64,000 nt of DNA, taken from Betaproteobacteria bacterium. Lineage in GTDB: Bacteria > Pseudomonadota > Gammaproteobacteria > Burkholderiales > SG8-41. Shown piece by piece: positions 1 through 64,000 of the stretch. The translations under genes were made by a program, and so were the position numbers. The stretch spans positions 1 through 64,000 of the forward strand of contig JAQGMI010000020.1 in the NCBI GenBank assembly GCA_028292435.1, given 5' to 3'. Numbering within the stretch: the first letter of the stretch is position 1; the number at the start of each line of letters is the position of its first letter. The notes below the pieces were generated by a model. The model had not been told where the DNA came from. It did no database searches and saw only the letters and a list, made by a program, of their open reading frames with translations.

Positions 1-36
1 CTTCTCCTCGTCGGATGCCCATGCAGCATAAAAAAG

Positions 37-82
37 TGTTACCTATGTGTTTGAACTCCTTTGTTACCTATGAGTGTGAACC
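37..82. repeat. Tandem imperfect 21-bp repeat, possible IS terminus
   Basis: Two 21-base units begin at 37 and 62, both starting TGTTACCTATG, and match at 18 of 21 positions with a 25-base period. Multiple short terminal repeats beginning TGT are typical of the ends of IS21-like elements, so this may be the edge of an insertion sequence lying left of the window. No transposase is visible, so the assignment is an inference. Confidence 0.4.
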
Positions 83-101
83 ATACAGTCGCCTTCTCTT
101 G

Positions 102-137
102 GGTTACTTTCTCTTGGCGACTCAAGATAAAGTGACC
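102..137. repeat. Imperfect inverted repeat (hairpin)
   Basis: GGTTACTTTCTCTTG (102-116) and CAAGATAAAGTGACC (123-137) are inverted repeats with two mismatches and a 6-base loop. The hairpin lies just past the stop codon of the minus-strand cyclic-nucleotide-binding gene and could act as its 3' end structure. Alternatively it is a REP-like intergenic repeat. There is no clear T-tract. Confidence 0.45.
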
Positions 138-170
138 AGCTCCGGGTCTGCCACCCGGAAGATTGAAAAA

Positions 171-1022
171 CTACTTCCCCGCCCCTGTCGCCGCCTGCAA
201 CCGCTGCCCCAGCAGCTTCAGCAGACTCAACCCGAACGCCGGATTGCTTTGCACGAGATCGAGAAACTGTTTGCGATTGACGGCCATCAATTCGCAATCA
301 GTTTCGGCGACTGCGCTCGCCTTGCGCGTGCTCTGATCGACAAGCGCCATCTCACCGAAGACGCCGCCGACGCGCACGCGTTCGAGCGTATTGCCATTGG
401 CGGTGATGGCGACGATGCCTTTTCGCAGTAAATACATGCGCACGCCCGGCTCGCCGGCATTGATGATGGTTTGCCCGGCGCTATATCGAATGGGTGGCGG
501 ATCGCCGAGCGCGCCCGCGATTTCATTGAGCGTCGCGTCATCGAACACGCGGCGGTCGCCGGACGCGATGGCCGCCGGCACTGCCTTCTGCATGGAGAGC
601 ATGGCGATGCGCAGCCGCAGGCGGTCGATCATGATGCTCATCAGCATCAGCGCGAAACCCGGCGTTTGTGCGATGGCTTTCTGGAACTGCTTGGCATCGA
701 GCGAAATGACGCTGCAGTCGGTCTTGGCACTTGCGGTCGCTGCGCGTTTCGAATCGGTGATCGTTGCCAACTCGCCGAAGATTTCACCGGGCTTGACGGT
801 GTCGAGCGACTTGCCGGCAACAGTCAGGCCGACCGAACCCTGGACCAGCAAAAACATGCGCTCGTCCGCCGAGAAAAATCCGCGCGACTGATGCTCGGAA
901 AAAAATGCGGTGCCGGCGGCCACCGATTCAGAGACACCCGCGCTTTTGAAAAATTTCATTGCCGCGACCGGATCGTAAACCGGGCTTTCAGACGGCTGGG
1001 TAGTAAAGTCCAGATCTTCCAT
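171..1022 (-). CDS. Protein with two cyclic nucleotide-binding-like domains
   Basis: The protein has 283 residues and two consecutive CNB-type beta-roll domains, at about residues 35-135 and 175-275. Each has the glycine-rich turns and the G-E-(L/M)-A phosphate-binding-cassette signature (FGELATI and FGEMALV). No DNA-binding, kinase or membrane segment follows, so it is probably a small cytoplasmic sensor or scaffold; its effector is unknown. The start has GAGGAAG just upstream. It lies 18 bases downstream of the UGSC selenoprotein fusion on the same strand and is probably co-transcribed with it. CNB-like folds often do not bind cAMP, so ligand binding is not established. Confidence 0.85.
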   Translation of the reverse strand: MEDLDFTTQPSESPVYDPVAAMKFFKSAGVSESVAAGTAFFSEHQSRGFFSADERMFLLVQGSVGLTVAGKSLDTVKPGEIFGELATITDSKRAATASAKTDCSVISLDAKQFQKAIAQTPGFALMLMSIMIDRLRLRIAMLSMQKAVPAAIASGDRRVFDDATLNEIAGALGDPPPIRYSAGQTIINAGEPGVRMYLLRKGIVAITANGNTLERVRVGGVFGEMALVDQSTRKASAVAETDCELMAVNRKQFLDLVQSNPAFGLSLLKLLGQRLQAATGAGK

Positions 1023-1040
1023 GCTTCCTCGTTGTAAAAA

Positions 1041-2756
1041 TCATTCACTCATTGCATCGGCGCGCGTCGCATCGGCTTCGCTCACCAACTGATCGAATAC
1101 GGCGGGGATTTTAATCTCGCGGCCGATCACGCCATAGGTATAAGCCTGCAGCCACAGCGCGTGACTCGAATGGCCGCCGCCGGCAACGACCAGCCCGATG
1201 TTTTCCGCTTTTTCCGCGATCGGCCACGGGTCGAGATGCTGGCTGTTGCGCGCGGCTTCGGTCGCGGCAATATCCATCCACGCAATGCAGCCGGCCTTGC
1301 GCATCTCTTCGAGCGGCACCTTGGAATGCTCGAACAGAAATTCGCGAATCGATTGCTTGGTGAATCCCATCGTCGCGAGATCGGCGGCGACGACTCTCGA
1401 GATCACGACGAAGCCGGGCGTGCCTTCGGTATAGCCGTGCAGGTAATGCACGTCGGGCACGCGCAGATAGCCGGCGACCCGATGCAACCCCTGCATCACG
1501 TCTTCTTCGAGCGTCTCTTTTTTAGCGCCGCGCCGAATGATGTTGGCCACGCCGTTCGCGTAGAAAAGCGAAACGCTATTGCTGCCGCGTTTGAACCCGT
1601 GCCGCTCGCTGCCGTGCGGTTCCCAACCGGCGGGCAGGCCGTCTTCATCTTCGGCAAACACGGCGTTGGTGTATCGCATATGACCGAACACCGCCATGGT
1701 GCCGGTGCCCGGCAAACCGCCGCCAAGATTCTGCTGCATGAGGCGCAATGCGCGGCCGATGCTGGCACCGGCGGGATGCTGCGGATCGGGGCCGACCAAT
1801 CCGAAACCCGAATTGAGGCGGATCTGTTTGGCGATCGGCCCGTTAACGATGATGACCGGAAACGGATTGCCCGATGTCGCCTGCAGCAGTTCGCCGGTGG
1901 CATCGGGATCGAGAAACGCTTCGACCGCGGCAACCAGCACCGGCAGGTATTCGGGACGTCCGCCCGCCATCGCAAGCGCGATCGCGCACGCTTCGATCGT
2001 GACAATCGCGCCGCGCGGCGGAAATTTGCCGAGTACGAGCCCACGCGGCAATTGCGCGCCGCGCAGGATCCAGTTCACGCGCTCGGCGGTCGCCGGCCAC
2101 AGCGGCAGCCCGTCGCCCCATGCGTTGGAAATAAACAGGTCGTTGGCTTTGGCGAGCGCGTCTTCATAGGTTTTACCTTCGACGCTCAACATGCGGCCCG
2201 CGCTGGTGCGCACTTTGGTGCTGGTCCAGTGCATCAACGCGTCGTAAAACTCCTGCTTGCGCGCCGCTAGCGGCGCGAGGTCGGCGTCCGGCAAAAAAGT
2301 CGCGGTCGGAAACGTGACCATGGCGGTATCGGGTGCGAGGCCGATGCCCGACACCGCATTCTTGACGACGCCGACGAATTCATTGCGCGTCAGCGTCACC
2401 GTGGGAATACCCATCGCTTCGAGTCTGGCGGCTGCACGGCCGCACGATGTTGAGCACGCCCCTCAGGCGGCGTTGCCGATGATGACGGCGTCTACCCCGC
2501 TGTCTTTGACCAGCTGCGCGACGTCTTCGTTGCCGATGAACGCGTTGCCCTGCGGAAAGTTTTCTTCGGACACGACTTCGACGCCGGGGAAATCCGTCTC
2601 AAGCATCGTCTTCAGCATCGGCAGCATGCGAAATGCCTGCCACTGCCCGTTCGACAGCATGCCGATGCGCTTGCCGGCGAATGACTCGAGCCGCGGCGCA
2701 TGCGGTGTCGCGGCGTCGAGTGTGCCGGCCGGATCGAAAAATTCAAGCTTGACCAT
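1041..2756 (-). CDS. UGSC-family selenoprotein fused to UGSC-associated partner domain (in-frame TGA = Sec98)
   Basis: Read through the TGA at 2465-2463, this is one 571-residue protein. Residues 1 to about 170 form a UGSC-family domain, with Sec98-Gly-Ala-Cys101 and a nearby Cys105. Residues about 180-571 form a large partner domain with WGDGLP (about 213), GGRPEY (about 265), VIIVNGPI (about 301) and FAEDE motifs. The same partner domain recurs at 11258-12721. Sixteen in-frame codons join the pre-TGA part (start 2756, GGAGGA upstream) to the open frame beyond. Residues on both sides of the TGA resemble the second UGSC protein, which argues against a pseudogene. A hairpin follows the TGA at SECIS distance. 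The family is presumed redox-active through selenol and thiol; its substrate is unknown. The CNB gene follows in the same operon. Confidence 0.85.
2428..2443 (-). promoter_or_regulatory. Candidate bacterial SECIS hairpin for Sec98
   Basis: Immediately inside the coding sequence after the TGA (2465-2463), the minus strand forms a 5-bp GC stem, GCGGC/GCCGC, with loop CGTGCA. The loop starts 24 bases after the TGA and has G at its second position, as SelB-recognised bacterial SECIS loops usually do. The stem is short, so this is weaker than the element at the second locus. Confidence 0.55.
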
Positions 2757-2895
2757 GTCGTGTTCCTCCGAATCGTGATGATGGCGGCGCGAAGCCGGCG
2801 CCTACTTAGATGTCAGCTGCGGATGTAAATCGCAGCCGCAATTATGAGCCGCAACGCGCAGCATGACTACGGGCACAGTGCACAGTTCGCAGCGT

Positions 2896-2901
2896 TATAA
2901 T
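2896..2901 (+). promoter_or_regulatory. Candidate -10 box for the VOC gene
   Basis: A perfect TATAAT lies 35 bases before the VOC start codon in the divergent intergenic region. No good -35 box is seen 17 bases upstream, so the promoter is only partly supported. Confidence 0.4.
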
Positions 2902-2935
2902 CCGGTCTCAAAAAAATTTGCGCCGAGGAGCACGA

Positions 2936-3826
2936 ATGTTCACCCGCATCGACCATGTAACGATTTGCGTGCCCGATCTCGATGCGGGCGTTGCCCAATT
3001 CAAAAAGCTCGGCTTCAACGTCGGCGCCGGCGGCGCGCATCCCGGCAAAGGCACTCACAACGCGATCGCATTCAACCACGACGATTACATCGAATTGCTC
3101 GCGGTGCGCGACCAGGCGGAGCATCGCACGGCATCGCAAAAACCCGGCAGCAAAAATTCGACATTGAATGAATTCATTGCGGCAGGCGGCGGAATTCGCT
3201 ACGTGGTTTTGCAAAGCGACGATCTCGTCGCCGAAATCGCGGCGATGCGCAGCCGCGGCGTTGACGTCAGCGACCCAATCGACGGCAGCCGGCGCACGCC
3301 CGACGGCAAAGAACTGCGCTGGAAAGTAGCGACGCTTGGCCCCGCGAATCCGCTGCCGCTCGTGTTCATTCAGCAACTGACGCCCATTGAAGAGCGCCGC
3401 AAGCAGGTGCCGGTCGCGGGTAATCATGCGAACGGCGTCTATAAGCTCGAACGCGCATACATCGTCACGCCCGATGCCGAGTCCGATGCGGCGGTCTATG
3501 CGAAAGTGCTGGGCATACCGCAGCCGAAGCTGCATAAAGGTACGGTCATCATGTCCGACATGGCGGTATTCGAAATCGGGCCGACCGGGCTCGGCATCGC
3601 CACGCCTTATGCGGCGGGGCCGGCGAAGGACGCGCTGGAGCGGCGCGGGCCCGGCCCGTTTCAGGCGCTCTATCGCACCACCGGCATGGGCGCCGCGGCG
3701 CGCTGGATGCAGGAGCACGGTCTGCCGCCGCTGGTGCGCGGCGTGCGCGCGAACGGCGAACACGCGATGCTCGCGACACCCGCCGAAGCATGCGGCGCCT
3801 ATATAGGTTTCGTTGGTCCGGAATAA
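2936..3826 (+). CDS. VOC superfamily (glyoxalase-like) protein
   Basis: This 296-residue protein begins FTRIDHVTICVPDLDAGV, a typical VOC/glyoxalase-like N-terminus with a metal-ligand-type His (RIDHV). Two beta-alpha-beta-beta-beta modules occupy roughly residues 1-130 and 145-290. The ATG at 2936 is preferred over an upstream TTG because GAGGAG sits 5 bases before it. VOC enzymes use a metal centre for isomerase, dioxygenase or lyase chemistry; the substrate here cannot be read from the sequence. It is divergent from the selenoprotein fusion and is followed by a decayed hydrolase fragment. Confidence 0.8.
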   Translation: MFTRIDHVTICVPDLDAGVAQFKKLGFNVGAGGAHPGKGTHNAIAFNHDDYIELLAVRDQAEHRTASQKPGSKNSTLNEFIAAGGGIRYVVLQSDDLVAEIAAMRSRGVDVSDPIDGSRRTPDGKELRWKVATLGPANPLPLVFIQQLTPIEERRKQVPVAGNHANGVYKLERAYIVTPDAESDAAVYAKVLGIPQPKLHKGTVIMSDMAVFEIGPTGLGIATPYAAGPAKDALERRGPGPFQALYRTTGMGAAARWMQEHGLPPLVRGVRANGEHAMLATPAEACGAYIGFVGPE

Positions 3827-3852
3827 AGTTCGTAATACAGTCGGGAAAATTC

Positions 3853-4131
3853 ATGAACCCGAAAATCGAACGCTGGCGCGGCTTCGTGCCCGACACCAAC
3901 CTCGCAACGTATGCGAAAGGCGCCTTCGGCAATTCGATCGGCAGGGCTCGCGCGCGGCGCTGCTCAACACCGACACGACGTGGATGTTCGTCGATCCGCA
4001 ATACGCGATGTGCGGTGGCCGGCGCTGAAAGCGGCACTTGTGCGCATCACGCAGACGTTTCGCACGCTCGACCTGCCGATTTACTATAGCCGCCGCGACG
4101 ACCGCAGCCATCCGACGCGCCGCGTAAGCGG
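3853..4131 (+). pseudogene. Decayed isochorismatase-family hydrolase fragment
   Basis: Three pieces in three frames read in order like the N-terminal third of an isochorismatase-like cysteine hydrolase. From the ATG at 3853 comes VPDTNLATYAKGAFG. Then, in another frame, SRAALLNTDTTWMFVDPQYA resembles the family's first strand with its catalytic-Asp region. Finally a third frame gives ALKAALVRITQTFRTLDLPI and IYYSRRDD. Two frameshifts separate the pieces, and the rest of the gene, including the nucleophilic Cys region, is missing where the mscS 3' end begins. Sequencing error could explain one shift but not the truncation. Confidence 0.6.
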
Positions 4132-4143
4132 CCGCCCGCGTCT

Positions 4144-4977
4144 TCAGTGCACGGGCTGCGCGTTCGCCATGCGTACTGCTACCGCTGGCGCCGGATACTG
4201 AATACCGCCCGCTGCAAATTTTTCGACGATGGCCTGATTGAGGGCACCGCCGGCGCCGACGTAATCATCGACCTTGACCCACGGCGCCACGATGAGCGTG
4301 ATCGAGCCGGTGTCGAGCTTCGAAACGCCGATGACGGGCGCCGGCTCTTTCAGCACGTTCGCGTTTGCACTCACTGCTGACTTGATGATGACGAGCGCCG
4401 CATCGACATCGGCCGCGCGCACGATGCCGACGGTCAGACTCAACTGCCGGATGCGGCCGTAGTTGTGCAGGATTTCACCGACGATTTTGCGGTTGGGAAC
4501 GACGACGATCGAGCGGTCGCTGTGCAGCAGGCGCGTCGCAAACAGATCGATCGACTCGATCTGGCCTTCGACGCCGACGATCGAAATATATTCGCCGACG
4601 CGAAATGGCCGCGTGAAGATAATCGTGAAACCGGCGACGAGATTACCGAGCACGCCCTGCATCGCGAGCGCAATGCCGGCGCCGGCGACGCCGAGACCGG
4701 CGATCAACGGGAGCAGCTCGACGCCGAGATTCTGCAGCGCCATGATGAGAAATACGACAACGATCATCAGCCGCAACAGCCGCACGAGCAGTATGCGCAC
4801 GGGCGGCTCGAGCTGCAGCCGCCCGATCGAACGGTCGAACATGCGCCCGATCGCGCGGGCCGTATAAAAGCCGGCGATCATGATCACGATCGCGACGACG
4901 AGCTTCGGTCCGAATTTGATGGCAAGGTCGACGAGCGTGCTTTTGGCCTGGTCGAGCAATGCGAGCTGGTTATCCAT
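4144..4977 (-). CDS. Small-conductance mechanosensitive ion channel (MscS family)
   Basis: This 277-residue inner-membrane protein has three predicted membrane segments near residues 25-45, 62-85 and 90-115. The third is the Gly/Ala-rich pore helix (AGLGVAGAGIALAMQGVLGN), followed by the MscS beta domain with FTIIFTRPFRVGEYI and VVPNRKIVGEI. It would open under membrane tension and release solutes during osmotic downshock. Length and domain order match the compact E. coli MscS type. It is monocistronic, and paired TTCAC-N6-GTGAA palindromes lie upstream. Confidence 0.9.
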   Translation of the reverse strand: MDNQLALLDQAKSTLVDLAIKFGPKLVVAIVIMIAGFYTARAIGRMFDRSIGRLQLEPPVRILLVRLLRLMIVVVFLIMALQNLGVELLPLIAGLGVAGAGIALAMQGVLGNLVAGFTIIFTRPFRVGEYISIVGVEGQIESIDLFATRLLHSDRSIVVVPNRKIVGEILHNYGRIRQLSLTVGIVRAADVDAALVIIKSAVSANANVLKEPAPVIGVSKLDTGSITLIVAPWVKVDDYVGAGGALNQAIVEKFAAGGIQYPAPAVAVRMANAQPVH

Positions 4978-5021
4978 GGTGTTTCCTAATGAAGTAAATC
5001 GCGCGTGAAATGCGTGCGTCT

Positions 5022-5081
5022 ATATTAGAGCTTGCTCAATAAATATTCACGCGCGGGTGAAACTTTTCACGTTTCTGTGAA
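5022..5081 (-). promoter_or_regulatory. Tandem TTCAC-N6-GTGAA operators upstream of mscS
   Basis: Two identical-architecture palindromes, TTCAC-N6-GTGAA, occur at 5046-5061 and 5066-5081, exactly 20 bp apart and so on the same helical face. A TAATAT -10-like box on the minus strand (5027-5022) would place the first palindrome over the -35 region of the mscS promoter. This looks like a dimeric repressor or activator site pair. The regulator is not identified. Confidence 0.5.
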
Positions 5082-5534
5082 TGCGTGACGTCTTCAAGAG
5101 AATCGGTTAAGTCAGCAGCAACTCACGTTGTCAAAGCGGATAGCCTGCTGCTTGATCTGCATCAGACATCCGCATGACGGTCGGCTTCCCACTGCTTTCC
5201 CCCTGCTTTCTCCATGCTTACCCTCTTGACGCGGACGTGCGCGAGGAGTTTACTGAAAGCGCTTCGGTAATACGGTAGGGAAGGTTCCCAGACTAACCAT
5301 TGAAGTTCAGGTTGTCGCAGTCGTGAGTCGCTGTTGTGCGCGCCCCGAAAAGCGGGTGTACCTGATGCGAACGTGCGACGACCACCCTGGAAGCAAGTTT
5401 GGGGGCATTTCGCGCCGTTGCATCGAGGCCCATATTAAAGCTGGCAAGGAGGTTTTCTATCGACGACTCTTCCCACAGCTAGACCTCAACGCCGGCAAAG
5501 CGCCGGATAAGTCACGGTAACGTGACGCATTAAC

Positions 5535-5581
5535 GCCACCTTGGTGGCAATGAAGCCCTGCAAAAATCTTTGCGGGGCTTC
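5535..5581. terminator. Double hairpin, terminator-like
   Basis: GCCACC-TT-GGTGGC (5535-5548) is followed by a strong 13-bp stem GAAGCCCTGCAAA / TTTGCGGGGCTTC (5552-5581, loop AATC, one G-T pair). Only a weak T-run follows, so it is either an intrinsic terminator of limited strength or a structured intergenic repeat. Confidence 0.45.
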
Positions 5582-5678
5582 GCGTTTAATGCGCCCTGCG
5601 AACTTGTTGTGGCTTCGCATTCATAACGGCTGCGCGGTAAAGTAACGCGCAACGCACAAGAAACGTCTGAGGGGATCC

Positions 5679-6677
5679 ATGAAAGCCACGGCAAAAACAC
5701 GACGGGCGGCCGTTCGCGCATTCGACATTGTTGCGGCAATCGCGCTGCTGCCTTTCGTCACGCCGCCGCTACATGCTCAGGAATATCCGGTCAAAGCGGT
5801 GCGCATCATCGTGCCGTTTGCGCCGGGCGGACCAAACGACCTGGCGGTGAGGCCGGTTGCGCAGAAGCTGTTCGAATTCTTAGGCCAGCCGTTCGTGATT
5901 GACTACCGCGCGGGCGCCAACGGCATCATCGGCTGCGATCTCGTGGCCAAATCGGCGCCCGATGGCTACGCGATGGCCGTGATCTCATCGTCGTTCTCGA
6001 TTAACTCGAGCACCTACGCCAAACTGCCTTTCGATCCGATTCGCGATTTCACGCCCGTTGGATCGCTCGCGACGAGCGACATCATCTTTGTCGTCAATCC
6101 GACGGTGCCGGTGAGGACGGTCAAAGAATTTGTCGCGCTCGCCAAAGCCAATCCCGGCAAACTCACGCACGCGTCGTCGGGCACCGGCGGTTCGCTGCAT
6201 CTTGGCGCGGAACTCCTCAAGCAGACTGCCGGAATAAACCTCGTGCATGTGCCGTACAAGGGCGCGTCATTGGGGCTGACCGATGTGATCGGCGGGCACG
6301 TCGATTCGATGTTTATCTCGGCGCCCGGCGCGGTCGGCCAGATCAAGGCCGGCAAAGTGCGCGTGCTCGCGATTGCCAGCGCAAAGCGGGCGCGTGCATT
6401 GCCCGATGCGCCGACGTTCGCCGAGGCCGGTTATCCCGACGTGCTCGTCGATACGCGATATGGTTTGCTGGCGCCAGCGGGTCTGTCGGCTGCGCCGCTC
6501 GCCAAGCTTGAAAATGCAATCGCGAAAGCGCTGGCGACGCCCGAAGTGCGCGACCAGTATTCGACGCTCAGCCTGGACCCCGCCCCGTTGACGCCGAATG
6601 AATATGCCACGTTTCTGCGGGACGAAATCCAACGCTGGCGCAAAGTCGTCGTGGCGGCGAAACTGCAGCCGCAATAG
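5679..6677 (+). CDS. Tripartite tricarboxylate transporter substrate-binding protein (Bug/TctC family)
   Basis: This 332-residue protein starts with a basic region and a hydrophobic signal peptide ending near LHAQEYPVKAVRI. The Bug family hallmark IIVPFAPGGPNDL follows, then the DYRAGANGIIG, HVPYKGASLGLTDVIGGHV and ALPDAPTFAEAGYP blocks. It would bind a carboxylated small molecule in the periplasm. No TctA or TctB membrane partner lies nearby, which is usual for Bug proteins of Burkholderiales. GAGGGGATCC precedes the ATG. It is followed after 20 bases by a second binding-protein gene. Confidence 0.92.
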   Translation: MKATAKTRRAAVRAFDIVAAIALLPFVTPPLHAQEYPVKAVRIIVPFAPGGPNDLAVRPVAQKLFEFLGQPFVIDYRAGANGIIGCDLVAKSAPDGYAMAVISSSFSINSSTYAKLPFDPIRDFTPVGSLATSDIIFVVNPTVPVRTVKEFVALAKANPGKLTHASSGTGGSLHLGAELLKQTAGINLVHVPYKGASLGLTDVIGGHVDSMFISAPGAVGQIKAGKVRVLAIASAKRARALPDAPTFAEAGYPDVLVDTRYGLLAPAGLSAAPLAKLENAIAKALATPEVRDQYSTLSLDPAPLTPNEYATFLRDEIQRWRKVVVAAKLQPQ

Positions 6678-6697
6678 CCCCTTACCGGAGACTCGCC

Positions 6698-7438
6698 ATG
6701 CAAAAACTTTTTTCGCGCTCATTCGCACTCGCGTTGGTTCTGCTGTCAGCGCCGTGCAGCGCGGCGGAGCTCACGCTGTTCATTTCAAACGCCGTCATCA
6801 CGGTGATGCAGGACCTTGCCCCGCGTTTCGAGCAGGCGACCGGACATAAGCTGTCGATCACTTACGGTTCGACCAATCCGACCAAAGCGCGCATCGAAAA
6901 AGGCGAAGCGTTTGATTTGACGCTCCTTGGCAACGACGCGATTGACGATCTCGTCAAACAAGGCAAGCTCGTCGCCGCAACGCGCACCGTCGTCGCGCGC
7001 TCCGGTCTGGGCGTCGCGGTCCGCAAAGGCTCGGTCAAGCCGGACGTCGGTACGGTCGATGGATTCAAGCGCACCTTGCTGGACGCAAAATCGGTCGCTT
7101 ATCTGCCCGACGGCTTGACCGGCGCCTATCTGAAAGTAATGTTCGAGCGCCTCGGCATCACCGACGCGATTCGCGCGAAATATAAAGGCGCGCGCGGCGC
7201 CGAAGCAGTGGCCGCCGGCGAAGCCGAACTCGGCGTAACGCAGCTGAGCGAGATCCTGCATGAGAAAGGGACCGACCTCGCCGGCGCGCTGCCGTCGGAG
7301 ATTCAGAACTACACGAATTTTTCGGCGGCGGTTGCGACGGGCGCCAAACAACCGGACGCGGCCCAAGCGTTGCTCAAGTACATGGTGTCACCCGACGCGG
7401 CGCGCGTGATGCGGGCAAACGGGCTGGAGCCGCAGTAA
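6698..7438 (+). CDS. Periplasmic substrate-binding protein, molybdate-binding (ModA)-like
   Basis: This 246-residue protein has a signal peptide (LALVLLSAPCSAAE) and a type II periplasmic-binding fold. The motifs ISNAVITVMQDLAPRFEQAT, YGSTNPTKARIEKGEAFDL and AVATGAKQPDAAQALLKYMV match the ModA-like group of molybdate/sulfate-type or general anion-binding proteins. No permease or ATPase follows, so it may be an orphan receptor working with the upstream Bug protein or a distant transporter. A GGAG motif precedes the ATG. The ligand is not known; ModA itself is only one possibility. Confidence 0.8.
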   Translation: MQKLFSRSFALALVLLSAPCSAAELTLFISNAVITVMQDLAPRFEQATGHKLSITYGSTNPTKARIEKGEAFDLTLLGNDAIDDLVKQGKLVAATRTVVARSGLGVAVRKGSVKPDVGTVDGFKRTLLDAKSVAYLPDGLTGAYLKVMFERLGITDAIRAKYKGARGAEAVAAGEAELGVTQLSEILHEKGTDLAGALPSEIQNYTNFSAAVATGAKQPDAAQALLKYMVSPDAARVMRANGLEPQ

Positions 7439-7443
7439 CGACT

Positions 7444-7746
7444 TCACTTGTCCGTCAGCTTAAAAGCTTTCGGGCTGATATCGGGCAGCCAGTACTGAAT
7501 GCCGTCGACGCCGCCCTGGCATTGCGGACAACGGCGTGCGGCGATGTCGCTGCCGTTGGCGCCGTACACATAACCGCACTGCAGGCACTCGAGCCGGTAC
7601 GCGTATTGGTTGTGGTCGGTGCCGAAAACGCCGAACGTGCCGTGGCACTTCTGCTGGTTTTCATTGACGTAACCGATCTGGGTGGAAGACGCTTCGCCTG
7701 ACCGCAGCAACAAGCCGGCGCCGCCCCCGGTGGGATTGACTGACAT
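7444..7746 (-). CDS. Small zinc-ribbon-like protein of unknown function
   Basis: This 100-residue protein has CLQC (near 54-57) and CPQC (near 73-76) pairs that could bind one zinc, plus an isolated Cys near 34. A glycine-rich N-terminus precedes them, with no signal peptide. The spacing resembles restriction-endonuclease-like or regulatory zinc ribbons but no named family is recognised. It is convergent with the upstream binding-protein gene (5 bases apart). Confidence 0.6.
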   Translation of the reverse strand: MSVNPTGGGAGLLLRSGEASSTQIGYVNENQQKCHGTFGVFGTDHNQYAYRLECLQCGYVYGANGSDIAARRCPQCQGGVDGIQYWLPDISPKAFKLTDK

Positions 7747-7811
7747 GCGCCAAATGATAAATCAAACGAGCGGCGGGCCAGCGTAACGCGCAATCGCCGT
7801 CTGCCCGGCCA

Positions 7812-8837
7812 TCACTCCAGCGCCGGCATGACCTCTTTGGCGAAGAGTTCCATCGAGCGCAGCACGCGCTGCTGCGTCATGTCGCCGAACCAGAAGCTGC
7901 AGTTGAAATGCGTGATGCCGACGAGTTCTTGCACGCGCTTGATCTGGCGAATCACGGTGTCGGGCGTGCCGATCACGAGATAGCGGTCGATGAGTTCATC
8001 GATCGTCGGCTCGGTTTTCGCCGGCGTCGGCACTGCCCGGCCGGCTTCGACGCGCTCGTAGTTGTTGCGCAGGCTCAAGGTCACGCGCATGTTCCAGCGC
8101 GCCTCTTCAGCAGCGGCTCGCGCGTCCGCGGCATCTTTCGTCACGTACACGGCGCGCTGCACGCCGACGCGCGGCGCACGCGCAGGTTTTACTTCGCCGA
8201 CGACGCGGTTGAAGATCTGGCCGAATTCGGCAAGCCGTTCGATCGGCACGCCGAAGCCGCCGGTCAGCACGTCGAAGCCGCGGCGCACCGCCGCATCGAT
8301 CGAGTATTCGCTTTGCGCCGTAATCCACATCGGCGGATACGGCTTCTGCATCGGCTGCGGATAAACGGTGGTTTCCGGAATCTTGAACATCTTGCCTTCG
8401 TAACTGAACGGCTGGCCGCGCAGCGCCAGCATCAGCACGTCGATGGCCTCGTCCCAGCGCTGCCCGCCGGAATCGAGTTGCAGACCGAAGCGCTCGAATT
8501 CGTAACGCTGATAGCCGCGGCCCAGCCCGATGTCGAGGCGTCCACCGGCGAGAATGTCGAGCATCGCAATTTCCTCGGCAATCAACAGCGGATGATGCAA
8601 GGGCACTACGATGACCGCGGTGCCGACGCGCAACCTCGTCGTCTTCGCCGCAATGTACGAAGCGAACTGGGCGGGACGCGAGATGTAGCCGTAAGTCGAG
8701 AAATGATGTTCGCCGAGCCACACGTTGCGGTAGCCAAGTTCTTCGGCGGCTTGCGCCTGCTCGATGCCGCGCGCGTAAACCTCCTGTGACGGCCGGCCGC
8801 CGGGCGATTGCATAAGCAAAAATGTTCCGATGTCCAT
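7812..8837 (-). CDS. LLM-class flavin-dependent oxidoreductase (bacterial luciferase-like)
   Basis: This 341-residue protein shows the luciferase-like monooxygenase TIM barrel. MDIGTFLLMQSPGG opens the first strand, EELGYRNVWLGEHHF supplies the second-strand motif, and LRVGTAVIVVPLHHPLLIAE and GRLDIGLGRGY follow. It would use FMNH2 or F420 to oxygenate or reduce a small organic substrate. Length matches the family. It is convergent with nothing and lies upstream of the small zinc-ribbon gene on the same strand. It sits next to a Bug protein and an aldolase, suggesting a catabolic role; the substrate is unknown. Confidence 0.88.
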   Translation of the reverse strand: MDIGTFLLMQSPGGRPSQEVYARGIEQAQAAEELGYRNVWLGEHHFSTYGYISRPAQFASYIAAKTTRLRVGTAVIVVPLHHPLLIAEEIAMLDILAGGRLDIGLGRGYQRYEFERFGLQLDSGGQRWDEAIDVLMLALRGQPFSYEGKMFKIPETTVYPQPMQKPYPPMWITAQSEYSIDAAVRRGFDVLTGGFGVPIERLAEFGQIFNRVVGEVKPARAPRVGVQRAVYVTKDAADARAAAEEARWNMRVTLSLRNNYERVEAGRAVPTPAKTEPTIDELIDRYLVIGTPDTVIRQIKRVQELVGITHFNCSFWFGDMTQQRVLRSMELFAKEVMPALE

Positions 8838-8875
8838 AGTTACCTTTTAGCGAACGCTGCGTGCATGAATGTTTT

Positions 8876-9871
8876 TTACTCCGGCTTGATGCCGCGCGCC
8901 TTGATGACTTTCGTCCACTTCTCAAGTTCGCTTTTCAGGAATACGCCCAACTCGGCCGGCGTCATGTCGATTGGAATTGCGCCGAGTGTCGTCATGAGTT
9001 GCTTCACCGCCGGCGCCTGCTTGATCTGCGTGACTGCAGCGTGCAGCTTGTTGATGACCGCGGGCGGCGTTTTGGCGGGCGCGACGAGCGCGTAAAAGAG
9101 CAGCCCTTCGTAACCGGGCAGACCGCTTTCGGCGATCGTCGGAATTTCCGGCAGGTTCGGCACGCGCTGCGCGGTCGCCACCGCCATTGGCCTGAGCTTC
9201 CCGGCGGCGATGTGTGGCAATGAGACGACAGTGCTCGCAAACCCGAACGGCGCATGACCGCCGAGCAGCGCGACAAGCGCGGGCGCATCGCCGGGGTAAG
9301 TGACGACGAGGATGTCGATGCCGGCGAGCAGCTTGAAGAGTTCCATGTTGAGGTGCGAGCTCGTGCCGATGCTCGACGCTGCCGCGGTCAGCGAGCCCGG
9401 CTTCGATTTCGCGAGCTTGATGAGTTCAGCCACGGACTTGGCGGGAAATGACGGATGCGCGACGAGCACGCCCGGCACATGCGCCATCATGGCGACCGGC
9501 GCGAAGTCCGCAATCGGATCGTACGGCAGCTTGCCGAACATCGGCAGGCCGGTCGTCAACACGCCGCCATACGTAAAAAATAAAGTGTAGCCGTCAGGCG
9601 GCGCTTTCGCGGCTGCCGCGGCGGCGACCCGTCCACTCGCGCCGCCGCGATTGTCGGCGACGACCGGCTGGTCCCACATTTCGGTGAATCCATCCTTGAC
9701 GATGCGACCGAGCAGATCGGTGCCGCCGCCGGGCGGCGACGGGATCAACAGGCGGATAGGCTTGTCCGGGTAGGTGTCCGCGCCGGCCGGCACTGCAAAA
9801 ACAGAAACGGCGAGTGCTGCGAAAACCGCAGCGACCCGCCGGATCTCTTGCGTTTGTTGCTTAACAGCCAA
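8876..9871 (-). CDS. Bug/TctC-family periplasmic substrate-binding protein
   Basis: The mature part begins ADTYPDKPIRLLIPSPPGGG, the Bug hallmark. NRGGASGRVA, a long lobe with VVTYPGDAPALVALLGGHA, and LPEIPTIAESGLPGYEG follow. A longer open frame reaches back into the aldolase gene. The TTG at 9871 is chosen as start because it lies three bases past the aldolase stop and yields a normal signal peptide (VAAVFAALAVSVFAVPAGA) and 331 residues. It would be co-transcribed with the aldolase and may bind a carboxylate handled by that enzyme. Confidence 0.88.
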   Translation of the reverse strand: MAVKQQTQEIRRVAAVFAALAVSVFAVPAGADTYPDKPIRLLIPSPPGGGTDLLGRIVKDGFTEMWDQPVVADNRGGASGRVAAAAAAKAPPDGYTLFFTYGGVLTTGLPMFGKLPYDPIADFAPVAMMAHVPGVLVAHPSFPAKSVAELIKLAKSKPGSLTAAASSIGTSSHLNMELFKLLAGIDILVVTYPGDAPALVALLGGHAPFGFASTVVSLPHIAAGKLRPMAVATAQRVPNLPEIPTIAESGLPGYEGLLFYALVAPAKTPPAVINKLHAAVTQIKQAPAVKQLMTTLGAIPIDMTPAELGVFLKSELEKWTKVIKARGIKPE

Positions 9872-9873
9872 TG

Positions 9874-10662
9874 CTAGTGCGCGTAGCTCGGATCGATCTG
9901 GTCCATCCAGCGCAGCACCGCGGCCCACATGATGGCCGGACCGTCGTTGGTATCTTTCTCTTTTTTCTGCACGATCTGCGTGGTCTGGTTGCTGGTTTTC
10001 TTGACCACGTCCATCGGCGGGAAGATCAGCTTGGCGCCGCCGGATTGGGCCATCACCTGCGTCTCGCACGACATTTCGAGCCGCCGCATCAGGTGGAACG
10101 CGTGTCCCATGGTCGAGCCGCAGGTCAAGAGACCATGGTTGCGCAGGATCGCGACGTTCTTGTCGCCGAGCGCCTTGGCGATGTGCTCGCTTTCCTCAGC
10201 TTCATTGGTGACGCCCTCGCAGTCGTAATAGGCGATCTTGTCGTGAAGGTGCATGGCGCCGAGATTGATTGGCAGCAAGCCTTGTTCCTGGCACGCGACG
10301 GCGACGCCGGCTTTCGAATGCGTGTGGATGACCGCGTGCGCATCTTTGCGCGCCATGTGGATCGAGCGATGGACGACGAAGCCTGCCATCAGCATCGGAT
10401 ACTGCGACGGTATGAGCTTGTTGCCGTCGAGATCGACCTTCAGCAGGTTCGACGCGGTAATTTCGTTGTACAGGAGGCCGAACGGATTAATCAGAAAATG
10501 CGATTCGGTGCCGGGCACACGCATCGAGATGTGGTTGTAGATCAGGCTGTGGTGCCAGCCCATCGCCGATACTGCACGATATGCGGCGGCGAGATCAACG
10601 CGGGCTGCCCATTCTTCGGCCGAACATTCGATTTTGGGTGCGACTTTAAGCGGTGCGTTCAT
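9874..10662 (-). CDS. Class II aldolase/adducin family protein
   Basis: This 262-residue protein has the class II aldolase fold. HTHSKAGVAVA supplies the zinc-ligand His pair, NHGLLTCG the later His, and SLIYNHISMRVPG the N-terminal loop. Family members cleave or epimerise sugar phosphates or act on related hydroxy acids using a divalent metal. The short C-terminal tail rich in Lys and Asp is typical of the sugar-aldolase-like group found next to Bug proteins. The exact substrate is not readable. It is the first gene of a pair with the downstream Bug gene. Confidence 0.87.
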   Translation of the reverse strand: MNAPLKVAPKIECSAEEWAARVDLAAAYRAVSAMGWHHSLIYNHISMRVPGTESHFLINPFGLLYNEITASNLLKVDLDGNKLIPSQYPMLMAGFVVHRSIHMARKDAHAVIHTHSKAGVAVACQEQGLLPINLGAMHLHDKIAYYDCEGVTNEAEESEHIAKALGDKNVAILRNHGLLTCGSTMGHAFHLMRRLEMSCETQVMAQSGGAKLIFPPMDVVKKTSNQTTQIVQKKEKDTNDGPAIMWAAVLRWMDQIDPSYAH

Positions 10663-10782
10663 GCGGCAAAACCTCCTCGACGAAATGCGGTTTTCGGACC
10701 CGGTGGCCGGGCTATGCGTGCTTGTCAGCGTGCTGGTCAGGCGTTTTTTCCAGATTCTACAGGAAGCCGCGTGGTACGTGAT

Positions 10783-11193
10783 TCAGCGGCGACACGCGTA
10801 GGCGAGCAGGCGGGCGTTCACCGTTTCGGCCTCAACCCGCGCGGACGGCGAACGCAGATTGCTTTCCGTGACCTGATTGCCCTTTGCCCTGGCTTCAGCG
10901 AAAGAGACCGCGGACAGCAACCGCACACGCTCGTCCTTGCAGTCGAACTCATAGTTCAGCTTGATCGACAGGTATTTTTTGCCGGCTTCGGCGGTTTGCG
11001 GCGCTTTGTAGTCGTACATCGCCCACATCGTGGCCATCGCGCCCTGCTTTTTAATCGTAGCGGGGTCGGCGTAGGACGTGAACTTGTCGTTCACGCCAAT
11101 TTCAATCCATACGTCGGCCGCCGCGCCAAAACTCAAGCCGGCCAAAACAATAATTGCCGCTGTCTTTCGAGTGCGTGATGACGCTGCAGTCAT
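10783..11193 (-). CDS. Surface-adhesin protein E-like secreted protein
   Basis: This 136-residue protein has an N-terminal signal peptide (TAAIIVLAGLSFGAAA). A compact beta domain follows, starting WIEIGVNDKFTSYADPATI and containing YDYKAPQTAEAGKKYLSIKL and paired cysteines near 84 and 134 (EFDCKDE, AYACRR). This pattern recurs in short periplasmic proteins grouped with the protein E domain. It is probably periplasmic or surface-attached; function is unknown in environmental bacteria. It is divergent from the thioredoxin-like/UGSC operon with a 64-base spacer. Confidence 0.7.
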   Translation of the reverse strand: MTAASSRTRKTAAIIVLAGLSFGAAADVWIEIGVNDKFTSYADPATIKKQGAMATMWAMYDYKAPQTAEAGKKYLSIKLNYEFDCKDERVRLLSAVSFAEARAKGNQVTESNLRSPSARVEAETVNARLLAYACRR

Positions 11194-11257
11194 CCGCGCA
11201 TTTTATGCCAAGGCTGCCGGCTGGTGGCCGCCGCCGGCGCCGTCAAACAACGCTAGA

Positions 11258-12721
11258 ATGAGAATCTCCGAACACAACACTCGAAAGCTTGCGCGCATGG
11301 AACTCGTGGCGGTCGTCAAACGCGAATGCGAAACCTGCCGGCTGGTCGCGCCGGTGCTCGCGCAAATCCGTGAGTCCGCGCCGCTCGAACTTTTCAGCCA
11401 GGACGACCCCGCTTTCCCCGAGCTGCTCGGCGGCGCCAAAGACGATACCGCGCTCGACCGTTCGTGGCGGCTCAACATCGAAACCGTACCGACGCTAATC
11501 CGCTTCGAAGCGGGACGCGAAGTGTCGCGCATCGCCGGCTGGGACCGCGCCGAATGGGAACGCGTCGCGCAACTGTCCGCGCTCGGCGCCGGGCTGCCCG
11601 CATTCCAGCCCGGTTGCGGTTCGCGCACGCAAGACCCCGGCATGCCGGAGCGGCTCGCACTCGCACACGGTGATTTGAAATTGCGCTCGCGCGCGATCGA
11701 CGTCGCCGATCCCGAAGACGCCATCGAAATCGCGTACGACCGCGGCTGGGCCGACGGCCTGCCCGTCGTGCCGCCGACGCCGCTGCGCGTTGCGATGATG
11801 TTGTCAGGCAGCACGCGAAAACCCGACGAAGTTATCGGCCTGATTCCACCGAACCTCGTCGAATGCACCGTAGAAAAAGCCGCCGTCAACGCAGTGATGG
11901 CGGGTTGCCGTCCCGAATATTTTCCGGTCGTGCTGGCAGTGATCGAGGCCGCGCTCGAACCGCAATTCTCGATGCATGGTTTGCTCGCGACGCTGTGGTT
12001 CTCGGGACCGGTGATCATCGTCAACGGACCGATCACCAAACGCATCGGCATGAACAGCGGCGGCAACGCGCTCGGCCAGGGCAATCGCGCGAACGCGACG
12101 ATCGGCCGCGCGCTGCAACTCGTGATTCGCAACGTCGGCGGCGGCATTCCCGGTGAAATCGATCGCGCGGTGCTCGGCAATCCGGGCAAGTACACGTTCT
12201 GCTTCGCCGAAGACGAAACCGATCCGACGTGGACGCCGCTTAACGTCGCGCGCGGCTTCAAGCCGGGCACTTCCACCGTCACCCTATTTCATGGCGACGG
12301 CGTGCAGGGCATTACCGCCGGCAAATCGCGCACGCCCGAGGGCCTCGCCAAATCGCTCGCGCTCGGCCTCTCGGTGGTTTGTCACCCGAAGCTGTGCGAA
12401 TACGCGAACGCGATCCTCGTCGTGTCGCCCGATCATTACGCGATATTCAATAACGGCGGCTGGCGGCGTCCGGAAATCGAAGCGGGCCTGCGCGCGGCAC
12501 TGCGGCGTCCCGGCAAGGACTTGATCACGGGTGCGCACGGCATCGAAGAAGGCATCGATCCGTCGCGCGCCGATGAGATGATCGACAAATTTAATGAAGG
12601 CGGCCTTTTGGTGGTGCGCGCCGGCGGACGCGGCGGCTTGATGTCGGCCGTCATCGGCGGCTGGCCGGCGCAGAGAAAGAAAACCGAAGTGCAAACCGTA
12701 ACGCGGGAGATTGCCCTATGA
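11258..12721 (+). CDS. Thioredoxin-like domain fused to UGSC-associated partner domain
   Basis: From the ATG at 11258 the protein has 487 residues. Residues 15-110 form a thioredoxin-like domain with Cys24-Glu-Thr-Cys27 and a cis-Pro loop (TVPT, about 77). Residues about 150-480 are the same large domain found in the selenoprotein fusion at 1041-2756, sharing WADGLP (about 164), AGCRPEYFPVV, VIIVNGPITK, IGRALQL, GGGIPG and FAEDE. The longer upstream frame is rejected because it reads low-complexity residues. An inner ATG at 11297 is possible but leaves the Trx domain intact. Its stop overlaps the start of the UGSC selenoprotein gene, so the two are translationally coupled. The thioredoxin part could reduce the selenenyl intermediate of its partner; that is inference. 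Confidence 0.8.
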   Translation: MRISEHNTRKLARMELVAVVKRECETCRLVAPVLAQIRESAPLELFSQDDPAFPELLGGAKDDTALDRSWRLNIETVPTLIRFEAGREVSRIAGWDRAEWERVAQLSALGAGLPAFQPGCGSRTQDPGMPERLALAHGDLKLRSRAIDVADPEDAIEIAYDRGWADGLPVVPPTPLRVAMMLSGSTRKPDEVIGLIPPNLVECTVEKAAVNAVMAGCRPEYFPVVLAVIEAALEPQFSMHGLLATLWFSGPVIIVNGPITKRIGMNSGGNALGQGNRANATIGRALQLVIRNVGGGIPGEIDRAVLGNPGKYTFCFAEDETDPTWTPLNVARGFKPGTSTVTLFHGDGVQGITAGKSRTPEGLAKSLALGLSVVCHPKLCEYANAILVVSPDHYAIFNNGGWRRPEIEAGLRAALRRPGKDLITGAHGIEEGIDPSRADEMIDKFNEGGLLVVRAGGRGGLMSAVIGGWPAQRKKTEVQTVTREIAL

Positions 12722-13263
12722 ACCACACCACTTATCACATGCTCGATCCGACGGCCGAACTGTCGCCGGAAAAGCGCGTTCGCCGCACACCGCCGGCGCG
12801 GCTTGAAGACGTGACGATCGGATTGCTGTCGATCTCGAAGGAGCGCAGCAGCGAGTTTCTCGACACGATCGAGCGCCTGCTGACCAAACGCGAATTCGCC
12901 GTCGCGCGTTTCACCAAAGGTACGCACACCAAGCCGGCGCCCGAATCCGTGGTGCAGGCTATCGTCGAGAGTTGCGGCGTCGTCGTCGTCGGCCTCGCCG
13001 ACTGAGGCTCATGCACGTCGTGCAGTCTGCACGACTTGTCGAATCTCGATCGCCGCGGCATCCCCGGTTGCGCGGTGGCGACTGAAGCGTTCAAGCCCGC
13101 CGCGGCCGCGCAGATGAAGGCGCTCGGCCTCGAGCCTGCGGTGGCGTGGGTGCCGCATCCGATTCAGAACCGCACGACGCAGGAGCTCGAAGCGATTGCG
13201 AACAACGTGATCGACGAAATCGTCGCGCTCATCACTGCCAAAGCCGACGCCTCACACGTATGA
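12718..13263 (+). CDS. UGSC-family selenoprotein (in-frame TGA = Sec96)
   Basis: Reading TGA at 13003-13005 as selenocysteine gives a 181-residue protein: an N-terminal half ending VVVVGLAD, then Sec96-Gly-Ser-Cys99 and Cys102, then GIPGCAVATEAF and a helical C-terminus. The frame stays open for 85 codons after the TGA to a stop at 13261. The sequence beyond the TGA matches the second half of the UGSC domain at 2756-1041 in order and spacing. An 8-bp perfect hairpin lies 11 bases after the TGA. UGSC proteins are known as a selenoprotein family named for this motif; their reaction is unknown. The gene overlaps the thioredoxin-like partner gene by ATGA. Treating the TGA as a stop would leave two fragments and remove the only obvious active site. 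Confidence 0.9.
13017..13035 (+). promoter_or_regulatory. Bacterial SECIS hairpin for Sec96
   Basis: GTCGTGCA (13017-13024) and TGCACGAC (13028-13035) pair perfectly around the loop GTC. The loop begins 19 bases after the TGA and starts with G-U, the SelB-recognised feature. The apex, UGCAGUCUGCA, is nearly the apex of the E. coli fdhF SECIS (UGCAGGUCUGCA) with one base fewer. Confidence 0.75.
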
Positions 13264-13281
13264 AGTCGGCGGACTGACTGA

Positions 13282-14286
13282 CTAGGCGACGGCAGGCACG
13301 GCGACGATGCGCCGCTCGTTGATCGATTGCAGCACCGACTGCGTCGTCGCGACCGTGTAAAGACTGTCGTCGCCGTCGGGCAATAAGCTGCGTTCGCCGC
13401 GCACTTCACCTTCAAATGCGGTGACCTGCCACGCATAAGCCGGGCTCGCCGGAAAACGTTCCGAGGTCACGCCATTTTTATCGCGCACGCTGACTACGTG
13501 TTCCTTGGCAAAGCGCAGCGATGACGTGAAGAGCGTCGCGTCGGCGCCTTCGATGATCAAATTGTTTTCCGCACTGCCGACTTCGCGCGTCGCCCGCGCG
13601 ACTGCATGACATTCGCCGTCGAGCCGGCCGAGCACCGTGATGGTGTCGTCGGATTGGCCGAGTTTGCGATCGGGATGACTGAACGCGCTGACTTCAACGA
13701 AGCGCTGGCCGCTCACCCATTGAATCAGGTCGAGCAGATGCACGCCGACGTCGAAAATCACGCCGCTTTGCGAGTTGTCGAGCCGCCAGGTTTTGCGCGC
13801 CGGATTGGCCGAGCCGCGCTCGAGTGAAATTTCGGCAAGCCGCCCAAGGCGGCCCGAGCGCACGATTTCGCGCGCGCGCGTGATCGCGGCATCGAGGCGA
13901 ATTTGATGCGCGATGCGCAATATCACGCCGGCTTCGCGGCACGCAGCGGCCATCTCGCGCGCATGCTCGAGCTTCATCGCAAACGGCTTTTCGCACAGGA
14001 TGTGCTTCTTCGCACGCGCGGCCGCAAGCACGGCCTCGTGGTGCATCGCGTTCGGCAACGCGAGGTACACAGCGTCAACCGCGGGATCGCGCAGCAGCGA
14101 ATCTAAATTGTCGTGCGCATTCGCAAAGCCGAAACGTTGCGCGAACGCGCGCGACTTTTCCGGCGTGCTGCCGACGCAGCCGACCAGTTTCGAACCGGCT
14201 TCGACCATCGCCGGCACCACAAAATCGCCGGCAACCCAGCCCAGCCCTGCGATGCCCCAACCGCATTTCTTCGTGCTGCTCGTCAT
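13282..14286 (-). CDS. Gfo/Idh/MocA-family oxidoreductase
   Basis: This 334-residue protein has an N-terminal Rossmann fold with the GIAGLGWVAGDFV dinucleotide loop, DAVYLALPNAMHHE, and the family's catalytic-strand motif CEKPFAMKLEHA. The C-terminal alpha/beta dehydrogenase domain follows (DVGVHLLDLIQW, about 180). It would oxidise or reduce a sugar or other polyol derivative with NAD(P). It is convergent with the UGSC operon, and a decayed partial copy of its middle region lies at 16970-17190. The substrate is unknown. Confidence 0.9.
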   Translation of the reverse strand: MTSSTKKCGWGIAGLGWVAGDFVVPAMVEAGSKLVGCVGSTPEKSRAFAQRFGFANAHDNLDSLLRDPAVDAVYLALPNAMHHEAVLAAARAKKHILCEKPFAMKLEHAREMAAACREAGVILRIAHQIRLDAAITRAREIVRSGRLGRLAEISLERGSANPARKTWRLDNSQSGVIFDVGVHLLDLIQWVSGQRFVEVSAFSHPDRKLGQSDDTITVLGRLDGECHAVARATREVGSAENNLIIEGADATLFTSSLRFAKEHVVSVRDKNGVTSERFPASPAYAWQVTAFEGEVRGERSLLPDGDDSLYTVATTQSVLQSINERRIVAVPAVA

Positions 14287-14412
14287 GTTGCAAGTCCCCG
14301 CCTTACGTGGTTGCGCAAGGCAACGAAACTAACACAAGCGCACAACGCGCGCGCGGCATCCGTTTACCTTTATCATTGCAACAACCTTCCATTTTCTTAT
14401 AGGTCAACACCC

Positions 14413-15294
14413 ATGCCGCCGCCTGCACCCCGCCCGCCGACGATACCCGGTCCACTAGCCGATACCCGCAAGCCGAAACTGCAATTTCCGCGTGGAGCCT
14501 GCGATTGCCACGCGCATGTATTCGGGCCGCAAAGCCATTATCCGTTTCTGCCGCATGCAGGCTATATCGCGCCCGACGCCTCGGCGGCGGACTTTGTGCG
14601 CATGCTGACGACGATCGGCTGCGAACGAGCGGTGCTCGTGCAGCCTAGTGTTTATGGCACGGACAACAGGGCAATGCTTGATGCGCTGCGCTCGGGCGTT
14701 TTTGCGTTCCGCGGCATCGCGGTCATCGACGAGAATGTGACCGACCGCGAACTGCGGGACATGCACGAGGCCGGCGTGCGCGGCGTGCGCATCAATCTCG
14801 CGGCGTCAACGCCCGGCCTGACGCTCGCGCAGGCGCCCAAGCTCGCGGGACGGTTGAAAGACCTGGGCTGGCATCTGCAATTCTTTATCGATTTCAAAAA
14901 ATATCCCGACATCGAAGCACAGCTGAGCAAATTGGAGATCGACATCGTGATCGACCATTTTGGCCGCGTAAATGCAAAAGACGGCATCGACGCACCGCCC
15001 TTTCAGGCATTGTTGCGCCTGCTGCGGCGGGACAACGTCTGGGCAAAAATCATGGGCGTTTACTTCGTCTCCGAACGCTCGCCACAATTCGCAGACGTCC
15101 CCGCACTCGCGCGCGCAGTGGTCGCCGCCGCACCCGAGCGTACGTTGTGGGCGACGGATTGGCCGCATCCGATGGGGCTGCATCAGATGCCGAACGACGG
15201 CGATCTGGCGGACATGCTCGCGGCCTGGATCCCGGACGCCGCGCAGCGGGAACAAGTGCTCGTCGCGAATCCCGCGCGCCGCTACGATTTTTAA
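14413..15294 (+). CDS. Amidohydrolase-family metal-dependent hydrolase (LigI-like)
   Basis: The ATG at 14413 gives 293 residues; a longer upstream frame crosses the promoter region and is rejected. Family motifs are CDCHAHVFGP (metal-binding HxH, about 36-38), AVLVQPSVYGTDN, GVRGVRIN, IDIVIDHFGR and the terminal WATDWPHP with its catalytic Asp. These place it in the 2-pyrone-4,6-dicarboxylate-lactonase/TIM-barrel hydrolase group, which opens lactones or decarboxylates aromatic-derived acids in the cytoplasm. A Bug protein encoded next door, convergently, could import the substrate. The exact reaction is not resolved. Confidence 0.88.
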   Translation: MPPPAPRPPTIPGPLADTRKPKLQFPRGACDCHAHVFGPQSHYPFLPHAGYIAPDASAADFVRMLTTIGCERAVLVQPSVYGTDNRAMLDALRSGVFAFRGIAVIDENVTDRELRDMHEAGVRGVRINLAASTPGLTLAQAPKLAGRLKDLGWHLQFFIDFKKYPDIEAQLSKLEIDIVIDHFGRVNAKDGIDAPPFQALLRLLRRDNVWAKIMGVYFVSERSPQFADVPALARAVVAAAPERTLWATDWPHPMGLHQMPNDGDLADMLAAWIPDAAQREQVLVANPARRYDF

Positions 15295-15322
15295 CCGCAG
15301 CGCCGCGGGTAACCCGGCGCGA

Positions 15323-16306
15323 TCACTCCGCTTTAATGCCGCCTGCTTTGGCCACCGCAGTCCACGTGACGATCTCGTCGGCCACCAGTTTGCCGAACGC
15401 AGCCGGTGTGCTGCCGATGGGTTCGGCGAACTGGGTCGCAAGACGTTCGCGCACGTCGGGCTGTGCCAGAATCTTCCGGATTTCGGCCGACAACTTGTCG
15501 ATCACCGGACGAGGCGCTCCGGCAGGCGCGAGCATTCCGTACCACGAAGTCATCGTCACGCCAGGCAGGCCGGCTTCTGCCATCGTCGGGACGTCGGGCT
15601 GCGCGACGGCCCGTTTCGGCGCGATTACTGCGAGCGCACGCAGACGGCCGACGTTCACTTGAGGCAGCGCAATCGTCATCGTTGGAAACAGCAGCGAGAT
15701 ATGGCCGCCGATCAGGTCGGTCAGCGCTGGTCCGCCGCCTTTATACGGCACGTGGACGATGTCGATCCTGGCCGCCAGCTTGAACTGTTCGCCGGCCATG
15801 TGAAATGGTGAGCCCACACCGCCGGAGCCGAACGTCAGCGTTCCAGGCCTGGCTTTTCCCAGGGCGATGAGCTCGGCAACCGACTTGGCGGGCAATGCCG
15901 CCGGCACGATCAACCAGTTTGAAACCCGCATCGCCTCAGTCACGGGGGAAAAATCTTTGACGGCGTCGAAAGGCAATTTCGCATAGAGCGCCGGGGTGAC
16001 GCTGAAGCCCGTGTCCACCATCAGCAAGGTGTAGCCGTCGGCAATCGCCTTGGCGACGACATCGGAGCCGATGATCGAGCCTGCGCCCGGCCGGTTGTCG
16101 ACCACCACGGTCTGGCCTAATGCATCGGTCAGCTTGGAGCCAAGAATGCGAGCCGCGTAATCGGTGGTGCCGCCGGGCGCGTACGGCACGACGAGGCGAA
16201 TCGGCCGGTTCGGATATTCGGTTTTGACGGATTGCGCGTGCGCCGGCGAGTGACACGAAAAAATCGCCGCGGCGGCCAGCGCGACTTTCGATTTCCCATT
16301 CATCAT
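15323..16306 (-). CDS. Bug/TctC-family periplasmic substrate-binding protein
   Basis: The ATG at 16306 (an ATGATG pair, GGAG 12 bases upstream) gives 327 residues with a signal peptide (VALAAAAIFSCHSPAHA). The mature hallmark YPNRPIRLVVPYAPGGTTDY follows, then DNRPGAGSIIGSDVVA, HVPYKGGGPALTDLIGGHI and QPDVPTMAEAGLPGV. The longer upstream frame lacks a signal peptide. No TctAB genes are nearby. It is convergent with the amidohydrolase and may supply its substrate. It is the third Bug gene in the window. Confidence 0.92.
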   Translation of the reverse strand: MMNGKSKVALAAAAIFSCHSPAHAQSVKTEYPNRPIRLVVPYAPGGTTDYAARILGSKLTDALGQTVVVDNRPGAGSIIGSDVVAKAIADGYTLLMVDTGFSVTPALYAKLPFDAVKDFSPVTEAMRVSNWLIVPAALPAKSVAELIALGKARPGTLTFGSGGVGSPFHMAGEQFKLAARIDIVHVPYKGGGPALTDLIGGHISLLFPTMTIALPQVNVGRLRALAVIAPKRAVAQPDVPTMAEAGLPGVTMTSWYGMLAPAGAPRPVIDKLSAEIRKILAQPDVRERLATQFAEPIGSTPAAFGKLVADEIVTWTAVAKAGGIKAE

Positions 16307-16651
16307 ATGTTGTGTGCTCCGGGCAGAAAGTACGCAAATAGCATCGCTGAGACTAGGACGCTTCAAGGGTTCAAGAAACAGAACGCAGACCGCTAGCAAG
16401 CCGCGTTCCAGCCGCGTCCGCCGTGTGGGCACAACGGCGCGGCATGGGCCGGACGCACGCGTCGATTGTAATCCGTTGTCTCGACCGTTTCGAAATGCAC
16501 CGATAGAATGATCCGGAGTCCCGTTTCGGTGCGCCCACACGGGTGGACGTCGCGGGAACGCCGACGATATTGCGCTTCACTGCCGGATAGACATATACGA
16601 GTGCGCCGGCACGGCGCCATCCTTCATCGCACCACTGCAGAAAGTGAAAAC
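16307..16651. other. 345-bp divergent intergenic region
   Basis: This spacer separates the Bug gene (minus) and the EthD-like gene (plus). No gene, tRNA or convincing operator is seen. Short frames on both strands have no ribosome binding site or recognisable sequence. Divergent promoters presumably lie here. Confidence 0.5.
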
Positions 16652-16957
16652 ATGAGCGAATACATTTATGTGGTCCAAATGGACGTCAAGCCGGAGGTCG
16701 AAGCCGAATTCAACCGCGTGTATGACGAGCAGCACGTTCCGCTGATTTCCAAGGTCCCTGGTGTGCTCGACGTCAAACGCTATGTGCTGGAAAAGCCGGC
16801 CGACGGCATTCCCAAATACGCGGCGATCTACCGCGTGTCGTCTGCGGACGTGCCGCAGGGACCGGCGTGGGTTGCCGCCTCAGACACCGGCGACTGGAAG
16901 CCCAACGTCCGCCCGCATACGTTCAACCGCATGCACAGTCTTTACCGGCTCCTCTAA
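16652..16957 (+). CDS. Small dimeric alpha/beta-barrel-like (EthD-type) protein
   Basis: From the ATG at 16652 the protein has 101 residues. It resembles the ferredoxin-like EthD/stress-responsive group: YIYVVQMDVKPEVEAEFNRVYDEQHVPLISKVPGV gives the first beta-alpha unit with a W/E-H-like face (shown by DEQHVP), and a second beta-rich half follows. Such proteins often bind or transform aromatic or polyketide-like compounds as dimers. The larger frame that begins at 16508 lacks a plausible start. A related two-repeat protein lies at 22225-22908. Confidence 0.65.
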   Translation: MSEYIYVVQMDVKPEVEAEFNRVYDEQHVPLISKVPGVLDVKRYVLEKPADGIPKYAAIYRVSSADVPQGPAWVAASDTGDWKPNVRPHTFNRMHSLYRLL

Positions 16958-16969
16958 CCCGGCGTCACA

Positions 16970-17190
16970 TTTATCACGCCGCTTTGCGAGTTATCGAGCC
17001 CCAGGTTTTGCGCGCAGGATTGGCCGAGCCACGCTCGAGTTAAATTTCGGCAAGCCGCCCCAAGCGGCCGGGGTGCACGATTTGGCGCGCGCGTGATCGC
17101 GGGCAGCGAGACGAATTTGATGCGCGATGCGCAATATCACGCCGGCTTCGCGGCACGCAGCGGCCATCGCGCGCGCGTGCAAGCGAAGCT
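16970..17190 (-). pseudogene. Decayed partial copy of the Gfo/Idh/MocA gene
   Basis: About 220 bases closely match 13755-13976, in the same orientation, with small indels. A fragment reads MAAACREAGVILRIAHQIRL, exactly as in the intact gene, but frameshifts destroy the rest. Both ends stop inside the coding sequence, so this is an internal segment rather than a whole gene. It lies immediately downstream of the GST stop and is not expressed as a working enzyme. Confidence 0.8.
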
Positions 17191-17199
17191 CCTTGATTT

Positions 17200-17799
17200 T
17201 TACTCGGGACGCGTCAAGCGCATCGAGGGACGTGCGTCGATCCGTGAAAACCAAGTCGCGGTCGCCGGTGCTTTGCGTTGCCAATCGACTTCCTGCAGAC
17301 GGAAGCCGACATAGCCAAGCGCCACGGCGAGCGCGAGATCGCCAATGTCGGGCTGATCGGTCGCCCGCCGCAGTGCCGGCGTTTTTTCCAATTCGGCAAT
17401 CGTGCGCTGAACGGCATCGAGCCAGCGTTTGGCCAGCACCGGCTCGCTTTGGGCTGCAGCGAAGCGGCGTTCGATCGTCACCCCAAATGCCGCATCGATG
17501 AGGCCGCGCCCGAGTCCATATTTACTTAAGCTGCCGACATCGCCAGCGGCGGCGTGCAGCCGCCGTCCGCTACCGACATCGTCGAGATACGCGCAGATGC
17601 AGGCGCTGTCGACGATCGATTCGCCGCCGTCCGTCATCAAAGCGGGCACTTTTGCGACCGGATTGACCGCGAGCAATGCCGGCGTGGATGCCCACGGATC
17701 AGTCCAGTTGAGCTCGACGCGGTCGATCAATTGCTTTTCATGGATGACGACCATGACGAGTCGCGCATAAGGCGAAGCCTTGTTCAAAAATAATTTCAT
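17200..17799 (-). CDS. Glutathione S-transferase family protein
   Basis: This 199-residue protein has an N-terminal thioredoxin-like GST domain, with MKLFLNKASPYARLV, VNPVAKVPAL (cis-Pro) and the ESIVDSACICAYL turn. An all-helical C-terminal domain follows, with the N-capping/hydrophobic-staple segment PDIGDLALAVALGYV. The active residue in the SPYAR loop would be Ser, as in theta/beta-like bacterial GSTs. It probably conjugates or reduces small electrophiles with glutathione. The C-terminus abuts a duplicated fragment, so its last residues may differ from relatives. Confidence 0.88.
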   Translation of the reverse strand: MKLFLNKASPYARLVMVVIHEKQLIDRVELNWTDPWASTPALLAVNPVAKVPALMTDGGESIVDSACICAYLDDVGSGRRLHAAAGDVGSLSKYGLGRGLIDAAFGVTIERRFAAAQSEPVLAKRWLDAVQRTIAELEKTPALRRATDQPDIGDLALAVALGYVGFRLQEVDWQRKAPATATWFSRIDARPSMRLTRPE

Positions 17800-17826
17800 G
17801 CGTATACCTCGTGTTTAAAAGCCTCA

Positions 17827-19017
17827 CTATGCCGAGCAGTCAGCGGTGCGCGCCGCGGGCGCGCCGCCGCGCAACAACGCCGCCCCCGCGATCAATACCG
17901 CTGCTGCAAGCACCAGCGCGGCCGAAAACCCGCCGCCGAGGGCGAGCACCGCGCGCACGCTCAACGGCCCGATGAGCTGACCAATCGCGAATGCCGCCGT
18001 CAGCGCGCTCACCAGTCGCACCGCCTGCGAGCCTGCGATTGCCTTTGCTTCCTGCATGGCGCTCATGGTGATAATCATGAAGGTGCCGCCGACCATGAGG
18101 CCGGACAAAATGATCGCCGCGATGCCGCCGGCAAACGCCGGCAGCGCAACGCCGATCGCCATCACGGTCTGGCTTGCAATCCACGAGCGCCGGTTGCCCA
18201 TGCGCCGGCGCAGCGCTGACGCCGTGAGCGTGGATACGAGCGCGGCGGCACCAAACACCGGCCACGACCAGCCAAAGATCGCGGGCTCCTGAATCAGCGC
18301 TTTGGCCATCGCGGGCAGAAACGTAGCCGGCACGATGTAACCGAATCCGCTCGACGCAAAGCACACGATCATGCGCCATGCCGCGCCGTCCCAGCGCATT
18401 GCCTCGCGATCGGCAGCCGGCGCGGCTCGTGCCGTGTCATCGTGGCGCGCGCGCAGGACCGGCGCGATGGCGAGCGCGGCAATGAGTGAAGCGCCGCCAA
18501 ACAGCATCCAGGCGACCGCGGCGGTCGAGTGCATCGTCATCAGAACGAGGCTGACAACGCCGGCTGCCGCGATGCCCAAGCCGACGCCGGCGAAAATTCG
18601 CCCGTTCAGATCTTCCGCGCCGCGTTGCGCGAGCTGGCCGACGAACGCCGACGACACATAAATCATTACCCAGGCGCTCGCGACGCCGGCGGCCGCCCGC
18701 AGCGCGAGCCACGCGGCGAAATCCTCGGTCAGTCCCATGCCGAAAGTGGCGAGCGCGATGGCCAGCAAGCCACCGCCGATGGCCGCAGCCGGCCGCACAG
18801 GCCGCGCCAGTGCAATCAACGCGCCCGCGAGATACCCCGCGTAATTGGCGGTCGCGAGCCAGGTGCCCGCCGCAACCGTCAGCGCATGATCATCCTGCAT
18901 CATCGGCAGGAGCGGCGTAAACGCGAAGCGGCCCACCCCCATGGCAACCGCGAGCGCAACCATGCCGCACCAGGCAATCAGCGCCAACGATGTTTCATCC
19001 TGCCGCAATCCGCTCAT
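17827..19017 (-). CDS. MFS transporter, YbfB/YjiJ-type
   Basis: This 396-residue inner-membrane protein has about 12 hydrophobic segments. The N-terminal motif MGVGRFAFTPLLPMMQDD is typical of the YbfB/YjiJ group of the major facilitator superfamily. It probably exports or imports a small organic molecule by proton antiport or symport. It is divergent from a LysR-type regulator gene with a 74-base shared promoter region, the classic arrangement for a regulator controlling its divergent neighbour. The substrate is unknown. Confidence 0.9.
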   Translation of the reverse strand: MSGLRQDETSLALIAWCGMVALAVAMGVGRFAFTPLLPMMQDDHALTVAAGTWLATANYAGYLAGALIALARPVRPAAAIGGGLLAIALATFGMGLTEDFAAWLALRAAAGVASAWVMIYVSSAFVGQLAQRGAEDLNGRIFAGVGLGIAAAGVVSLVLMTMHSTAAVAWMLFGGASLIAALAIAPVLRARHDDTARAAPAADREAMRWDGAAWRMIVCFASSGFGYIVPATFLPAMAKALIQEPAIFGWSWPVFGAAALVSTLTASALRRRMGNRRSWIASQTVMAIGVALPAFAGGIAAIILSGLMVGGTFMIITMSAMQEAKAIAGSQAVRLVSALTAAFAIGQLIGPLSVRAVLALGGGFSAALVLAAAVLIAGAALLRGGAPAARTADCSA

Positions 19018-19091
19018 GACGCCATATTAGCGTTGACCGCCCATGCTGGAAAATGAATAATAATGATTAACTCGTTCTTGTTTAGAGAACT

Positions 19092-19973
19092 ATGGATTTC
19101 GCAGCATTACAGTTTTTCAAGGCCGTCGTCGACGAGGGCGGCATTAGTGCTGCGGCGCGCAAGCTGCACCGCGTGCAGTCGAACGTGACGACCCGCATCC
19201 AGCAGCTCGAGGCGTCGCTGGGCACCCAGTTGTTCATCCGCGACAAGCGGCGCCTCGTTCTGTCGCCGGCCGGCAAAATGTTTCTGGGCTACGCGGAGCA
19301 ATTGCTGCAGTTGTCGAGCCAGGCGCGCGGCGCGGTCCGCGGCGGCCTGCCGCAGGGCACGCTGCGCATCGGCACGCTCGAAAGCACGGCGGCAAGCCGG
19401 CTGCCGCCGCTGCTGTCGCGCTACCATCGGGATTATCCAGCGGTGCGCATCGAACTGTCGACCGGCACCAACGACGCACTGCTTCAGGCGGTGCTCGCGC
19501 GGCGGGCCGAAGCGGCGTTCGTCGTCGAAGCGGCCGGTGCCTCGCAGCTCGAATCGATGCCGACGTTCGACGAAGAACTCGTCGTCATCGCGGCCCGTTC
19601 GCACGCGAAAATCCGCAGCGCGCGCGACGTCCGCGGCGACACGGTGATCGCGTTTCCCACCGGCTGCGCGTACCGCCGGCGCTTGCAGCACTGGTTCGCC
19701 GCGAGCGACCTCATGCCCGAGCGCGTGCTCGAACTGAGTTCTTATCACGCGATCGTCGCCTGCGTCGCGTCCGGCACCGGTGTCGCTGTCATGCCGCAAT
19801 CCGTGTTGGCGACCGTGCGCGGCGGCGACGCGCTGGTTGCGACCCCGCTGCCGGCAAGCGCGCGCCGCGTGACAACCTGCCTCGTGTGGCGTAAAGGCGA
19901 ATCGTCGCCGGCGCTCGATGCATTGAAAGCAGCCATCAGCTCGAACCGTAAAGCAAAGAAGCCGCCGCGCTGA
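19092..19973 (+). CDS. LysR-family transcriptional regulator
   Basis: This 293-residue regulator has a winged helix-turn-helix at residues 1-60 (DFAALQFFKAVVDEGGISAA, ARKLHRVQSNVTTRIQQLEA) and a C-terminal periplasmic-binding-like effector domain. It presumably binds as a tetramer to the 74-base intergenic region it shares with the MFS gene and controls both. The AT-rich spacer (AATAATGATTAACTCG) could hold its T-N11-A site. The effector is unknown. Confidence 0.93.
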   Translation: MDFAALQFFKAVVDEGGISAAARKLHRVQSNVTTRIQQLEASLGTQLFIRDKRRLVLSPAGKMFLGYAEQLLQLSSQARGAVRGGLPQGTLRIGTLESTAASRLPPLLSRYHRDYPAVRIELSTGTNDALLQAVLARRAEAAFVVEAAGASQLESMPTFDEELVVIAARSHAKIRSARDVRGDTVIAFPTGCAYRRRLQHWFAASDLMPERVLELSSYHAIVACVASGTGVAVMPQSVLATVRGGDALVATPLPASARRVTTCLVWRKGESSPALDALKAAISSNRKAKKPPR

Positions 19974-20082
19974 CTATCCGGCGGTATTGGTCAGCGCGCG
20001 GTCGGCCGCCGACCGATATCCGCGTGCGCCGTTTTTATGCACAATAGAGTTCCCTCCGAACGACTTCGCGCGAAACGCCCTC

Positions 20083-20412
20083 ATGAACTGCACACACGTC
20101 AATACTATCCAGAACGTAACGCCGTCGGCCAATGGCTGTGAAGAATGTCTGAAGACGGGCGACGCCTGGGTGCATCTGCGCATCTGCCGCACCTGCGGCC
20201 ACGTCGGTTGCTGCGACAGCTCGAAGAACAAGCATGCGACCAAGCATTATCATTCGACGCAGCATCCGATCATGGAATCGTACTTTCCGCACGATCCGTG
20301 GGGCTGGTGTTACGTTGACGAAGTCATGCTCGACTTCACCGGCGGGCAGACGCAGCCGCTGCCAAAATCGTCGACTAAAGGTTTTCCTGCCGAGGGCAGG
20401 CATCAGCGATGA
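20083..20412 (+). CDS. UBP-type zinc finger protein
   Basis: From the ATG at 20083 the protein has 109 residues. Its core is a UBP/ZnF-type finger: CEECLKTGDAWVHLRICRTC, GHVGCCDSSKNKHATKHYH and HPIMESY carry the Cys/His ligands. In eukaryotes this fold binds ubiquitin tails; in bacteria it usually occurs next to thioredoxin-reductase-like genes with unknown function. The stop overlaps the next start (ATGA), so the two genes are coupled. The larger upstream frame is not needed. Confidence 0.85.
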   Translation: MNCTHVNTIQNVTPSANGCEECLKTGDAWVHLRICRTCGHVGCCDSSKNKHATKHYHSTQHPIMESYFPHDPWGWCYVDEVMLDFTGGQTQPLPKSSTKGFPAEGRHQR

Positions 20413-22181
20413 ATGCCGCGCAGGAAAAACCGCTCGTCATCGAAACGGGTCACGCCGAAAACGGTGAGATTGCGCACGTTCACGGTGCAGCCATCATCAC
20501 ACCGCTGCCGCATCACCTCGAGATGCGGCGCGAGCAGATGTTTCCGCAGCTCACGCCGGCGGAAATCGATCGCCTGCGCCGCTTCGGCAAGGTAAAGAAT
20601 TATCGGGCCGGCGCGGTGCTGTTCGAAGCCGGCCGCATCGGGCCGGGGATGTTCGTGGTCCTGCAGGGCTGCGTGTCGATCACCCGCAAGAACGCGCTGA
20701 GTGCGGATGCGCCGATTGTCGAGCATGGGCCGGGCCACTTCGTGGCGGAAGTCGGCCAGTTGTCGGGAAAACCGTCGCTCGTCGACGGGAGCGCGCTCGT
20801 CGATGTTGAAGCGCTCGTGATTGCGTCCGCGTCGTTGCGCGCGCTCGTGATCGCCGAAGCCGAACTCGGTGAACGCATCATGCGCGCGCTGATTTTGAGG
20901 CGCGTCGGCTTGATCGAAACCGGCGGCGGCGGTCCCGTACTGGTCGGGGCGCCCGACGGCGCGGACATGCTGCGCCTCCAGAGTTTTCTTGCGCGCAACG
21001 GCCATCCGCATACCGTGATGGATCCCGCGCACGAACATGCGGCGGATGAAGTCATGAAGCTGCACGCACCGCGGCCCGAGCAATTACCGCTGGTGGTGCT
21101 GCCGGACGGCACCGTCCTCAAATGCCCGACGGAGCAGGTGCTCGCGCGGCATCTCGGCATGTATCCGGAACTGCGCGCCGATCGTACTTACGATGTTGCC
21201 GTGGTCGGCGCAGGGCCGGCCGGACTCGCAACCGCCGTGTATGCGGCGTCGGAAGGCCTGTCGGTGATCGTGCTCGACACGCGCGTCATCGGCGGCCAGG
21301 CCGGCGCAAGTTCCCGCATTGAAAATTATCTCGGTTTCCCGACCGGGATTTCCGGTCAGGCGCTGGCCGGCCGCGCATTCGTGCAGGCGCAGAAGTTCGG
21401 CGCCGACGTTGCGGTGCCGCTCGCCGTAACGCAGCTCGACTGTTCGGCGTCGCCGCGCGTGCTCTCGGTTGATTGCGGCTCGCGCATTTCAGCCCGCACG
21501 GTCGTCATCGCGAGCGGCGCGCGCTACCGCCGCCCTGCGATCGATGCGCTCGCGCAGTATGAAGGGCGCGGCGTCTATTACTGGGCGTCGCCGATCGAAG
21601 CGCGCCTCTGTCGAGAAGAGGAAGTCGCGCTCGTCGGTGGTGGCAACTCCGCCGGACAGGCCATCGTATTTCTCGCGAGCCACGCGGCGCACGTGCATGT
21701 GCTCATCCGCGGCAACGATCTCGGCAAGAAAATGTCGCAGTATCTGGTTGAACGGATCGGTTCGCTGCCGAACGTCACCGTGCACAAGGAAAGTGAAATC
21801 TACGCGATCGAAGGCGGTGCCGACGGCGTCAGTGGGGTGCGCTGGCGTCATCGACATACCGGCGATGAAATGAACAAAGCAATTCGGCGTTTGTTTCTTT
21901 TTGTCGGCGCCGATCCCAATACGCAGTGGCTCGAGGGCTGCGGCGTCAGAGTCAATGACAAAGGCTTTGTATGTACGGGCAGCGATCTTCTGCCGTCCGA
22001 CGACGCACAGACGCCCGCCGCCAACAGGCATCCGCCGCTCGCGCTCGAAACGTCGATTTCGGGCGTGTTCGCGATCGGCGACGTGCGCGCGAGCTCGACC
22101 AAGCGCGTCGCTGCAGCCGTCGGTGAAGGCGCCGCGGTGGTCGCGCAGGTGCATGCGTGGCTTGCGGAAAATCGCGCGTAG
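20409..22181 (+). CDS. FAD-dependent thioredoxin-reductase-like oxidoreductase with N-terminal cNMP-binding domain
   Basis: This 590-residue protein has, in order, a CNB-type domain (about 35-160), a glutaredoxin-fold-like segment without cysteines (about 175-250), and a two-domain flavoprotein. The FAD loop is VVGAGPAGLATAVYAASEGL (about 265) and the NADPH loop is VALVGGGNSAGQA (about 410). The dithiol CxxC that thioredoxin reductases carry before the NADPH domain is replaced here (YYWASPIEARLC), so it cannot be a standard thioredoxin reductase. FAIGDVRA marks the C-terminal FAD contact. It may be a cyclic-nucleotide-gated electron-transfer protein. It is coupled to the UBP finger gene by an ATGA overlap. 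Confidence 0.85.
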   Translation: MNAAQEKPLVIETGHAENGEIAHVHGAAIITPLPHHLEMRREQMFPQLTPAEIDRLRRFGKVKNYRAGAVLFEAGRIGPGMFVVLQGCVSITRKNALSADAPIVEHGPGHFVAEVGQLSGKPSLVDGSALVDVEALVIASASLRALVIAEAELGERIMRALILRRVGLIETGGGGPVLVGAPDGADMLRLQSFLARNGHPHTVMDPAHEHAADEVMKLHAPRPEQLPLVVLPDGTVLKCPTEQVLARHLGMYPELRADRTYDVAVVGAGPAGLATAVYAASEGLSVIVLDTRVIGGQAGASSRIENYLGFPTGISGQALAGRAFVQAQKFGADVAVPLAVTQLDCSASPRVLSVDCGSRISARTVVIASGARYRRPAIDALAQYEGRGVYYWASPIEARLCREEEVALVGGGNSAGQAIVFLASHAAHVHVLIRGNDLGKKMSQYLVERIGSLPNVTVHKESEIYAIEGGADGVSGVRWRHRHTGDEMNKAIRRLFLFVGADPNTQWLEGCGVRVNDKGFVCTGSDLLPSDDAQTPAANRHPPLALETSISGVFAIGDVRASSTKRVAAAVGEGAAVVAQVHAWLAENRA

Positions 22182-22224
22182 CAGCGCATCGCGCAACCGG
22201 CTGAACAGGTACAGGGGGTAGCGT

Positions 22225-22908
22225 ATGGACCGCGGGCTATGGGCAATCTGGTACGACCTGCCCGACGAACACCGGGCCGGATATCTCGAGTGGTTTCACG
22301 AGACGCACATTCCAGAAAAACTCGCGCGACCCGGCTATCTGTGGGCCGCGCATTACGCGCTCGCTCATGACGGCGCCCACAGCGGTTATCTCGCATTCTT
22401 CGGCGGCGAGACCACGCACACGTTTCTCAAACCGAGCCCGCGCCAGTTGTTGGCGCGGCAAAGCGAGCACACCAAACGATTCATGGGCATGCGCCGCCAA
22501 TCGACCGCGTGCATTTTTAATGAAGAAGTTCGCGTCGAGGGCCCGGACGCCGGCCTGCGCGGGACCGCGATGACGACGGCGCCCGTGGTGCAATTCGGCA
22601 ATTACAACGCGGCAAGCGCCGAGGTCGAAGATGATCTCGGCGCCTGGTACGCACAGGAACGGCTGCCGCTGCTGGCGGCGCTACCCGGCTGCGTCGGTGC
22701 GCGCAAGCTGCTCGCGACCGTCGGCGACTTCAAACACGCGATCCTGCACGAATTTACGTCGCTCGAATTGCGTGAACGTCATTTCGCGTCGCACGAAGCC
22801 GACGCGCGCGACCCATCGACGTGGATGGGCCGCGTGCGCCCTCACCTCAAGCATGCGCCGCGTTCACCTGCGGTCGGACTGCGTATCTGGCCCGCCGCCA
22901 ACGCGTGA
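22225..22908 (+). CDS. Two-repeat dimeric alpha/beta-barrel-like (EthD-type) protein
   Basis: This 227-residue protein contains two similar ferredoxin-like halves. The first begins GLWAIWYDLPDEHRAGYLEW with FHETHIPEKLARPGYL; the second contains EDDLGAWYAQERLPLLAALPG. Each half shows the W/Y-x-x-E-H-(I/L)-P-type surface seen in EthD-like enzymes. It may act on an aromatic or fatty substrate. It lies 43 bases downstream of the oxidoreductase gene. Its last 62 bases overlap a small antisense gene. Confidence 0.7.
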   Translation: MDRGLWAIWYDLPDEHRAGYLEWFHETHIPEKLARPGYLWAAHYALAHDGAHSGYLAFFGGETTHTFLKPSPRQLLARQSEHTKRFMGMRRQSTACIFNEEVRVEGPDAGLRGTAMTTAPVVQFGNYNAASAEVEDDLGAWYAQERLPLLAALPGCVGARKLLATVGDFKHAILHEFTSLELRERHFASHEADARDPSTWMGRVRPHLKHAPRSPAVGLRIWPAANA

Positions 22909-23023
22909 ATGCCCGCGCGATCCAGAGCGCCGGCACCGCGACGAAAGCGCCGGGCGCCAGCATCACGAGCGCGTATACGCACCACTTTGCATAGTTAAAT
23001 CGGGTCGAACCGGTGGCGATCAT
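22847..23023 (-). CDS. Small single-span membrane protein, unknown
   Basis: A strong GGAGATATCC-ATG start at 23023 gives 58 residues. There is one hydrophobic segment (WCVYALVMLAPGAFVAVPAL), then an Arg-rich tail (RAFTRWRRARY), compatible with a positive-inside membrane anchor. It overlaps the 3' end of the convergent EthD-like gene by 62 bases. No family is recognised. The ribosome binding site supports translation; function is unknown. Confidence 0.5.
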   Translation of the reverse strand: MIATGSTRFNYAKWCVYALVMLAPGAFVAVPALWIARAFTRWRRARYAVRPQVNAAHA

Positions 23024-23096
23024 GGATATCTCCGCTGGATAACTGATACCCGTTAGTCGATTGGGAGTGGCGCCAATCGACATCGCCACCAAAAAA

Positions 23097-23861
23097 TTAT
23101 CCATCCACCTTGATGAGGTTCAGGCGCCCGCCGCCGGGCAGTGGCGTGGCGACGCCCGACTCGAGCCGGTCAAGCTCGCGTACCGCGGGGCACAGTTTCT
23201 GAATCTCGGGCTCCAGCGTGTCGAGTCTTTTGCGGATGCGTTGCTCGAGCGAGGCGTGCAGCGCGGTTGCCTGGTCTTTTAAGGCAACGACACCGCCCAG
23301 GTCGCCTTTCATCGTGAGATCGAGCGCTTTTTGCGCAAGATCACCGGTGATGAGCGGCACGACGTCGGCCAGCACGCCGGCCATATAACTGTTGATCGCT
23401 TCCGGACGCCATTCCTTGCTCGTCGTGCTGTTGGCGATCCGCGTCTTGAGTTCTTTTGCACGCGCATCGACGCGCGCCTTGAGTTCAGGCCGCGCAGCGG
23501 AATTCGGCGACGATTGCGTCGCTTCTTCATGGATGGCCGCCGCCATCAGGTCGACCGCGCGCTGGCCGAGCGCTTTGATTCGCGGCACGAGCTCGCGCGC
23601 ACGCGCTTCGAACGCCGCGATGCGCTTGCGCTCGTCAGCGCTAAGCGCAACCGCGTTGCCGCCGGCGTTCAGCGCGCCGCGCTGCATATCCAGGCGCTGC
23701 GGCGGCGCTGATTTGCGATCGAACTGTAAAGCTGCCTCGCTGACCGTGATGTCGTAGTCGCTACTCACATGGCATGACTGGCCGAATCCGACGGCCGGTG
23801 CAATGAAGCACGACAGAGCGGCGGCGAGCAGGCCCCGGCAAACAATCGTCAAGCAATTCAT
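23097..23861 (-). CDS. Secreted alpha-helical protein of unknown function
   Basis: This 254-residue protein has a signal peptide (LTIVCRGLLAAALSCFIAPA, cleaved near VGFGQS). A largely helical, Lys/Arg/Ala-rich body follows, with DERKRIAAFEARARELVPRI and repeated heptad-like segments at about 80-230, suggesting a coiled coil. A single Cys pair (SCHVSS near the mature N-terminus and LCPAV near 220) could form a disulfide. No recognised family. It is divergent from the outer-membrane-like gene. Confidence 0.65.
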   Translation of the reverse strand: MNCLTIVCRGLLAAALSCFIAPAVGFGQSCHVSSDYDITVSEAALQFDRKSAPPQRLDMQRGALNAGGNAVALSADERKRIAAFEARARELVPRIKALGQRAVDLMAAAIHEEATQSSPNSAARPELKARVDARAKELKTRIANSTTSKEWRPEAINSYMAGVLADVVPLITGDLAQKALDLTMKGDLGGVVALKDQATALHASLEQRIRKRLDTLEPEIQKLCPAVRELDRLESGVATPLPGGGRLNLIKVDG

Positions 23862-24079
23862 ATCAATCAGTATGCTCGATAAGGCGCATGAGGTTACGAC
23901 AACCGCCAGGCGGGAAGTTCGCCGTCGCAGAAACCGCTAAACGCGCCTCGTTTATCGGCTAATGGCGTTGGCATAGCGATTCTCCTACAGCCAAATTGGC
24001 CGGCGTCCGATAGTTTTTTTGGCTGCTCGTCGCAGAATAGCCGACTCGGCCACGCGCCTCCGGGCAAAGGCAGCATGCA

Positions 24080-25060
24080 ATGACAAAAATAAATCACCGC
24101 GATCGCTGGCTGCTTCAGTTCGCTGTCTTGCTGTCCGCAGTTGCCGCGCTGCCCGCCGGCGCTCAACAACTGTCGATCCTGTCGGGCGTTACCAAAGAAA
24201 GAGTGTCGCATGACGACAGCTTCGCTTACGTCGCCGACTATTCCGAGCCGCTCACGAAGCTGTTCTCGTACAGCCTGGTGTACGTGAACGAGGGACATCT
24301 GTTCGATCATCATCGCGACGGCATGGGTGCTCAACTCTGGGCGGGCTTCAATATAACGCCGCGCTGGTCGGTGAAAGCAGGTACCGGCCCTTATCTGTAT
24401 TTCGATACCGCTGCCCGGCCGGGCGTCGTGTTTGCGGACAACCACGGTATCGGCCTCATTTCGAGTGTAGCGACGAACTATCAGTTCACCAAACACTGGG
24501 CTGTCGAGCTCCGCGCGAATCGAATTCTCACCAACAAGAGCATCGACACCACGTCGATTGTCGCGGGCGTCGGTTACACATTCGATGCGGCCGTCCTGCC
24601 CGGTTCGGCGGAGGGCGCCGCGGCATGGCAGTCGGATCGCCTGAAGCCGAACGAGGTCACCGTGTACGTGGGCCACACCTATGTAAACAATTTCGAATCG
24701 GAAACGTCCACGGCTTATGAACTCGAATACCGGCGCAACTTGTCGCGTCATATCGACTGGACGGTGGCTGCGCTGCGCGAAGGCGCGCCCGGCCCGATCA
24801 ACCGCAGCGGCGCGCTGACCGAAATCTGGGCAACCCGTGCTTTGCTGAACGATCGCGTTTCGATCGGCGTCGGTGTCGGACCTTATCTCGCGTACGACAG
24901 CAAGGACAACGACCGAACGCGCCTGACCGGCGTATTGTCGCTTACCGCCAGCATGAAGATTCCGGGCAATCTGATTGCGCGCGCGACCTGGCATCGGGTG
25001 ACGACTCGCAATGACCGCGACACCGACGTGTTTCTGATCGGCGCCGGCTATCGCTGGTAG
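24080..25060 (+). CDS. Predicted outer-membrane beta-barrel protein
   Basis: This 326-residue protein has a signal peptide (LLQFAVLLSAVAALPAGAQQ). Alternating hydrophobic/polar strands with aromatic girdles follow (FSYSLVYVNEG, WSVKAGTGPYLYFD, HWAVELRANRIL, IVAGVGYTFD) and the protein ends YRW, a typical barrel C-terminus recognised by BamA. Two halves are similar, each about 140 residues, with GHTYVNN and GVTKERVS openings. It may be an acyloxyacyl hydrolase-like or porin-like barrel. No catalytic triad could be assigned with confidence. Confidence 0.65.
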   Translation: MTKINHRDRWLLQFAVLLSAVAALPAGAQQLSILSGVTKERVSHDDSFAYVADYSEPLTKLFSYSLVYVNEGHLFDHHRDGMGAQLWAGFNITPRWSVKAGTGPYLYFDTAARPGVVFADNHGIGLISSVATNYQFTKHWAVELRANRILTNKSIDTTSIVAGVGYTFDAAVLPGSAEGAAAWQSDRLKPNEVTVYVGHTYVNNFESETSTAYELEYRRNLSRHIDWTVAALREGAPGPINRSGALTEIWATRALLNDRVSIGVGVGPYLAYDSKDNDRTRLTGVLSLTASMKIPGNLIARATWHRVTTRNDRDTDVFLIGAGYRW

Positions 25061-25110
25061 CGCGCGCTGCAGGCAAAGGCTCCCGCTCGTTTAAACTAGC
25101 GCCCCACGGA

Positions 25111-26370
25111 ATGCGAGGGGCGATGGGCGAGAACACGTACAGCAACATGCAGGGGATCGTTGACGGCGTTTATCGCGCCGAGTCGCGCCGCGTGTTCGCG
25201 ACTTTGATCCGGCTGCTCGGCGACTTCGATGTCGCGGAAGAAGCGCTCCACGACGCGTTCAGGGCGGCGCTCGAGCAATGGCCGCTCGAAGGCGTGCCGG
25301 CGAATCCGCGCGCATGGCTGGTCTCCGCCGGGCGCTTCAAGGCGATCGACGGGCTGCGCCGGCGCGCGCGTTTCGAAACACTCGATGAAGAAGCGCTCGA
25401 AAACTTAGCCGACGAAAACGCACCGGCGGACAACGAGGAAATCGAAGACGATCGTCTGCGCCTCGTCTTCACGTGCTGCCACCCTGCACTGCCGCCCGAC
25501 GCGCAGGTTGCGCTCACGCTGCGCGAAGTCTGCGGCCTGACGACGGAAGAAATTGCGGCGGCTTTCCTGGCGGGCGCGCCGACACTCGCGCAGCGCATCG
25601 TGCGCGCCAAGACCAAGATCCGCGACGCAAAAATTCCCTACTCGGTGCCGACGCCCGACGAACTGCCCGACCGCCTCGACAGCGTGTTGCGCGTCATCTA
25701 TCTGGTGTTCAACGAAGGCTACTCGGCTTCGTCGGGCGACGCGCTGACGCGGCACGATTTGTCGGGTGAGGCGATTCGTCTCGCGCGGCTACTCGTCGAT
25801 TTGCTGCCCGAGCCCGAAGCGCTCGGCCTGCTTGCGCTTATGCTCTTGCATGAATCGCGGCGCACCGCCCGCGCGTCGCCCGCGGGTGATTTGATTTTGC
25901 TCGACGCGCAGGACCGCACGCGCTGGAACCGCAAGTTCATCGATGAGGGCATCGCGCTGGTCGAGCGCGCGCTGCCATTGCGGCCACCGGGCCCTTACTG
26001 CCTGCAAGCGGCCATTGCCGCCGTTCACGCCGACGCGCCGGATGCTGACGCTACTGACTGGCAGGAGATCGTGGGCCTATATGATTTACTGGTGCGCGCC
26101 GAGCCTTCGCCCGTGGTCGAACTTAATCGGGCGGTGGCCGTTGCGATGCGCGACGGACCGCAGGCCGGGCTCACGCTGGTCGACGCCTTGCTCGACCGGG
26201 GCGGTCTCGCGGATTACCGGCTCGCGCATGCGGCGCGCGCGGACTTGTGCCGCCGGCTCGGCAAAACCGGGGAAGCCCGCGAATCGTATCAGCGCGCGCT
26301 GGCCCTTACCCGCCAGGAACCTGAAAGGCGGTTTCTCGAGCGGCGGCTCGCCGAGTTGAAGCCGGCTTAA
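25111..26370 (+). CDS. ECF-type RNA polymerase sigma factor, ECF42-like
   Basis: This 419-residue protein has sigma-70 region 2 (about 15-80, YRAESRRVFATLIRLLGDFD) and region 4 (about 125-180, LREVCGLTTEEIAAAFLAG), then a long C-terminal TPR-like extension (about 190-410). This layout and length are the ECF42 pattern, whose members lack an anti-sigma factor and control adjacent YciI/DGPF genes. Exactly such genes follow. Activity is probably controlled through the C-terminal domain. The start may be one of several in-frame ATGs (25111, 25123, 25147), which leaves all domains intact. It directs the promoter proposed at 26388-26414. Confidence 0.92.
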   Translation: MRGAMGENTYSNMQGIVDGVYRAESRRVFATLIRLLGDFDVAEEALHDAFRAALEQWPLEGVPANPRAWLVSAGRFKAIDGLRRRARFETLDEEALENLADENAPADNEEIEDDRLRLVFTCCHPALPPDAQVALTLREVCGLTTEEIAAAFLAGAPTLAQRIVRAKTKIRDAKIPYSVPTPDELPDRLDSVLRVIYLVFNEGYSASSGDALTRHDLSGEAIRLARLLVDLLPEPEALGLLALMLLHESRRTARASPAGDLILLDAQDRTRWNRKFIDEGIALVERALPLRPPGPYCLQAAIAAVHADAPDADATDWQEIVGLYDLLVRAEPSPVVELNRAVAVAMRDGPQAGLTLVDALLDRGGLADYRLAHAARADLCRRLGKTGEARESYQRALALTRQEPERRFLERRLAELKPA

Positions 26371-26387
26371 AAATAATTTGAAACCGC

Positions 26388-26414
26388 TGTCGAAATCGAC
26401 ACTGGCCGTTCGAC
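26388..26414 (+). promoter_or_regulatory. ECF42-type promoter (TGTCGA-N17-CGAC)
   Basis: TGTCGA (26388-26393) and CGAC (26411-26414) are 17 bases apart, matching the -35/-10 pattern reported for ECF42 sigma factors. The -35 is half of a perfect palindrome, TGTCGA-AA-TCGACA (26388-26401). It would drive the DGPF operon starting at 26476. Confidence 0.6.
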
Positions 26415-26475
26415 TAGATCATAAGAACGACCGGTTAACCTTTAATTTAGACAGACGCGACAAGGAGATAGGGCC

Positions 26476-26901
26476 ATGCGCTTCATGATCATCGTCAAAG
26501 CCACCAAAGATTCGGAAGCCGGCGTGATGCCGGACGAGAAAATGCTGAAAGATATGATGAAATACAATGAGGAACTCGTTAAAGCAGGCATCATGCAGGC
26601 CGGCGACGGCCTCCATCCGAGCTCAAAAGGCGCACGTGTTCGCTTCTCGGGCAAAAACCGCACCGTCATCGACGGACCGTTTGCCGAAACCAAGGAGCTG
26701 ATCGCAGGATTCTGGATGTGGCAGGTCAAGTCGCGCGAGGAAGCCATCGAATGGGTCAAACGCTGTCCCAACCCGATGCCGGGCGATTCTGAAATCGAGA
26801 TCCGCCAGGTATTCGAAAGTCCGGAACTGACCGACAACCCCGAAATCCTGAACAAGGAAGCGGAGCTGCGCGCAAAGTCCGCGAACAACGCGGCGCGCTG
26901 A
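26476..26901 (+). CDS. YciI/DGPF-domain protein
   Basis: This 141-residue protein contains the family signature DGPFAETKELIAGF, with a conserved His/Asp-type core replaced here by KATKDSEAG near the N-terminus. It belongs to the group encoded beside ECF42 sigma factors, with a ferredoxin-like dimer fold and unknown reaction. GGAG precedes the ATG, which is 61 bases downstream of the ECF promoter. It is the first gene of the regulated cluster. Confidence 0.9.
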   Translation: MRFMIIVKATKDSEAGVMPDEKMLKDMMKYNEELVKAGIMQAGDGLHPSSKGARVRFSGKNRTVIDGPFAETKELIAGFWMWQVKSREEAIEWVKRCPNPMPGDSEIEIRQVFESPELTDNPEILNKEAELRAKSANNAAR

Positions 26902-26938
26902 CGCCGCATTCATCAATTCATTCTCACGAGGAGGCACT

Positions 26939-27355
26939 ATGCTGGTTCAATCGTATTTGTTTTTTGACGGCCGCTGCGAAGAAGCGATCGAGTTTTACAA
27001 AAAGACCCTCGGCGCCAAAGTCGACATGCTCATGCGTTTCAAGGACAGTCCCGAGCCGCCGCAGCCCGGCTGCACCGCGCCGGGTTCCGAAAATAAAATC
27101 ATGCACGCGTGTTTTCACGTTGGCGACACGGCAATCATGGCGTCCGACGGCCGCTGCGAGGGTAAGCCGAGCTTTCAGGGATTTTCGCTGTCGCTGACGG
27201 TGGACACGGCGACGGAAGCCGACCGCCTCTTTACCGCGCTCGGCGAAGGCGGCCAGGTCCAGATGCCGATGGCCAAGACTTTTTTCTCGTCGCGCTTCGG
27301 CATGGTTGCCGACCGCTTCGGCGTCGCGTGGATGGTGCTGGTCAAACCCGCTTAA
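26939..27355 (+). CDS. VOC family protein (PhnB-like)
   Basis: This 138-residue protein opens MLVQSYLFFDGRCEEAIEFY and has KTLGAKVDMLMRFKDSP and a C-terminal FGMVADRFGVAWMVL, the PhnB/glyoxalase-like pattern of a single two-module VOC protein. The region HACFHVGDTAIMASDG carries a possible metal His. GAGGAGG precedes the ATG. Function in the ECF cluster is unknown; related proteins include demethylubiquinone-methyltransferase-like PhnB forms. Confidence 0.88.
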   Translation: MLVQSYLFFDGRCEEAIEFYKKTLGAKVDMLMRFKDSPEPPQPGCTAPGSENKIMHACFHVGDTAIMASDGRCEGKPSFQGFSLSLTVDTATEADRLFTALGEGGQVQMPMAKTFFSSRFGMVADRFGVAWMVLVKPA

Positions 27356-27369
27356 CCGGAGGATTCGCC

Positions 27370-27900
27370 GTGCTGAAAATTATTGCCGTTATCGTCATCG
27401 TCGCCATCGCCGGCGTGCTCATCTTCGCGTCGACCAAGCCCGACACCTTCACGGTGCAGCGGTCGGCCACGATCAGCGCGCCACCGGAAAAAGTTTTCGC
27501 GCTGATCAACGACTTCAAGCAATGGCCGCAGTGGTCGCCGTGGGAGAAAAAAGATCCCGCGATGAAGCGCAGCTACGGCGCGACGACCAGCGGCCAGGGC
27601 GCCACTTATGCCTGGGAAGGCAACGGCGACGTCGGCCAGGGCAGCATGCAGATTACGCAGTCAGTGCCGCCCTCGAAAATCGTACTGAAACTCGATTTCG
27701 TGAAGCCGATGGAAGGACACAACACGGTTGAATTCAATCTCGCATCCGCCGGGAACACGACCACCGTGACGTGGCTCATGTACGGGCCGGCGCCGTTCAT
27801 TTCGAAAATGATGCAGGTCTTCATCAATATGGACAGCATGATCGGCAAAGACTTCGAAGCCGGGCTTGCGAACCTCAAAGTCGCGGCTGAAAAATCATGA
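27370..27900 (+). CDS. SRPBCC-family polyketide-cyclase-like protein
   Basis: Starting at GTG 27370 (GGAGGA just upstream), this is a 176-residue protein. It has an N-terminal hydrophobic segment (IIAVIVIVAIAGVLIFAS) followed by a START/SRPBCC ligand-binding domain (RSATISAPPEKVFALINDFK, QWPQWSPWEKKD). It is probably inner-membrane-anchored with a periplasmic pocket. An upstream ATG-like frame is rejected. The ligand is unknown. It overlaps the next YciI gene by four bases. Confidence 0.85.
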   Translation: MLKIIAVIVIVAIAGVLIFASTKPDTFTVQRSATISAPPEKVFALINDFKQWPQWSPWEKKDPAMKRSYGATTSGQGATYAWEGNGDVGQGSMQITQSVPPSKIVLKLDFVKPMEGHNTVEFNLASAGNTTTVTWLMYGPAPFISKMMQVFINMDSMIGKDFEAGLANLKVAAEKS

Positions 27901-28286
27901 AATATCTATGCCTGATCTGCGCCGACACGATGATGGAGCACATGTTCGAAACGGCGCGCAAAAAACACTACGACGACTATCGCTCGTTTATCGAGGAAAT
28001 ACAGGCGAGCGGCCACTATCTGGCCTGCAATCGATTGCAGCTGCCGGCAACCGCCACGACGGTGCGCGTGCGCAATGGAAAGGTGTCGTCGACGGACGGC
28101 CCGTATGCGGAAACAAAAGAACAGCTCGGCGGCTATTTTCTGATCGAGGCGAAAGACATGCGCGAAGCGGCCGGGATCGCCGCACGCATTCCCGGTGCGT
28201 GGCACGGCTGTGTGGAAGTGCGGCCGGTGGCCGATGACCCGGGAACATTGTCAGCGCTCGGACTTGCCGCGTCCTCCGCGTCCTAA
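27897..28286 (+). CDS. YciI/DGPF-domain protein
   Basis: This 129-residue protein, MKYLCLICADTMMEHMFE, carries DGPYAETKEQLGGYFLIEA, the DGPF signature with Tyr in the fourth place. Its C-terminus, VEVRPVAD, is the usual family end. The start overlaps the SRPBCC stop (ATGA), implying translational coupling. It is one of three paralogues in this cluster. Confidence 0.9.
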   Translation: MKYLCLICADTMMEHMFETARKKHYDDYRSFIEEIQASGHYLACNRLQLPATATTVRVRNGKVSSTDGPYAETKEQLGGYFLIEAKDMREAAGIAARIPGAWHGCVEVRPVADDPGTLSALGLAASSAS

Positions 28287-28318
28287 AAGCGCATCAATTC
28301 ACCCTTTTGGAGCGAACG

Positions 28319-28684
28319 ATGAAATATCTGTGTCTGGTTTATCTCGATGAAAAACGGCTCGACGAGTTGCCTGATGAAGACTGCGTCGAATTCGATACAG
28401 GCATACGCAAGAACGGCCAGTGCCTCGCGTCTGAAGCGCTGCAGTCGGTGCAAACCGCGACAACCGTGCGCGTGCGCGGCGGCAAGCTGTCGATTACCGA
28501 CGGGCCATTCGCCGAAACCAAAGAGCAGCTCGCGGGCTTTTACATGATCGAAGCGCGCGACCTTAACGAAGCGATTCAGCTAGCGGGAAAAATCCCGCCG
28601 GCGCGCGTCGGCTGCGTCGAAGTGCGGCCGATCCGTCCGATCCGCGAAACCGTCGCTGCCCGGGCGCAGCAAACCATAACCTAA
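28319..28684 (+). CDS. YciI/DGPF-domain protein
   Basis: From ATG 28319 the protein has 121 residues, MKYLCLVYLDEKRLDELPDE, and the signature DGPFAETKEQLAGFYMIEA. It is shorter than its neighbour and resembles it closely at both ends, suggesting a tandem duplication. GGAGCGAACG lies just upstream; the GAG-based start 12 bases earlier is rejected. Confidence 0.9.
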   Translation: MKYLCLVYLDEKRLDELPDEDCVEFDTGIRKNGQCLASEALQSVQTATTVRVRGGKLSITDGPFAETKEQLAGFYMIEARDLNEAIQLAGKIPPARVGCVEVRPIRPIRETVAARAQQTIT

Positions 28685-28705
28685 ACCAAACAACGGAGAT
28701 TGTTC

Positions 28706-29860
28706 ATGGCAATGAGCCAACCAGAGTCCGCGGGTCCCGTTACTATCCTCGTCGCGACGCGCAAAGGCGCGTGGTTTTTTCATGGCGATGCGGCGCGCAA
28801 AAACTGGCGCACCGACGGCCCCCATTTTCTCGGCCACGTCGTTAGCCAGGTCGTGCTCGATCCGCGCGACGGCCGCACGCTGCTCGCCGCGACTAAAACC
28901 GGCCATCTCGGACCGACGATCATGCGCTCGACCGACGGCGGCAAGAACTGGCAGGAAGCCAAGCGGCCGCCGGCGTTCGCCAAAGTGCCGGAAGGCGAAA
29001 AGGGCCGCAGCGTCGATCACACGTTCTGGCTCACGCCCGGACATCACGCCGAAGCCGGCGTGTGGTACGCGGGCACTTCGCCGCAGGGATTATTTCGTTC
29101 GGGCGACGGCGGCGTTACGTGGGACGCGTTTTCACCGATCAACGACGACATGCAGTACCGCAAGTGGATGGGGACCGCGCAGGACGGCACGCCCGATGGC
29201 CCGAAGCTGCATTCGGTCATCGTCGATCCGCGCGACGCGAAGCATATGATCTTCGGCATGTCGGGCGGTGGCGTGCACGAAACGAAAGACGGCGGCAAAA
29301 CGTGGCGCGTGATCATCGATGGCATGGAAGTCGTCGAAGGCTTCAACTTCGACGCCAAGGATCCGTCCTTCCACGATCCGCATTGCGTGCGCATGTGCCC
29401 GAGCAATCCCGACCGGCTCTATCAGCAGAATCATTGCGGGATTTACCGGCGCGACGGCGATGGCGCCTGGGTGCGCATCGGCAACAACATGCCGAAAGAT
29501 GTCGGCGACATCGGCTTTCCGCTCGTTGTCCATCCGCGCGACGACAAAACGGCGTGGGTATTCCCGATGGACGGCACGACGGTATGGCCGCGTACCAGTC
29601 CCGACGGCAAACCCGCGGTGTATTCGACGCGCGATGCCGGCGCGACGTGGCAGCGGCTCGATAAAGGTATGCCGGCAAGCCAGGCGTGGTGGACGGTCAA
29701 GCGCCAGGCGATGGCCGGCGACGCACAGGACCCGATCGGACTTTACTTCGGCACGACGAGCGGCGAAGTGTGGACGAGTGCCGACGAAGGCCGCAACTGG
29801 CGCTGCATCGCGCAGCATCTGCCGGAAATTTACGCGGTCGACGCAGCGCAGTTTAAATAG
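28706..29860 (+). CDS. BNR/sialidase-like beta-propeller protein
   Basis: From ATG 28706 the protein has 384 residues with no signal peptide. Repeated S-x-D-x-G-x-x-W boxes occur (STDGGKNWQEA, SGDGGVTWDAF, TKDGGKTWRV, TRDAGATWQRL, SADEGRNWRCI), giving about five propeller blades of the VPS10/sialidase type. Catalytic sialidase residues were not recognised, so calling it a sialidase would be an overreach. CGGAGA precedes the start. It is directly followed by a MoaD/ThiS-like gene, an arrangement seen in other ECF42-type clusters as far as I recall. Confidence 0.85.
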   Translation: MAMSQPESAGPVTILVATRKGAWFFHGDAARKNWRTDGPHFLGHVVSQVVLDPRDGRTLLAATKTGHLGPTIMRSTDGGKNWQEAKRPPAFAKVPEGEKGRSVDHTFWLTPGHHAEAGVWYAGTSPQGLFRSGDGGVTWDAFSPINDDMQYRKWMGTAQDGTPDGPKLHSVIVDPRDAKHMIFGMSGGGVHETKDGGKTWRVIIDGMEVVEGFNFDAKDPSFHDPHCVRMCPSNPDRLYQQNHCGIYRRDGDGAWVRIGNNMPKDVGDIGFPLVVHPRDDKTAWVFPMDGTTVWPRTSPDGKPAVYSTRDAGATWQRLDKGMPASQAWWTVKRQAMAGDAQDPIGLYFGTTSGEVWTSADEGRNWRCIAQHLPEIYAVDAAQFK

Positions 29861-29870
29861 TGCGGCGGCG

Positions 29871-30128
29871 ATGAAGGTGATGATTCCGGGCGCGCTGCGT
29901 TCGTATACGGAGCGCGGTGAAGTCGATGTCGGCGGCGCCACGCTCGCCGCAGCGCTGACCGAACTCGACCGTCGATATGCGGGCATCCGTTTCCGCATTG
30001 TCGACGAGCAGGACCACATCCGGCGCCATATCCGCATCTTTATCAATGGCGAGCAGACGCATGATTTATCGCAAGCGCTCGACGTCAACGACGAAATCGT
30101 GATCGTGCAGGCCTTGAGCGGCGGCTGA
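29871..30128 (+). CDS. MoaD/ThiS-family small sulfur-carrier-like protein
   Basis: The 85-residue protein begins MKVMIPGALRSYTERGEVDV and ends LSGG, the Gly-Gly terminus that is adenylated and thiocarboxylated in MoaD/ThiS/ubiquitin-like carriers. The fold signals (ALTELDRRYAGIRFRI, NDEIVIVQALSGG) fit beta-grasp proteins. It is 10 bases after the propeller gene. No adenylating MoeB-like enzyme is in the window, so the partner is elsewhere. Confidence 0.85.
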   Translation: MKVMIPGALRSYTERGEVDVGGATLAAALTELDRRYAGIRFRIVDEQDHIRRHIRIFINGEQTHDLSQALDVNDEIVIVQALSGG

Positions 30129-30156
30129 TCCCGGCACTATAACGAGGAGCAACACG

Positions 30157-30624
30157 ATGCAAAAAATCACCCCCTTCCTGTGGTTCGACCACGAAGCGGA
30201 GGAAGCGATGAATTTCTATGTCTCGATTTTCAAGAATTCGAAAGTTGGCAGAGTGAGCCGCTATGGCGAAGCCGGTCCCGGGCCGAAAGGCAGCGTGATG
30301 TCGGCATCGTTCGAGCTCGACGGCATGCAGTTCCATGCGCTCAATGGCGGTCCGGTGTTCAAGTTCACGCCGGCGATCTCGATGTTTGTGGACTGCAATT
30401 CGCAAGCCGAGGTCGACGAATTATGGGAGAAGCTGTCGGCCGGCGGCGAAAAAAGCCGCTGCGGCTGGTTGAAGGACAAGTTCGGCTTGTCATGGCAGAT
30501 CATCCCGAAGGCGCTCAGCCAGGCATTGAGCAATCCCGACCCGCAAAAAGCCAGGCGCGCGATGGAAGCCATGATGCAGATGACCAAGATCGATATCGCG
30601 GCGCTCGAGCGCGCGCAGGCTTGA
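30157..30624 (+). CDS. VOC family protein, PhnB/3-demethylubiquinone-methyltransferase-like
   Basis: This 155-residue protein, MQKITPFLWFDHEAEEAMNF, has YVSIFKNSKVG, FVDCNSQAEVDELWEKLSAGG and CGWLKDKFGLSWQIIP, the canonical PhnB-like VOC signature. It is annotated in many genomes as a demethylubiquinone methyltransferase by similarity, but VOC folds of this group lack an SAM site, so that label is avoided. GAGGAG precedes the ATG. Confidence 0.88.
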   Translation: MQKITPFLWFDHEAEEAMNFYVSIFKNSKVGRVSRYGEAGPGPKGSVMSASFELDGMQFHALNGGPVFKFTPAISMFVDCNSQAEVDELWEKLSAGGEKSRCGWLKDKFGLSWQIIPKALSQALSNPDPQKARRAMEAMMQMTKIDIAALERAQA

Positions 30625-30656
30625 TCAAAGCCGATCAACTTTTCAAGGAGACCCTG

Positions 30657-31016
30657 ATGTCCTACGTCGATGCATTTGTCGTGCCGGTGCCCAAGAAAAA
30701 ACTGGATGCCTACCGCAGCATGGCCCGAACAGCGAGCAAAGTATGGCGCGATCACGGTGCGCTGGAATATGTGGAAAGCGTCGCTGACGATGTAAAGCCG
30801 GGCAAGGTCACGTCGTTCCCGCAGAGCGTCAAGCTGAAAGAGGGCGAAACGGTGGTGTTCGCGTACGTGGTTTACAAGTCGAGGGCGCAGCGCGACCGCG
30901 TCATGGCCAAAGTCATGAAGGACCCGCGGCTTGCGAGCATGATGGACCCGAAGAAAATGCCGTTCGACGCCAAGCGCATGTTTTGGGGCGGATTCAAAGC
31001 TTTCGTCAAAGCGTAA
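30657..31016 (+). CDS. DUF1428-family protein
   Basis: This 119-residue protein, MSYVDAFVVPVPKKKLDAYR, contains ADDVKPGKVTSFPQSVKLKE and ends MFWGGFKAFV, the DUF1428 pattern. It has a ferredoxin-like fold and no known activity. AAGGAG lies 7 bases before the ATG. It closes the ECF-regulated cluster and is convergent with the DNA ligase gene. Confidence 0.9.
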   Translation: MSYVDAFVVPVPKKKLDAYRSMARTASKVWRDHGALEYVESVADDVKPGKVTSFPQSVKLKEGETVVFAYVVYKSRAQRDRVMAKVMKDPRLASMMDPKKMPFDAKRMFWGGFKAFVKA

Positions 31017-31037
31017 TGACGATCGGTCCTACGCGGG

Positions 31038-32603
31038 TCAGGGCTCGTCTTTCGGCGCGCCCGCGTGGACCTGAGCCGCATACAGCGAGCGCACGGTCGC
31101 AATCGTGTCGGCGCTCTCGGGCGACTTGTCGGGCCGATAGCCTTTAACGCGCGCGAAGCGTAACGCCAGTCCGCCCGAATAGCGGGCGCTTGACTGCACT
31201 TCGTTAAACGCGATCTCGACCACCAGCTCGGGGCGCAAGTACACCGCGCTGGCGTCGCGCGAGGTTTCGCGGCGCAAAAATTCAGCAGTCTGCCATTCGA
31301 GCAATTGATCGGTCAGGCCTTTGAACGTCTTGCCGAGCATCACGTAGCCGCCGCCTTCGGCGTCGCGCGCGCCAAGATGCAGATTGGAAAGCCAGCCGCG
31401 GCGCCTGCCGTGTCCCCACTCCGCCGCAAGCACGACGAGATCGAGCGTGTTGGCGCGCTTTATTTTGATCCAGCCGGTGCCGCGGCGACCCGCCTCGTAC
31501 GGCGCGTCGAGTGATTTGGCGACCACGCCTTCGTGGCCGTGCGCGATCGCCTGCTCGAAAAAGTTCGAAGCTTCGGCAGGGTCCGCCGTCACTGTCCGCG
31601 GAATAATCGATTCGCGGGCAAGCGCGTCCTCGAGCACGCGAAACCGCTCGCTCGCCGGCCGGTCGGCAAGCACTTCGTCATCGCTCAACAGACAGTCGAA
31701 AAAAAAGACGGACAACGGCTGTTCGAGCTGCCTGGCGCCGACGCCGAGCCGGCGCCCGAAGCGGCGCATCGTGTACTGAAACGAATGCGGCGTGGAATCG
31801 GGCCGCAGCGCGATGGCTTCGCCGTCGAGAATCAAGTTTCGTCGCGGCGACGCCCGCGCCACCGCCACGATTTCCGGCACGCGCGGGGTCACATCGTTGA
31901 GGTTGCGCGTGTAAACCCGCACTTCATCGCCGGACTTGTGCACCTGGACGCGCGCGCCATCGACTTTCCATTCGAACGCGGCAGTGCCCAGCGTTTGCAG
32001 GGCGGCAGCGGGGTCGGGCGCGGATTGCGACAGCATGGGTAATATCGGCTGCATCAGCTTGATCGAAAATCGCGTGAGCGCGCTCTTCCCTTCCTGCAGC
32101 AAAGCCTGGGCGACTTCACCGACACCACCCGCCGACATCGCTGCTTTGCGCACGTCGCTGAGCGCGACACCCGCGGCCGCCGCCACGGCTTCCAGCACGA
32201 GGGCTTGCAATGCGCCCTGTCGAAGCTCGCCTACGATGAGGCGAGCGAGAAAATCCTGTTCGTCCGCCGTGGCTCGCGCCATCAGCGCCTCGAGGCGCTC
32301 TTTTCTTTGCGTCGTCGCGCCCGGCCCGGAGATTGCGGCGAGTTCACCGAAGGCGATATCAACGTCGGCGACCGTGAGCTCGGGCGTTGCAACCGGCGCG
32401 ACGTCGCGCGCGGTGCGCAATGCCGCATAGCTGACGCCGAGTCTGCCGCGCCGCGTCTGACCGCTCAGGAAAGCAATTGCGATCGGCACTTCGACGGGAT
32501 CGACCGCGCGCACGCAATCAGCGAGCTCGCGTACTTTGTTAAGACGACTCGCTGTTTGCGCGACCCGCCGCGAAACGGCGGTTATGCTTGAGAATAATGT
32601 CAT
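31038..32603 (-). CDS. ATP-dependent DNA ligase
   Basis: This 521-residue protein has a N-terminal DNA-binding domain (1-190), the adenylation site EWKVDGARVQVHK with catalytic Lys near 211, nucleotide motifs NLILDGEAIAL and VFFFDCLL, EGVVAKSLDAPYEAG and WIKIKRA, and a C-terminal OB-fold. It seals nicks with ATP as cofactor, unlike the NAD-dependent LigA that bacteria use in replication, and is probably an accessory repair enzyme. Length fits the archaeal/mycobacterial-like class. It is monocistronic and convergent with the ECF cluster. Confidence 0.92.
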   Translation of the reverse strand: MTLFSSITAVSRRVAQTASRLNKVRELADCVRAVDPVEVPIAIAFLSGQTRRGRLGVSYAALRTARDVAPVATPELTVADVDIAFGELAAISGPGATTQRKERLEALMARATADEQDFLARLIVGELRQGALQALVLEAVAAAAGVALSDVRKAAMSAGGVGEVAQALLQEGKSALTRFSIKLMQPILPMLSQSAPDPAAALQTLGTAAFEWKVDGARVQVHKSGDEVRVYTRNLNDVTPRVPEIVAVARASPRRNLILDGEAIALRPDSTPHSFQYTMRRFGRRLGVGARQLEQPLSVFFFDCLLSDDEVLADRPASERFRVLEDALARESIIPRTVTADPAEASNFFEQAIAHGHEGVVAKSLDAPYEAGRRGTGWIKIKRANTLDLVVLAAEWGHGRRRGWLSNLHLGARDAEGGGYVMLGKTFKGLTDQLLEWQTAEFLRRETSRDASAVYLRPELVVEIAFNEVQSSARYSGGLALRFARVKGYRPDKSPESADTIATVRSLYAAQVHAGAPKDEP

Positions 32604-32682
32604 GCAGGCAACCCAGCTTGGTGCCTGATTGCGCGGAGTTAGTTCAAGGCTCCTACAACTCGAACTGTCTTACACGTCTGCC

Positions 32683-34167
32683 CTAGTCCGCGCGCACCGT
32701 GCGCCCCGCCGCCCACTGCCGCAATGCGTTGACTTTTTCCGCCATCACGACTGACAGCGGCCGCGTGCGGGAGATTTCGCTCAGCACTTGTGCAGTCGAG
32801 AGTGGATGCTTGGTGGCAAGCGCTTCGTAAATCGACGCAACGATCGCCTGCTCGATTTCAGCGCCGGAGAAACCGTCAGCCGCCACCGCGAACTGTGACA
32901 GATCGAACCTCGCGGGATCGAGCTTGCGCTTCTTGAGATGAATTCGGAAGATGTCCGCGCGCGTCGCGGCGTCGGGCAGATCGACAAAAAATATCTCATC
33001 CATGCGCCCTTTGCGCAGGAGTTCCGGCGGTAATTGCGTCACATCGTTCGCGGTTGCGACGAGAAACACCTTCGCGGTGCGTTCGGCCATCCACGTGAGC
33101 ACGGTGCCGAGCATGCGGCGCGACACCCCGCCGTCGCTGTCGCCGCCGTCGGACGCAAGGCCTTTTTCAATTTCGTCGACCCACAACACGCACGGCGCCG
33201 TTGCTTCGGCCTGTTTCAGCGCTTCGCGCAGGTTACGCTCGGACTCGCCGTGAAATTTGTTGTAGAGCACTGCGAAGTCGAGCCGCATCAGCGGCACGTT
33301 CCACGAGCCGGCGATCGCCTTGGCGGCGAGACTTTTACCGGCGCCCTGCACGCCGAGCAACAGCACGCCTTTAGGCGGATCGACGCCGAGCTTGGCGGCG
33401 TCGCCGGCAAACGCGATGCGTCTTACGTCGAGCCAGTGCTTGAGTCCGCCGAGGCCGCCGACCTCGCCCATATTGCCGCTGTCCATTTCAAATTCGAGCA
33501 ACCCGTTCTGGCCGAGCGAGTCGCGCTTGAATTTCAAGATGCGCCGCACGTCGTCGAAATTGATGATGCCGTCCAGGCGGATGGCTTCGCGAATCAGGCG
33601 GCGCGCATCTTCCTCGCACATGCCGGCCAGATATTGCACGATGAGCTCGACCGCCTGCTGATCGCCTTTGAGCGGACCGTTGCCCTCGGTGCGCTGCCAA
33701 AGCTGCGCCTCCTCTTTGAATATCTCGCGGACTTCGGCAACGTCCGGCAGCGGCAGATTGAAATGCGCGCTCATCCGCGACAGGTCGGCGGGTAGATCGA
33801 GCTTGGCGCCGACGAACAAGAGCGTGCGCGCGGTCTTGTAATACTCCTGCGCGATTTCCTTGACCAGGCGCACATTGACCGGGTCTTCGAAGTACGGCTG
33901 TGCGTCAATCAACGCATACACGCCGTTCTGCGGCGTTTTATCGATGTGGCGCAGCGCGTCCTGGAATTCGTAAGTCTGCGTCATCACATCGGTGCGCGGC
34001 ACGCGTTTCAGGCCGTCGGCAACGGTCCACACGAAAAGCGGCCAGTTTTCGAGATTGGCGACGCGCTCGAGCAGCTTAATGAAGCGCGTTTCTTCGCGCG
34101 TCTCGATCTGGACGACCGGAAAGCGCGAGCGGATCACAACCGCCAGATCTTTCAGCGTGTCAGCCAT
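32683..34167 (-). CDS. AAA-family ATPase (Ycf46-like)
   Basis: From the ATG at 34167 the protein has 494 residues; the start overlaps the mpl stop by 8 bases, a coupling signal, and an upstream extension is not needed. The AAA module has Walker A GVQGAGKSLAAKA (about 275), Walker B CVLWVDEIEKG, sensor and arginine-finger regions (LVATANDVTQLPPELLRKGR, RMDEIF). It matches the Ycf46/SpoVK-like group. The N-terminal half lacks a known domain. Substrate is unknown; it may be a remodeller of cell-wall or protein complexes given the mpl neighbour. Confidence 0.88.
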   Translation of the reverse strand: MADTLKDLAVVIRSRFPVVQIETREETRFIKLLERVANLENWPLFVWTVADGLKRVPRTDVMTQTYEFQDALRHIDKTPQNGVYALIDAQPYFEDPVNVRLVKEIAQEYYKTARTLLFVGAKLDLPADLSRMSAHFNLPLPDVAEVREIFKEEAQLWQRTEGNGPLKGDQQAVELIVQYLAGMCEEDARRLIREAIRLDGIINFDDVRRILKFKRDSLGQNGLLEFEMDSGNMGEVGGLGGLKHWLDVRRIAFAGDAAKLGVDPPKGVLLLGVQGAGKSLAAKAIAGSWNVPLMRLDFAVLYNKFHGESERNLREALKQAEATAPCVLWVDEIEKGLASDGGDSDGGVSRRMLGTVLTWMAERTAKVFLVATANDVTQLPPELLRKGRMDEIFFVDLPDAATRADIFRIHLKKRKLDPARFDLSQFAVAADGFSGAEIEQAIVASIYEALATKHPLSTAQVLSEISRTRPLSVVMAEKVNALRQWAAGRTVRAD

Positions 34168-35527
34168 GGCGCGCCCCGAGTTGGTGCAGCAGCTTGTCAT
34201 GGATGCCGCCAAATCCGCCGTTACTCATGACCAGCACATGATCGCCGGCTTTGGCGCTGCGCACGACGGCATCGACGAGTTGAGCGAGGTCCTGATGCAC
34301 TTCGGCTTTGGCACCCAGCGGCGCGAGTGCCGCGGCGGGATCCCAACCGAGCCCCGCGCCATAGCAGAATACGTGGTCCGCATCGGCGAGACTTTTGGCG
34401 AGCGCATCCTTGAAGACGCCCGACTTCATGGTATTGGACCGCGGCTCGAGCACTGCGAAAATTCGCGTCGGATGAGAGAGCTGCGACGTTTTGCCGCGCA
34501 ACCCTGCGAGCGTGGTTGCGATTGCGGTCGGGTGGTGCGCGAAATCGTCGTATACCGAAATTCCGTTGACGGCGCCGCGCAGCTCGAGCCGGCGTTTTAC
34601 GTTTTCAAAATCGGACAACGATTCGATCGCGACCGCCGGCGCGACGCCCGCGTGCCGTGCCGCCGCGATGGCAGCAAGCGCGTTTGACTGGTTATGCACA
34701 CCGAGCAAATTCCATTGGATTTCGCCTTGCGATTTGCCTTTGAAGCCGACTTCAAAGCGGCCGTCAGCCGACTGTGTGCCGGCGGACCAGCCATTGGCGC
34801 TCACAAAGTGCTCGACCGGCGTCCACACCCCGCGCGTGAGCACGCGCTCGAGATTCGCATCGGCGCCGTTGCTGACGAGCAGGCCGGCGGCGGGCACCGT
34901 ACGCACCAGGTGATGAAACTGCGTTTCGATCGCCGCGAGGTCGGCAAAAATATCCGCGTGATCGAACTCGAGGTTGTTGAGCACCGCCGTACGCGGCGAG
35001 TAATGCACGAACTTGGAACGCTTGTCGAAGAACGCGGTGTCGTATTCATCGGCTTCGATTACAAAGAACGGCGCGTCGCCGATGCGCGCCGAGACGCCAA
35101 AATTTTCCGGCACGCCGCCGATCAGGAATCCCGGCTTGAGGCCCGCGTGCTCGAGCATCCACGCGAGCATCGCGGTCGTCGTCGTTTTGCCATGCGTGCC
35201 GGCGACCGCGAGCACCCAGCGGCCGCGCAATACGTTCTCCGCGAGCCATTGCGGCCCCGAAATGTACGGCAAGCCGCGGTTCAGAATTTCCTCCATCAGC
35301 GGATTGCCGCGCGTGACGACGTTGCCGATCACGAACACGTCCGGCGCGAGGCTTAATTGCCCGGCGTCATAGCCTTCGATCAGTTTGATGCCTTGCGCCT
35401 CGAGCTGGCTGCTCATCGGCGGGTACACGTTGGCGTCGCAGCCGGTGACCGTGTGCCCCGCGGCATTGGCAATGGCGGCGATGCCGCCCATGAAAGTGCC
35501 GCAAATGCCGAGGATATGGATATGCAT
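34160..35527 (-). CDS. mpl: UDP-N-acetylmuramate:L-alanyl-gamma-D-glutamyl-meso-diaminopimelate ligase
   Basis: From ATG 35527 the 455-residue protein begins MHIHILGICGTFMGGIAAIA, the Mpl/MurC Rossmann signature, with the ATP loop AVAGTHGKTTTTAMLAWMLE, the central VIEADEYDTAFFDKRSKF block that sets Mpl apart from MurC, and YDDFAHHPTAIATTL. It ligates recycled tripeptide to UDP-MurNAc in peptidoglycan recycling, in the cytoplasm. The 22-residue upstream extension is rejected. It is followed by the AAA ATPase and preceded by a DUF486 gene. Confidence 0.95.
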   Translation of the reverse strand: MHIHILGICGTFMGGIAAIANAAGHTVTGCDANVYPPMSSQLEAQGIKLIEGYDAGQLSLAPDVFVIGNVVTRGNPLMEEILNRGLPYISGPQWLAENVLRGRWVLAVAGTHGKTTTTAMLAWMLEHAGLKPGFLIGGVPENFGVSARIGDAPFFVIEADEYDTAFFDKRSKFVHYSPRTAVLNNLEFDHADIFADLAAIETQFHHLVRTVPAAGLLVSNGADANLERVLTRGVWTPVEHFVSANGWSAGTQSADGRFEVGFKGKSQGEIQWNLLGVHNQSNALAAIAAARHAGVAPAVAIESLSDFENVKRRLELRGAVNGISVYDDFAHHPTAIATTLAGLRGKTSQLSHPTRIFAVLEPRSNTMKSGVFKDALAKSLADADHVFCYGAGLGWDPAAALAPLGAKAEVHQDLAQLVDAVVRSAKAGDHVLVMSNGGFGGIHDKLLHQLGARHG

Positions 35528-35553
35528 CAAATGCAGGGTTGAGGATCGCGAGG

Positions 35554-35910
35554 TCAGGCTTTGAAGATGAAATAGACCGCGCCAACGAGGCACAGCCCCG
35601 CGTAAAGATAATTGAGCGACAGTTTCTGGTCCATGTAATAAATCGCGAACGGCACGAACACGAGCAAAGTAATCACTTCCTGCAGGATCTTGAGCTGGCC
35701 GAGCGTCATCGCGGTAAAACCGATGCGGTTGGCGGGCACCTGCAGCAGGTATTCGAAGAGGGCGATGCCCCAGCTAGCGAGCGCCGCGATGACCCACGGT
35801 TTGGAATGCAGGTTCTTGAGGTGTCCGTACCACGCAAAGGTCATGAACACGTTCGATGCGGTCAGCATCAGCGCCGTCAGCGCGAATGTCGACGAAGTCA
35901 GATTTGCCAT
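35554..35910 (-). CDS. DUF486/DMT-family small membrane protein
   Basis: This 118-residue protein has four hydrophobic segments (about 8-30, 40-58, 66-90, 98-117) and the family motif TFAWYGHLKN. It resembles half of a DMT-type transporter and is probably a homodimer or tetramer in the inner membrane. No substrate is known. It lies 26 bases upstream of mpl, so it may be co-transcribed. Confidence 0.9.
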   Translation of the reverse strand: MANLTSSTFALTALMLTASNVFMTFAWYGHLKNLHSKPWVIAALASWGIALFEYLLQVPANRIGFTAMTLGQLKILQEVITLLVFVPFAIYYMDQKLSLNYLYAGLCLVGAVYFIFKA

Positions 35911-35948
35911 ACGAATCCTTCACCGGCAAAAGCGCGCATTTTAGCGCG

Positions 35949-36701
35949 TCACACGGCGATATCGGGCAAAGAAGCCGAGCGGGTTCCTGCGCGCGGCCGG
36001 TTGTCGGCGGCGTGATAGCTGAAGACGAGCGAGAACTTGGTTTCCGCGGTCTGGTTGTGGCCTGCCGCGTGAAACAACCGGCAGTGAAAGAACAGCACGT
36101 CGCCGGCAGCGAGTTCGATCCGCCGCTGCGTGCGAACCAATGGCTTGTTCGCCTCGACATCGGTGCGCAGAAACAAGGCTTCATCGACCTGTTCCGGTGA
36201 ATAAGTCAGCATGTGCGAGCCGGGCAGCACCATCAACGCACCGTTCTCGAAATACTCGTGGCCGAGCGCGACCCACACCGACACGAGCTCGGGCCGGTCG
36301 AACGACCAATACCGGATGTCCTGGTGCCAGTTCGTGATGCTGCTATAGCTCGGATTCTTGGTCATCACGCAATTGTGATGTGCCTGCGAGAGTTCGACGC
36401 GCGGACCGAGCAATTGCTCCAAACGCGCGCGCATCTCCGGCTGCACCGCCCATTTTGCAATGACCGGATCGCGCGCATACGCCTGCAGGAGCCGGCGGAC
36501 CGTGCGCCCTCCGGGCGCATCGAGCGACTGCGGCGCACCCGGATATCGGGTGTCGGCCTCGTATTCGACGGGTGCGACTTCAGCCGCGAGGTCGCGCTCT
36601 GCAACCGCCCTGATAGCGGCGCACTGCGCTGGCGATGCCAAGCCGCGGGCGACGACATAGCCCTCGCTATTGAACTCGTGGACTTCGTCGGCGGAAAACA
36701 T
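35949..36701 (-). CDS. Phytanoyl-CoA dioxygenase (PhyH)-family protein
   Basis: This 250-residue protein has an Fe(II)/2-oxoglutarate dioxygenase fold, with NWHQDIRYW supplying the HxD iron ligands (about 128-130), LMVLPGSHMLTYS, and FFHCRLFHAAGHNQT the distal His and the 2-OG-binding face. It would hydroxylate an aliphatic or secondary-metabolite substrate. It starts 9 bases after the metH stop and is probably in the same transcript. The role relative to methionine synthesis is unclear. Confidence 0.88.
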   Translation of the reverse strand: MFSADEVHEFNSEGYVVARGLASPAQCAAIRAVAERDLAAEVAPVEYEADTRYPGAPQSLDAPGGRTVRRLLQAYARDPVIAKWAVQPEMRARLEQLLGPRVELSQAHHNCVMTKNPSYSSITNWHQDIRYWSFDRPELVSVWVALGHEYFENGALMVLPGSHMLTYSPEQVDEALFLRTDVEANKPLVRTQRRIELAAGDVLFFHCRLFHAAGHNQTAETKFSLVFSYHAADNRPRAGTRSASLPDIAV

Positions 36702-36710
36702 CGCGGAAGT

Positions 36711-40448
<3,738 letters not shown>

Positions 40449-40462
40449 GGCAAACCAGCAAT

Positions 40463-40493
40463 AAAAAACCCGATCTGCGGGCGCCGATCGGGT
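40463..40493 (-). terminator. Intrinsic terminator (attenuator) 15 bases before metH
   Basis: On the minus strand ACCCGATC (40493-40486) pairs with GATCGGGT (40475-40468), loop 10 bases, followed by six T's (40468-40463). It ends just before the metH start codon, where a terminator makes sense only as a conditional one. Its loop CGGCGCCCGC is complementary to the aptamer at 40561-40552. Confidence 0.75.
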
Positions 40494-40497
40494 CACG

Positions 40498-40581
40498 CCG
40501 CTTAGCAGGATTTGTTTTTACGCCCGGCCGGAAGTGACTTCACTCCCGCGGCGGCGCCCGCAAGCAAAGCTAAATCGGCGC
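40498..40581 (-). promoter_or_regulatory. Candidate SAM-II-like riboswitch of metH
   Basis: P1 is GCGCC (40581-40577) with GGCGC (40558-40554). The P1 loop begins GATTTA and ends TTGC, as in SAM-II aptamers, and UUAGC in the loop (40573-40569) pairs with GCUAA downstream (40506-40502), making an H-type pseudoknot. A 7-bp hairpin (40547-40530) is inserted between. The metH product leads to SAM, so SAM-dependent shut-off would be logical. The SAM-II label rests on pattern memory, not on a covariance search. Confidence 0.55.
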
Positions 40582-40590
40582 AGGGTTTAA

Positions 40591-40619
40591 AGGCTACGCG
40601 CAGAGGCCGCGATTGTCAA
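40591..40619 (-). promoter_or_regulatory. metH promoter
   Basis: Perfect -35 TTGACA (40619-40614), 17-base spacer, -10 TAGCCT (40596-40591) on the minus strand. Transcription would begin near 40584, just before the riboswitch stem. Confidence 0.65.
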
Positions 40620-40662
40620 TCGGAGAGGCGGCCGTGCAACTCAGAATGCAGCGACCGTTTAC

Positions 40663-42189
40663 CTAGATGTGCGTCATTTCGACGAGTGCGCCGATGTTGG
40701 AGACGTCTTCGAGTGACCACAACTGTTTGAGCAGCGCGTCGATGCGCGCTGCCGGCAGTTGACGGCGGGCGAGCAAGCGGAATTTCTCTTCCATTTCGAG
40801 GTCGGTCATCGGATTTTTCCAGTGGCCGCGATGATATTCCACGCGCACGTTTTTTCGTTCACCGGATCTGAAGACGAGCTCGAGTTCGCACAGATTGAAT
40901 TCATTCTCGACGCGGTCGGCTTCGGGCGAATGTATGCATTTGACGCGGCTGACGAGATCGAGCAGCCGTTTGTCATGCAGGTATTGGCCCTCGTAGTACT
41001 CGTCCGTAATCGTGCCGTACATCAACGCGACGCCGGTCGAATAGGGAATGCTGTGATCGGCCGTCTCATGTGTCTGCGGCTGCCATTTGTCGGGCGTGTC
41101 GGCCATCACGATGATCGCGTTATGGGAAATTTTAAGATTGATTTCCTGAATTTCGGCCGGATCCTTAAAGTACTGCCGGGATTCGACCGCCGCCTGTGCG
41201 ACGGTCTGTGCGTACTGGCCCAGCGGAAACCGCTTGGTGAACGCATGCATGATGCCGAAGGGTATATCGGGCCCGCCAAGCTTTGGCAATCGAAACGGCT
41301 CGCGCAAAATCACGTTGAAAAATCCGTCGCGCCCTTCGAACACCGGCTCTGGACCGGTCATGCCGGCCTCGGCGAGCTGTGCGGCGAAGATGGCTTTGCG
41401 ACACGCTTCCGCTGAGGCAAATGCTTTCCAGTTCGAAAGATCACCGACGCGCCCCTGATTGATGGCCGTATTGCCGCCGACTTCTATGCCAATCGCGTGC
41501 ACGAACTGTCTTTCGCTGAGCCCCATGAGGCGGGCCACGCCGACGACCGCGGCAAGGCCGGTCACCGTAGAATGATCGAGTCCGAGTCCACGTGTGTTTT
41601 GCACGTCGGAAACCTTGCAAAACACTTCATGCGTAAGCACGGTGCCGAGAATGAGATCGCGGCCGCTGCGGCCCGCGACTTCCGCCACCGGCAGCAAAGC
41701 CGCAATCATGTCGCTTGGGTGGCCGCCGGTGCCGACCGCGATGTAGCCATCGTTGAAATCGAGATAGCGGATCATCACGCCGTCGGCGAACGCCGCCAGA
41801 TCGGGGCTCGTCTTGGTTCCGCTGCAGATCACCGTCGCCGCGTTTTTGGCGCCGACATTGCCGGCAAGCTTGATGGCAATCTGGCTCGGACCCGCTTTGT
41901 AGCCGCCGATTGCACAGCCGATCGTGTCGAGTATCGTGCGCTTCGCGACCCGCACCACGTCGGGCGGCAGATTCTCGTATTTGAGCGCCGTCGCATAGCG
42001 CACGAGCGTTTCCGCCATCGGCACCTGCCCTTTCGCGAGTGTCGGCTTGCGCACTACTTTGCCGTCTTGCGCGAGCGCTGGCAGCGCACTGCACGCGATG
42101 GCCGTGGCGCCGGTCAGTGCGGTTTGTTGCAGAAAGCGGCGGCGCGAAACGCTGCCCGGTATTGAAGCGTCAGGGTTGTGGCTGTCCAT
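40663..42189 (-). CDS. MmgE/PrpD-family protein with Tat signal
   Basis: This 508-residue protein begins with a twin-arginine signal (SRRRFLQQTALTGATA) and signal cleavage near ALPALAQ. The MmgE/PrpD fold follows (LKYENLPPDVVRVAKRTILD, SMFVGGYKAG-like IGGYKAGPSQIA, TGGHPSDMIAALLP). Cytoplasmic relatives dehydrate 2-methylcitrate, but an exported form is unusual, and its substrate is unknown. It is upstream of the metH promoter and transcribed on the same strand after coq7. Confidence 0.9.
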   Translation of the reverse strand: MDSHNPDASIPGSVSRRRFLQQTALTGATAIACSALPALAQDGKVVRKPTLAKGQVPMAETLVRYATALKYENLPPDVVRVAKRTILDTIGCAIGGYKAGPSQIAIKLAGNVGAKNAATVICSGTKTSPDLAAFADGVMIRYLDFNDGYIAVGTGGHPSDMIAALLPVAEVAGRSGRDLILGTVLTHEVFCKVSDVQNTRGLGLDHSTVTGLAAVVGVARLMGLSERQFVHAIGIEVGGNTAINQGRVGDLSNWKAFASAEACRKAIFAAQLAEAGMTGPEPVFEGRDGFFNVILREPFRLPKLGGPDIPFGIMHAFTKRFPLGQYAQTVAQAAVESRQYFKDPAEIQEINLKISHNAIIVMADTPDKWQPQTHETADHSIPYSTGVALMYGTITDEYYEGQYLHDKRLLDLVSRVKCIHSPEADRVENEFNLCELELVFRSGERKNVRVEYHRGHWKNPMTDLEMEEKFRLLARRQLPAARIDALLKQLWSLEDVSNIGALVEMTHI

Positions 42190-42267
42190 GTTGTCTCCGA
42201 GGTTGGGTGTTTGCGCGCGGCCCTCGTTTATTATTCTTAGCGCGCGGTGGTTTCACAGCGGTGTTAC

Positions 42268-42906
42268 TTAAATCCAGTAAGCCGTCCGCGTCATGATGCT
42301 CGAGCCGAGCTTCATTGCGGCTTTGACCGGCTCGGGCAGTTCGGCCGCACCATGATCGACTGCGCTGTGCGCGTGACGAGCTTCGTCAACTTTCATCTCG
42401 TTGACAATCGCGCGGCTTTTTTCGTCCTGCGGTGGCAGGCGGTCGAGGTGGCCTTCAAGATGCCCTTCGACCTGGCGTTCGGTCTCGGCGAGAAAACCCA
42501 GGTTCCATTTGTCGCCGAGCAAACCGGCAGCCGCACCGAGCGCAAACGACCCTGCATACCATAAAGGATTGAGCAGGCTCGCGCGGCCGCCCAGTTCATC
42601 GATGCGTTGGGCCGTCCACGCGAGATGATCGGTTTCCTCGGCGGCGGCGTGCTCGAGCGCGTCGCGCGCTTCAACATTGCGCGCGGTCAGCGCCTGGCCT
42701 TGATACAGCGCCTGCGCGCATATCTCGCCGGTGTGATTGACACGCATCAGCGCCGCGGCGTGTCCACGTTCGGACGGCGTCATCTCTGCGTCATTGACAG
42801 CGTCGCCGGGCACAGCGCGCGCGCTGTGAGCAGGCGCGAACACGGTCCGCAATCCGTTGTCGAACGCGGTAATCATACGATCCAGATCGAACATAGCGTC
42901 CCTCAT
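42268..42906 (-). CDS. coq7: Demethoxyubiquinone hydroxylase
   Basis: This 212-residue protein is a ferritin-like di-iron enzyme of the Coq7/DMQ hydroxylase family, shown by [17 protein letters not shown] and [15 protein letters not shown], with the E-x-x-H iron motifs in both helices, and [15 protein letters not shown]-type C-terminal ligands. It performs the penultimate hydroxylation of ubiquinone synthesis on the inner membrane. The ATG at 42906 overlaps the trpC stop (ATGA), though an in-frame ATG at 42894 is also plausible. Confidence 0.93.
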
Positions 42907-43712
42907 GCCGCAGGCGCTGCATCGGCGCCAAAAAGGCGTGCAAGTTCCACGCCCGGTTCGTCGGCACGCATGAACGCTTCGCCGACCAGGAAACAGTCTA
43001 CGCCGTTAGCGCGCATCAGTTCGACGTCGTCCCGCTGCAGAATCCCGCTTTCGGTCACTACGATGCGGTCTGCGGGGATCCGCTTGAGCAGATTCAGCGT
43101 TACATCGAGCCGCGTCTCGAACGTACGCAGATTGCGGTTGTTGATACCGATCAGCGGTGTTTTGAGTTTAAGTGCGCTTTCGAGCTCGGCGGAGTTATGC
43201 ACTTCGACCAGCACCGCCATGCCGAGGCCCGCTGCGATCGCCTCGAGTTCCGCCATGCGGCGCATGGTGAGCGCCGCAACGATGAGTAGAATGCAATCCG
43301 CGCCCATCGCGGCCGATTCGTAGACTTGGTAAGCCTCCAACATAAAATCTTTGCGCAGCACCGGTAGATCACAAGCGGCACGCGCTAACCGCAGGTATTC
43401 GGCATTGCCTTGGAAAAACTGCTCGTCGGTAAGCACCGACAAGCACGCCGCACCACCCGACGAGTAGCTCTCGGCGATGGCCGCCGGATCGAAGTTTTCA
43501 CGCAACACACCGCGGCTCGGACTTGCTTTCTTGACCTCGGCAATCACCGCGGCGTGGCCGGCCCCGACTTTTGCGCGCAAGGCACCGACGAAATCGCGCG
43601 GGTCCGGCATCGCCGCGGCGGCGATACGCATCGCGGACAGTGGCCGCTGCGCTTTCGCGGCGGCGATTTCGGCAGCCTTGACGGTCAGTATGCGTTGGAG
43701 GATGTCAGCCAT
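42903..43712 (-). CDS. trpC: Indole-3-glycerol-phosphate synthase
   Basis: This 269-residue TIM-barrel enzyme carries [20 protein letters not shown] (catalytic Lys/Glu), [27 protein letters not shown] and [12 protein letters not shown]. It converts CdRP to indole-3-glycerol phosphate, the fourth step from chorismate. Normally trpC follows trpD directly; here an FkbM methyltransferase lies between (11 bases upstream). Its stop overlaps the coq7 start. Confidence 0.97.
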
Positions 43713-43723
43713 GATTAAGTCGC

Positions 43724-44626
43724 TCAGTCGGGATAGTCCGGCACAACGGCCAACACGCCGTCGCGCGTCGCATGACTGAGATAGATATCGCCGATCTCGT
43801 CGTCCTCCCGGAAGTCATAAGCTTTGAGTACGTGCAAAACGGCGTCTCTACTGTCATAAATATCGAGCAATACTGCTAGCTTCAGCAATTGATTGCTCGA
43901 CAACTTCTCGAGTTCGAAAAGATCACGCATAAAAACCGCGTCAGACCACATGAACTGTGCACGGAAATGCGCACTGCCCTGGACGGTCAGCGGCTTCATT
44001 ACGCGACCGGCGATGCCGAGAAATTTGTGAAACATCATGCCGGCACCCCGCAGACAGGCTGCGACGTCACCGAACAATGGCTGCTTTTCGTACAGAGGCA
44101 CGAACTCGACTTCCGTCACGAGCAATAACAGTCCGCTCATCGCTTTCGAGCCACCTTCAAACGCGTCAAGTTCGGCGCCTTGGATGTCAATCTTGAGGAA
44201 ATCCAGATTGCCAAGGGCATTCTGGGCGATGAATGTGTCCAGGCTGACCGTCGCCACTTCACTTACATTTTGCAGACGCATCATATCGAGACCATGATAG
44301 AGGTCGGCATAGCGCTCGTCCGGACGATACAAAGAAGTACACATCGGATCCGCGGTTTCATAAACGGCGCGTCGCTCCTCCGTGCGGCCTATCGCCGCCG
44401 GATAGTAGCGCACGCGCGCGGCGGCTTGTGCATTCAATTTTTCGCACAGCGCGGTATCGATTTCGACGGCCGCCATGCTCGAAGCAGGAAAAACTTCAAG
44501 CAACTGCCAGAACGGTTCCGCATCTGGATTCTTGATCGGACGGGCGCCAATGTTCAGCATCGTGAAGGCGAGGTCGAAACCGTTGGCCTTGAGAAGAGGC
44601 GCCAATATTCCGCGCGATCTATTCAT
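43724..44626 (-). CDS. FkbM-family methyltransferase inserted in trp operon
   Basis: This 300-residue protein has the FkbM/SAM-methyltransferase pattern: [20 protein letters not shown], the C-terminal core motif [19 protein letters not shown] (about 155) and [15 protein letters not shown]. It methylates a sugar or secondary metabolite hydroxyl. It is tightly placed, 6 bases after trpD and 11 before trpC, all in one direction, so it is transcribed with the operon but has no known role in tryptophan synthesis. Its slightly lower GC and unrelated role suggest a late insertion. Confidence 0.88.
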
Positions 44627-44632
44627 CGTCGC

Positions 44633-45655
44633 TCAGGAATGTTTGTGAGTAAATTTAACGAATTGATCAATCTTTTTACGTGCGGCGCCACTTTCCATGA
44701 GGGCAAGCGCGATTCTGACGCCGCCTGCATGCGTGTCGGCAAGGCCAGCAACGTAAATGCTCGCGCCGGCATTGAGCGCGACGATGTCGCGCGCAGCACC
44801 CGGTTTGTTTTCAAGTGCGGCCAGGAGCATTGCCTTCGACTGCTCCGGGCTGTCGACGCGAATGCCCGCTGAATCCTGAGTGTCGAGGCCGAAATCGGCC
44901 GGTTTAATTTCGTACTCGCGCACCGCGTTGTCCTTGAGTTCGCCGATTAGCGTCGGTCCGGCGATGGAAATCTCATCGAGATTTTCGCAGCCGTGCACGA
45001 TCATGACGTGGCGGCTGCCGAGGCGCTGAAGCACGTGGGCCTGGATGCCGACGAGGTCGGGATGGAACACGCCCATGACCTGGTTTTTGGCACCGGCCGG
45101 ATTCGTCAATGGACCTAGAATGTTGAAGATGGTGCGCACGCCCAGTTCCTTGCGCACGGGCGCCGCGTGCTTCATTGCGCTGTGATGATTGGGTGCAAAC
45201 ATGAATCCCACGCCGGTCTCCTTGATCGACTGCGCGACTTGCTCGGGAGAAAGATTGATGTTGGCGCCGAGCGCTTCAAGTACGTCGGCGCTGCCGGACT
45301 TGCTCGACACCGAACGGCCGCCGTGCTTAGCAACCTTGGCACCCGCCGCCGCCGCGACGAATGCGGCCGCGGTGGAAATATTGAAACTGTGCGCCGAGTC
45401 GCCGCCGGTGCCGCAGGTGTCGACGAGACGCTCGTCCCCCGTCATCGGTACCTTGGTCGCGAATTCGCGCATGACTTGCGCCGCGGCGGCAATTTCGCCG
45501 ATGGTTTCTTTCTTCACGCGCAAGCCGGTGATGATGGCCGCGATCAAGGTCGCCGACACTTCGCCGCTCATGATCTGGCGCATCAGCGTCAACATCTCTT
45601 CGTGGAAAATCTCGCGATGTTCGATGATGCGCGTAAGCGCAGCCTGCGGTGTCAT
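44633..45655 (-). CDS. trpD: Anthranilate phosphoribosyltransferase
   Basis: From ATG 45655 the protein has 340 residues; a longer frame enters trpG and is rejected. PRPP/Mg motifs are [17 protein letters not shown] (about 80), [18 protein letters not shown] and [12 protein letters not shown]. It joins anthranilate to PRPP. Its start overlaps the trpG stop by four bases. The next gene is the FkbM insertion rather than trpC. Confidence 0.97.
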
Positions 45656-46224
45656 GATCTCTCCCCTTGCAAGAAATTCGCGAGCAATGCGTGGCCGCTT
45701 TCGGTCAGGATGGCTTCGGGATGGAACTGCACGCCCTCGACTGCCAGCTTCCGGTGTCTGACGCCCATGATCTCGCCGTCGTCTGTCCACGCCGTGACTT
45801 CGAGACAGGCGGGCAGGCTTTCGCGCTCTACCACCAGCGAATGATAGCGCGTTGCCTGCAATGGATTAGGCAGATTGCGAAAGACGCTCTCCGAGCGGTG
45901 ACTCACCATTGACGTCTTGCCGTGCATCACCTGTTTCGCGTGCACGACATTGCCGCCGAACGCCTGGCCAATTGCCTGATGGCCGAGGCACACGCCGAGA
46001 ATCGGCACCTTGCCGGCACACGCCTTGATGAGCGGCACCGAAATGCCCGCTTCATTCGGTGTGCACGGCCCGGGTGAGATCACGATATGGCGCGGTTTCA
46101 GCTCCGCCACTTGTTCGAGCGTGATTTCATCGTTGCGATAGACGGCGACATCCTGCTCGAGCTCGCCGAAGTACTGAACGAGGTTGTAGGTGAACGAATC
46201 GTAGTTATCGATCATCAGCAGCAT
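45652..46224 (-). CDS. trpG: Anthranilate synthase glutamine amidotransferase subunit
   Basis: This 190-residue class I amidotransferase has the oxyanion [11 protein letters not shown]-like [12 protein letters not shown], the nucleophile Cys in [15 protein letters not shown] and the His/Glu of [13 protein letters not shown]. It supplies ammonia to TrpE. It is 36 bases downstream of trpE and overlaps trpD. GGAAGAG precedes the ATG. Confidence 0.97.
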
Positions 46225-46260
46225 AGCGAACTCTTCCTGTTAGCTAACACGGGCGTTCTG

Positions 46261-47736
46261 TCACTCAGGCCGGCTGTCGAGCCCGGCTTCGGCCATCTCG
46301 GCCGCGCGCAGCAGCGCCTGCGCTTTGCTTTGGGTTTCCTGCCACTCGGCCTGCGGCACCGAGTCGGCGACTACGCCGCCGCCTGCTTGCACGTGCAGGA
46401 TGCCGTCTTTGACCACGGCAGTCCGCAACGCGATCGCGACATCCATGTCGCCGTTAAATCCGAGATAGCCGACTGCGCCCGCATAGACGCCGCGTTTGAC
46501 CGGCTCGAGTTCATCGATGATTTCCATCGCGCGCACTTTCGGCGCGCCGCTGACTGTGCCGGCGGGAAAGGTTGCGCGCAACACGTCGATCGCCGTCAAG
46601 CCGGGCTTCAACTTCGCTTCGACGTTCGACACGATATGCATTACATGCGAATAGCGTTCGATGACCATCTGCTCGGTGACGTGCACGCTGCCCGTCTGGG
46701 CAACGCGGCCGATGTCGTTACGGCCGAGATCCACCAACATGATGTGCTCGGCGCGCTCCTTGGCATCGGCGAGCAATTCTGCGGCGAGCGCAGTATCTTC
46801 AGCCGCCGTCTTGCCTCGTCGGCGCGTGCCGGCAATCGGACGCACGGTAACCGCATCGCCTTCAAGGCGCGCCAGGATTTCGGGCGACGCACCGACCACA
46901 TTGAAATCGCCGAAATCGAAATAGAACATGTACGGCGACGGATTGATCGTGCGCAGTGCGCGATACAGTGCAAGCGGCGTCGTTTGCAGGCGTTTCGACA
47001 TGCGTTGCGACGGCACGACCTGCATGATGTCGCCGTCGTAGATGTAGCGTTTCGCTTTGTCGACTGCGGCGAGATACGCCGCTTCGCCGAAGCCCGACAC
47101 GGCAGGTTCCGATTTCGCCGGCGCGTCGTCCGGAATTGCAGCGGGCATGCGCAGCTGCTTCAATAAGTCAGCCAGCCGTCGGCGACCTGCTTTGTACGCG
47201 TCCGCCCGGGCGGGATCCGCGTAGACAATAAGTGTCAATTTGCCCGAAAGATTGTCGACGATCGCGAGTTCTTCCGAGAGCGTGAGCAGGATATCAGGCA
47301 CGCCGAGCGGATCGGGTTTGTTCGACTCGCCCAGGCGCCGCTCGATATAGCGGACGGTGTCGTAGCCAAAATAACCGACGAGTCCGCCGCAGAAACGCGG
47401 CAAGCCCGCTTGCGGCGCCGCCTTGAAGCGCGCCTGATAGGCTTCGACGAATGCGAGCGGATCGTCGACTCGCGTGCGGTTCTTGAGTTTGCCGCTTTCG
47501 AATTCGCTGCAATCCCGGCCGCGCACTTCGATGCGGGTTTCAGCCGCGAGGCCGATGTACGAATAACGGCCGAAGCGCTCGCCGCCGACGACGGATTCGA
47601 GCAAATAGGTGTGCGGCTGATTGGCAAGCTTGAGATAAACCGACAGCGGTGTATCAAGGTCGGCAAAGGTTTCGAGCACCAGCGGGATGCGGTTATAACC
47701 CTCGCCCGCGAGCTTGTTGAATTGTGATTCTGTCAT
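46261..47736 (-). CDS. trpE: Anthranilate synthase component I
   Basis: The 491-residue chorismate-binding enzyme has a tryptophan feedback site in the N-terminal [19 protein letters not shown] (about 45-63) and active-site motifs [27 protein letters not shown] and [15 protein letters not shown]. It makes anthranilate from chorismate with TrpG. It is first in the trp operon. A Trp-rich leader frame lies in the 132-base upstream spacer. Confidence 0.98.
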
Positions 47737-47759
47737 GACGCCACTCCATGGGAAGATGC

Positions 47760-47793
47760 AAAAGAACCGACGGCAACGCGAACTACGCGCGCC
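47760..47793 (-). promoter_or_regulatory. Possible trp attenuator hairpin
   Basis: GGCGCGCG (47793-47786) pairs with CGCG-TT-GCC (47780-47772) with one bulge and one G-U pair, with the leader stop codon in the loop. A T-rich tail, TTCTTTT, follows at 47766-47760 but begins five bases after the stem, so termination strength is uncertain. Confidence 0.35.
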
Positions 47794-47848
47794 AACGTGC
47801 CGACCCGCTGCGCCACGGACGCCAGCGTCCGGTGGAGCAATCGATCAT
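47783..47848 (-). CDS. Candidate trp leader peptide
   Basis: A 21-codon frame opens at ATG 47848 and stops at TAG, 47 bases before trpE. It has three Trp codons (residues 9, 12 and 19), with [13 protein letters not shown] in the middle. Clustered Trp codons right before trpE are the hallmark of attenuation leaders, in which ribosome stalling at Trp codons controls the following hairpin. The ribosome binding site is weak and TGG is not rare in GC-rich DNA, so this is a candidate only. Confidence 0.45.
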
Positions 47849-47868
47849 TCTTTCGCTTTTCGTATGGA

Positions 47869-48558
47869 TCATGATTTGATAATTAACGTGGCTGCTTCTG
47901 CTATCGTTTCCACTATAGCATCAACGTCCAGTTCACGCACATCGTGGCCCTCGTTGTAGCCATAGGGCACGCAGAACACCGGGCAGCCGGCGGCGCGCGC
48001 CGCGACGGTGTCATTCAGCGAATCGCCGATCATCAGCATTTCGCGCGGCGCAATGCCGAGTTCCTTGCATGCATGCGTGAGCGGCAGCGGATCAGGCTTC
48101 TTTTTGGGCAACGTGTCGCCGCTGACGACCACCGCAAAGTAATCGGCGAGCTTCATCTGCTTTAACAACGGCAAAGTGAAACGCGTCGACTTGTTGGTCA
48201 CACACGCGAGCGGAAAGCCGGCGCGCTTGAGCGCATCGAGACCCTCGGCCACGCCCGGATACAGAATCGTGTGTTTGCCGTTCACGCTTTCATAGCAGTC
48301 GAGATAAACGGGCAAGGCGCGCTCGAACAGTGCCGTGTCGACGTTGCCTTCCATGTTGCCGGCGAGCGAGCGCTGGACCAGATTGGGAATGCCTTTACCG
48401 ACGAAATTGCGCACCAGCGCTTCATCGAGCGGGCTGCGTCCCATCTTTGCGAGCATCAGGTTGACTGCGGCCGCGAGGTCGGCGACCGTGTCGAGCATCG
48501 TACCGTCAAGATCGATCATGACGGCCTTCACCGCCAATGGAAACTTCGTTTTTTGCAT
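47869..48558 (-). CDS. gph: Phosphoglycolate phosphatase
   Basis: This 229-residue HAD hydrolase has the nucleophile motif VMIDLDGTMLDTVADL, the Thr/Lys motif VTNKSTRF and the C-terminal MLMIGDSLNDTVAA. It removes phosphate from 2-phosphoglycolate formed in DNA repair and oxygenation. In this operon context (rpe-gph-trpE) Gph is the usual gene. The trp leader lies immediately after its stop. Confidence 0.93.
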   Translation of the reverse strand: MQKTKFPLAVKAVMIDLDGTMLDTVADLAAAVNLMLAKMGRSPLDEALVRNFVGKGIPNLVQRSLAGNMEGNVDTALFERALPVYLDCYESVNGKHTILYPGVAEGLDALKRAGFPLACVTNKSTRFTLPLLKQMKLADYFAVVVSGDTLPKKKPDPLPLTHACKELGIAPREMLMIGDSLNDTVAARAAGCPVFCVPYGYNEGHDVRELDVDAIVETIAEAATLIIKS

Positions 48559-48639
48559 AATGTTTGGAGGCGCCGCCGTTGGCAGTAGCCTGGTAAAAAT
48601 GGACGCCGTTATCGTTCGTCCGGTTTGAGGACGCCGACT

Positions 48640-49299
48640 TTAAATTTTTTCTAACTGGCGGCGCATATCCTGAATGGTTGCACGGTAATCCTTGGCGCCA
48701 AAAATCGCCGAACCGGCGACGAAGGTGTCGGCACCCGCGCGAGCAGCGTCTGCGATGTTGTCGGTTTTGATGCCGCCATCGACTTCCAGCCAGATTTCAC
48801 GGCCGGCCGCAGTGATTTTTGCGCGCGCAGCTCGCAGCTTCTGCAACGCGGTCGGAATAAATTGCTGCCCGCCAAAACCCGGGTTAACCGACATGATGAG
48901 AATGAGGTCGAGCTTGTCGATAACGTAATCGAGGTAATCGAGCGGTGTCGCCGGATTGAACACGAGACCCGCCTTGCACCCGTGTTCCTTGATAATCCCG
49001 ATGGTCCGATCGATATGCTCGGAAGCTTCCGGGTGAAATGAGATGATGTTGGCGCCCGCTTTCGCAAAATCCGGAATGATGCGATCGACGGGTTTGACCA
49101 TCAGGTGAACATCGATCGGCGCAGTTGTATGAGGCCGCAGTGCCGCGCAGACTTGCGGTCCGATCGTCAGGTTCGGCACGTAATGATTGTCCATCACGTC
49201 GAAGTGGATCAGGTCGGCGCCCGCCGCCACGACGCTTTTCACTTCGTCGCCGAGACGCGCGAAATCTGCCGACAATATACTGGGCGCTATGCGGTACAT
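48640..49299 (-). CDS. rpe: Ribulose-phosphate 3-epimerase
   Basis: This 219-residue TIM barrel has [34 protein letters not shown] (metal His/Asp), VDVHLMVKP-type [12 protein letters not shown] and the C-terminal [19 protein letters not shown]. It interconverts ribulose-5-phosphate and xylulose-5-phosphate in the pentose phosphate pathway. It is 81 bases upstream of gph and may be transcribed with the trp operon. Confidence 0.97.
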
Positions 49300-49416
49300 G
49301 GGCGGATTCTAACCGGTAATGGCTATTCGCCGTTACTGCGCTGGCCCGCTCGGTTGCCCTCACCGCAAAAATGGTGTGCAATAATTCGGTTGCATAAAAG
49401 AATACGAATCGGACTC

Positions 49417-49800
49417 ATGGCCAGCGAGAAAAGACACGAGGTAACAGTCAAGACGCGCACCACCTATGTGCCCGAGCAGTCGGATGTCGAGCACGGCCGC
49501 TATGTATTTGCCTATACGATCACGATCAAGAATACCGGCACTGTCGCCGCGCAACTGATCAGCCGGCACTGGATCATCACCGACTCCAACCATCAATCGC
49601 AGGAAGTGCGGGGCCAGGGCGTGGTCGGTGAGCAGCCTACGCTGCAACCGGAGCAAAGTTTTGAATACACGAGCGGCACGGCGATTGCGACGCCGGTCGG
49701 CACCATGCGCGGCACGTATCAAATGGTCGGCAACGACGGCCTGCAGTTCGATGCGGTAATTCCGGAATTCACGCTCTCAATCCCGCGCATCCTGCACTGA
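49417..49800 (+). CDS. apaG: ApaG/DUF525-family protein
   Basis: From ATG 49417 the 127-residue protein contains FAYTITIKNTGTVAAQLISR, HWIITDSNHQSQEVRGQGVV, GEQPTLQPEQSFEYTSGTAI and MRGTYQMV, the complete ApaG signature with a beta-sandwich fold. The function of ApaG is not settled; it has been linked to Co2+ efflux in Salmonella. It is divergent from rpe, and an upstream frame is rejected. Confidence 0.96.
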   Translation: MASEKRHEVTVKTRTTYVPEQSDVEHGRYVFAYTITIKNTGTVAAQLISRHWIITDSNHQSQEVRGQGVVGEQPTLQPEQSFEYTSGTAIATPVGTMRGTYQMVGNDGLQFDAVIPEFTLSIPRILH

Positions 49801-49825
49801 TACGGGCGCGCATCGGCACGCGTTC

Positions 49826-49933
49826 TCAATCGCCGTTCGAATCGCGGTCGCGCGGCTTTTTCGGCCAAGTCCACCAGACGACGAATATCAGAATGGCGAG
49901 GGCAACGACTGCTTCAAGGATTAGCCAGAACAT
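49826..49933 (-). CDS. Very small single-span membrane protein
   Basis: This 35-residue frame, MFWLILEAVVALAILIFVVW followed by WTWPKKPRDR, has a full membrane span and a positive tail of the kind seen in many small betaproteobacterial membrane proteins. It lies convergent with apaG and divergent from mltA. The ribosome binding site is weak. It was too short for an ordinary ORF list. Function unknown. Confidence 0.55.
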   Translation of the reverse strand: MFWLILEAVVALAILIFVVWWTWPKKPRDRDSNGD

Positions 49934-49987
49934 ATTCGCGTTGTGTGCCGTCTCACGCCGACTTTTGCTGTTATATACTGCCGCGCA

Positions 49988-51280
49988 ATGCGTTTTGATT
50001 TAACTTTTACGCGCACGCCGATGCGGCGCCTGGCTTCAATCATACCTCGCAGTGCTGCCATCACACTGCTGGCGTTGCTTGGCGCTTGCGAAACGATATT
50101 GCCGCCGAGGCAACCGCCTTCGCCTGCGCCCTCACCAACGCCGGCCATTCCTGCGCCAGCACCGATACCGACGCCCGCGCCATCGACGGGGGAGATACCC
50201 GCACCAAAGCCGCCCGCCGCGAGTGCACTGCGCGCGACAACATGGGACGCGATAACTAACTGGCGCAATGACGATCCGCAGCTCGCGTGGAGCGCTTTCA
50301 TAGCAAGCTGCGGTGCACTCAAGAATCAACCGGCTTGGCAATCGGTGTGCAGCGTTGCCACGGCAATCAGCGAACCCACGCGCGACACGACCTTCCGGTT
50401 TTTTGAATCCAATTTCACGCCGTTTCAAGTCGTCAATCCAGACGGCACGGACAGCGGCCTTGTCACCGGATATTACGAGCCTTTGTTAAACGGTAGCCGC
50501 AAACGCAGTGCGCGCTACCACGTGCCGGTCTACGGCGTACCTGACGATTTAGTCGTAATCGATCTCGGCGAGGTTTACCCGGACTTAAAAAACATGCGGC
50601 TGCGCGGCCGAGTCGAAGGCAAACGTGTAGTGCCTTACTTTAACCGCGCGCAAATCGAGAATGGCACTGCACCGGTCGCCGGCAGGGAAATCGTGTGGGT
50701 CGAAGATCCGGTCGAACTCTTCTTTTTGCAGATCCAGGGCTCGGGGCGCGTCAAGCTCGACGGCAAGGAGACTATCGCGTTGGGCTATGCCGACCAGAAT
50801 GGTTACCCGTATCGCTCGATCGGGCGGCTGTTGGTCGATCGAGGCGATCTGCCGCTCGAAAAAGCATCGATGCAGGGCATCAAGGCATGGGCAAAACAAA
50901 ATCCGGAAAAATTGCAGGAGTTGCTCAACTACAACGCGAGCTATGTATTCTTTCGCGAGATGCCGCGCGACCTGCCCGGGCCGATCGGCGCGCTGGGCTT
51001 GCCGTTGACGGCGGGTCGCAGCATCGCCGTCGATTCGCGGCACATTCCGCTCGGGGCGCCGGTGTTTCTCGCCACGACGATGCCGAACGCGCGACAGCCG
51101 CTTAACCGCCTGATGGTCGCGCAGGACACCGGCGGCGCGATTCGCGGCCCGGTACGCGCTGATTTTTTCTGGGGCTTCGGTGAAGAAGCGGCAACACTTG
51201 CGGGCCGCATGAAGCAAAGCGGGAAGATGTGGGTGTTACTGCCGAACGGATATCCCGTCGCGCCCGCCAGCCAAAATTAG
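49988..51280 (+). CDS. mltA: Membrane-bound lytic murein transglycosylase A
   Basis: This 430-residue lipoprotein (from ATG 49988; inner ATG 50021 also possible) has a lipobox LLGAC in its signal peptide and a long Pro/Ala-rich linker (about 35-85). The MltA fold follows, with GLVTGYYEPLLNGS, QIQGSGRVKLDG and the catalytic-Asp motif AQDTGGAIRGPVRADFF. It cleaves peptidoglycan glycan strands at the outer membrane. It ends convergently, overlapping the TonB-like gene by 4 bases. Confidence 0.94.
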   Translation: MRFDLTFTRTPMRRLASIIPRSAAITLLALLGACETILPPRQPPSPAPSPTPAIPAPAPIPTPAPSTGEIPAPKPPAASALRATTWDAITNWRNDDPQLAWSAFIASCGALKNQPAWQSVCSVATAISEPTRDTTFRFFESNFTPFQVVNPDGTDSGLVTGYYEPLLNGSRKRSARYHVPVYGVPDDLVVIDLGEVYPDLKNMRLRGRVEGKRVVPYFNRAQIENGTAPVAGREIVWVEDPVELFFLQIQGSGRVKLDGKETIALGYADQNGYPYRSIGRLLVDRGDLPLEKASMQGIKAWAKQNPEKLQELLNYNASYVFFREMPRDLPGPIGALGLPLTAGRSIAVDSRHIPLGAPVFLATTMPNARQPLNRLMVAQDTGGAIRGPVRADFFWGFGEEAATLAGRMKQSGKMWVLLPNGYPVAPASQN

Positions 51281-51906
51281 CGCATCGCGCCCGCGGATTG
51301 GCCGTATAAGTATTTGACCTGCAGCAGCACGCGGCTTTTGACTGCGTGTCCGAGTTTCTGCGCTGGCGAAAAACGCGCGGCGCGAAACACCGCCAATGCA
51401 GCCTCTTCAAAATATCCTTCAGGCTGCGATTCGACGACAGACGCGTCGTTGACCATACCAAACTCGTCTATCAACAGCAGCACCAAAACACGGCCGTCGA
51501 CCTTCGCGCTCGCGGCTGACTCGGGATAATCGAGCTTGATCGCGCTCAGCGGCTGCGGATAAACATCGAGTTGCCTGGCCGGGTAATACGTCGGGTCGCG
51601 GATAAATGGCACTTCGATACCGCCGCTCGGCGAGGGGGCCGGCTCTTTCGCGCGCGCGGGTTCAGGTTTCGATTCGGTTCTGGCTTCAGCCGGCTTGGGT
51701 GTTTTTTCCGCAGCCGGCGATGAGTCGAGTGGATTGACTGCCACCGGATCGGCGCGAAGCGATTCCCTTTCTGCGGCGACTGGCTCAAGTCGCGCCGTGA
51801 TCGTCGAGATCCGTTGCGGCTCGCCTCCCGTCGGGTTGACCGGCAAGCCGACGAGCAGCGCGAGATGCAACAGAAACGATAGCGCGACCGCCTTGATCAA
51901 GCGCAT
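51277..51906 (-). CDS. TonB-family energy-transducing protein
   Basis: This 209-residue protein has an N-terminal membrane anchor (VALSFLLHLALLVGLPV), a Pro/Glu/Lys-rich spacer (about 55-95) and a C-terminal TonB domain (DGRVLVLLLIDEFGMVNDAS, FRAARFSPAQKLG). It is shorter than E. coli TonB and more like the TonB-like proteins of betaproteobacteria that energise outer-membrane receptors. ExbBD are not nearby. It is convergent with mltA. Confidence 0.86.
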   Translation of the reverse strand: MRLIKAVALSFLLHLALLVGLPVNPTGGEPQRISTITARLEPVAAERESLRADPVAVNPLDSSPAAEKTPKPAEARTESKPEPARAKEPAPSPSGGIEVPFIRDPTYYPARQLDVYPQPLSAIKLDYPESAASAKVDGRVLVLLLIDEFGMVNDASVVESQPEGYFEEAALAVFRAARFSPAQKLGHAVKSRVLLQVKYLYGQSAGAMR

Positions 51907-52014
51907 CCACGCCTGCGTCGAACCGGGTCGAACGCAGGCATCTGCACTTGGAACAGCGGGTTTGCCGCAGTCATCTGCATCGCGATTGCACGGACTTAGA
52001 TGCGCGGACTAACG

Positions 52015-52728
52015 CTACTTCGCGGCTGCCAGACGCTGCTCGATCAGCTCGCCGGGGATGGCGCCGGGCACGCGCTGACCGTCGGCAAAGAACATCGTCG
52101 GCGTGCCCGTGATACTTTTTTGCTTGCCGAAGGCAAGGGTTTTATCAATGGCAGACGTGTCACAGGTGCCCGCCGCGGTGGGGGCAACGCCGTTGACCAA
52201 TTGATCGTCCCACGCCTTGATCCGGTCTCGCGAGCACCAGATAGACTTCGCCTTGTCTATCGAATCCGGCCCCAGCACCGGATACAAAAACACGTAAAGC
52301 GTGACATCGGAAATCTTGGCGAGATCCTGTTCGAATTTTTTGCAGTAGCCGCAATTCGGATCGGCGAAGTACGCAAGCTTACGGGTGCCTTTGCCTTTCA
52401 CTCGCTTGACGGCAAGATTAAGCGGCAGTTGGTCGAACTTGACGGCGGTCAGCTTACTCATGCGCTCTTCCGTCACATTCACTTTCTTTTCGGTGTCGAT
52501 CAGGTTCGCATTGACGAAAAGATAGGTGGCTTGTTCGTCGGTATAGATCATCTGCCCGTTCGAAAACACTTCGTATATGCCGGGCACCGGCGTCTTGGTG
52601 ACGCTCTCGACGGGAATATCCGGGTATTTTTTGAGCAATGCGGCTTTGACAGTGGCCTCGCTGGCGCTCGCGCCGGCAGCGGCGAATGTGAGCGCGAGAA
52701 ACACGATAGTGGAAATGACTTTATGCAT
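52015..52728 (-). CDS. dsbC: Thiol:disulfide interchange protein DsbC
   Basis: The 237-residue periplasmic protein has a signal peptide (ALTFAAAGASA), an N-terminal dimerisation domain (to about 75) and a thioredoxin-fold catalytic domain with the Cys-Gly-Tyr-Cys centre in YFADPNCGYCKKFEQDL and a cis-Pro loop in ITGTPTMFFADG. It isomerises wrong disulfides and is kept reduced by DsbD. It follows the UbiH-family gene by 36 bases on the same strand. Confidence 0.95.
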   Translation of the reverse strand: MHKVISTIVFLALTFAAAGASASEATVKAALLKKYPDIPVESVTKTPVPGIYEVFSNGQMIYTDEQATYLFVNANLIDTEKKVNVTEERMSKLTAVKFDQLPLNLAVKRVKGKGTRKLAYFADPNCGYCKKFEQDLAKISDVTLYVFLYPVLGPDSIDKAKSIWCSRDRIKAWDDQLVNGVAPTAAGTCDTSAIDKTLAFGKQKSITGTPTMFFADGQRVPGAIPGELIEQRLAAAK

Positions 52729-52764
52729 GATGCTCCTTAACGAGGGTTGATTTTCAGGCGCACA

Positions 52765-53931
52765 CTATCCGACCGCATGCCGTACTAAAAGGTTCTTGAG
52801 CGCGGACTGACGATTGACGAGCCGCAGCCCCGTGTTGCGCAGCATGCCGAGCGGCGCATTGTCATTGTTGAACAGTCTCTGCAGTGTATCGGTCGTGAAC
52901 TGCATGGTCGCGATATCTTCCTTGCGCGCGCGTTCGTAGCGCCGCAACAGCGCAAAGTCACCGCAGTCATTCTGCGCGCCGCGCGCGGCGAGCACACGCG
53001 CCAACTCGCGCGCGTCGCGAAATCCCAAGTTTACTCCCTGCCCTGCGAGCGGATGAACGTTGTGCGCAGCATCGCCGATCAGCGCGAGCCGGGGCTTAAC
53101 GAGATTGCGCACGCGCTGAATTCGCAACGGAAATGCCGCTGCCGGCGTAATGAGCTGCATATCACCAAAGGTGCCATGAGCCGCTGCCATCACCCGAGCG
53201 GCGAGTTCCACCGTATCGAGCGCCAACAATTCAGCGGCATGTTCTGTCGCCGTCGACCACACCATGGATACGCGTTCTCCGGGCAATGGCAGGAGCGCAA
53301 GCACGCCGTCGCGCTGAAACCACTGCATGGCAGTGTCCCGATGCGGCCGTGCCATCGAGAAATTGGCCACCACCGCCGTTTGCGCGTAGGGTCTCATCGT
53401 AGTTTCAATTGCAGCCTGTGTGCGTACCCAGGAATCGGATCCGTCCGCACCCACGACGAGGCGCGCACTCAATGTGCGTCCGTCAGGCAGCACAAGGCGC
53501 GCCGCAGCGGGTTCGAAAACCAGATCTTCACACTGTGCGGGCACGAAAACCTCGATTTGCCGCGGCGCCTCAAGCGCCTGCCATAACGCGTGTTGCAATT
53601 CGCGATTTTCGAGTATGACCGCTAGTTCACGCATACCTGCGTCATAAGCGCCGAAGTCCAGCGCCGAACGCGCGTCGTCGCCGCACACACGCATATTCTC
53701 GACCGGGCACAGGCGCGCAACATTGAGCAGTTGCCATGCGCCGCACTCTTGCAGAAACGTTTTGCTGCCAGGGCTGATTGCGTAAATCCGGCTATCCCAA
53801 CTTTCGGTAGCCGACGCGATCGGTGGACGCTGTGTATCGACAACGGCTACCCGCAATCCGCCGGCGTTAAGTGCGATCGCGCAGCTGCTGCCGACCAATC
53901 CGACGCCGATGACAATTACATCGAAGTCCAT
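52765..53931 (-). CDS. UbiH/UbiF/VisC/COQ6-family FAD-dependent hydroxylase
   Basis: This 388-residue flavoprotein has the FAD motif IGVGLVGSSCAIALNAGGL at the N-terminus, LVVGADGSDSWVRT in the middle (the GD motif), and LIGDAAHNVHPLAGQGVNLG late. It is a ring hydroxylase of ubiquinone biosynthesis; UbiH, UbiF and UbiI cannot be separated from this evidence. It and dsbC are probably co-transcribed. It shares the divergent region that precedes the tRNA gene. Confidence 0.92.
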   Translation of the reverse strand: MDFDVIVIGVGLVGSSCAIALNAGGLRVAVVDTQRPPIASATESWDSRIYAISPGSKTFLQECGAWQLLNVARLCPVENMRVCGDDARSALDFGAYDAGMRELAVILENRELQHALWQALEAPRQIEVFVPAQCEDLVFEPAAARLVLPDGRTLSARLVVGADGSDSWVRTQAAIETTMRPYAQTAVVANFSMARPHRDTAMQWFQRDGVLALLPLPGERVSMVWSTATEHAAELLALDTVELAARVMAAAHGTFGDMQLITPAAAFPLRIQRVRNLVKPRLALIGDAAHNVHPLAGQGVNLGFRDARELARVLAARGAQNDCGDFALLRRYERARKEDIATMQFTTDTLQRLFNNDNAPLGMLRNTGLRLVNRQSALKNLLVRHAVG

Positions 53932-54034
53932 AAACGAAACATCCTGCTCACGAGAAGGCGCAGTTTAAAGGTGCGAGTATTAGACCGCAAAATGCGCCGC
54001 CCGGCGGTCTATGCCCGGGGATGGGCGGGAAATC

Positions 54035-54063
54035 TTGACAAATCAGAGGTCGAAATCTAGACT
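54035..54063 (+). promoter_or_regulatory. Promoter upstream of tRNA gene
   Basis: TTGACA (54035-54040), 17-base spacer and TAGACT (54058-54063) form a near-consensus sigma-70 promoter. It would yield a 120-base leader to the tRNA. A second, weaker -35-like TTGACG with GAAAAT (54154-54182) lies closer. Confidence 0.55.
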
Positions 54064-54191
54064 CCGGCGCCTTCACTGCGACTGACCGAAACCTTAAATG
54101 GGAGGTTATTTGCGCAGCCGCAGGTCCCGCCGGCGTTTGCGCCGCATTGCCGATTGACGGGTCCGTTCGGGGCAACGAAAATTCGCTAATT

Positions 54192-54268
54192 GGTGATGTA
54201 GCTCAGTCGGTTAGAGCGTGGCACTCATAACGCCAAGGTCGGTGGTTCAATTCCACCCATCACCACCA
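54192..54268 (+). tRNA. tRNA-Met (CAT anticodon)
   Basis: The 77-base cloverleaf has acceptor stem GGTGATG/CATCACC, D-arm GCTC/GAGC, anticodon loop CTCATAA, T-arm GGTGG/CCACC and an encoded CCA end. The anticodon CAT could be elongator methionine or lysidine-modified isoleucine; the acceptor stem favours methionine but is not decisive. The stem pair nearest the loop is A31-C39, a mismatch. Confidence 0.92.
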
Positions 54269-54278
54269 CTATGCTTGA

Positions 54279-54311
54279 GAAAAGGGCTTGCGCCGCAAGC
54301 CCTTTTCTTTT
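54279..54311 (+). terminator. Intrinsic terminator after tRNA
   Basis: GAAAAGGGCTTG / CAAGCCCTTTTC, a perfect 12-bp stem with a 5-base loop, followed by TTTT. It ends tRNA transcription before the next gene. Confidence 0.9.
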
Positions 54312-54392
54312 GTGCGAAGCGCGAACGCGGCGCTCCCGTATGATTGGCTATAATGCGCAGCCCCGACGAGACCGGCGGACAACTCGGTTATA

Positions 54393-54773
54393 ATGCAGAC
54401 TCCTGATTTAAAAGGCTTTAGATTCCAATTGAGGCATTCAACCACGGCTATTAGTTCCGCGTTGCCAGCGGCTTTGCTCGCCCTCTTGTTACTGGCAACG
54501 GGCACGGCGCAAGCGCAGTTCCGCACGTTGCCGGAGAACGCGAAACGCGCAACCGTTGGCACCCAGCAATATTCGCTGCCCTATATAGATATCGGCGGCA
54601 AACAGCTGAAGCTCGCACCCGGCGGTCTCATATACGATGAAAACAATCGCACTATCGTTCATGCGGCGTTGCCGCCCGGCGCCGACGTTGCTGTCGTGCC
54701 TGACATGAACGGCGACATCGGGCGCATTTACATATTGACGCCGGCCGAACAGGCAAAGTTCGGTCAGAAATAA
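54393..54773 (+). CDS. Secreted protein of unknown function
   Basis: This 126-residue protein has a signal peptide ([19 protein letters not shown]) and a short beta-rich domain, [20 protein letters not shown] and [20 protein letters not shown], ending in a helical tail. It may be periplasmic. TATAAT-like boxes lie at 54349 and just before the start. No family is recognised. It is 10 bases before miaB and may share its transcript. Confidence 0.75.
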
Positions 54774-54783
54774 ACGGTTCCGC

Positions 54784-56139
54784 GTGCCGAGCAAGTATTA
54801 CATCAAGACGTTCGGTTGCCAAATGAACGAGTACGACTCGGGCAAGATGGCGGACGTGCTGCGCGCCAGTCACGGCATGGTCGAAACGATGACGCCTGAA
54901 GACGCGGACGTGATCTTGTTCAATACCTGCTCGGTGCGTGAAAAAGCGCAGGAGAAAGTTTTTCACGAACTCGGACGCATCAAACATCTGAAGCAGCAGC
55001 GGGCAGATCTGATTCTCGGCGTCGGGGGCTGCGTCGCCAGCCAGGAAGGCGCAGCCATCGTCGAACGCGCGCCATACGTCGACCTTGTGTTCGGCCCGCA
55101 AACTCTGCATCGCTTGCCGGCCATGATCGACGCGCGCCGCGCGACCGGCAAGCCACAGGTCGACATCTCGTTTCCAGAAATCGAAAAGTTTGATCGCCTG
55201 CCGCCCGCGCGCGCAGATGGCGGCAGCGCATTCGTGTCGATCATGGAAGGCTGCAGCAAGTACTGCACGTTTTGCGTCGTTCCCTACACTCGCGGCGAAG
55301 AAGTTTCGCGTCCGCTCAACGACGTCCTGACCGAAGTGGCCGAACTCGCCGAGCAGGGCGTCAAGGAAATCACCCTCTTGGGCCAGAACGTCAACGCTTA
55401 TCAGGGAACGGTGGGGACGCCCTCAAGTTCAGCACAGGAAAACACCCCGGCAGATCTCGCCTTGCTGCTCGAATACGTCGCGGCAATTCCCGGCATCGAA
55501 CGACTGCGGTACACCACCTCGCATCCGCGCGAGTTCACGCAGCGCCTGATCGACGTTTACGCGCGCCTGCCGCAGCTCGTCAATCACGTGCATTTGCCCG
55601 TGCAGGCGGGCTCAGACCGAGTGCTCACCCGCATGAAGCGCGGGTACAGCGCGCTCGAATACAAGTCGATTGTGCGCAGGTTGCGCAAAGCGCGGCCGGC
55701 CATTTCAATCACGTCGGATTTCATCGTCGGTTTTCCCGGCGAGACCGCCGACGATTTTGCGGCCACGAGGCAATTGATCGAAGAGGTGGTATTCGATTCA
55801 AGTTTCAGTTTTGTCTACAGTCCGCGGCCCGGCACACCCGCGGCAGGACTTGCGGACGACACGCCGCACGACGTCAAGCTCGCGCGCCTGCACGAACTGC
55901 AGACGTTGCTCGATGCGCAGGCTCAATTGATCAGCGAAGCGATGGCCGGGACCACTCAACGTGTGCTGGTGGAAGGCACATCGCGTAAGGACGCGCGCGA
56001 ACTCGCCGGCCGCACTGACAATAACCGTATCGTAAATTTCGCCGGACCAAAATCTTTGATCGGGCAATTTGCCGACGTCACCGTCACAGCCGCGTTGTCG
56101 CATTCCCTGCGCGGTAAATTAGTCCTCGTTCACGCGTGA
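54784..56139 (+). CDS. miaB: tRNA-2-methylthio-N6-dimethylallyladenosine synthase
   Basis: This 451-residue radical-SAM methylthiotransferase has the N-terminal [4Fe-4S] domain ([13 protein letters not shown], about 10), the radical-SAM Cys motif [15 protein letters not shown] (about 158) and a C-terminal TRAM domain. It adds the methylthio group at A37 of UNN-decoding tRNAs. GTG 54784 is the start. Its stop overlaps the phoH start. Confidence 0.97.
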
Positions 56140-57095
56140 AGCCGGTTGAAGTCTCATTCAAGCCGGTCGACAACCAGCGGCTTGCCAATCTCTGCGGCGT
56201 ACTCGACGAAAACCTGCGCCAGATTGAAGCCGCGTTCGATGTCACCATCGCACGACGCGGCGAGCGGTTTGCGCTGAGCGGTCAGCCGCGGCAGGCCGAG
56301 CTTGCGGCGCAGGCGCTGGAAAAATTTTATGCCCGTGCGAAACAGAGCCTGTCGGTCGAAGACGTGCAGCTCGGACTGATCGAAGTCGCGCAGGTGCAAC
56401 CGGCGGCCATCGCGAATGCTCCGCATCTAAAAACCCGCCGTCCGGATTTACATGGCCGCACGCCGCGCCAGGTCGGTTATTTGAAACAAATTCTGGCGCA
56501 CGACATTACGTTCGCAATCGGCCCTGCAGGCACCGGCAAAACTTATCTCGCCGTTGCATGCGCGGTGGATGCATTGGAACGCGATAGCGTGAAGCGCATC
56601 GTGCTCGTGCGCCCCGCCGTCGAAGCCGGTGAGCGCCTCGGATTTTTGCCTGGCGACATGGCGCAAAAAGTCGATCCTTATTTACGCCCTCTCTACGACG
56701 CGCTGTATGACCTGATGGGATACGACAAGGTTGCGAAGCAGCTCGAGCGCAGCGCGATCGAAATCGCGCCGCTCGCGTTCATGCGTGGACGTACGCTCTC
56801 GCAGGCATTCGTCATTCTCGATGAAGCGCAGAACACAACACCCGAGCAGATGAAAATGTTCCTGACGCGAATCGGCTTCGGCAGCAAGGCGGTCGTCACT
56901 GGTGACGTCACGCAAACCGACCTCCCTCGCGGTCAGAAAAGCGGCTTAATCGAGGCGAGCGCGGTTTTGAAACGCGTGCGCGGCATTGCATTCACTCACT
57001 TTCAATCAAGCGACGTCGTGCGCCACCCGCTTGTACAGCGTATTGTTACCGCCTATGACCGGCATACCAAAGCGCAAGCCGGCCCGGACGCCTGA
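56136..57095 (+). CDS. PhoH-family ATPase (YbeZ-like)
   Basis: This 319-residue protein has Walker [16 protein letters not shown] (about 130) and Walker [17 protein letters not shown] (about 225), with an N-terminal KH-like domain (1-90). It is the YbeZ/PhoH type that acts with YbeY in RNA processing and ribosome maturation. It starts at GTG 56136, overlapping miaB, and is followed by ybeY with a 41-base overlap. Confidence 0.94.
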
Positions 57096-57564
57096 TTTGG
57101 CGCTCACGGTTCAATACGGCACCCGCCGCGCGCAACTGCCGTCGCCGGCAAAACTCAGGCGTTGGGCGCGCGCCGCGCTGCGTAAAAGTGCGCGCGTGAC
57201 GCTACGGTTTATCGGCGAACGCGAAGCCCGCAAGCTCAATTTTGATTTCCGCGGCCGCGACTATGCGACGAATGTGCTGACGTTTACCTACTCGGAGAAA
57301 AATCCCGTGGAAGGCGACATCGCGATTTGCGCGCCCGTCGTCGCTCGCGAGGCAAAGCTGCAAGGCGTGAGCCGGGACGCACATTATGCGCATCTCGCCG
57401 TTCATGGCATGTTGCATCTGCAAGGCTTTGATCACATGCGGGCGCCGGAGGCGAAACGCATGGAAAGCCTTGAAGTACGCATACTCGCCGGCCTCGGCTT
57501 TGAAGATCCTTATGGCGACGCCGCACCGCAAGTTACGCGCAAAACCGCGAAGAAACGCCCGTGA
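57055..57564 (+). CDS. ybeY: Endoribonuclease YbeY
   Basis: From ATG 57055 this is a 169-residue zinc endoribonuclease, with the metal-binding motif HLAVHGMLHLQGFDHM supplying three His ligands (about 135-145) and the conserved FRGRDYATNVLTF. It matures 16S rRNA ends. The start lies inside phoH by 41 bases; an inner start would shorten the N-terminus but leave the active site. Confidence 0.94.
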   Translation: MTGIPKRKPARTPDLALTVQYGTRRAQLPSPAKLRRWARAALRKSARVTLRFIGEREARKLNFDFRGRDYATNVLTFTYSEKNPVEGDIAICAPVVAREAKLQGVSRDAHYAHLAVHGMLHLQGFDHMRAPEAKRMESLEVRILAGLGFEDPYGDAAPQVTRKTAKKRP

Positions 57565-58397
57565 TGAGCGAAGAAGCCGTCAAACCTACCTGGCTTGAGC
57601 GCGTCGGCGCCCTGCTCATGCGCGAACCGGAAGACCGCGAGCAGCTGGTCGAACTGATGCGCTCGGCGTACGAGCGCAACCTGCTCGACAGCGATGCGCT
57701 GTCGATGATCGAAGGCGTGCTGCAGGTGGCGGAAATGCACGCGCGCGAAATCATGATTCCACGCGCGCAGATGGATGTGATCGACATCAGCGAGCCGCCC
57801 GACAAATTCATCCCTCTGGTGATCGAAACCAATCATTCGCGGTTCCCGGTTATCGAGCACGACAAAGACCATGTGATCGGCATCCTCCTTGCCAAAGATT
57901 TGTTGCGCTACTACGCGGGCGAGGAAGAATTCAATGTCCGCGAGATGCTGCGTCCGGCCGTGTTCATCCCCGAATCGAAACGATTGAACGTGCTGCTCAA
58001 GGATTTCCGTGCCAATCGCAACCACATGGCGATTGTCGTCGATGAATATGGCGGCGTCGCGGGGCTCGTGACGATCGAGGATGTGCTCGAGCAGATCGTC
58101 GGCGACATCGAGGACGAATACGATTTCGACGAAACGGAAGACGACATCATTCCGGATAAAAGCGGCGCCTGGCGCGTGAAGGCGGTGACTGAAATTGCCA
58201 AGTTCAACACGACGTTCGGCACGCGCTACGATGACGAGGATCACGATACGATCGGCGGACTCGTCCTCAGACAATTCGGTCGCATGCCCAAACGCGGCGA
58301 GCAATTGACCGTCGACAATCTGAATTTCAAGGTGTTGCGCGCCGACAGCCGCCGCCTGCACTTGCTGCTCGTCGAAAAGAAGCCCGGCGTTAAATAA
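57561..58397 (+). CDS. corC: HlyC/CorC-family transporter-associated protein
   Basis: This 278-residue protein has two CBS domains (about 65-190, VREIMIPRAQMDVID-like AREIMIPRAQMDVIDI) and a CorC-HlyC domain (about 205-275, GLVLRQFGRMPKRGEQ). No membrane segment is present, matching the soluble CorC form. It is linked to Mg/Co efflux with CorA. It starts within ybeY's stop (GTG 57561 or ATG 57564). Confidence 0.93.
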   Translation: MMSEEAVKPTWLERVGALLMREPEDREQLVELMRSAYERNLLDSDALSMIEGVLQVAEMHAREIMIPRAQMDVIDISEPPDKFIPLVIETNHSRFPVIEHDKDHVIGILLAKDLLRYYAGEEEFNVREMLRPAVFIPESKRLNVLLKDFRANRNHMAIVVDEYGGVAGLVTIEDVLEQIVGDIEDEYDFDETEDDIIPDKSGAWRVKAVTEIAKFNTTFGTRYDDEDHDTIGGLVLRQFGRMPKRGEQLTVDNLNFKVLRADSRRLHLLLVEKKPGVK

Positions 58398-58400
58398 CGC

Positions 58401-59942
58401 GTGCTGAACACAAGCACCTATGGCGCGCTGTTTCGCTTCCGATCTCTGCCGTTAGCCGCAATCTGCGGCGGCGCCGGCGTACTCGGATTTGCGCCGTTCG
58501 GGTATTACCCGGTATTGATTGCAATGCTGGCAGTGCTGCTTGTCCTTTGGCGGCGAGCGGACTCGCCGCGCCATGCCGCTTACATCGGCTTTGTGTTCGG
58601 ACTCGGTTTCTTTTTGTCCGGCGTAAGCTGGGTGTACGTGAGCCTGCACGATTTCGGCGCGATGCCAGCCGTCCTCGCGGCTTTTCTCACACTTCTGTTT
58701 TGCTGCATTCTTGCGGCTTATCCGGCGATCATCGGATACCTGTACCGCTCGCTTACCCTAAGTCCAGCGTTCGGCGCGATTCTGGTGGTCCCCGCGTTGT
58801 GGACGATCGCCGATTGGGTGCGCGGCTGGCTGTTCACGGGTTTTCCATGGCTCGCGCTCGGTTATTCGCAGGTTCCGGCGAGCCCGCTCGCCGGATATGT
58901 GCCCGTCATCGGCGTGTACGGCGCAACTTTTATCATCGCGCTGAGCGCCTCACTGTTAGTGATGCTGCTGTCGCCCGCACTGACGGTGCGACGCTGGCCC
59001 TGGTTCGGTGTCCTAGTATTGATCTGGCTCGCCGGCTATGGGCTGCGGCAGGTCGAATGGACGTCGCCCGTCGGTGCGCCGGTCAGCGTGAGCCTGCTGC
59101 AGGGAAACATTCCGCAGGACCTCAAATGGCAGCCGAATCGCGTCGCGCCGACCTTAAAGGCGTATCAGGACCTTGTAACGGCGAGCCACGCGAAACTCGT
59201 CGTGTTGCCGGAAACGGCGCTACCGCTGTTTTTGCATGAAGTGCCGCAGGACTATCTCGACACACTTGCCGCACATGCACGCAGCAATGGCGGCGATGTG
59301 CTCGTCGGCGTACCGGAACTCACGAGTTCACGGGATTACTACAACAGCGTGCAGTCGTTCGGCATGGCGCCGAGCCAGACTTATCGCAAATCGCATCTCG
59401 TCCCGTTCGGCGAATTCATTCCGCTAAAGCCGCTGTTCGGCTGGTTCTTCGATGTCGTGCAAATACCGTTGCTCGATTTTTCGCGCGGCGCGCACACCCA
59501 GCAGCCGCTGGACGTAGCCGGCCAGCGCGTTGCCGTGAATGTTTGCTACGAGGATGTGTTCGGCGCCGAAATTATCCGGCAGTTGCCTGAAGCATCCCTG
59601 CTCGTGAACGTCAGCAACGTCGCGTGGTTCGGGCGCTCCGTCGCGCCGCGCCAGCATATGCAAATTTCGCAAACGCGCGCACTCGAGACCGGGCGCTATA
59701 TGCTGCGCGCCACGAATACCGGCATGACCGCGATCATCGACCAACGCGGCGAGGTAATCAAAGCGGCGCCCGAATTCGAACGCGCGACGGTCAACGGCGA
59801 AGTTCAGGGTTACGCCGGCGCAACGCCGTTCGTCCGGTGGGGAAACTTTCCCATCGTCGCGTTTTCCCTGTTGCTGGTTCTTAGCGCAGGGTGGCTAGCA
59901 CGGCGGGGAACCAGTAAAATTCGCGACTTGCCAATAGCTTAG
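58401..59942 (+). CDS. lnt: Apolipoprotein N-acyltransferase
   Basis: The 513-residue inner-membrane enzyme has about eight membrane segments (1-215) followed by a nitrilase-like domain with the catalytic triad: Glu in [12 protein letters not shown], Lys in [14 protein letters not shown] and Cys in [10 protein letters not shown]. It adds the third acyl chain to lipoproteins such as MltA. It begins at GTG 58401, three bases after corC, and ends 14 bases before glyQ. Confidence 0.97.
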
Positions 59943-59956
59943 CGCGACACGAACCC

Positions 59957-60898
59957 ATGCTGACTTTTCAGCAACTCATACTGCGGCTTCAGCAATACTG
60001 GGCCGAGCAGGGATGCGCGCTGCTGCAGCCGTACGACATGGAAGTCGGCGCCGGCACTTCGCACACAGCGACTTTCTTACGCGCGATCGGTCCCGAGCCG
60101 TGGCGCGCGGCGTACGTACAACCGTCGCGCCGTCCCAAAGACGGCCGCTACGGCGAAAATCCGAATCGCCTGCAGCACTATTATCAATATCAGGTCGTGC
60201 TGAAACCTTCACCGCTCGATATTCTCGATCTGTATCTCGGCTCATTGGTCGCGCTTGGCATCGATCCGCAAGCGCATGACATCCGTTTTGTCGAGGACGA
60301 CTGGGAAAATCCAACGCTTGGCGCTTGGGGCCTGGGTTGGGAGGTGTGGTTAAACGGCATGGAAGTCACCCAATTCACTTATTTCCAGCAGGTCGGCGGC
60401 ATCGACTGCAAACCGATTACCGGCGAAATTACCTACGGCCTGGAACGGCTTGCGATGTATCTGCAAGGCGCCAAAAATGTGTTCGATCTCGTGTGGACGC
60501 CCGGCGTCACGTATCGCGACGTCTACTATCAGAACGAAGTTGAGCAATCGACTTACAACTTCGAAGCGTCGAACACCGAGATCCTGTTTGAGCACTTCGG
60601 GCAGTATGAGAGCGAAGCGAAACGCCTGATCGCAGCCGCGCTGGCATTGCCCGGCTACGAAATGGTGTTGAAGGCGGCGCACACGTTTAACCTGCTCGAT
60701 GCACGCGGCGCGATTTCCGTGACTGAACGTGCGGCCTACATCGGCCGCATCCGCAATCTCGCGCGCAGCGTCTCGCAGGCTTATCTCGATTCGCGCGTGC
60801 GCGCAAATTTCCCGATGTGCGCGCCCGGACAACTCGAAAAACTCGGCGTTGATCTTACGGGCATGCAAGCGGCATTGCGCGAACGGGACGCCGCATGA
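59957..60898 (+). CDS. glyQ: Glycyl-tRNA synthetase alpha subunit
   Basis: This 313-residue class II synthetase subunit has the catalytic-core motifs [42 protein letters not shown]-type [16 protein letters not shown] and [17 protein letters not shown]. It charges glycine together with GlyS. Its stop overlaps the glyS start by four bases. Confidence 0.98.
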
Positions 60899-62994
60899 AA
60901 GCGAACCTTCTGGTCGAGCTGTTCACGGAAGAACTGCCGCCGAAAGCGCTCAAACGGCTTGGCGACGCATTCGGGCATGCCATTGCCGCGGGGCTGGCGG
61001 CGCGGGGATTAACCGACAAGGGCGACGCGCCGACCGTTTATGCGACCCCACGCCGGTTAGGCGTGAAGATCGCCGACGTCGTCGAGCGCGCGCCTGACCG
61101 CGTAGAGCGCAAAAAATTGATGCCGGCGAAAGTCGCCTACGGCGCCGACGGGACGCCGACCGCCGCTTTGATGAAGCGGCTCGAGAAAGACGGCGGAACG
61201 GTCGATCAGCTCGAACGCAAAATTGAAGGCAACGCCGAATACGTTTTTCTGAACCAGGTGGTGCCCGGCGCTTCATTGCAGACAGCGCTCCAAATGGCGT
61301 TGGAAGATGCAATTGCAAAATTGCCCATCCCAAAAGTGATGGGCTATCAACTCGCCGACGGCGCGACCACCGTGCATTTCGTGCGTCCGGCGCATGGCAT
61401 CATCGCTTTACACGGGGCGAATGTGGTCGCAGTCAGCGCACTTGGCCTGAAGGCAGACCGGATTGCGCACGGTCATCGCTTTCAGGGCGTGAAAGACATC
61501 CCGATCGCAACCGCCGATGCCTACGAGGAAGCGCTCGCGGCGCATGGAAACGTCGTCGCGTCGTTCGATGAACGCCGCGCCGGCGTTGCCCGGCAATTGG
61601 CGGCCAAAGCGGAAGAACTTGGCGCTTCATTGGGCGACGAGTCGGCGTATGCGCCGCTGCTGGACGAAGTCACCGCGCTGGTTGAACAAGCGACCGTTTA
61701 TGTCGGTGAATTCGAAGCCGAGTTTCTGGCAGTGCCGGCCGAATGTCTGGTCCTCACCATGCGGCAAAATCAGAAATATTTTCCGCTTTTCGACAAGGCC
61801 GGCAGGCTCGTCAATAAATTCCTGATCGTCAGCAATATGCGGCTCGCCGAGCCCCGCAATATCATTGAAGGCAACGAGCGGGTCGTGCGGCCGCGGCTCG
61901 CCGACGCGCGATTTTTCTTTGAAACCGACAAGAAGACCCGGCTCGAAGCGCGCGTGCCTTTGCTCGCGAAAGTCACGTACCACAATAAGCTCGGCAGCCA
62001 GCTCGAACGCGGCGAGCGCGTCCAATTGCTCGCGGGCCGCATTGCACACTCGCTCGGTGCGGATACGGCACTCGCCGAACGCGCCGCGTGGCTCGCCAAG
62101 GCTGATCTGATTACAGGCATGGTCGGCGAATTTCCGGAGTTGCAAGGCACGATGGGGCGTTATTACGCGCTTGCCGATGGCGAGAATACGTCGGTTGCGG
62201 ATGCCATTGAGCAACATTATCGCCCGCGCTTTGCCGGCGATGCGCTGCCTGGCGACAACGTTGCAATTTCGCTCGCGCTCGCGGATAAGCTGGAAACGCT
62301 GTGCGGGTTTTTCAGCATTGGCCAGCAGCCGACCGGCGACAAAGATCCGTTTGCATTGCGGCGCCATGCACTCGGCGTCATCCGAATCCTGATTGAAAAA
62401 AATCTGCCAGTATCTGTCCATGATCTGGTGACACAGGGGTTCGCCTCGTTCGCGAAAAACATGCCCGGCGACGCGCACGCCGATCTGCAAACATTCCTGC
62501 TCGAACGACTTCGGAGTTATCTACGCGACGGCGGCTACACGGCGAACGAGGTCGAATCGGTGTTATCGAAGCAGCCGACCCGGTTTGACCAGGTCCCGTT
62601 GCAACTGGCCGCCGTGCGTGCTTTTGCCAGCCTGCCCGAAGCAGCGAGCCTTGCCGCAGCCAACAAGCGGGTTGCCAATATCTTGAAACAGGCCGAAGGC
62701 AAGGGCGAAACCGTGTCGCAAGCCGAGGCTGTCAAGCTCAAGGAGCCTGCCGAGCGCGAACTGTTCCAAGCAATCGCAACGGCGGTAAAACAGGCGACGC
62801 CTTTGTTTGAAAAAGGCGACTACACCGGCTATCTGAAAGCATTTGCGATACTGAAAACGCCGGTCGATTCTTTCTTCGACTCGGTGATGGTGATGGCGGA
62901 CGACCTGGACTTAAGGCGTAACCGCCTCGCGTTGCTCAGCGACTTGCGCCTGAGCATGAACCGCGTCGCCGATATTTCAAAGCTGGCGGCGTGA
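60895..62994 (+). CDS. glyS: Glycyl-tRNA synthetase beta subunit
   Basis: The 699-residue beta subunit opens [20 protein letters not shown] and has [13 protein letters not shown]-type [35 protein letters not shown] (HD-like region) and a C-terminal anticodon-binding domain ([20 protein letters not shown]). It holds most of the tRNA contacts of the alpha2beta2 enzyme. It is coupled to glyQ and followed 25 bases later by gmhB. Confidence 0.98.
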
Positions 62995-63019
62995 AGCATA
63001 TCGAGATGCAAACCGGCTT

Positions 63020-63553
63020 ATGAAACTTCTGGTGCTCGACCGTGACGGCGTGATCAATTTCGACAGCGCCGAGTACATCAAATCGCCGGCCGAATGGAAG
63101 CCGATACCGGGCAGCCTGGAAGCGATTGCACGGCTCAATCACGATGGTTATCACGTCGTGGTAGCGACCAATCAATCAGGCATCGGGCGCGGGCTGTTTG
63201 AAGTGGCTGCCTTGAATACGATTCACGAAAAAATGCATAAAGCGCTCGCGCAAGTCGGCGGCCGCATTGACGCGGTTTTTTTCTGTCCGCATGCCCAGGA
63301 CGCCGGCTGCAATTGCCGCAAACCCAAGCCCGGGCTGCTCGAGGAAATCGCGCACCGTTTCAATACTGAACTCGCGGGCGTGCCGTGCATCGGCGACTCG
63401 CTGCGCGACCTGCAAGCGGCGGCTGAAGTCAGTGCGCAGGCTATCCTCGTGCTGACGGGTAAAGGCATGCAAACCAAAGCTGCGGGCAATCTACCGCCAG
63501 ATGTGCGGATCTATGCCGACCTTGATGCGGCAGTGAAGGCCATCGTGCAATGA
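63020..63553 (+). CDS. gmhB: D-glycero-beta-D-manno-heptose 1,7-bisphosphate 7-phosphatase
   Basis: The 177-residue HAD phosphatase starts MKLLVLDRDGVINFDSAEYI, with the nucleophile Asp/acid Asp pair (DRDGV), a zinc loop CPHAQDAGCNCRKPKPG and the late acidic motif CIGDSLRDLQAA. It removes the 7-phosphate for ADP-heptose in lipopolysaccharide core synthesis. Its stop overlaps the acyltransferase start. Confidence 0.95.
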   Translation: MKLLVLDRDGVINFDSAEYIKSPAEWKPIPGSLEAIARLNHDGYHVVVATNQSGIGRGLFEVAALNTIHEKMHKALAQVGGRIDAVFFCPHAQDAGCNCRKPKPGLLEEIAHRFNTELAGVPCIGDSLRDLQAAAEVSAQAILVLTGKGMQTKAAGNLPPDVRIYADLDAAVKAIVQ

Positions 63554-64000
63554 GCGTTGTTCTGCGCTCATGTCTGTTTGCAGCGTTCCAGCTCATCATC
63601 ACACCGCCCTTCGCGGTCATTGCACTGCTCACGTTTCCGTTCGACGCCGTTACACGTTATCGCATCATTTCGATCTGGACGCGGTTGGTGCTGTGGGCCG
63701 TCGAACACATCTGCGGCATCCGTTATCGCGTAGAAGGCGTCGAGAATATCCCCGCGCAAGCCTGCGTCGTTTTATCTAAACATCAATCGGCGTGGGAAAC
63801 GCTCGCGTTCCAGATGATTTTTCCGCCGCAGGTTTACGTGATCAAGCGGGAACTCTTGTGGATACCGTTTTTTGGCTGGGGCCTGGCGATGGTGTCACCG
63901 GTCGCGATCGATCGCAAAGCCGGCATGCGCGCTTTGAAACAGATGCTGGCGCAGGGCAAGGAGCGGCTGCAACGCGGATTCTGGATTATCGTGTTTCCCG
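63550..64000 (+). CDS. 1-acyl-sn-glycerol-3-phosphate acyltransferase (PlsC)-like, truncated by window end
   Basis: From ATG 63550 at least 150 residues are visible with no stop. A N-terminal membrane-associated segment (LIITPPFAVIALLTF), the acyltransferase motif SKHQSAWETLAFQMIF (H-x4-E instead of the usual H-x4-D), RELLWIPFFGWGL and PVAIDRKAG follow. It would acylate lysophosphatidate or a related lipid. It overlaps gmhB and continues past 64000. Confidence 0.88.
   Translation, partial: MSVVLRSCLFAAFQLIITPPFAVIALLTFPFDAVTRYRIISIWTRLVLWAVEHICGIRYRVEGVENIPAQACVVLSKHQSAWETLAFQMIFPPQVYVIKRELLWIPFFGWGLAMVSPVAIDRKAGMRALKQMLAQGKERLQRGFWIIVFP

Follow-up and report, generated by a model that had tools for sequence, protein, structure and literature searches.

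A predicted UGSC selenoprotein joined to its partner subunit in one chain, and the many UGSC-partner pairs of a betaproteobacterial family

The 64,000-nucleotide stretch of betaproteobacterial DNA analyzed here (the window) contains a 571-codon reading frame in which an in-frame TGA is almost certainly read as selenocysteine (Sec), joining a UGSC domain to a partner domain in one chain (Table 1). Sec coding, the partnership of the two domains, their fusion, the abundance of the family and its genomic neighbors are established by sequence comparison. The pair is best read as a two-component selenoenzyme, distantly related to the reductase subunits PrdB and GrdB, that would reduce imported organic acids, a reading to which we give a probability of roughly 55%. 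Below, G000 denotes the source genome, other G-numbers denote other genomes, L-numbers UGSC/partner loci and C-numbers contigs of G000.

Table 1. Features of the window discussed in the text.
Feature	Position	Strand	Remarks
Fusion selenoprotein gene, 571 codons + stop	1041..2756	-	UGA codon 98 = Sec (predicted); UGA codon 572 = stop
UGA codon for Sec98 (predicted)	2463..2465	-	TGA in 29/29 fetched relative loci
UGSC domain (PF24696), spanning the UGA	2307..2738	-	Pfam profile match, E 3.4e-23
Partner domain, no Pfam family, model A3	1071..2171	-	Profile match
SECIS-like hairpin	2428..2443	-	Stem GCGGC/GCCGC, loop CGUGCA, 24 nt UGA to loop
Cyclic-nucleotide-binding-domain protein	171..1022	-	18 nt downstream of the fusion gene
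Separate partner gene, second system	11078..12721	+	Partner match 11711-12499
Second UGSC selenoprotein gene, UGSCTSCS, 174 aa	12739..13263	+	17 nt after the end of the partner ORF

Gene-calling rules divide the frame into two open reading frames on the minus strand, of 97 amino acids (2463-2756) and 457 amino acids (1041-2414), as the original prediction had described. The TGA at codon 98 is the sole break in the frame; it opens the motif U98-G-A-C-S-T-S-C (UGACSTSC), whose second Cys is C101, and exactly 16 sense codons separate it from the ATG at 2414. The motif and the joining codons had both been correctly predicted, and the UGSC profile PF24696 crosses the TGA (residues 7-150; 83.1 bits, cut-off 25), so that the proposal of a single-chain selenoprotein fusing a UGSC domain to a partner of about 390 residues is supported by the 571-residue frame. 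The NF041046 equivalog is not reached by the fusion (54.8 bits against a cut-off of 125) and is passed by the paralog L017 (148.4 bits). Since a gene caller that ends every frame at UGA would truncate such genes, the UGSC set is easily lost in annotation.

The original prediction had turned on the presence of Sec machinery, and selA, selB, selC and selD all score over cut-off in G000 (5.17 Mb in 178 contigs, 90.6% complete, 8.1% contamination), the tRNA-Sec (selC) at 77.2 bits. Contig C82 carries selA, selB, a thioredoxin-reductase-like (TrxR-like) gene, selC and another UGSC fusion, all in one direction, and selD, which itself has one TGA, lies apart from this cluster. A second SelB-like match (G000:C53:9673-10827; 191 bits) is below cut-off and has an internal TAA. 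All 18 UGSC matches in G000 have exactly one in-frame TGA. Because TGA is also the stop codon of 11 of the 18 genes, the window fusion included, the genetic code as a whole is unchanged. The TGA is likewise kept in every one of the 29 relative loci, which are the best-scoring matches of the partner search over the nearest genomes (27, plus L075 and L078). Among nine more distant homologs without Sec, the Cys anticipated at the site is present in eight (L092, L093, L117, L118, L119, L123, L124 and L129), L129 being also a fusion; in L093 the Cys-type UGSC gene is broken, with its upstream part in another frame and a TGA farther along, and the adjoining partner gene is intact. The expectation failed once, in a Sporomusa termitida fusion (L120, 5323-7047) that has Met at the site (MGTS), lacks the second Cys and shares only 22% identity with the window protein. 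We take it as a family member that has probably lost its redox site and, given Cys in the eight other homologs, do not hold this single case to overturn the Sec reading. The Sporomusa gene adjoins an FAD-dependent oxidoreductase gene, with aconitase X nearby. In one paralog in G000 (L026; G000:C84:72554-73054) the motif is UGSS, in which Sec is kept and the second Cys is replaced by Ser.

Bacterial SECIS elements place their loop 16-37 nt from the UGA, with a G early in the loop. The hairpin of the window, with its loop of the form CGUGC[AU], agrees with this rule in both distance and loop G, and its stem has only 5 bp. Stem and loop are kept in 32 sequences, some of them identical, and the only stem change among these is a C to U at one position in four sequences, which retains a G-U pair. 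Over 231 four-fold columns in 29 orthologs, synonymous entropy reaches its minimum for a four-column run at residues 106-109 (0.245), compared with 0.315 for the next run (residues 247-250) and a mean of 1.03 for all columns; Arg107 is encoded by CGT in all 29, though CGT makes up only 125 of the 698 CGN codons there. The minimum free energy of the 54 nt after the UGA gave no signal against synonymous shuffles (21 genes, mean z -0.04; controls -0.47), and four narrow folding windows were picked after this null result. In the 18 paralogs, a 30-nt window (+12 to +42 after the UGA) has a mean z of -1.31, with 10 of 18 below -1, as against -0.02 and 18% below -1 in 149 control windows of the same length from the same genes; the mean z is -1.59 for the 27-nt window from +12 to +39 (14 of 18 below -1), -1.18 for +9 to +36 and -0.78 for +15 to +42. 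In the 30-nt test the window gene's own hairpin is not unusually stable against shuffles (z +1.36), and its closest paralog, L034, has a z of +1.67. A SECIS hairpin after the UGA, as originally predicted, is thus supported by position and conservation but not by the stability of the window gene's own stem.

The TGA might instead be a true stop that leaves a dead or truncated UGSC fragment of 97 residues ahead of a separate 457-residue partner gene starting at the ATG at 2414, in accordance with the two genes that a gene caller would give and with the presence of that ATG. Such a reading is scarcely credible, because the TGA of all 29 relative loci is flanked on both sides by the same residues, the UGSC profile runs across it and C101 follows it, Cys takes its place in eight homologs including a fusion, the genome has the full Sec machinery and synonymous codon choice is constrained downstream.

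The roughly 390 residues that follow the UGSC domain match no Pfam family and were followed by means of a profile built from nine fusions. Of the 19 partner copies in G000, six belong to fusions, 12 adjoin unfused UGSC genes and one, on C51, is an orphan; the 18 UGSC loci of the genome comprise six fused and 12 unfused genes. A same-strand partner gene adjoins 11 of the 12 unfused UGSC genes, one of which has two partners, and the exception lies near the end of contig C101, on which there is no partner match. The orphan (G000:C51:51469-52491) is without a UGSC gene on its strand and lies about 2.5 kb from a normal pair. UGSC distances and partner distances are correlated in a mirror-tree analysis (r 0.82 for 17 pairs and r 0.76 for the 11 unfused pairs), a correlation reached in 0 of 5000 permutations for each of the two sets. 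In a tree of 17 concatenated pairs, five fusions group together (support 98), and the sixth, L023, is placed beside an unfused pair (support 100); monophyly of all fusions is rejected (AU p 0.0001). Adjacency, matching distances and the tree together indicate that the partner is a dedicated subunit of UGSC proteins, and that fusion, or splitting, occurred more than once.

An AGC-type Cys is present in 23 of 37 partners and replaced by Gly in the other 14, which make up the clade of the window, and no Cys or Ser is invariant among the 37. The structure model of the partner (pLDDT 86.6) gave no clear fold match when searched alone; the best Foldseek rows were class I fumarate hydratases, as a weak match (E 0.016; Z 4.4, rmsd 6.2, 189 residues aligned). 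A search with the whole chain mostly matched the UGSC part, to CheY-like and other Rossmann-type folds (best match Z 11.1, rmsd 2.7, 117 aligned). The UGSC fold was guessed to be thioredoxin-like in 2008 (PMC2398784); thioredoxin-fold proteins are absent among the fold matches listed, an absence that does not count against this guess. Sequence searches of the PDB returned nothing useful, and the viral contigs scanned contain no relative of the partner. Weak Pfam matches of one partner (RepB_primase_C) and of single fusions (CCG and Asparaginase_C) were set aside.

The partner occurs in 81 of the 149 genomes nearest to G000, namely in every one of the 74 members of the family of G000 (G000-G073) and in seven others, and in only five of 398 genomes drawn from the phylum, G000 included. 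UGSC proteins are present in all 60 genomes drawn from the family and in six of 369 drawn from the class, G000 again included. The 60 family genomes contain at least 897 UGSC matches (median 11.5), with ten or more in 33 of the 60 genomes, and every one among the matches listed has exactly one TGA. The highest count is at least 48, from 70 candidates, in G004 (98% complete, 2% contamination). For comparison, UGSC stands at 26 and 33 in a 2016 table, figures that we take to be organisms and genes (PMC5029168); the largest selenoproteomes on record comprise 57 and 63 genes over all families (PMC13188914). In the draw from the class, G848 has at least nine UGSC frames (best nine of 24 candidates), all with one TGA and 546-649 codons long, of which seven have the variant motif US[STL]C and only four the DGLP-type motif of the partner. 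Ten long UGSC-type frames of G848 and G660 (L127, L128 and L131-L138) mostly carry US[STL]C, and the six of them without a DGLP-type motif may be fused to other or diverged partners. One locus, L037, comes from a metagenome-assembled genome labeled Bordetella parapertussis; its UGSC fusion resembles those of environmental betaproteobacterial metagenome-assembled genomes, and the label looks wrong.

The second UGSC protein that had been noticed in the window proved to be real, and it has its own adjoining partner gene (Table 1). The open reading frame of that partner has about 210 extra N-terminal residues, and no Pfam match was found over its whole length. The cyclic-nucleotide-binding gene may be co-transcribed with the fusion gene, upstream of which lies a divergent glyoxalase-type gene; neither a transporter nor a TrxR gene stands beside the fusion of the window. 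Three TctC solute-binding genes are present in the window (5679-6677, 8876-10069 and 15323-16540), and G000 has a very large set of them. A scan of the window with Rfam found nothing but a tRNA.

A same-strand TctC gene lies directly beside eight of the 18 UGSC units of G000, or nine if an overlapping open reading frame at L107 is counted, as compared with two of the 59 non-TctC genes of the window, a control confined to one 64-kb stretch. If chance adjacency is set at 10%, the probability of finding at least eight in 18 is 2e-4 and that of at least nine is 2e-5; at 20%, the values are 0.016 and 0.004. All 150 scored TctC candidates of G000, the best 150 of 488, matched the family; since TctC genes are so common and the control is small, their adjacency is weak evidence. 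Outside G000, a TrxR-like gene and two partners lie together in G284, selB adjoins a partner and a UGSC gene in G450, DctA is a neighbor in G288 and acyl-CoA dehydrogenases are neighbors in G417. Partner matches occur in 24 plasmid records, of which eight were examined; two of these eight carry no gene annotation there. The Roseovarius locus has an adjacent trxB as well as a TRAP transporter and a CoA-transferase, that of Variovorax has TctC and a trxB two genes away, that of Halalkalicoccus a TAXI TRAP transporter and a CoA transferase, and that of Acidovorax a TctC gene on the opposite strand, and MFS genes are neighbors in Natrinema and Sporomusa. The UGSC proteins of Roseovarius and Variovorax are Cys forms, and Paracoccus versutus DSM 17099 (plasmid pBEN) and Acidovorax sp. 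T1 are cultured organisms that have an unfused Sec-type UGSC gene together with a partner.

The function of the pair is approached through a distant likeness to the Sec subunits of D-proline reductase (PrdB) and glycine reductase (GrdB). Among the 18 paralogs, the best E-value is 4.9e-7 with the PrdB model and 3.5e-6 with the GrdH model, each of which detects two of 18 at E 0.001, and seven of nine fusions match the PrdB/GrdB models at E 0.1. Residues 78-122 of the fusion align to residues 129-172 of PrdB, which places the UxxC motif in a homologous segment. The similarity is confined to about 45-50 residues round the Sec and stays far below the family cut-offs (18.8 against 300 bits for PrdB). 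Gly_reductase (PF09338) matches two of nine whole fusions weakly (best E 0.018) and none of six partner regions scanned alone (E 5), and no PrdA or GrdE model is among the matches listed for the nine fusions. A search of G000 for GRDA gave no match, but as no control matched either, this negative carries no weight. Because the PrdB/GrdB cut-offs are not reached and no PrdA/GrdE match was seen for the partner region, membership in these families is not claimed. Enzymes of the PrdB/GrdB type cleave a C-N bond by means of a Sec subunit and a partner subunit, and a GrdB/GrdE-like pair of Cloacibacillus that comes with a transporter of its own is credited with cleaving the C-F bond of fluoroacetate (PMC10838667). 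On the strength of this likeness and this precedent, the UGSC/partner pair is read as a reductase of small organic acids.

The favored scheme begins with SelB, which, guided by the hairpin after codon 98, would insert Sec, the UGA at codon 572 then terminating the chain. The N-terminal UGSC domain is a distant relative of the Sec segment of PrdB and GrdB, and the C-terminal domain is a dedicated partner subunit, fused here and encoded by a neighboring gene elsewhere. The two would act together in reducing a small organic acid that a binding-protein transporter has imported: in this enzyme the partner would hold the substrate, Sec98 would attack it, C101 would close a selenenylsulfide with Sec98 and a TrxR-like flavoprotein would restore this bond. 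The electron route, the substrate class and the nucleophilic attack are what we infer in this scheme.

Some of the same evidence could be arranged differently. The UxxC motif, the TrxR-like genes nearby and the thiol-redox nature of many known prokaryotic selenoproteins (PMC2398784; PMC13188914) would suit a Sec domain acting as a thiol-redox module of stress defense, a peroxidase or disulfide reductase, with the partner as its target or scaffold and with no organic-acid substrate. This is an unlikely but serious alternative: the many diverged cognate pairs per genome fit diversification of substrates better than defense, and the neighbors include genes for organic-acid transport, CoA-transferase and acyl-CoA dehydrogenase. 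It is much harder to regard the partner as a fumarase-like lyase or hydratase for dicarboxylic acids, with a Sec domain that regulates it or reduces its product. The fumarate hydratases at the top of the Foldseek rows and the DctA, TRAP and TctC neighbors point that way, but the structural match is the weak one given above, and the 37 partners have no invariant Cys for an iron-sulfur cluster, which makes this reading very improbable.

The reductase reading can be extended to a more tentative proposal, namely that one betaproteobacterial family has turned one selenoprotein fold into many substrate-specific reductases for imported organic acids, the UGSC genes of one genome reaching at least 48; each UGSC protein would then probably be matched by a partner that co-evolves with it and is often part of the same chain, and TctC would be a frequent companion. 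A dedicated partner, dozens of copies in one family and the company of transporter and TrxR genes lead to a testable idea of UGSC function. If true, the proposal would imply a selenium-dependent route of modular design by which bonds of imported organic acids are broken, a kind of chemistry that to our knowledge is not known in the betaproteobacterial group. In a 2008 survey of ocean and fresh water, UGSC ranked with the most abundant selenoprotein families (PMC2398784), and its function is still described as largely uncharacterized in a 2026 review (PMC13188914).

The fusion itself, which had appeared to be undescribed, was already in print: Zhang and Gladyshev reported a fusion of UGSC with a domain called "Unknown_1" in 2008, adding that fused domains contain at least one conserved Cys "as a rule" (PMC2398784). 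The two cases are alike in that a UGSC Sec domain is fused to a conserved uncharacterized domain, and Unknown_1 is likely, although unproven, to be the partner found here. The available portions of the 2008 paper (PMC2398784) do not mention the separate adjoining partner genes, the co-evolution or the copy numbers per genome that are noted here. Among titles and abstract openings, a body of text that excludes most subscription journals and all preprints, none concerned a partner neighboring UGSC, betaproteobacterial copy numbers or linkage to TctC. The new part therefore seems to be the context, that is, the separate partners, their co-evolution, the many copies per genome and the company of TctC and TrxR genes.

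With the UGSC family as defined by PF24696 and NF041046, the window gene shares the domain, the UxxC motif and Sec or Cys at the site, and it differs in its fusion to a partner and in its score below the NF041046 cut-off. With PrdB (and its PrdA) and with GrdB of glycine, betaine and sarcosine reductase (and its GrdE), it shares a UxxC Sec in a related segment; these systems also consist of a Sec protein and a partner subunit and occur in some genomes as several substrate-specific copies. They differ in that no PrdA/GrdE match was found for the partner region and in that the similarity of the Sec domains is short and below threshold. The closest parallel in organization is FarB/FarE of Cloacibacillus porcorum MFA1, likewise a substrate-specific Sec protein with a partner and a transporter, a further likeness being that FarE is without the Cys needed for a pyruvoyl group; by contrast, FarB/FarE is described as the GrdB/GrdE pair of an anaerobe and is predicted to feed GrdA/GrdC (PMC10838667).
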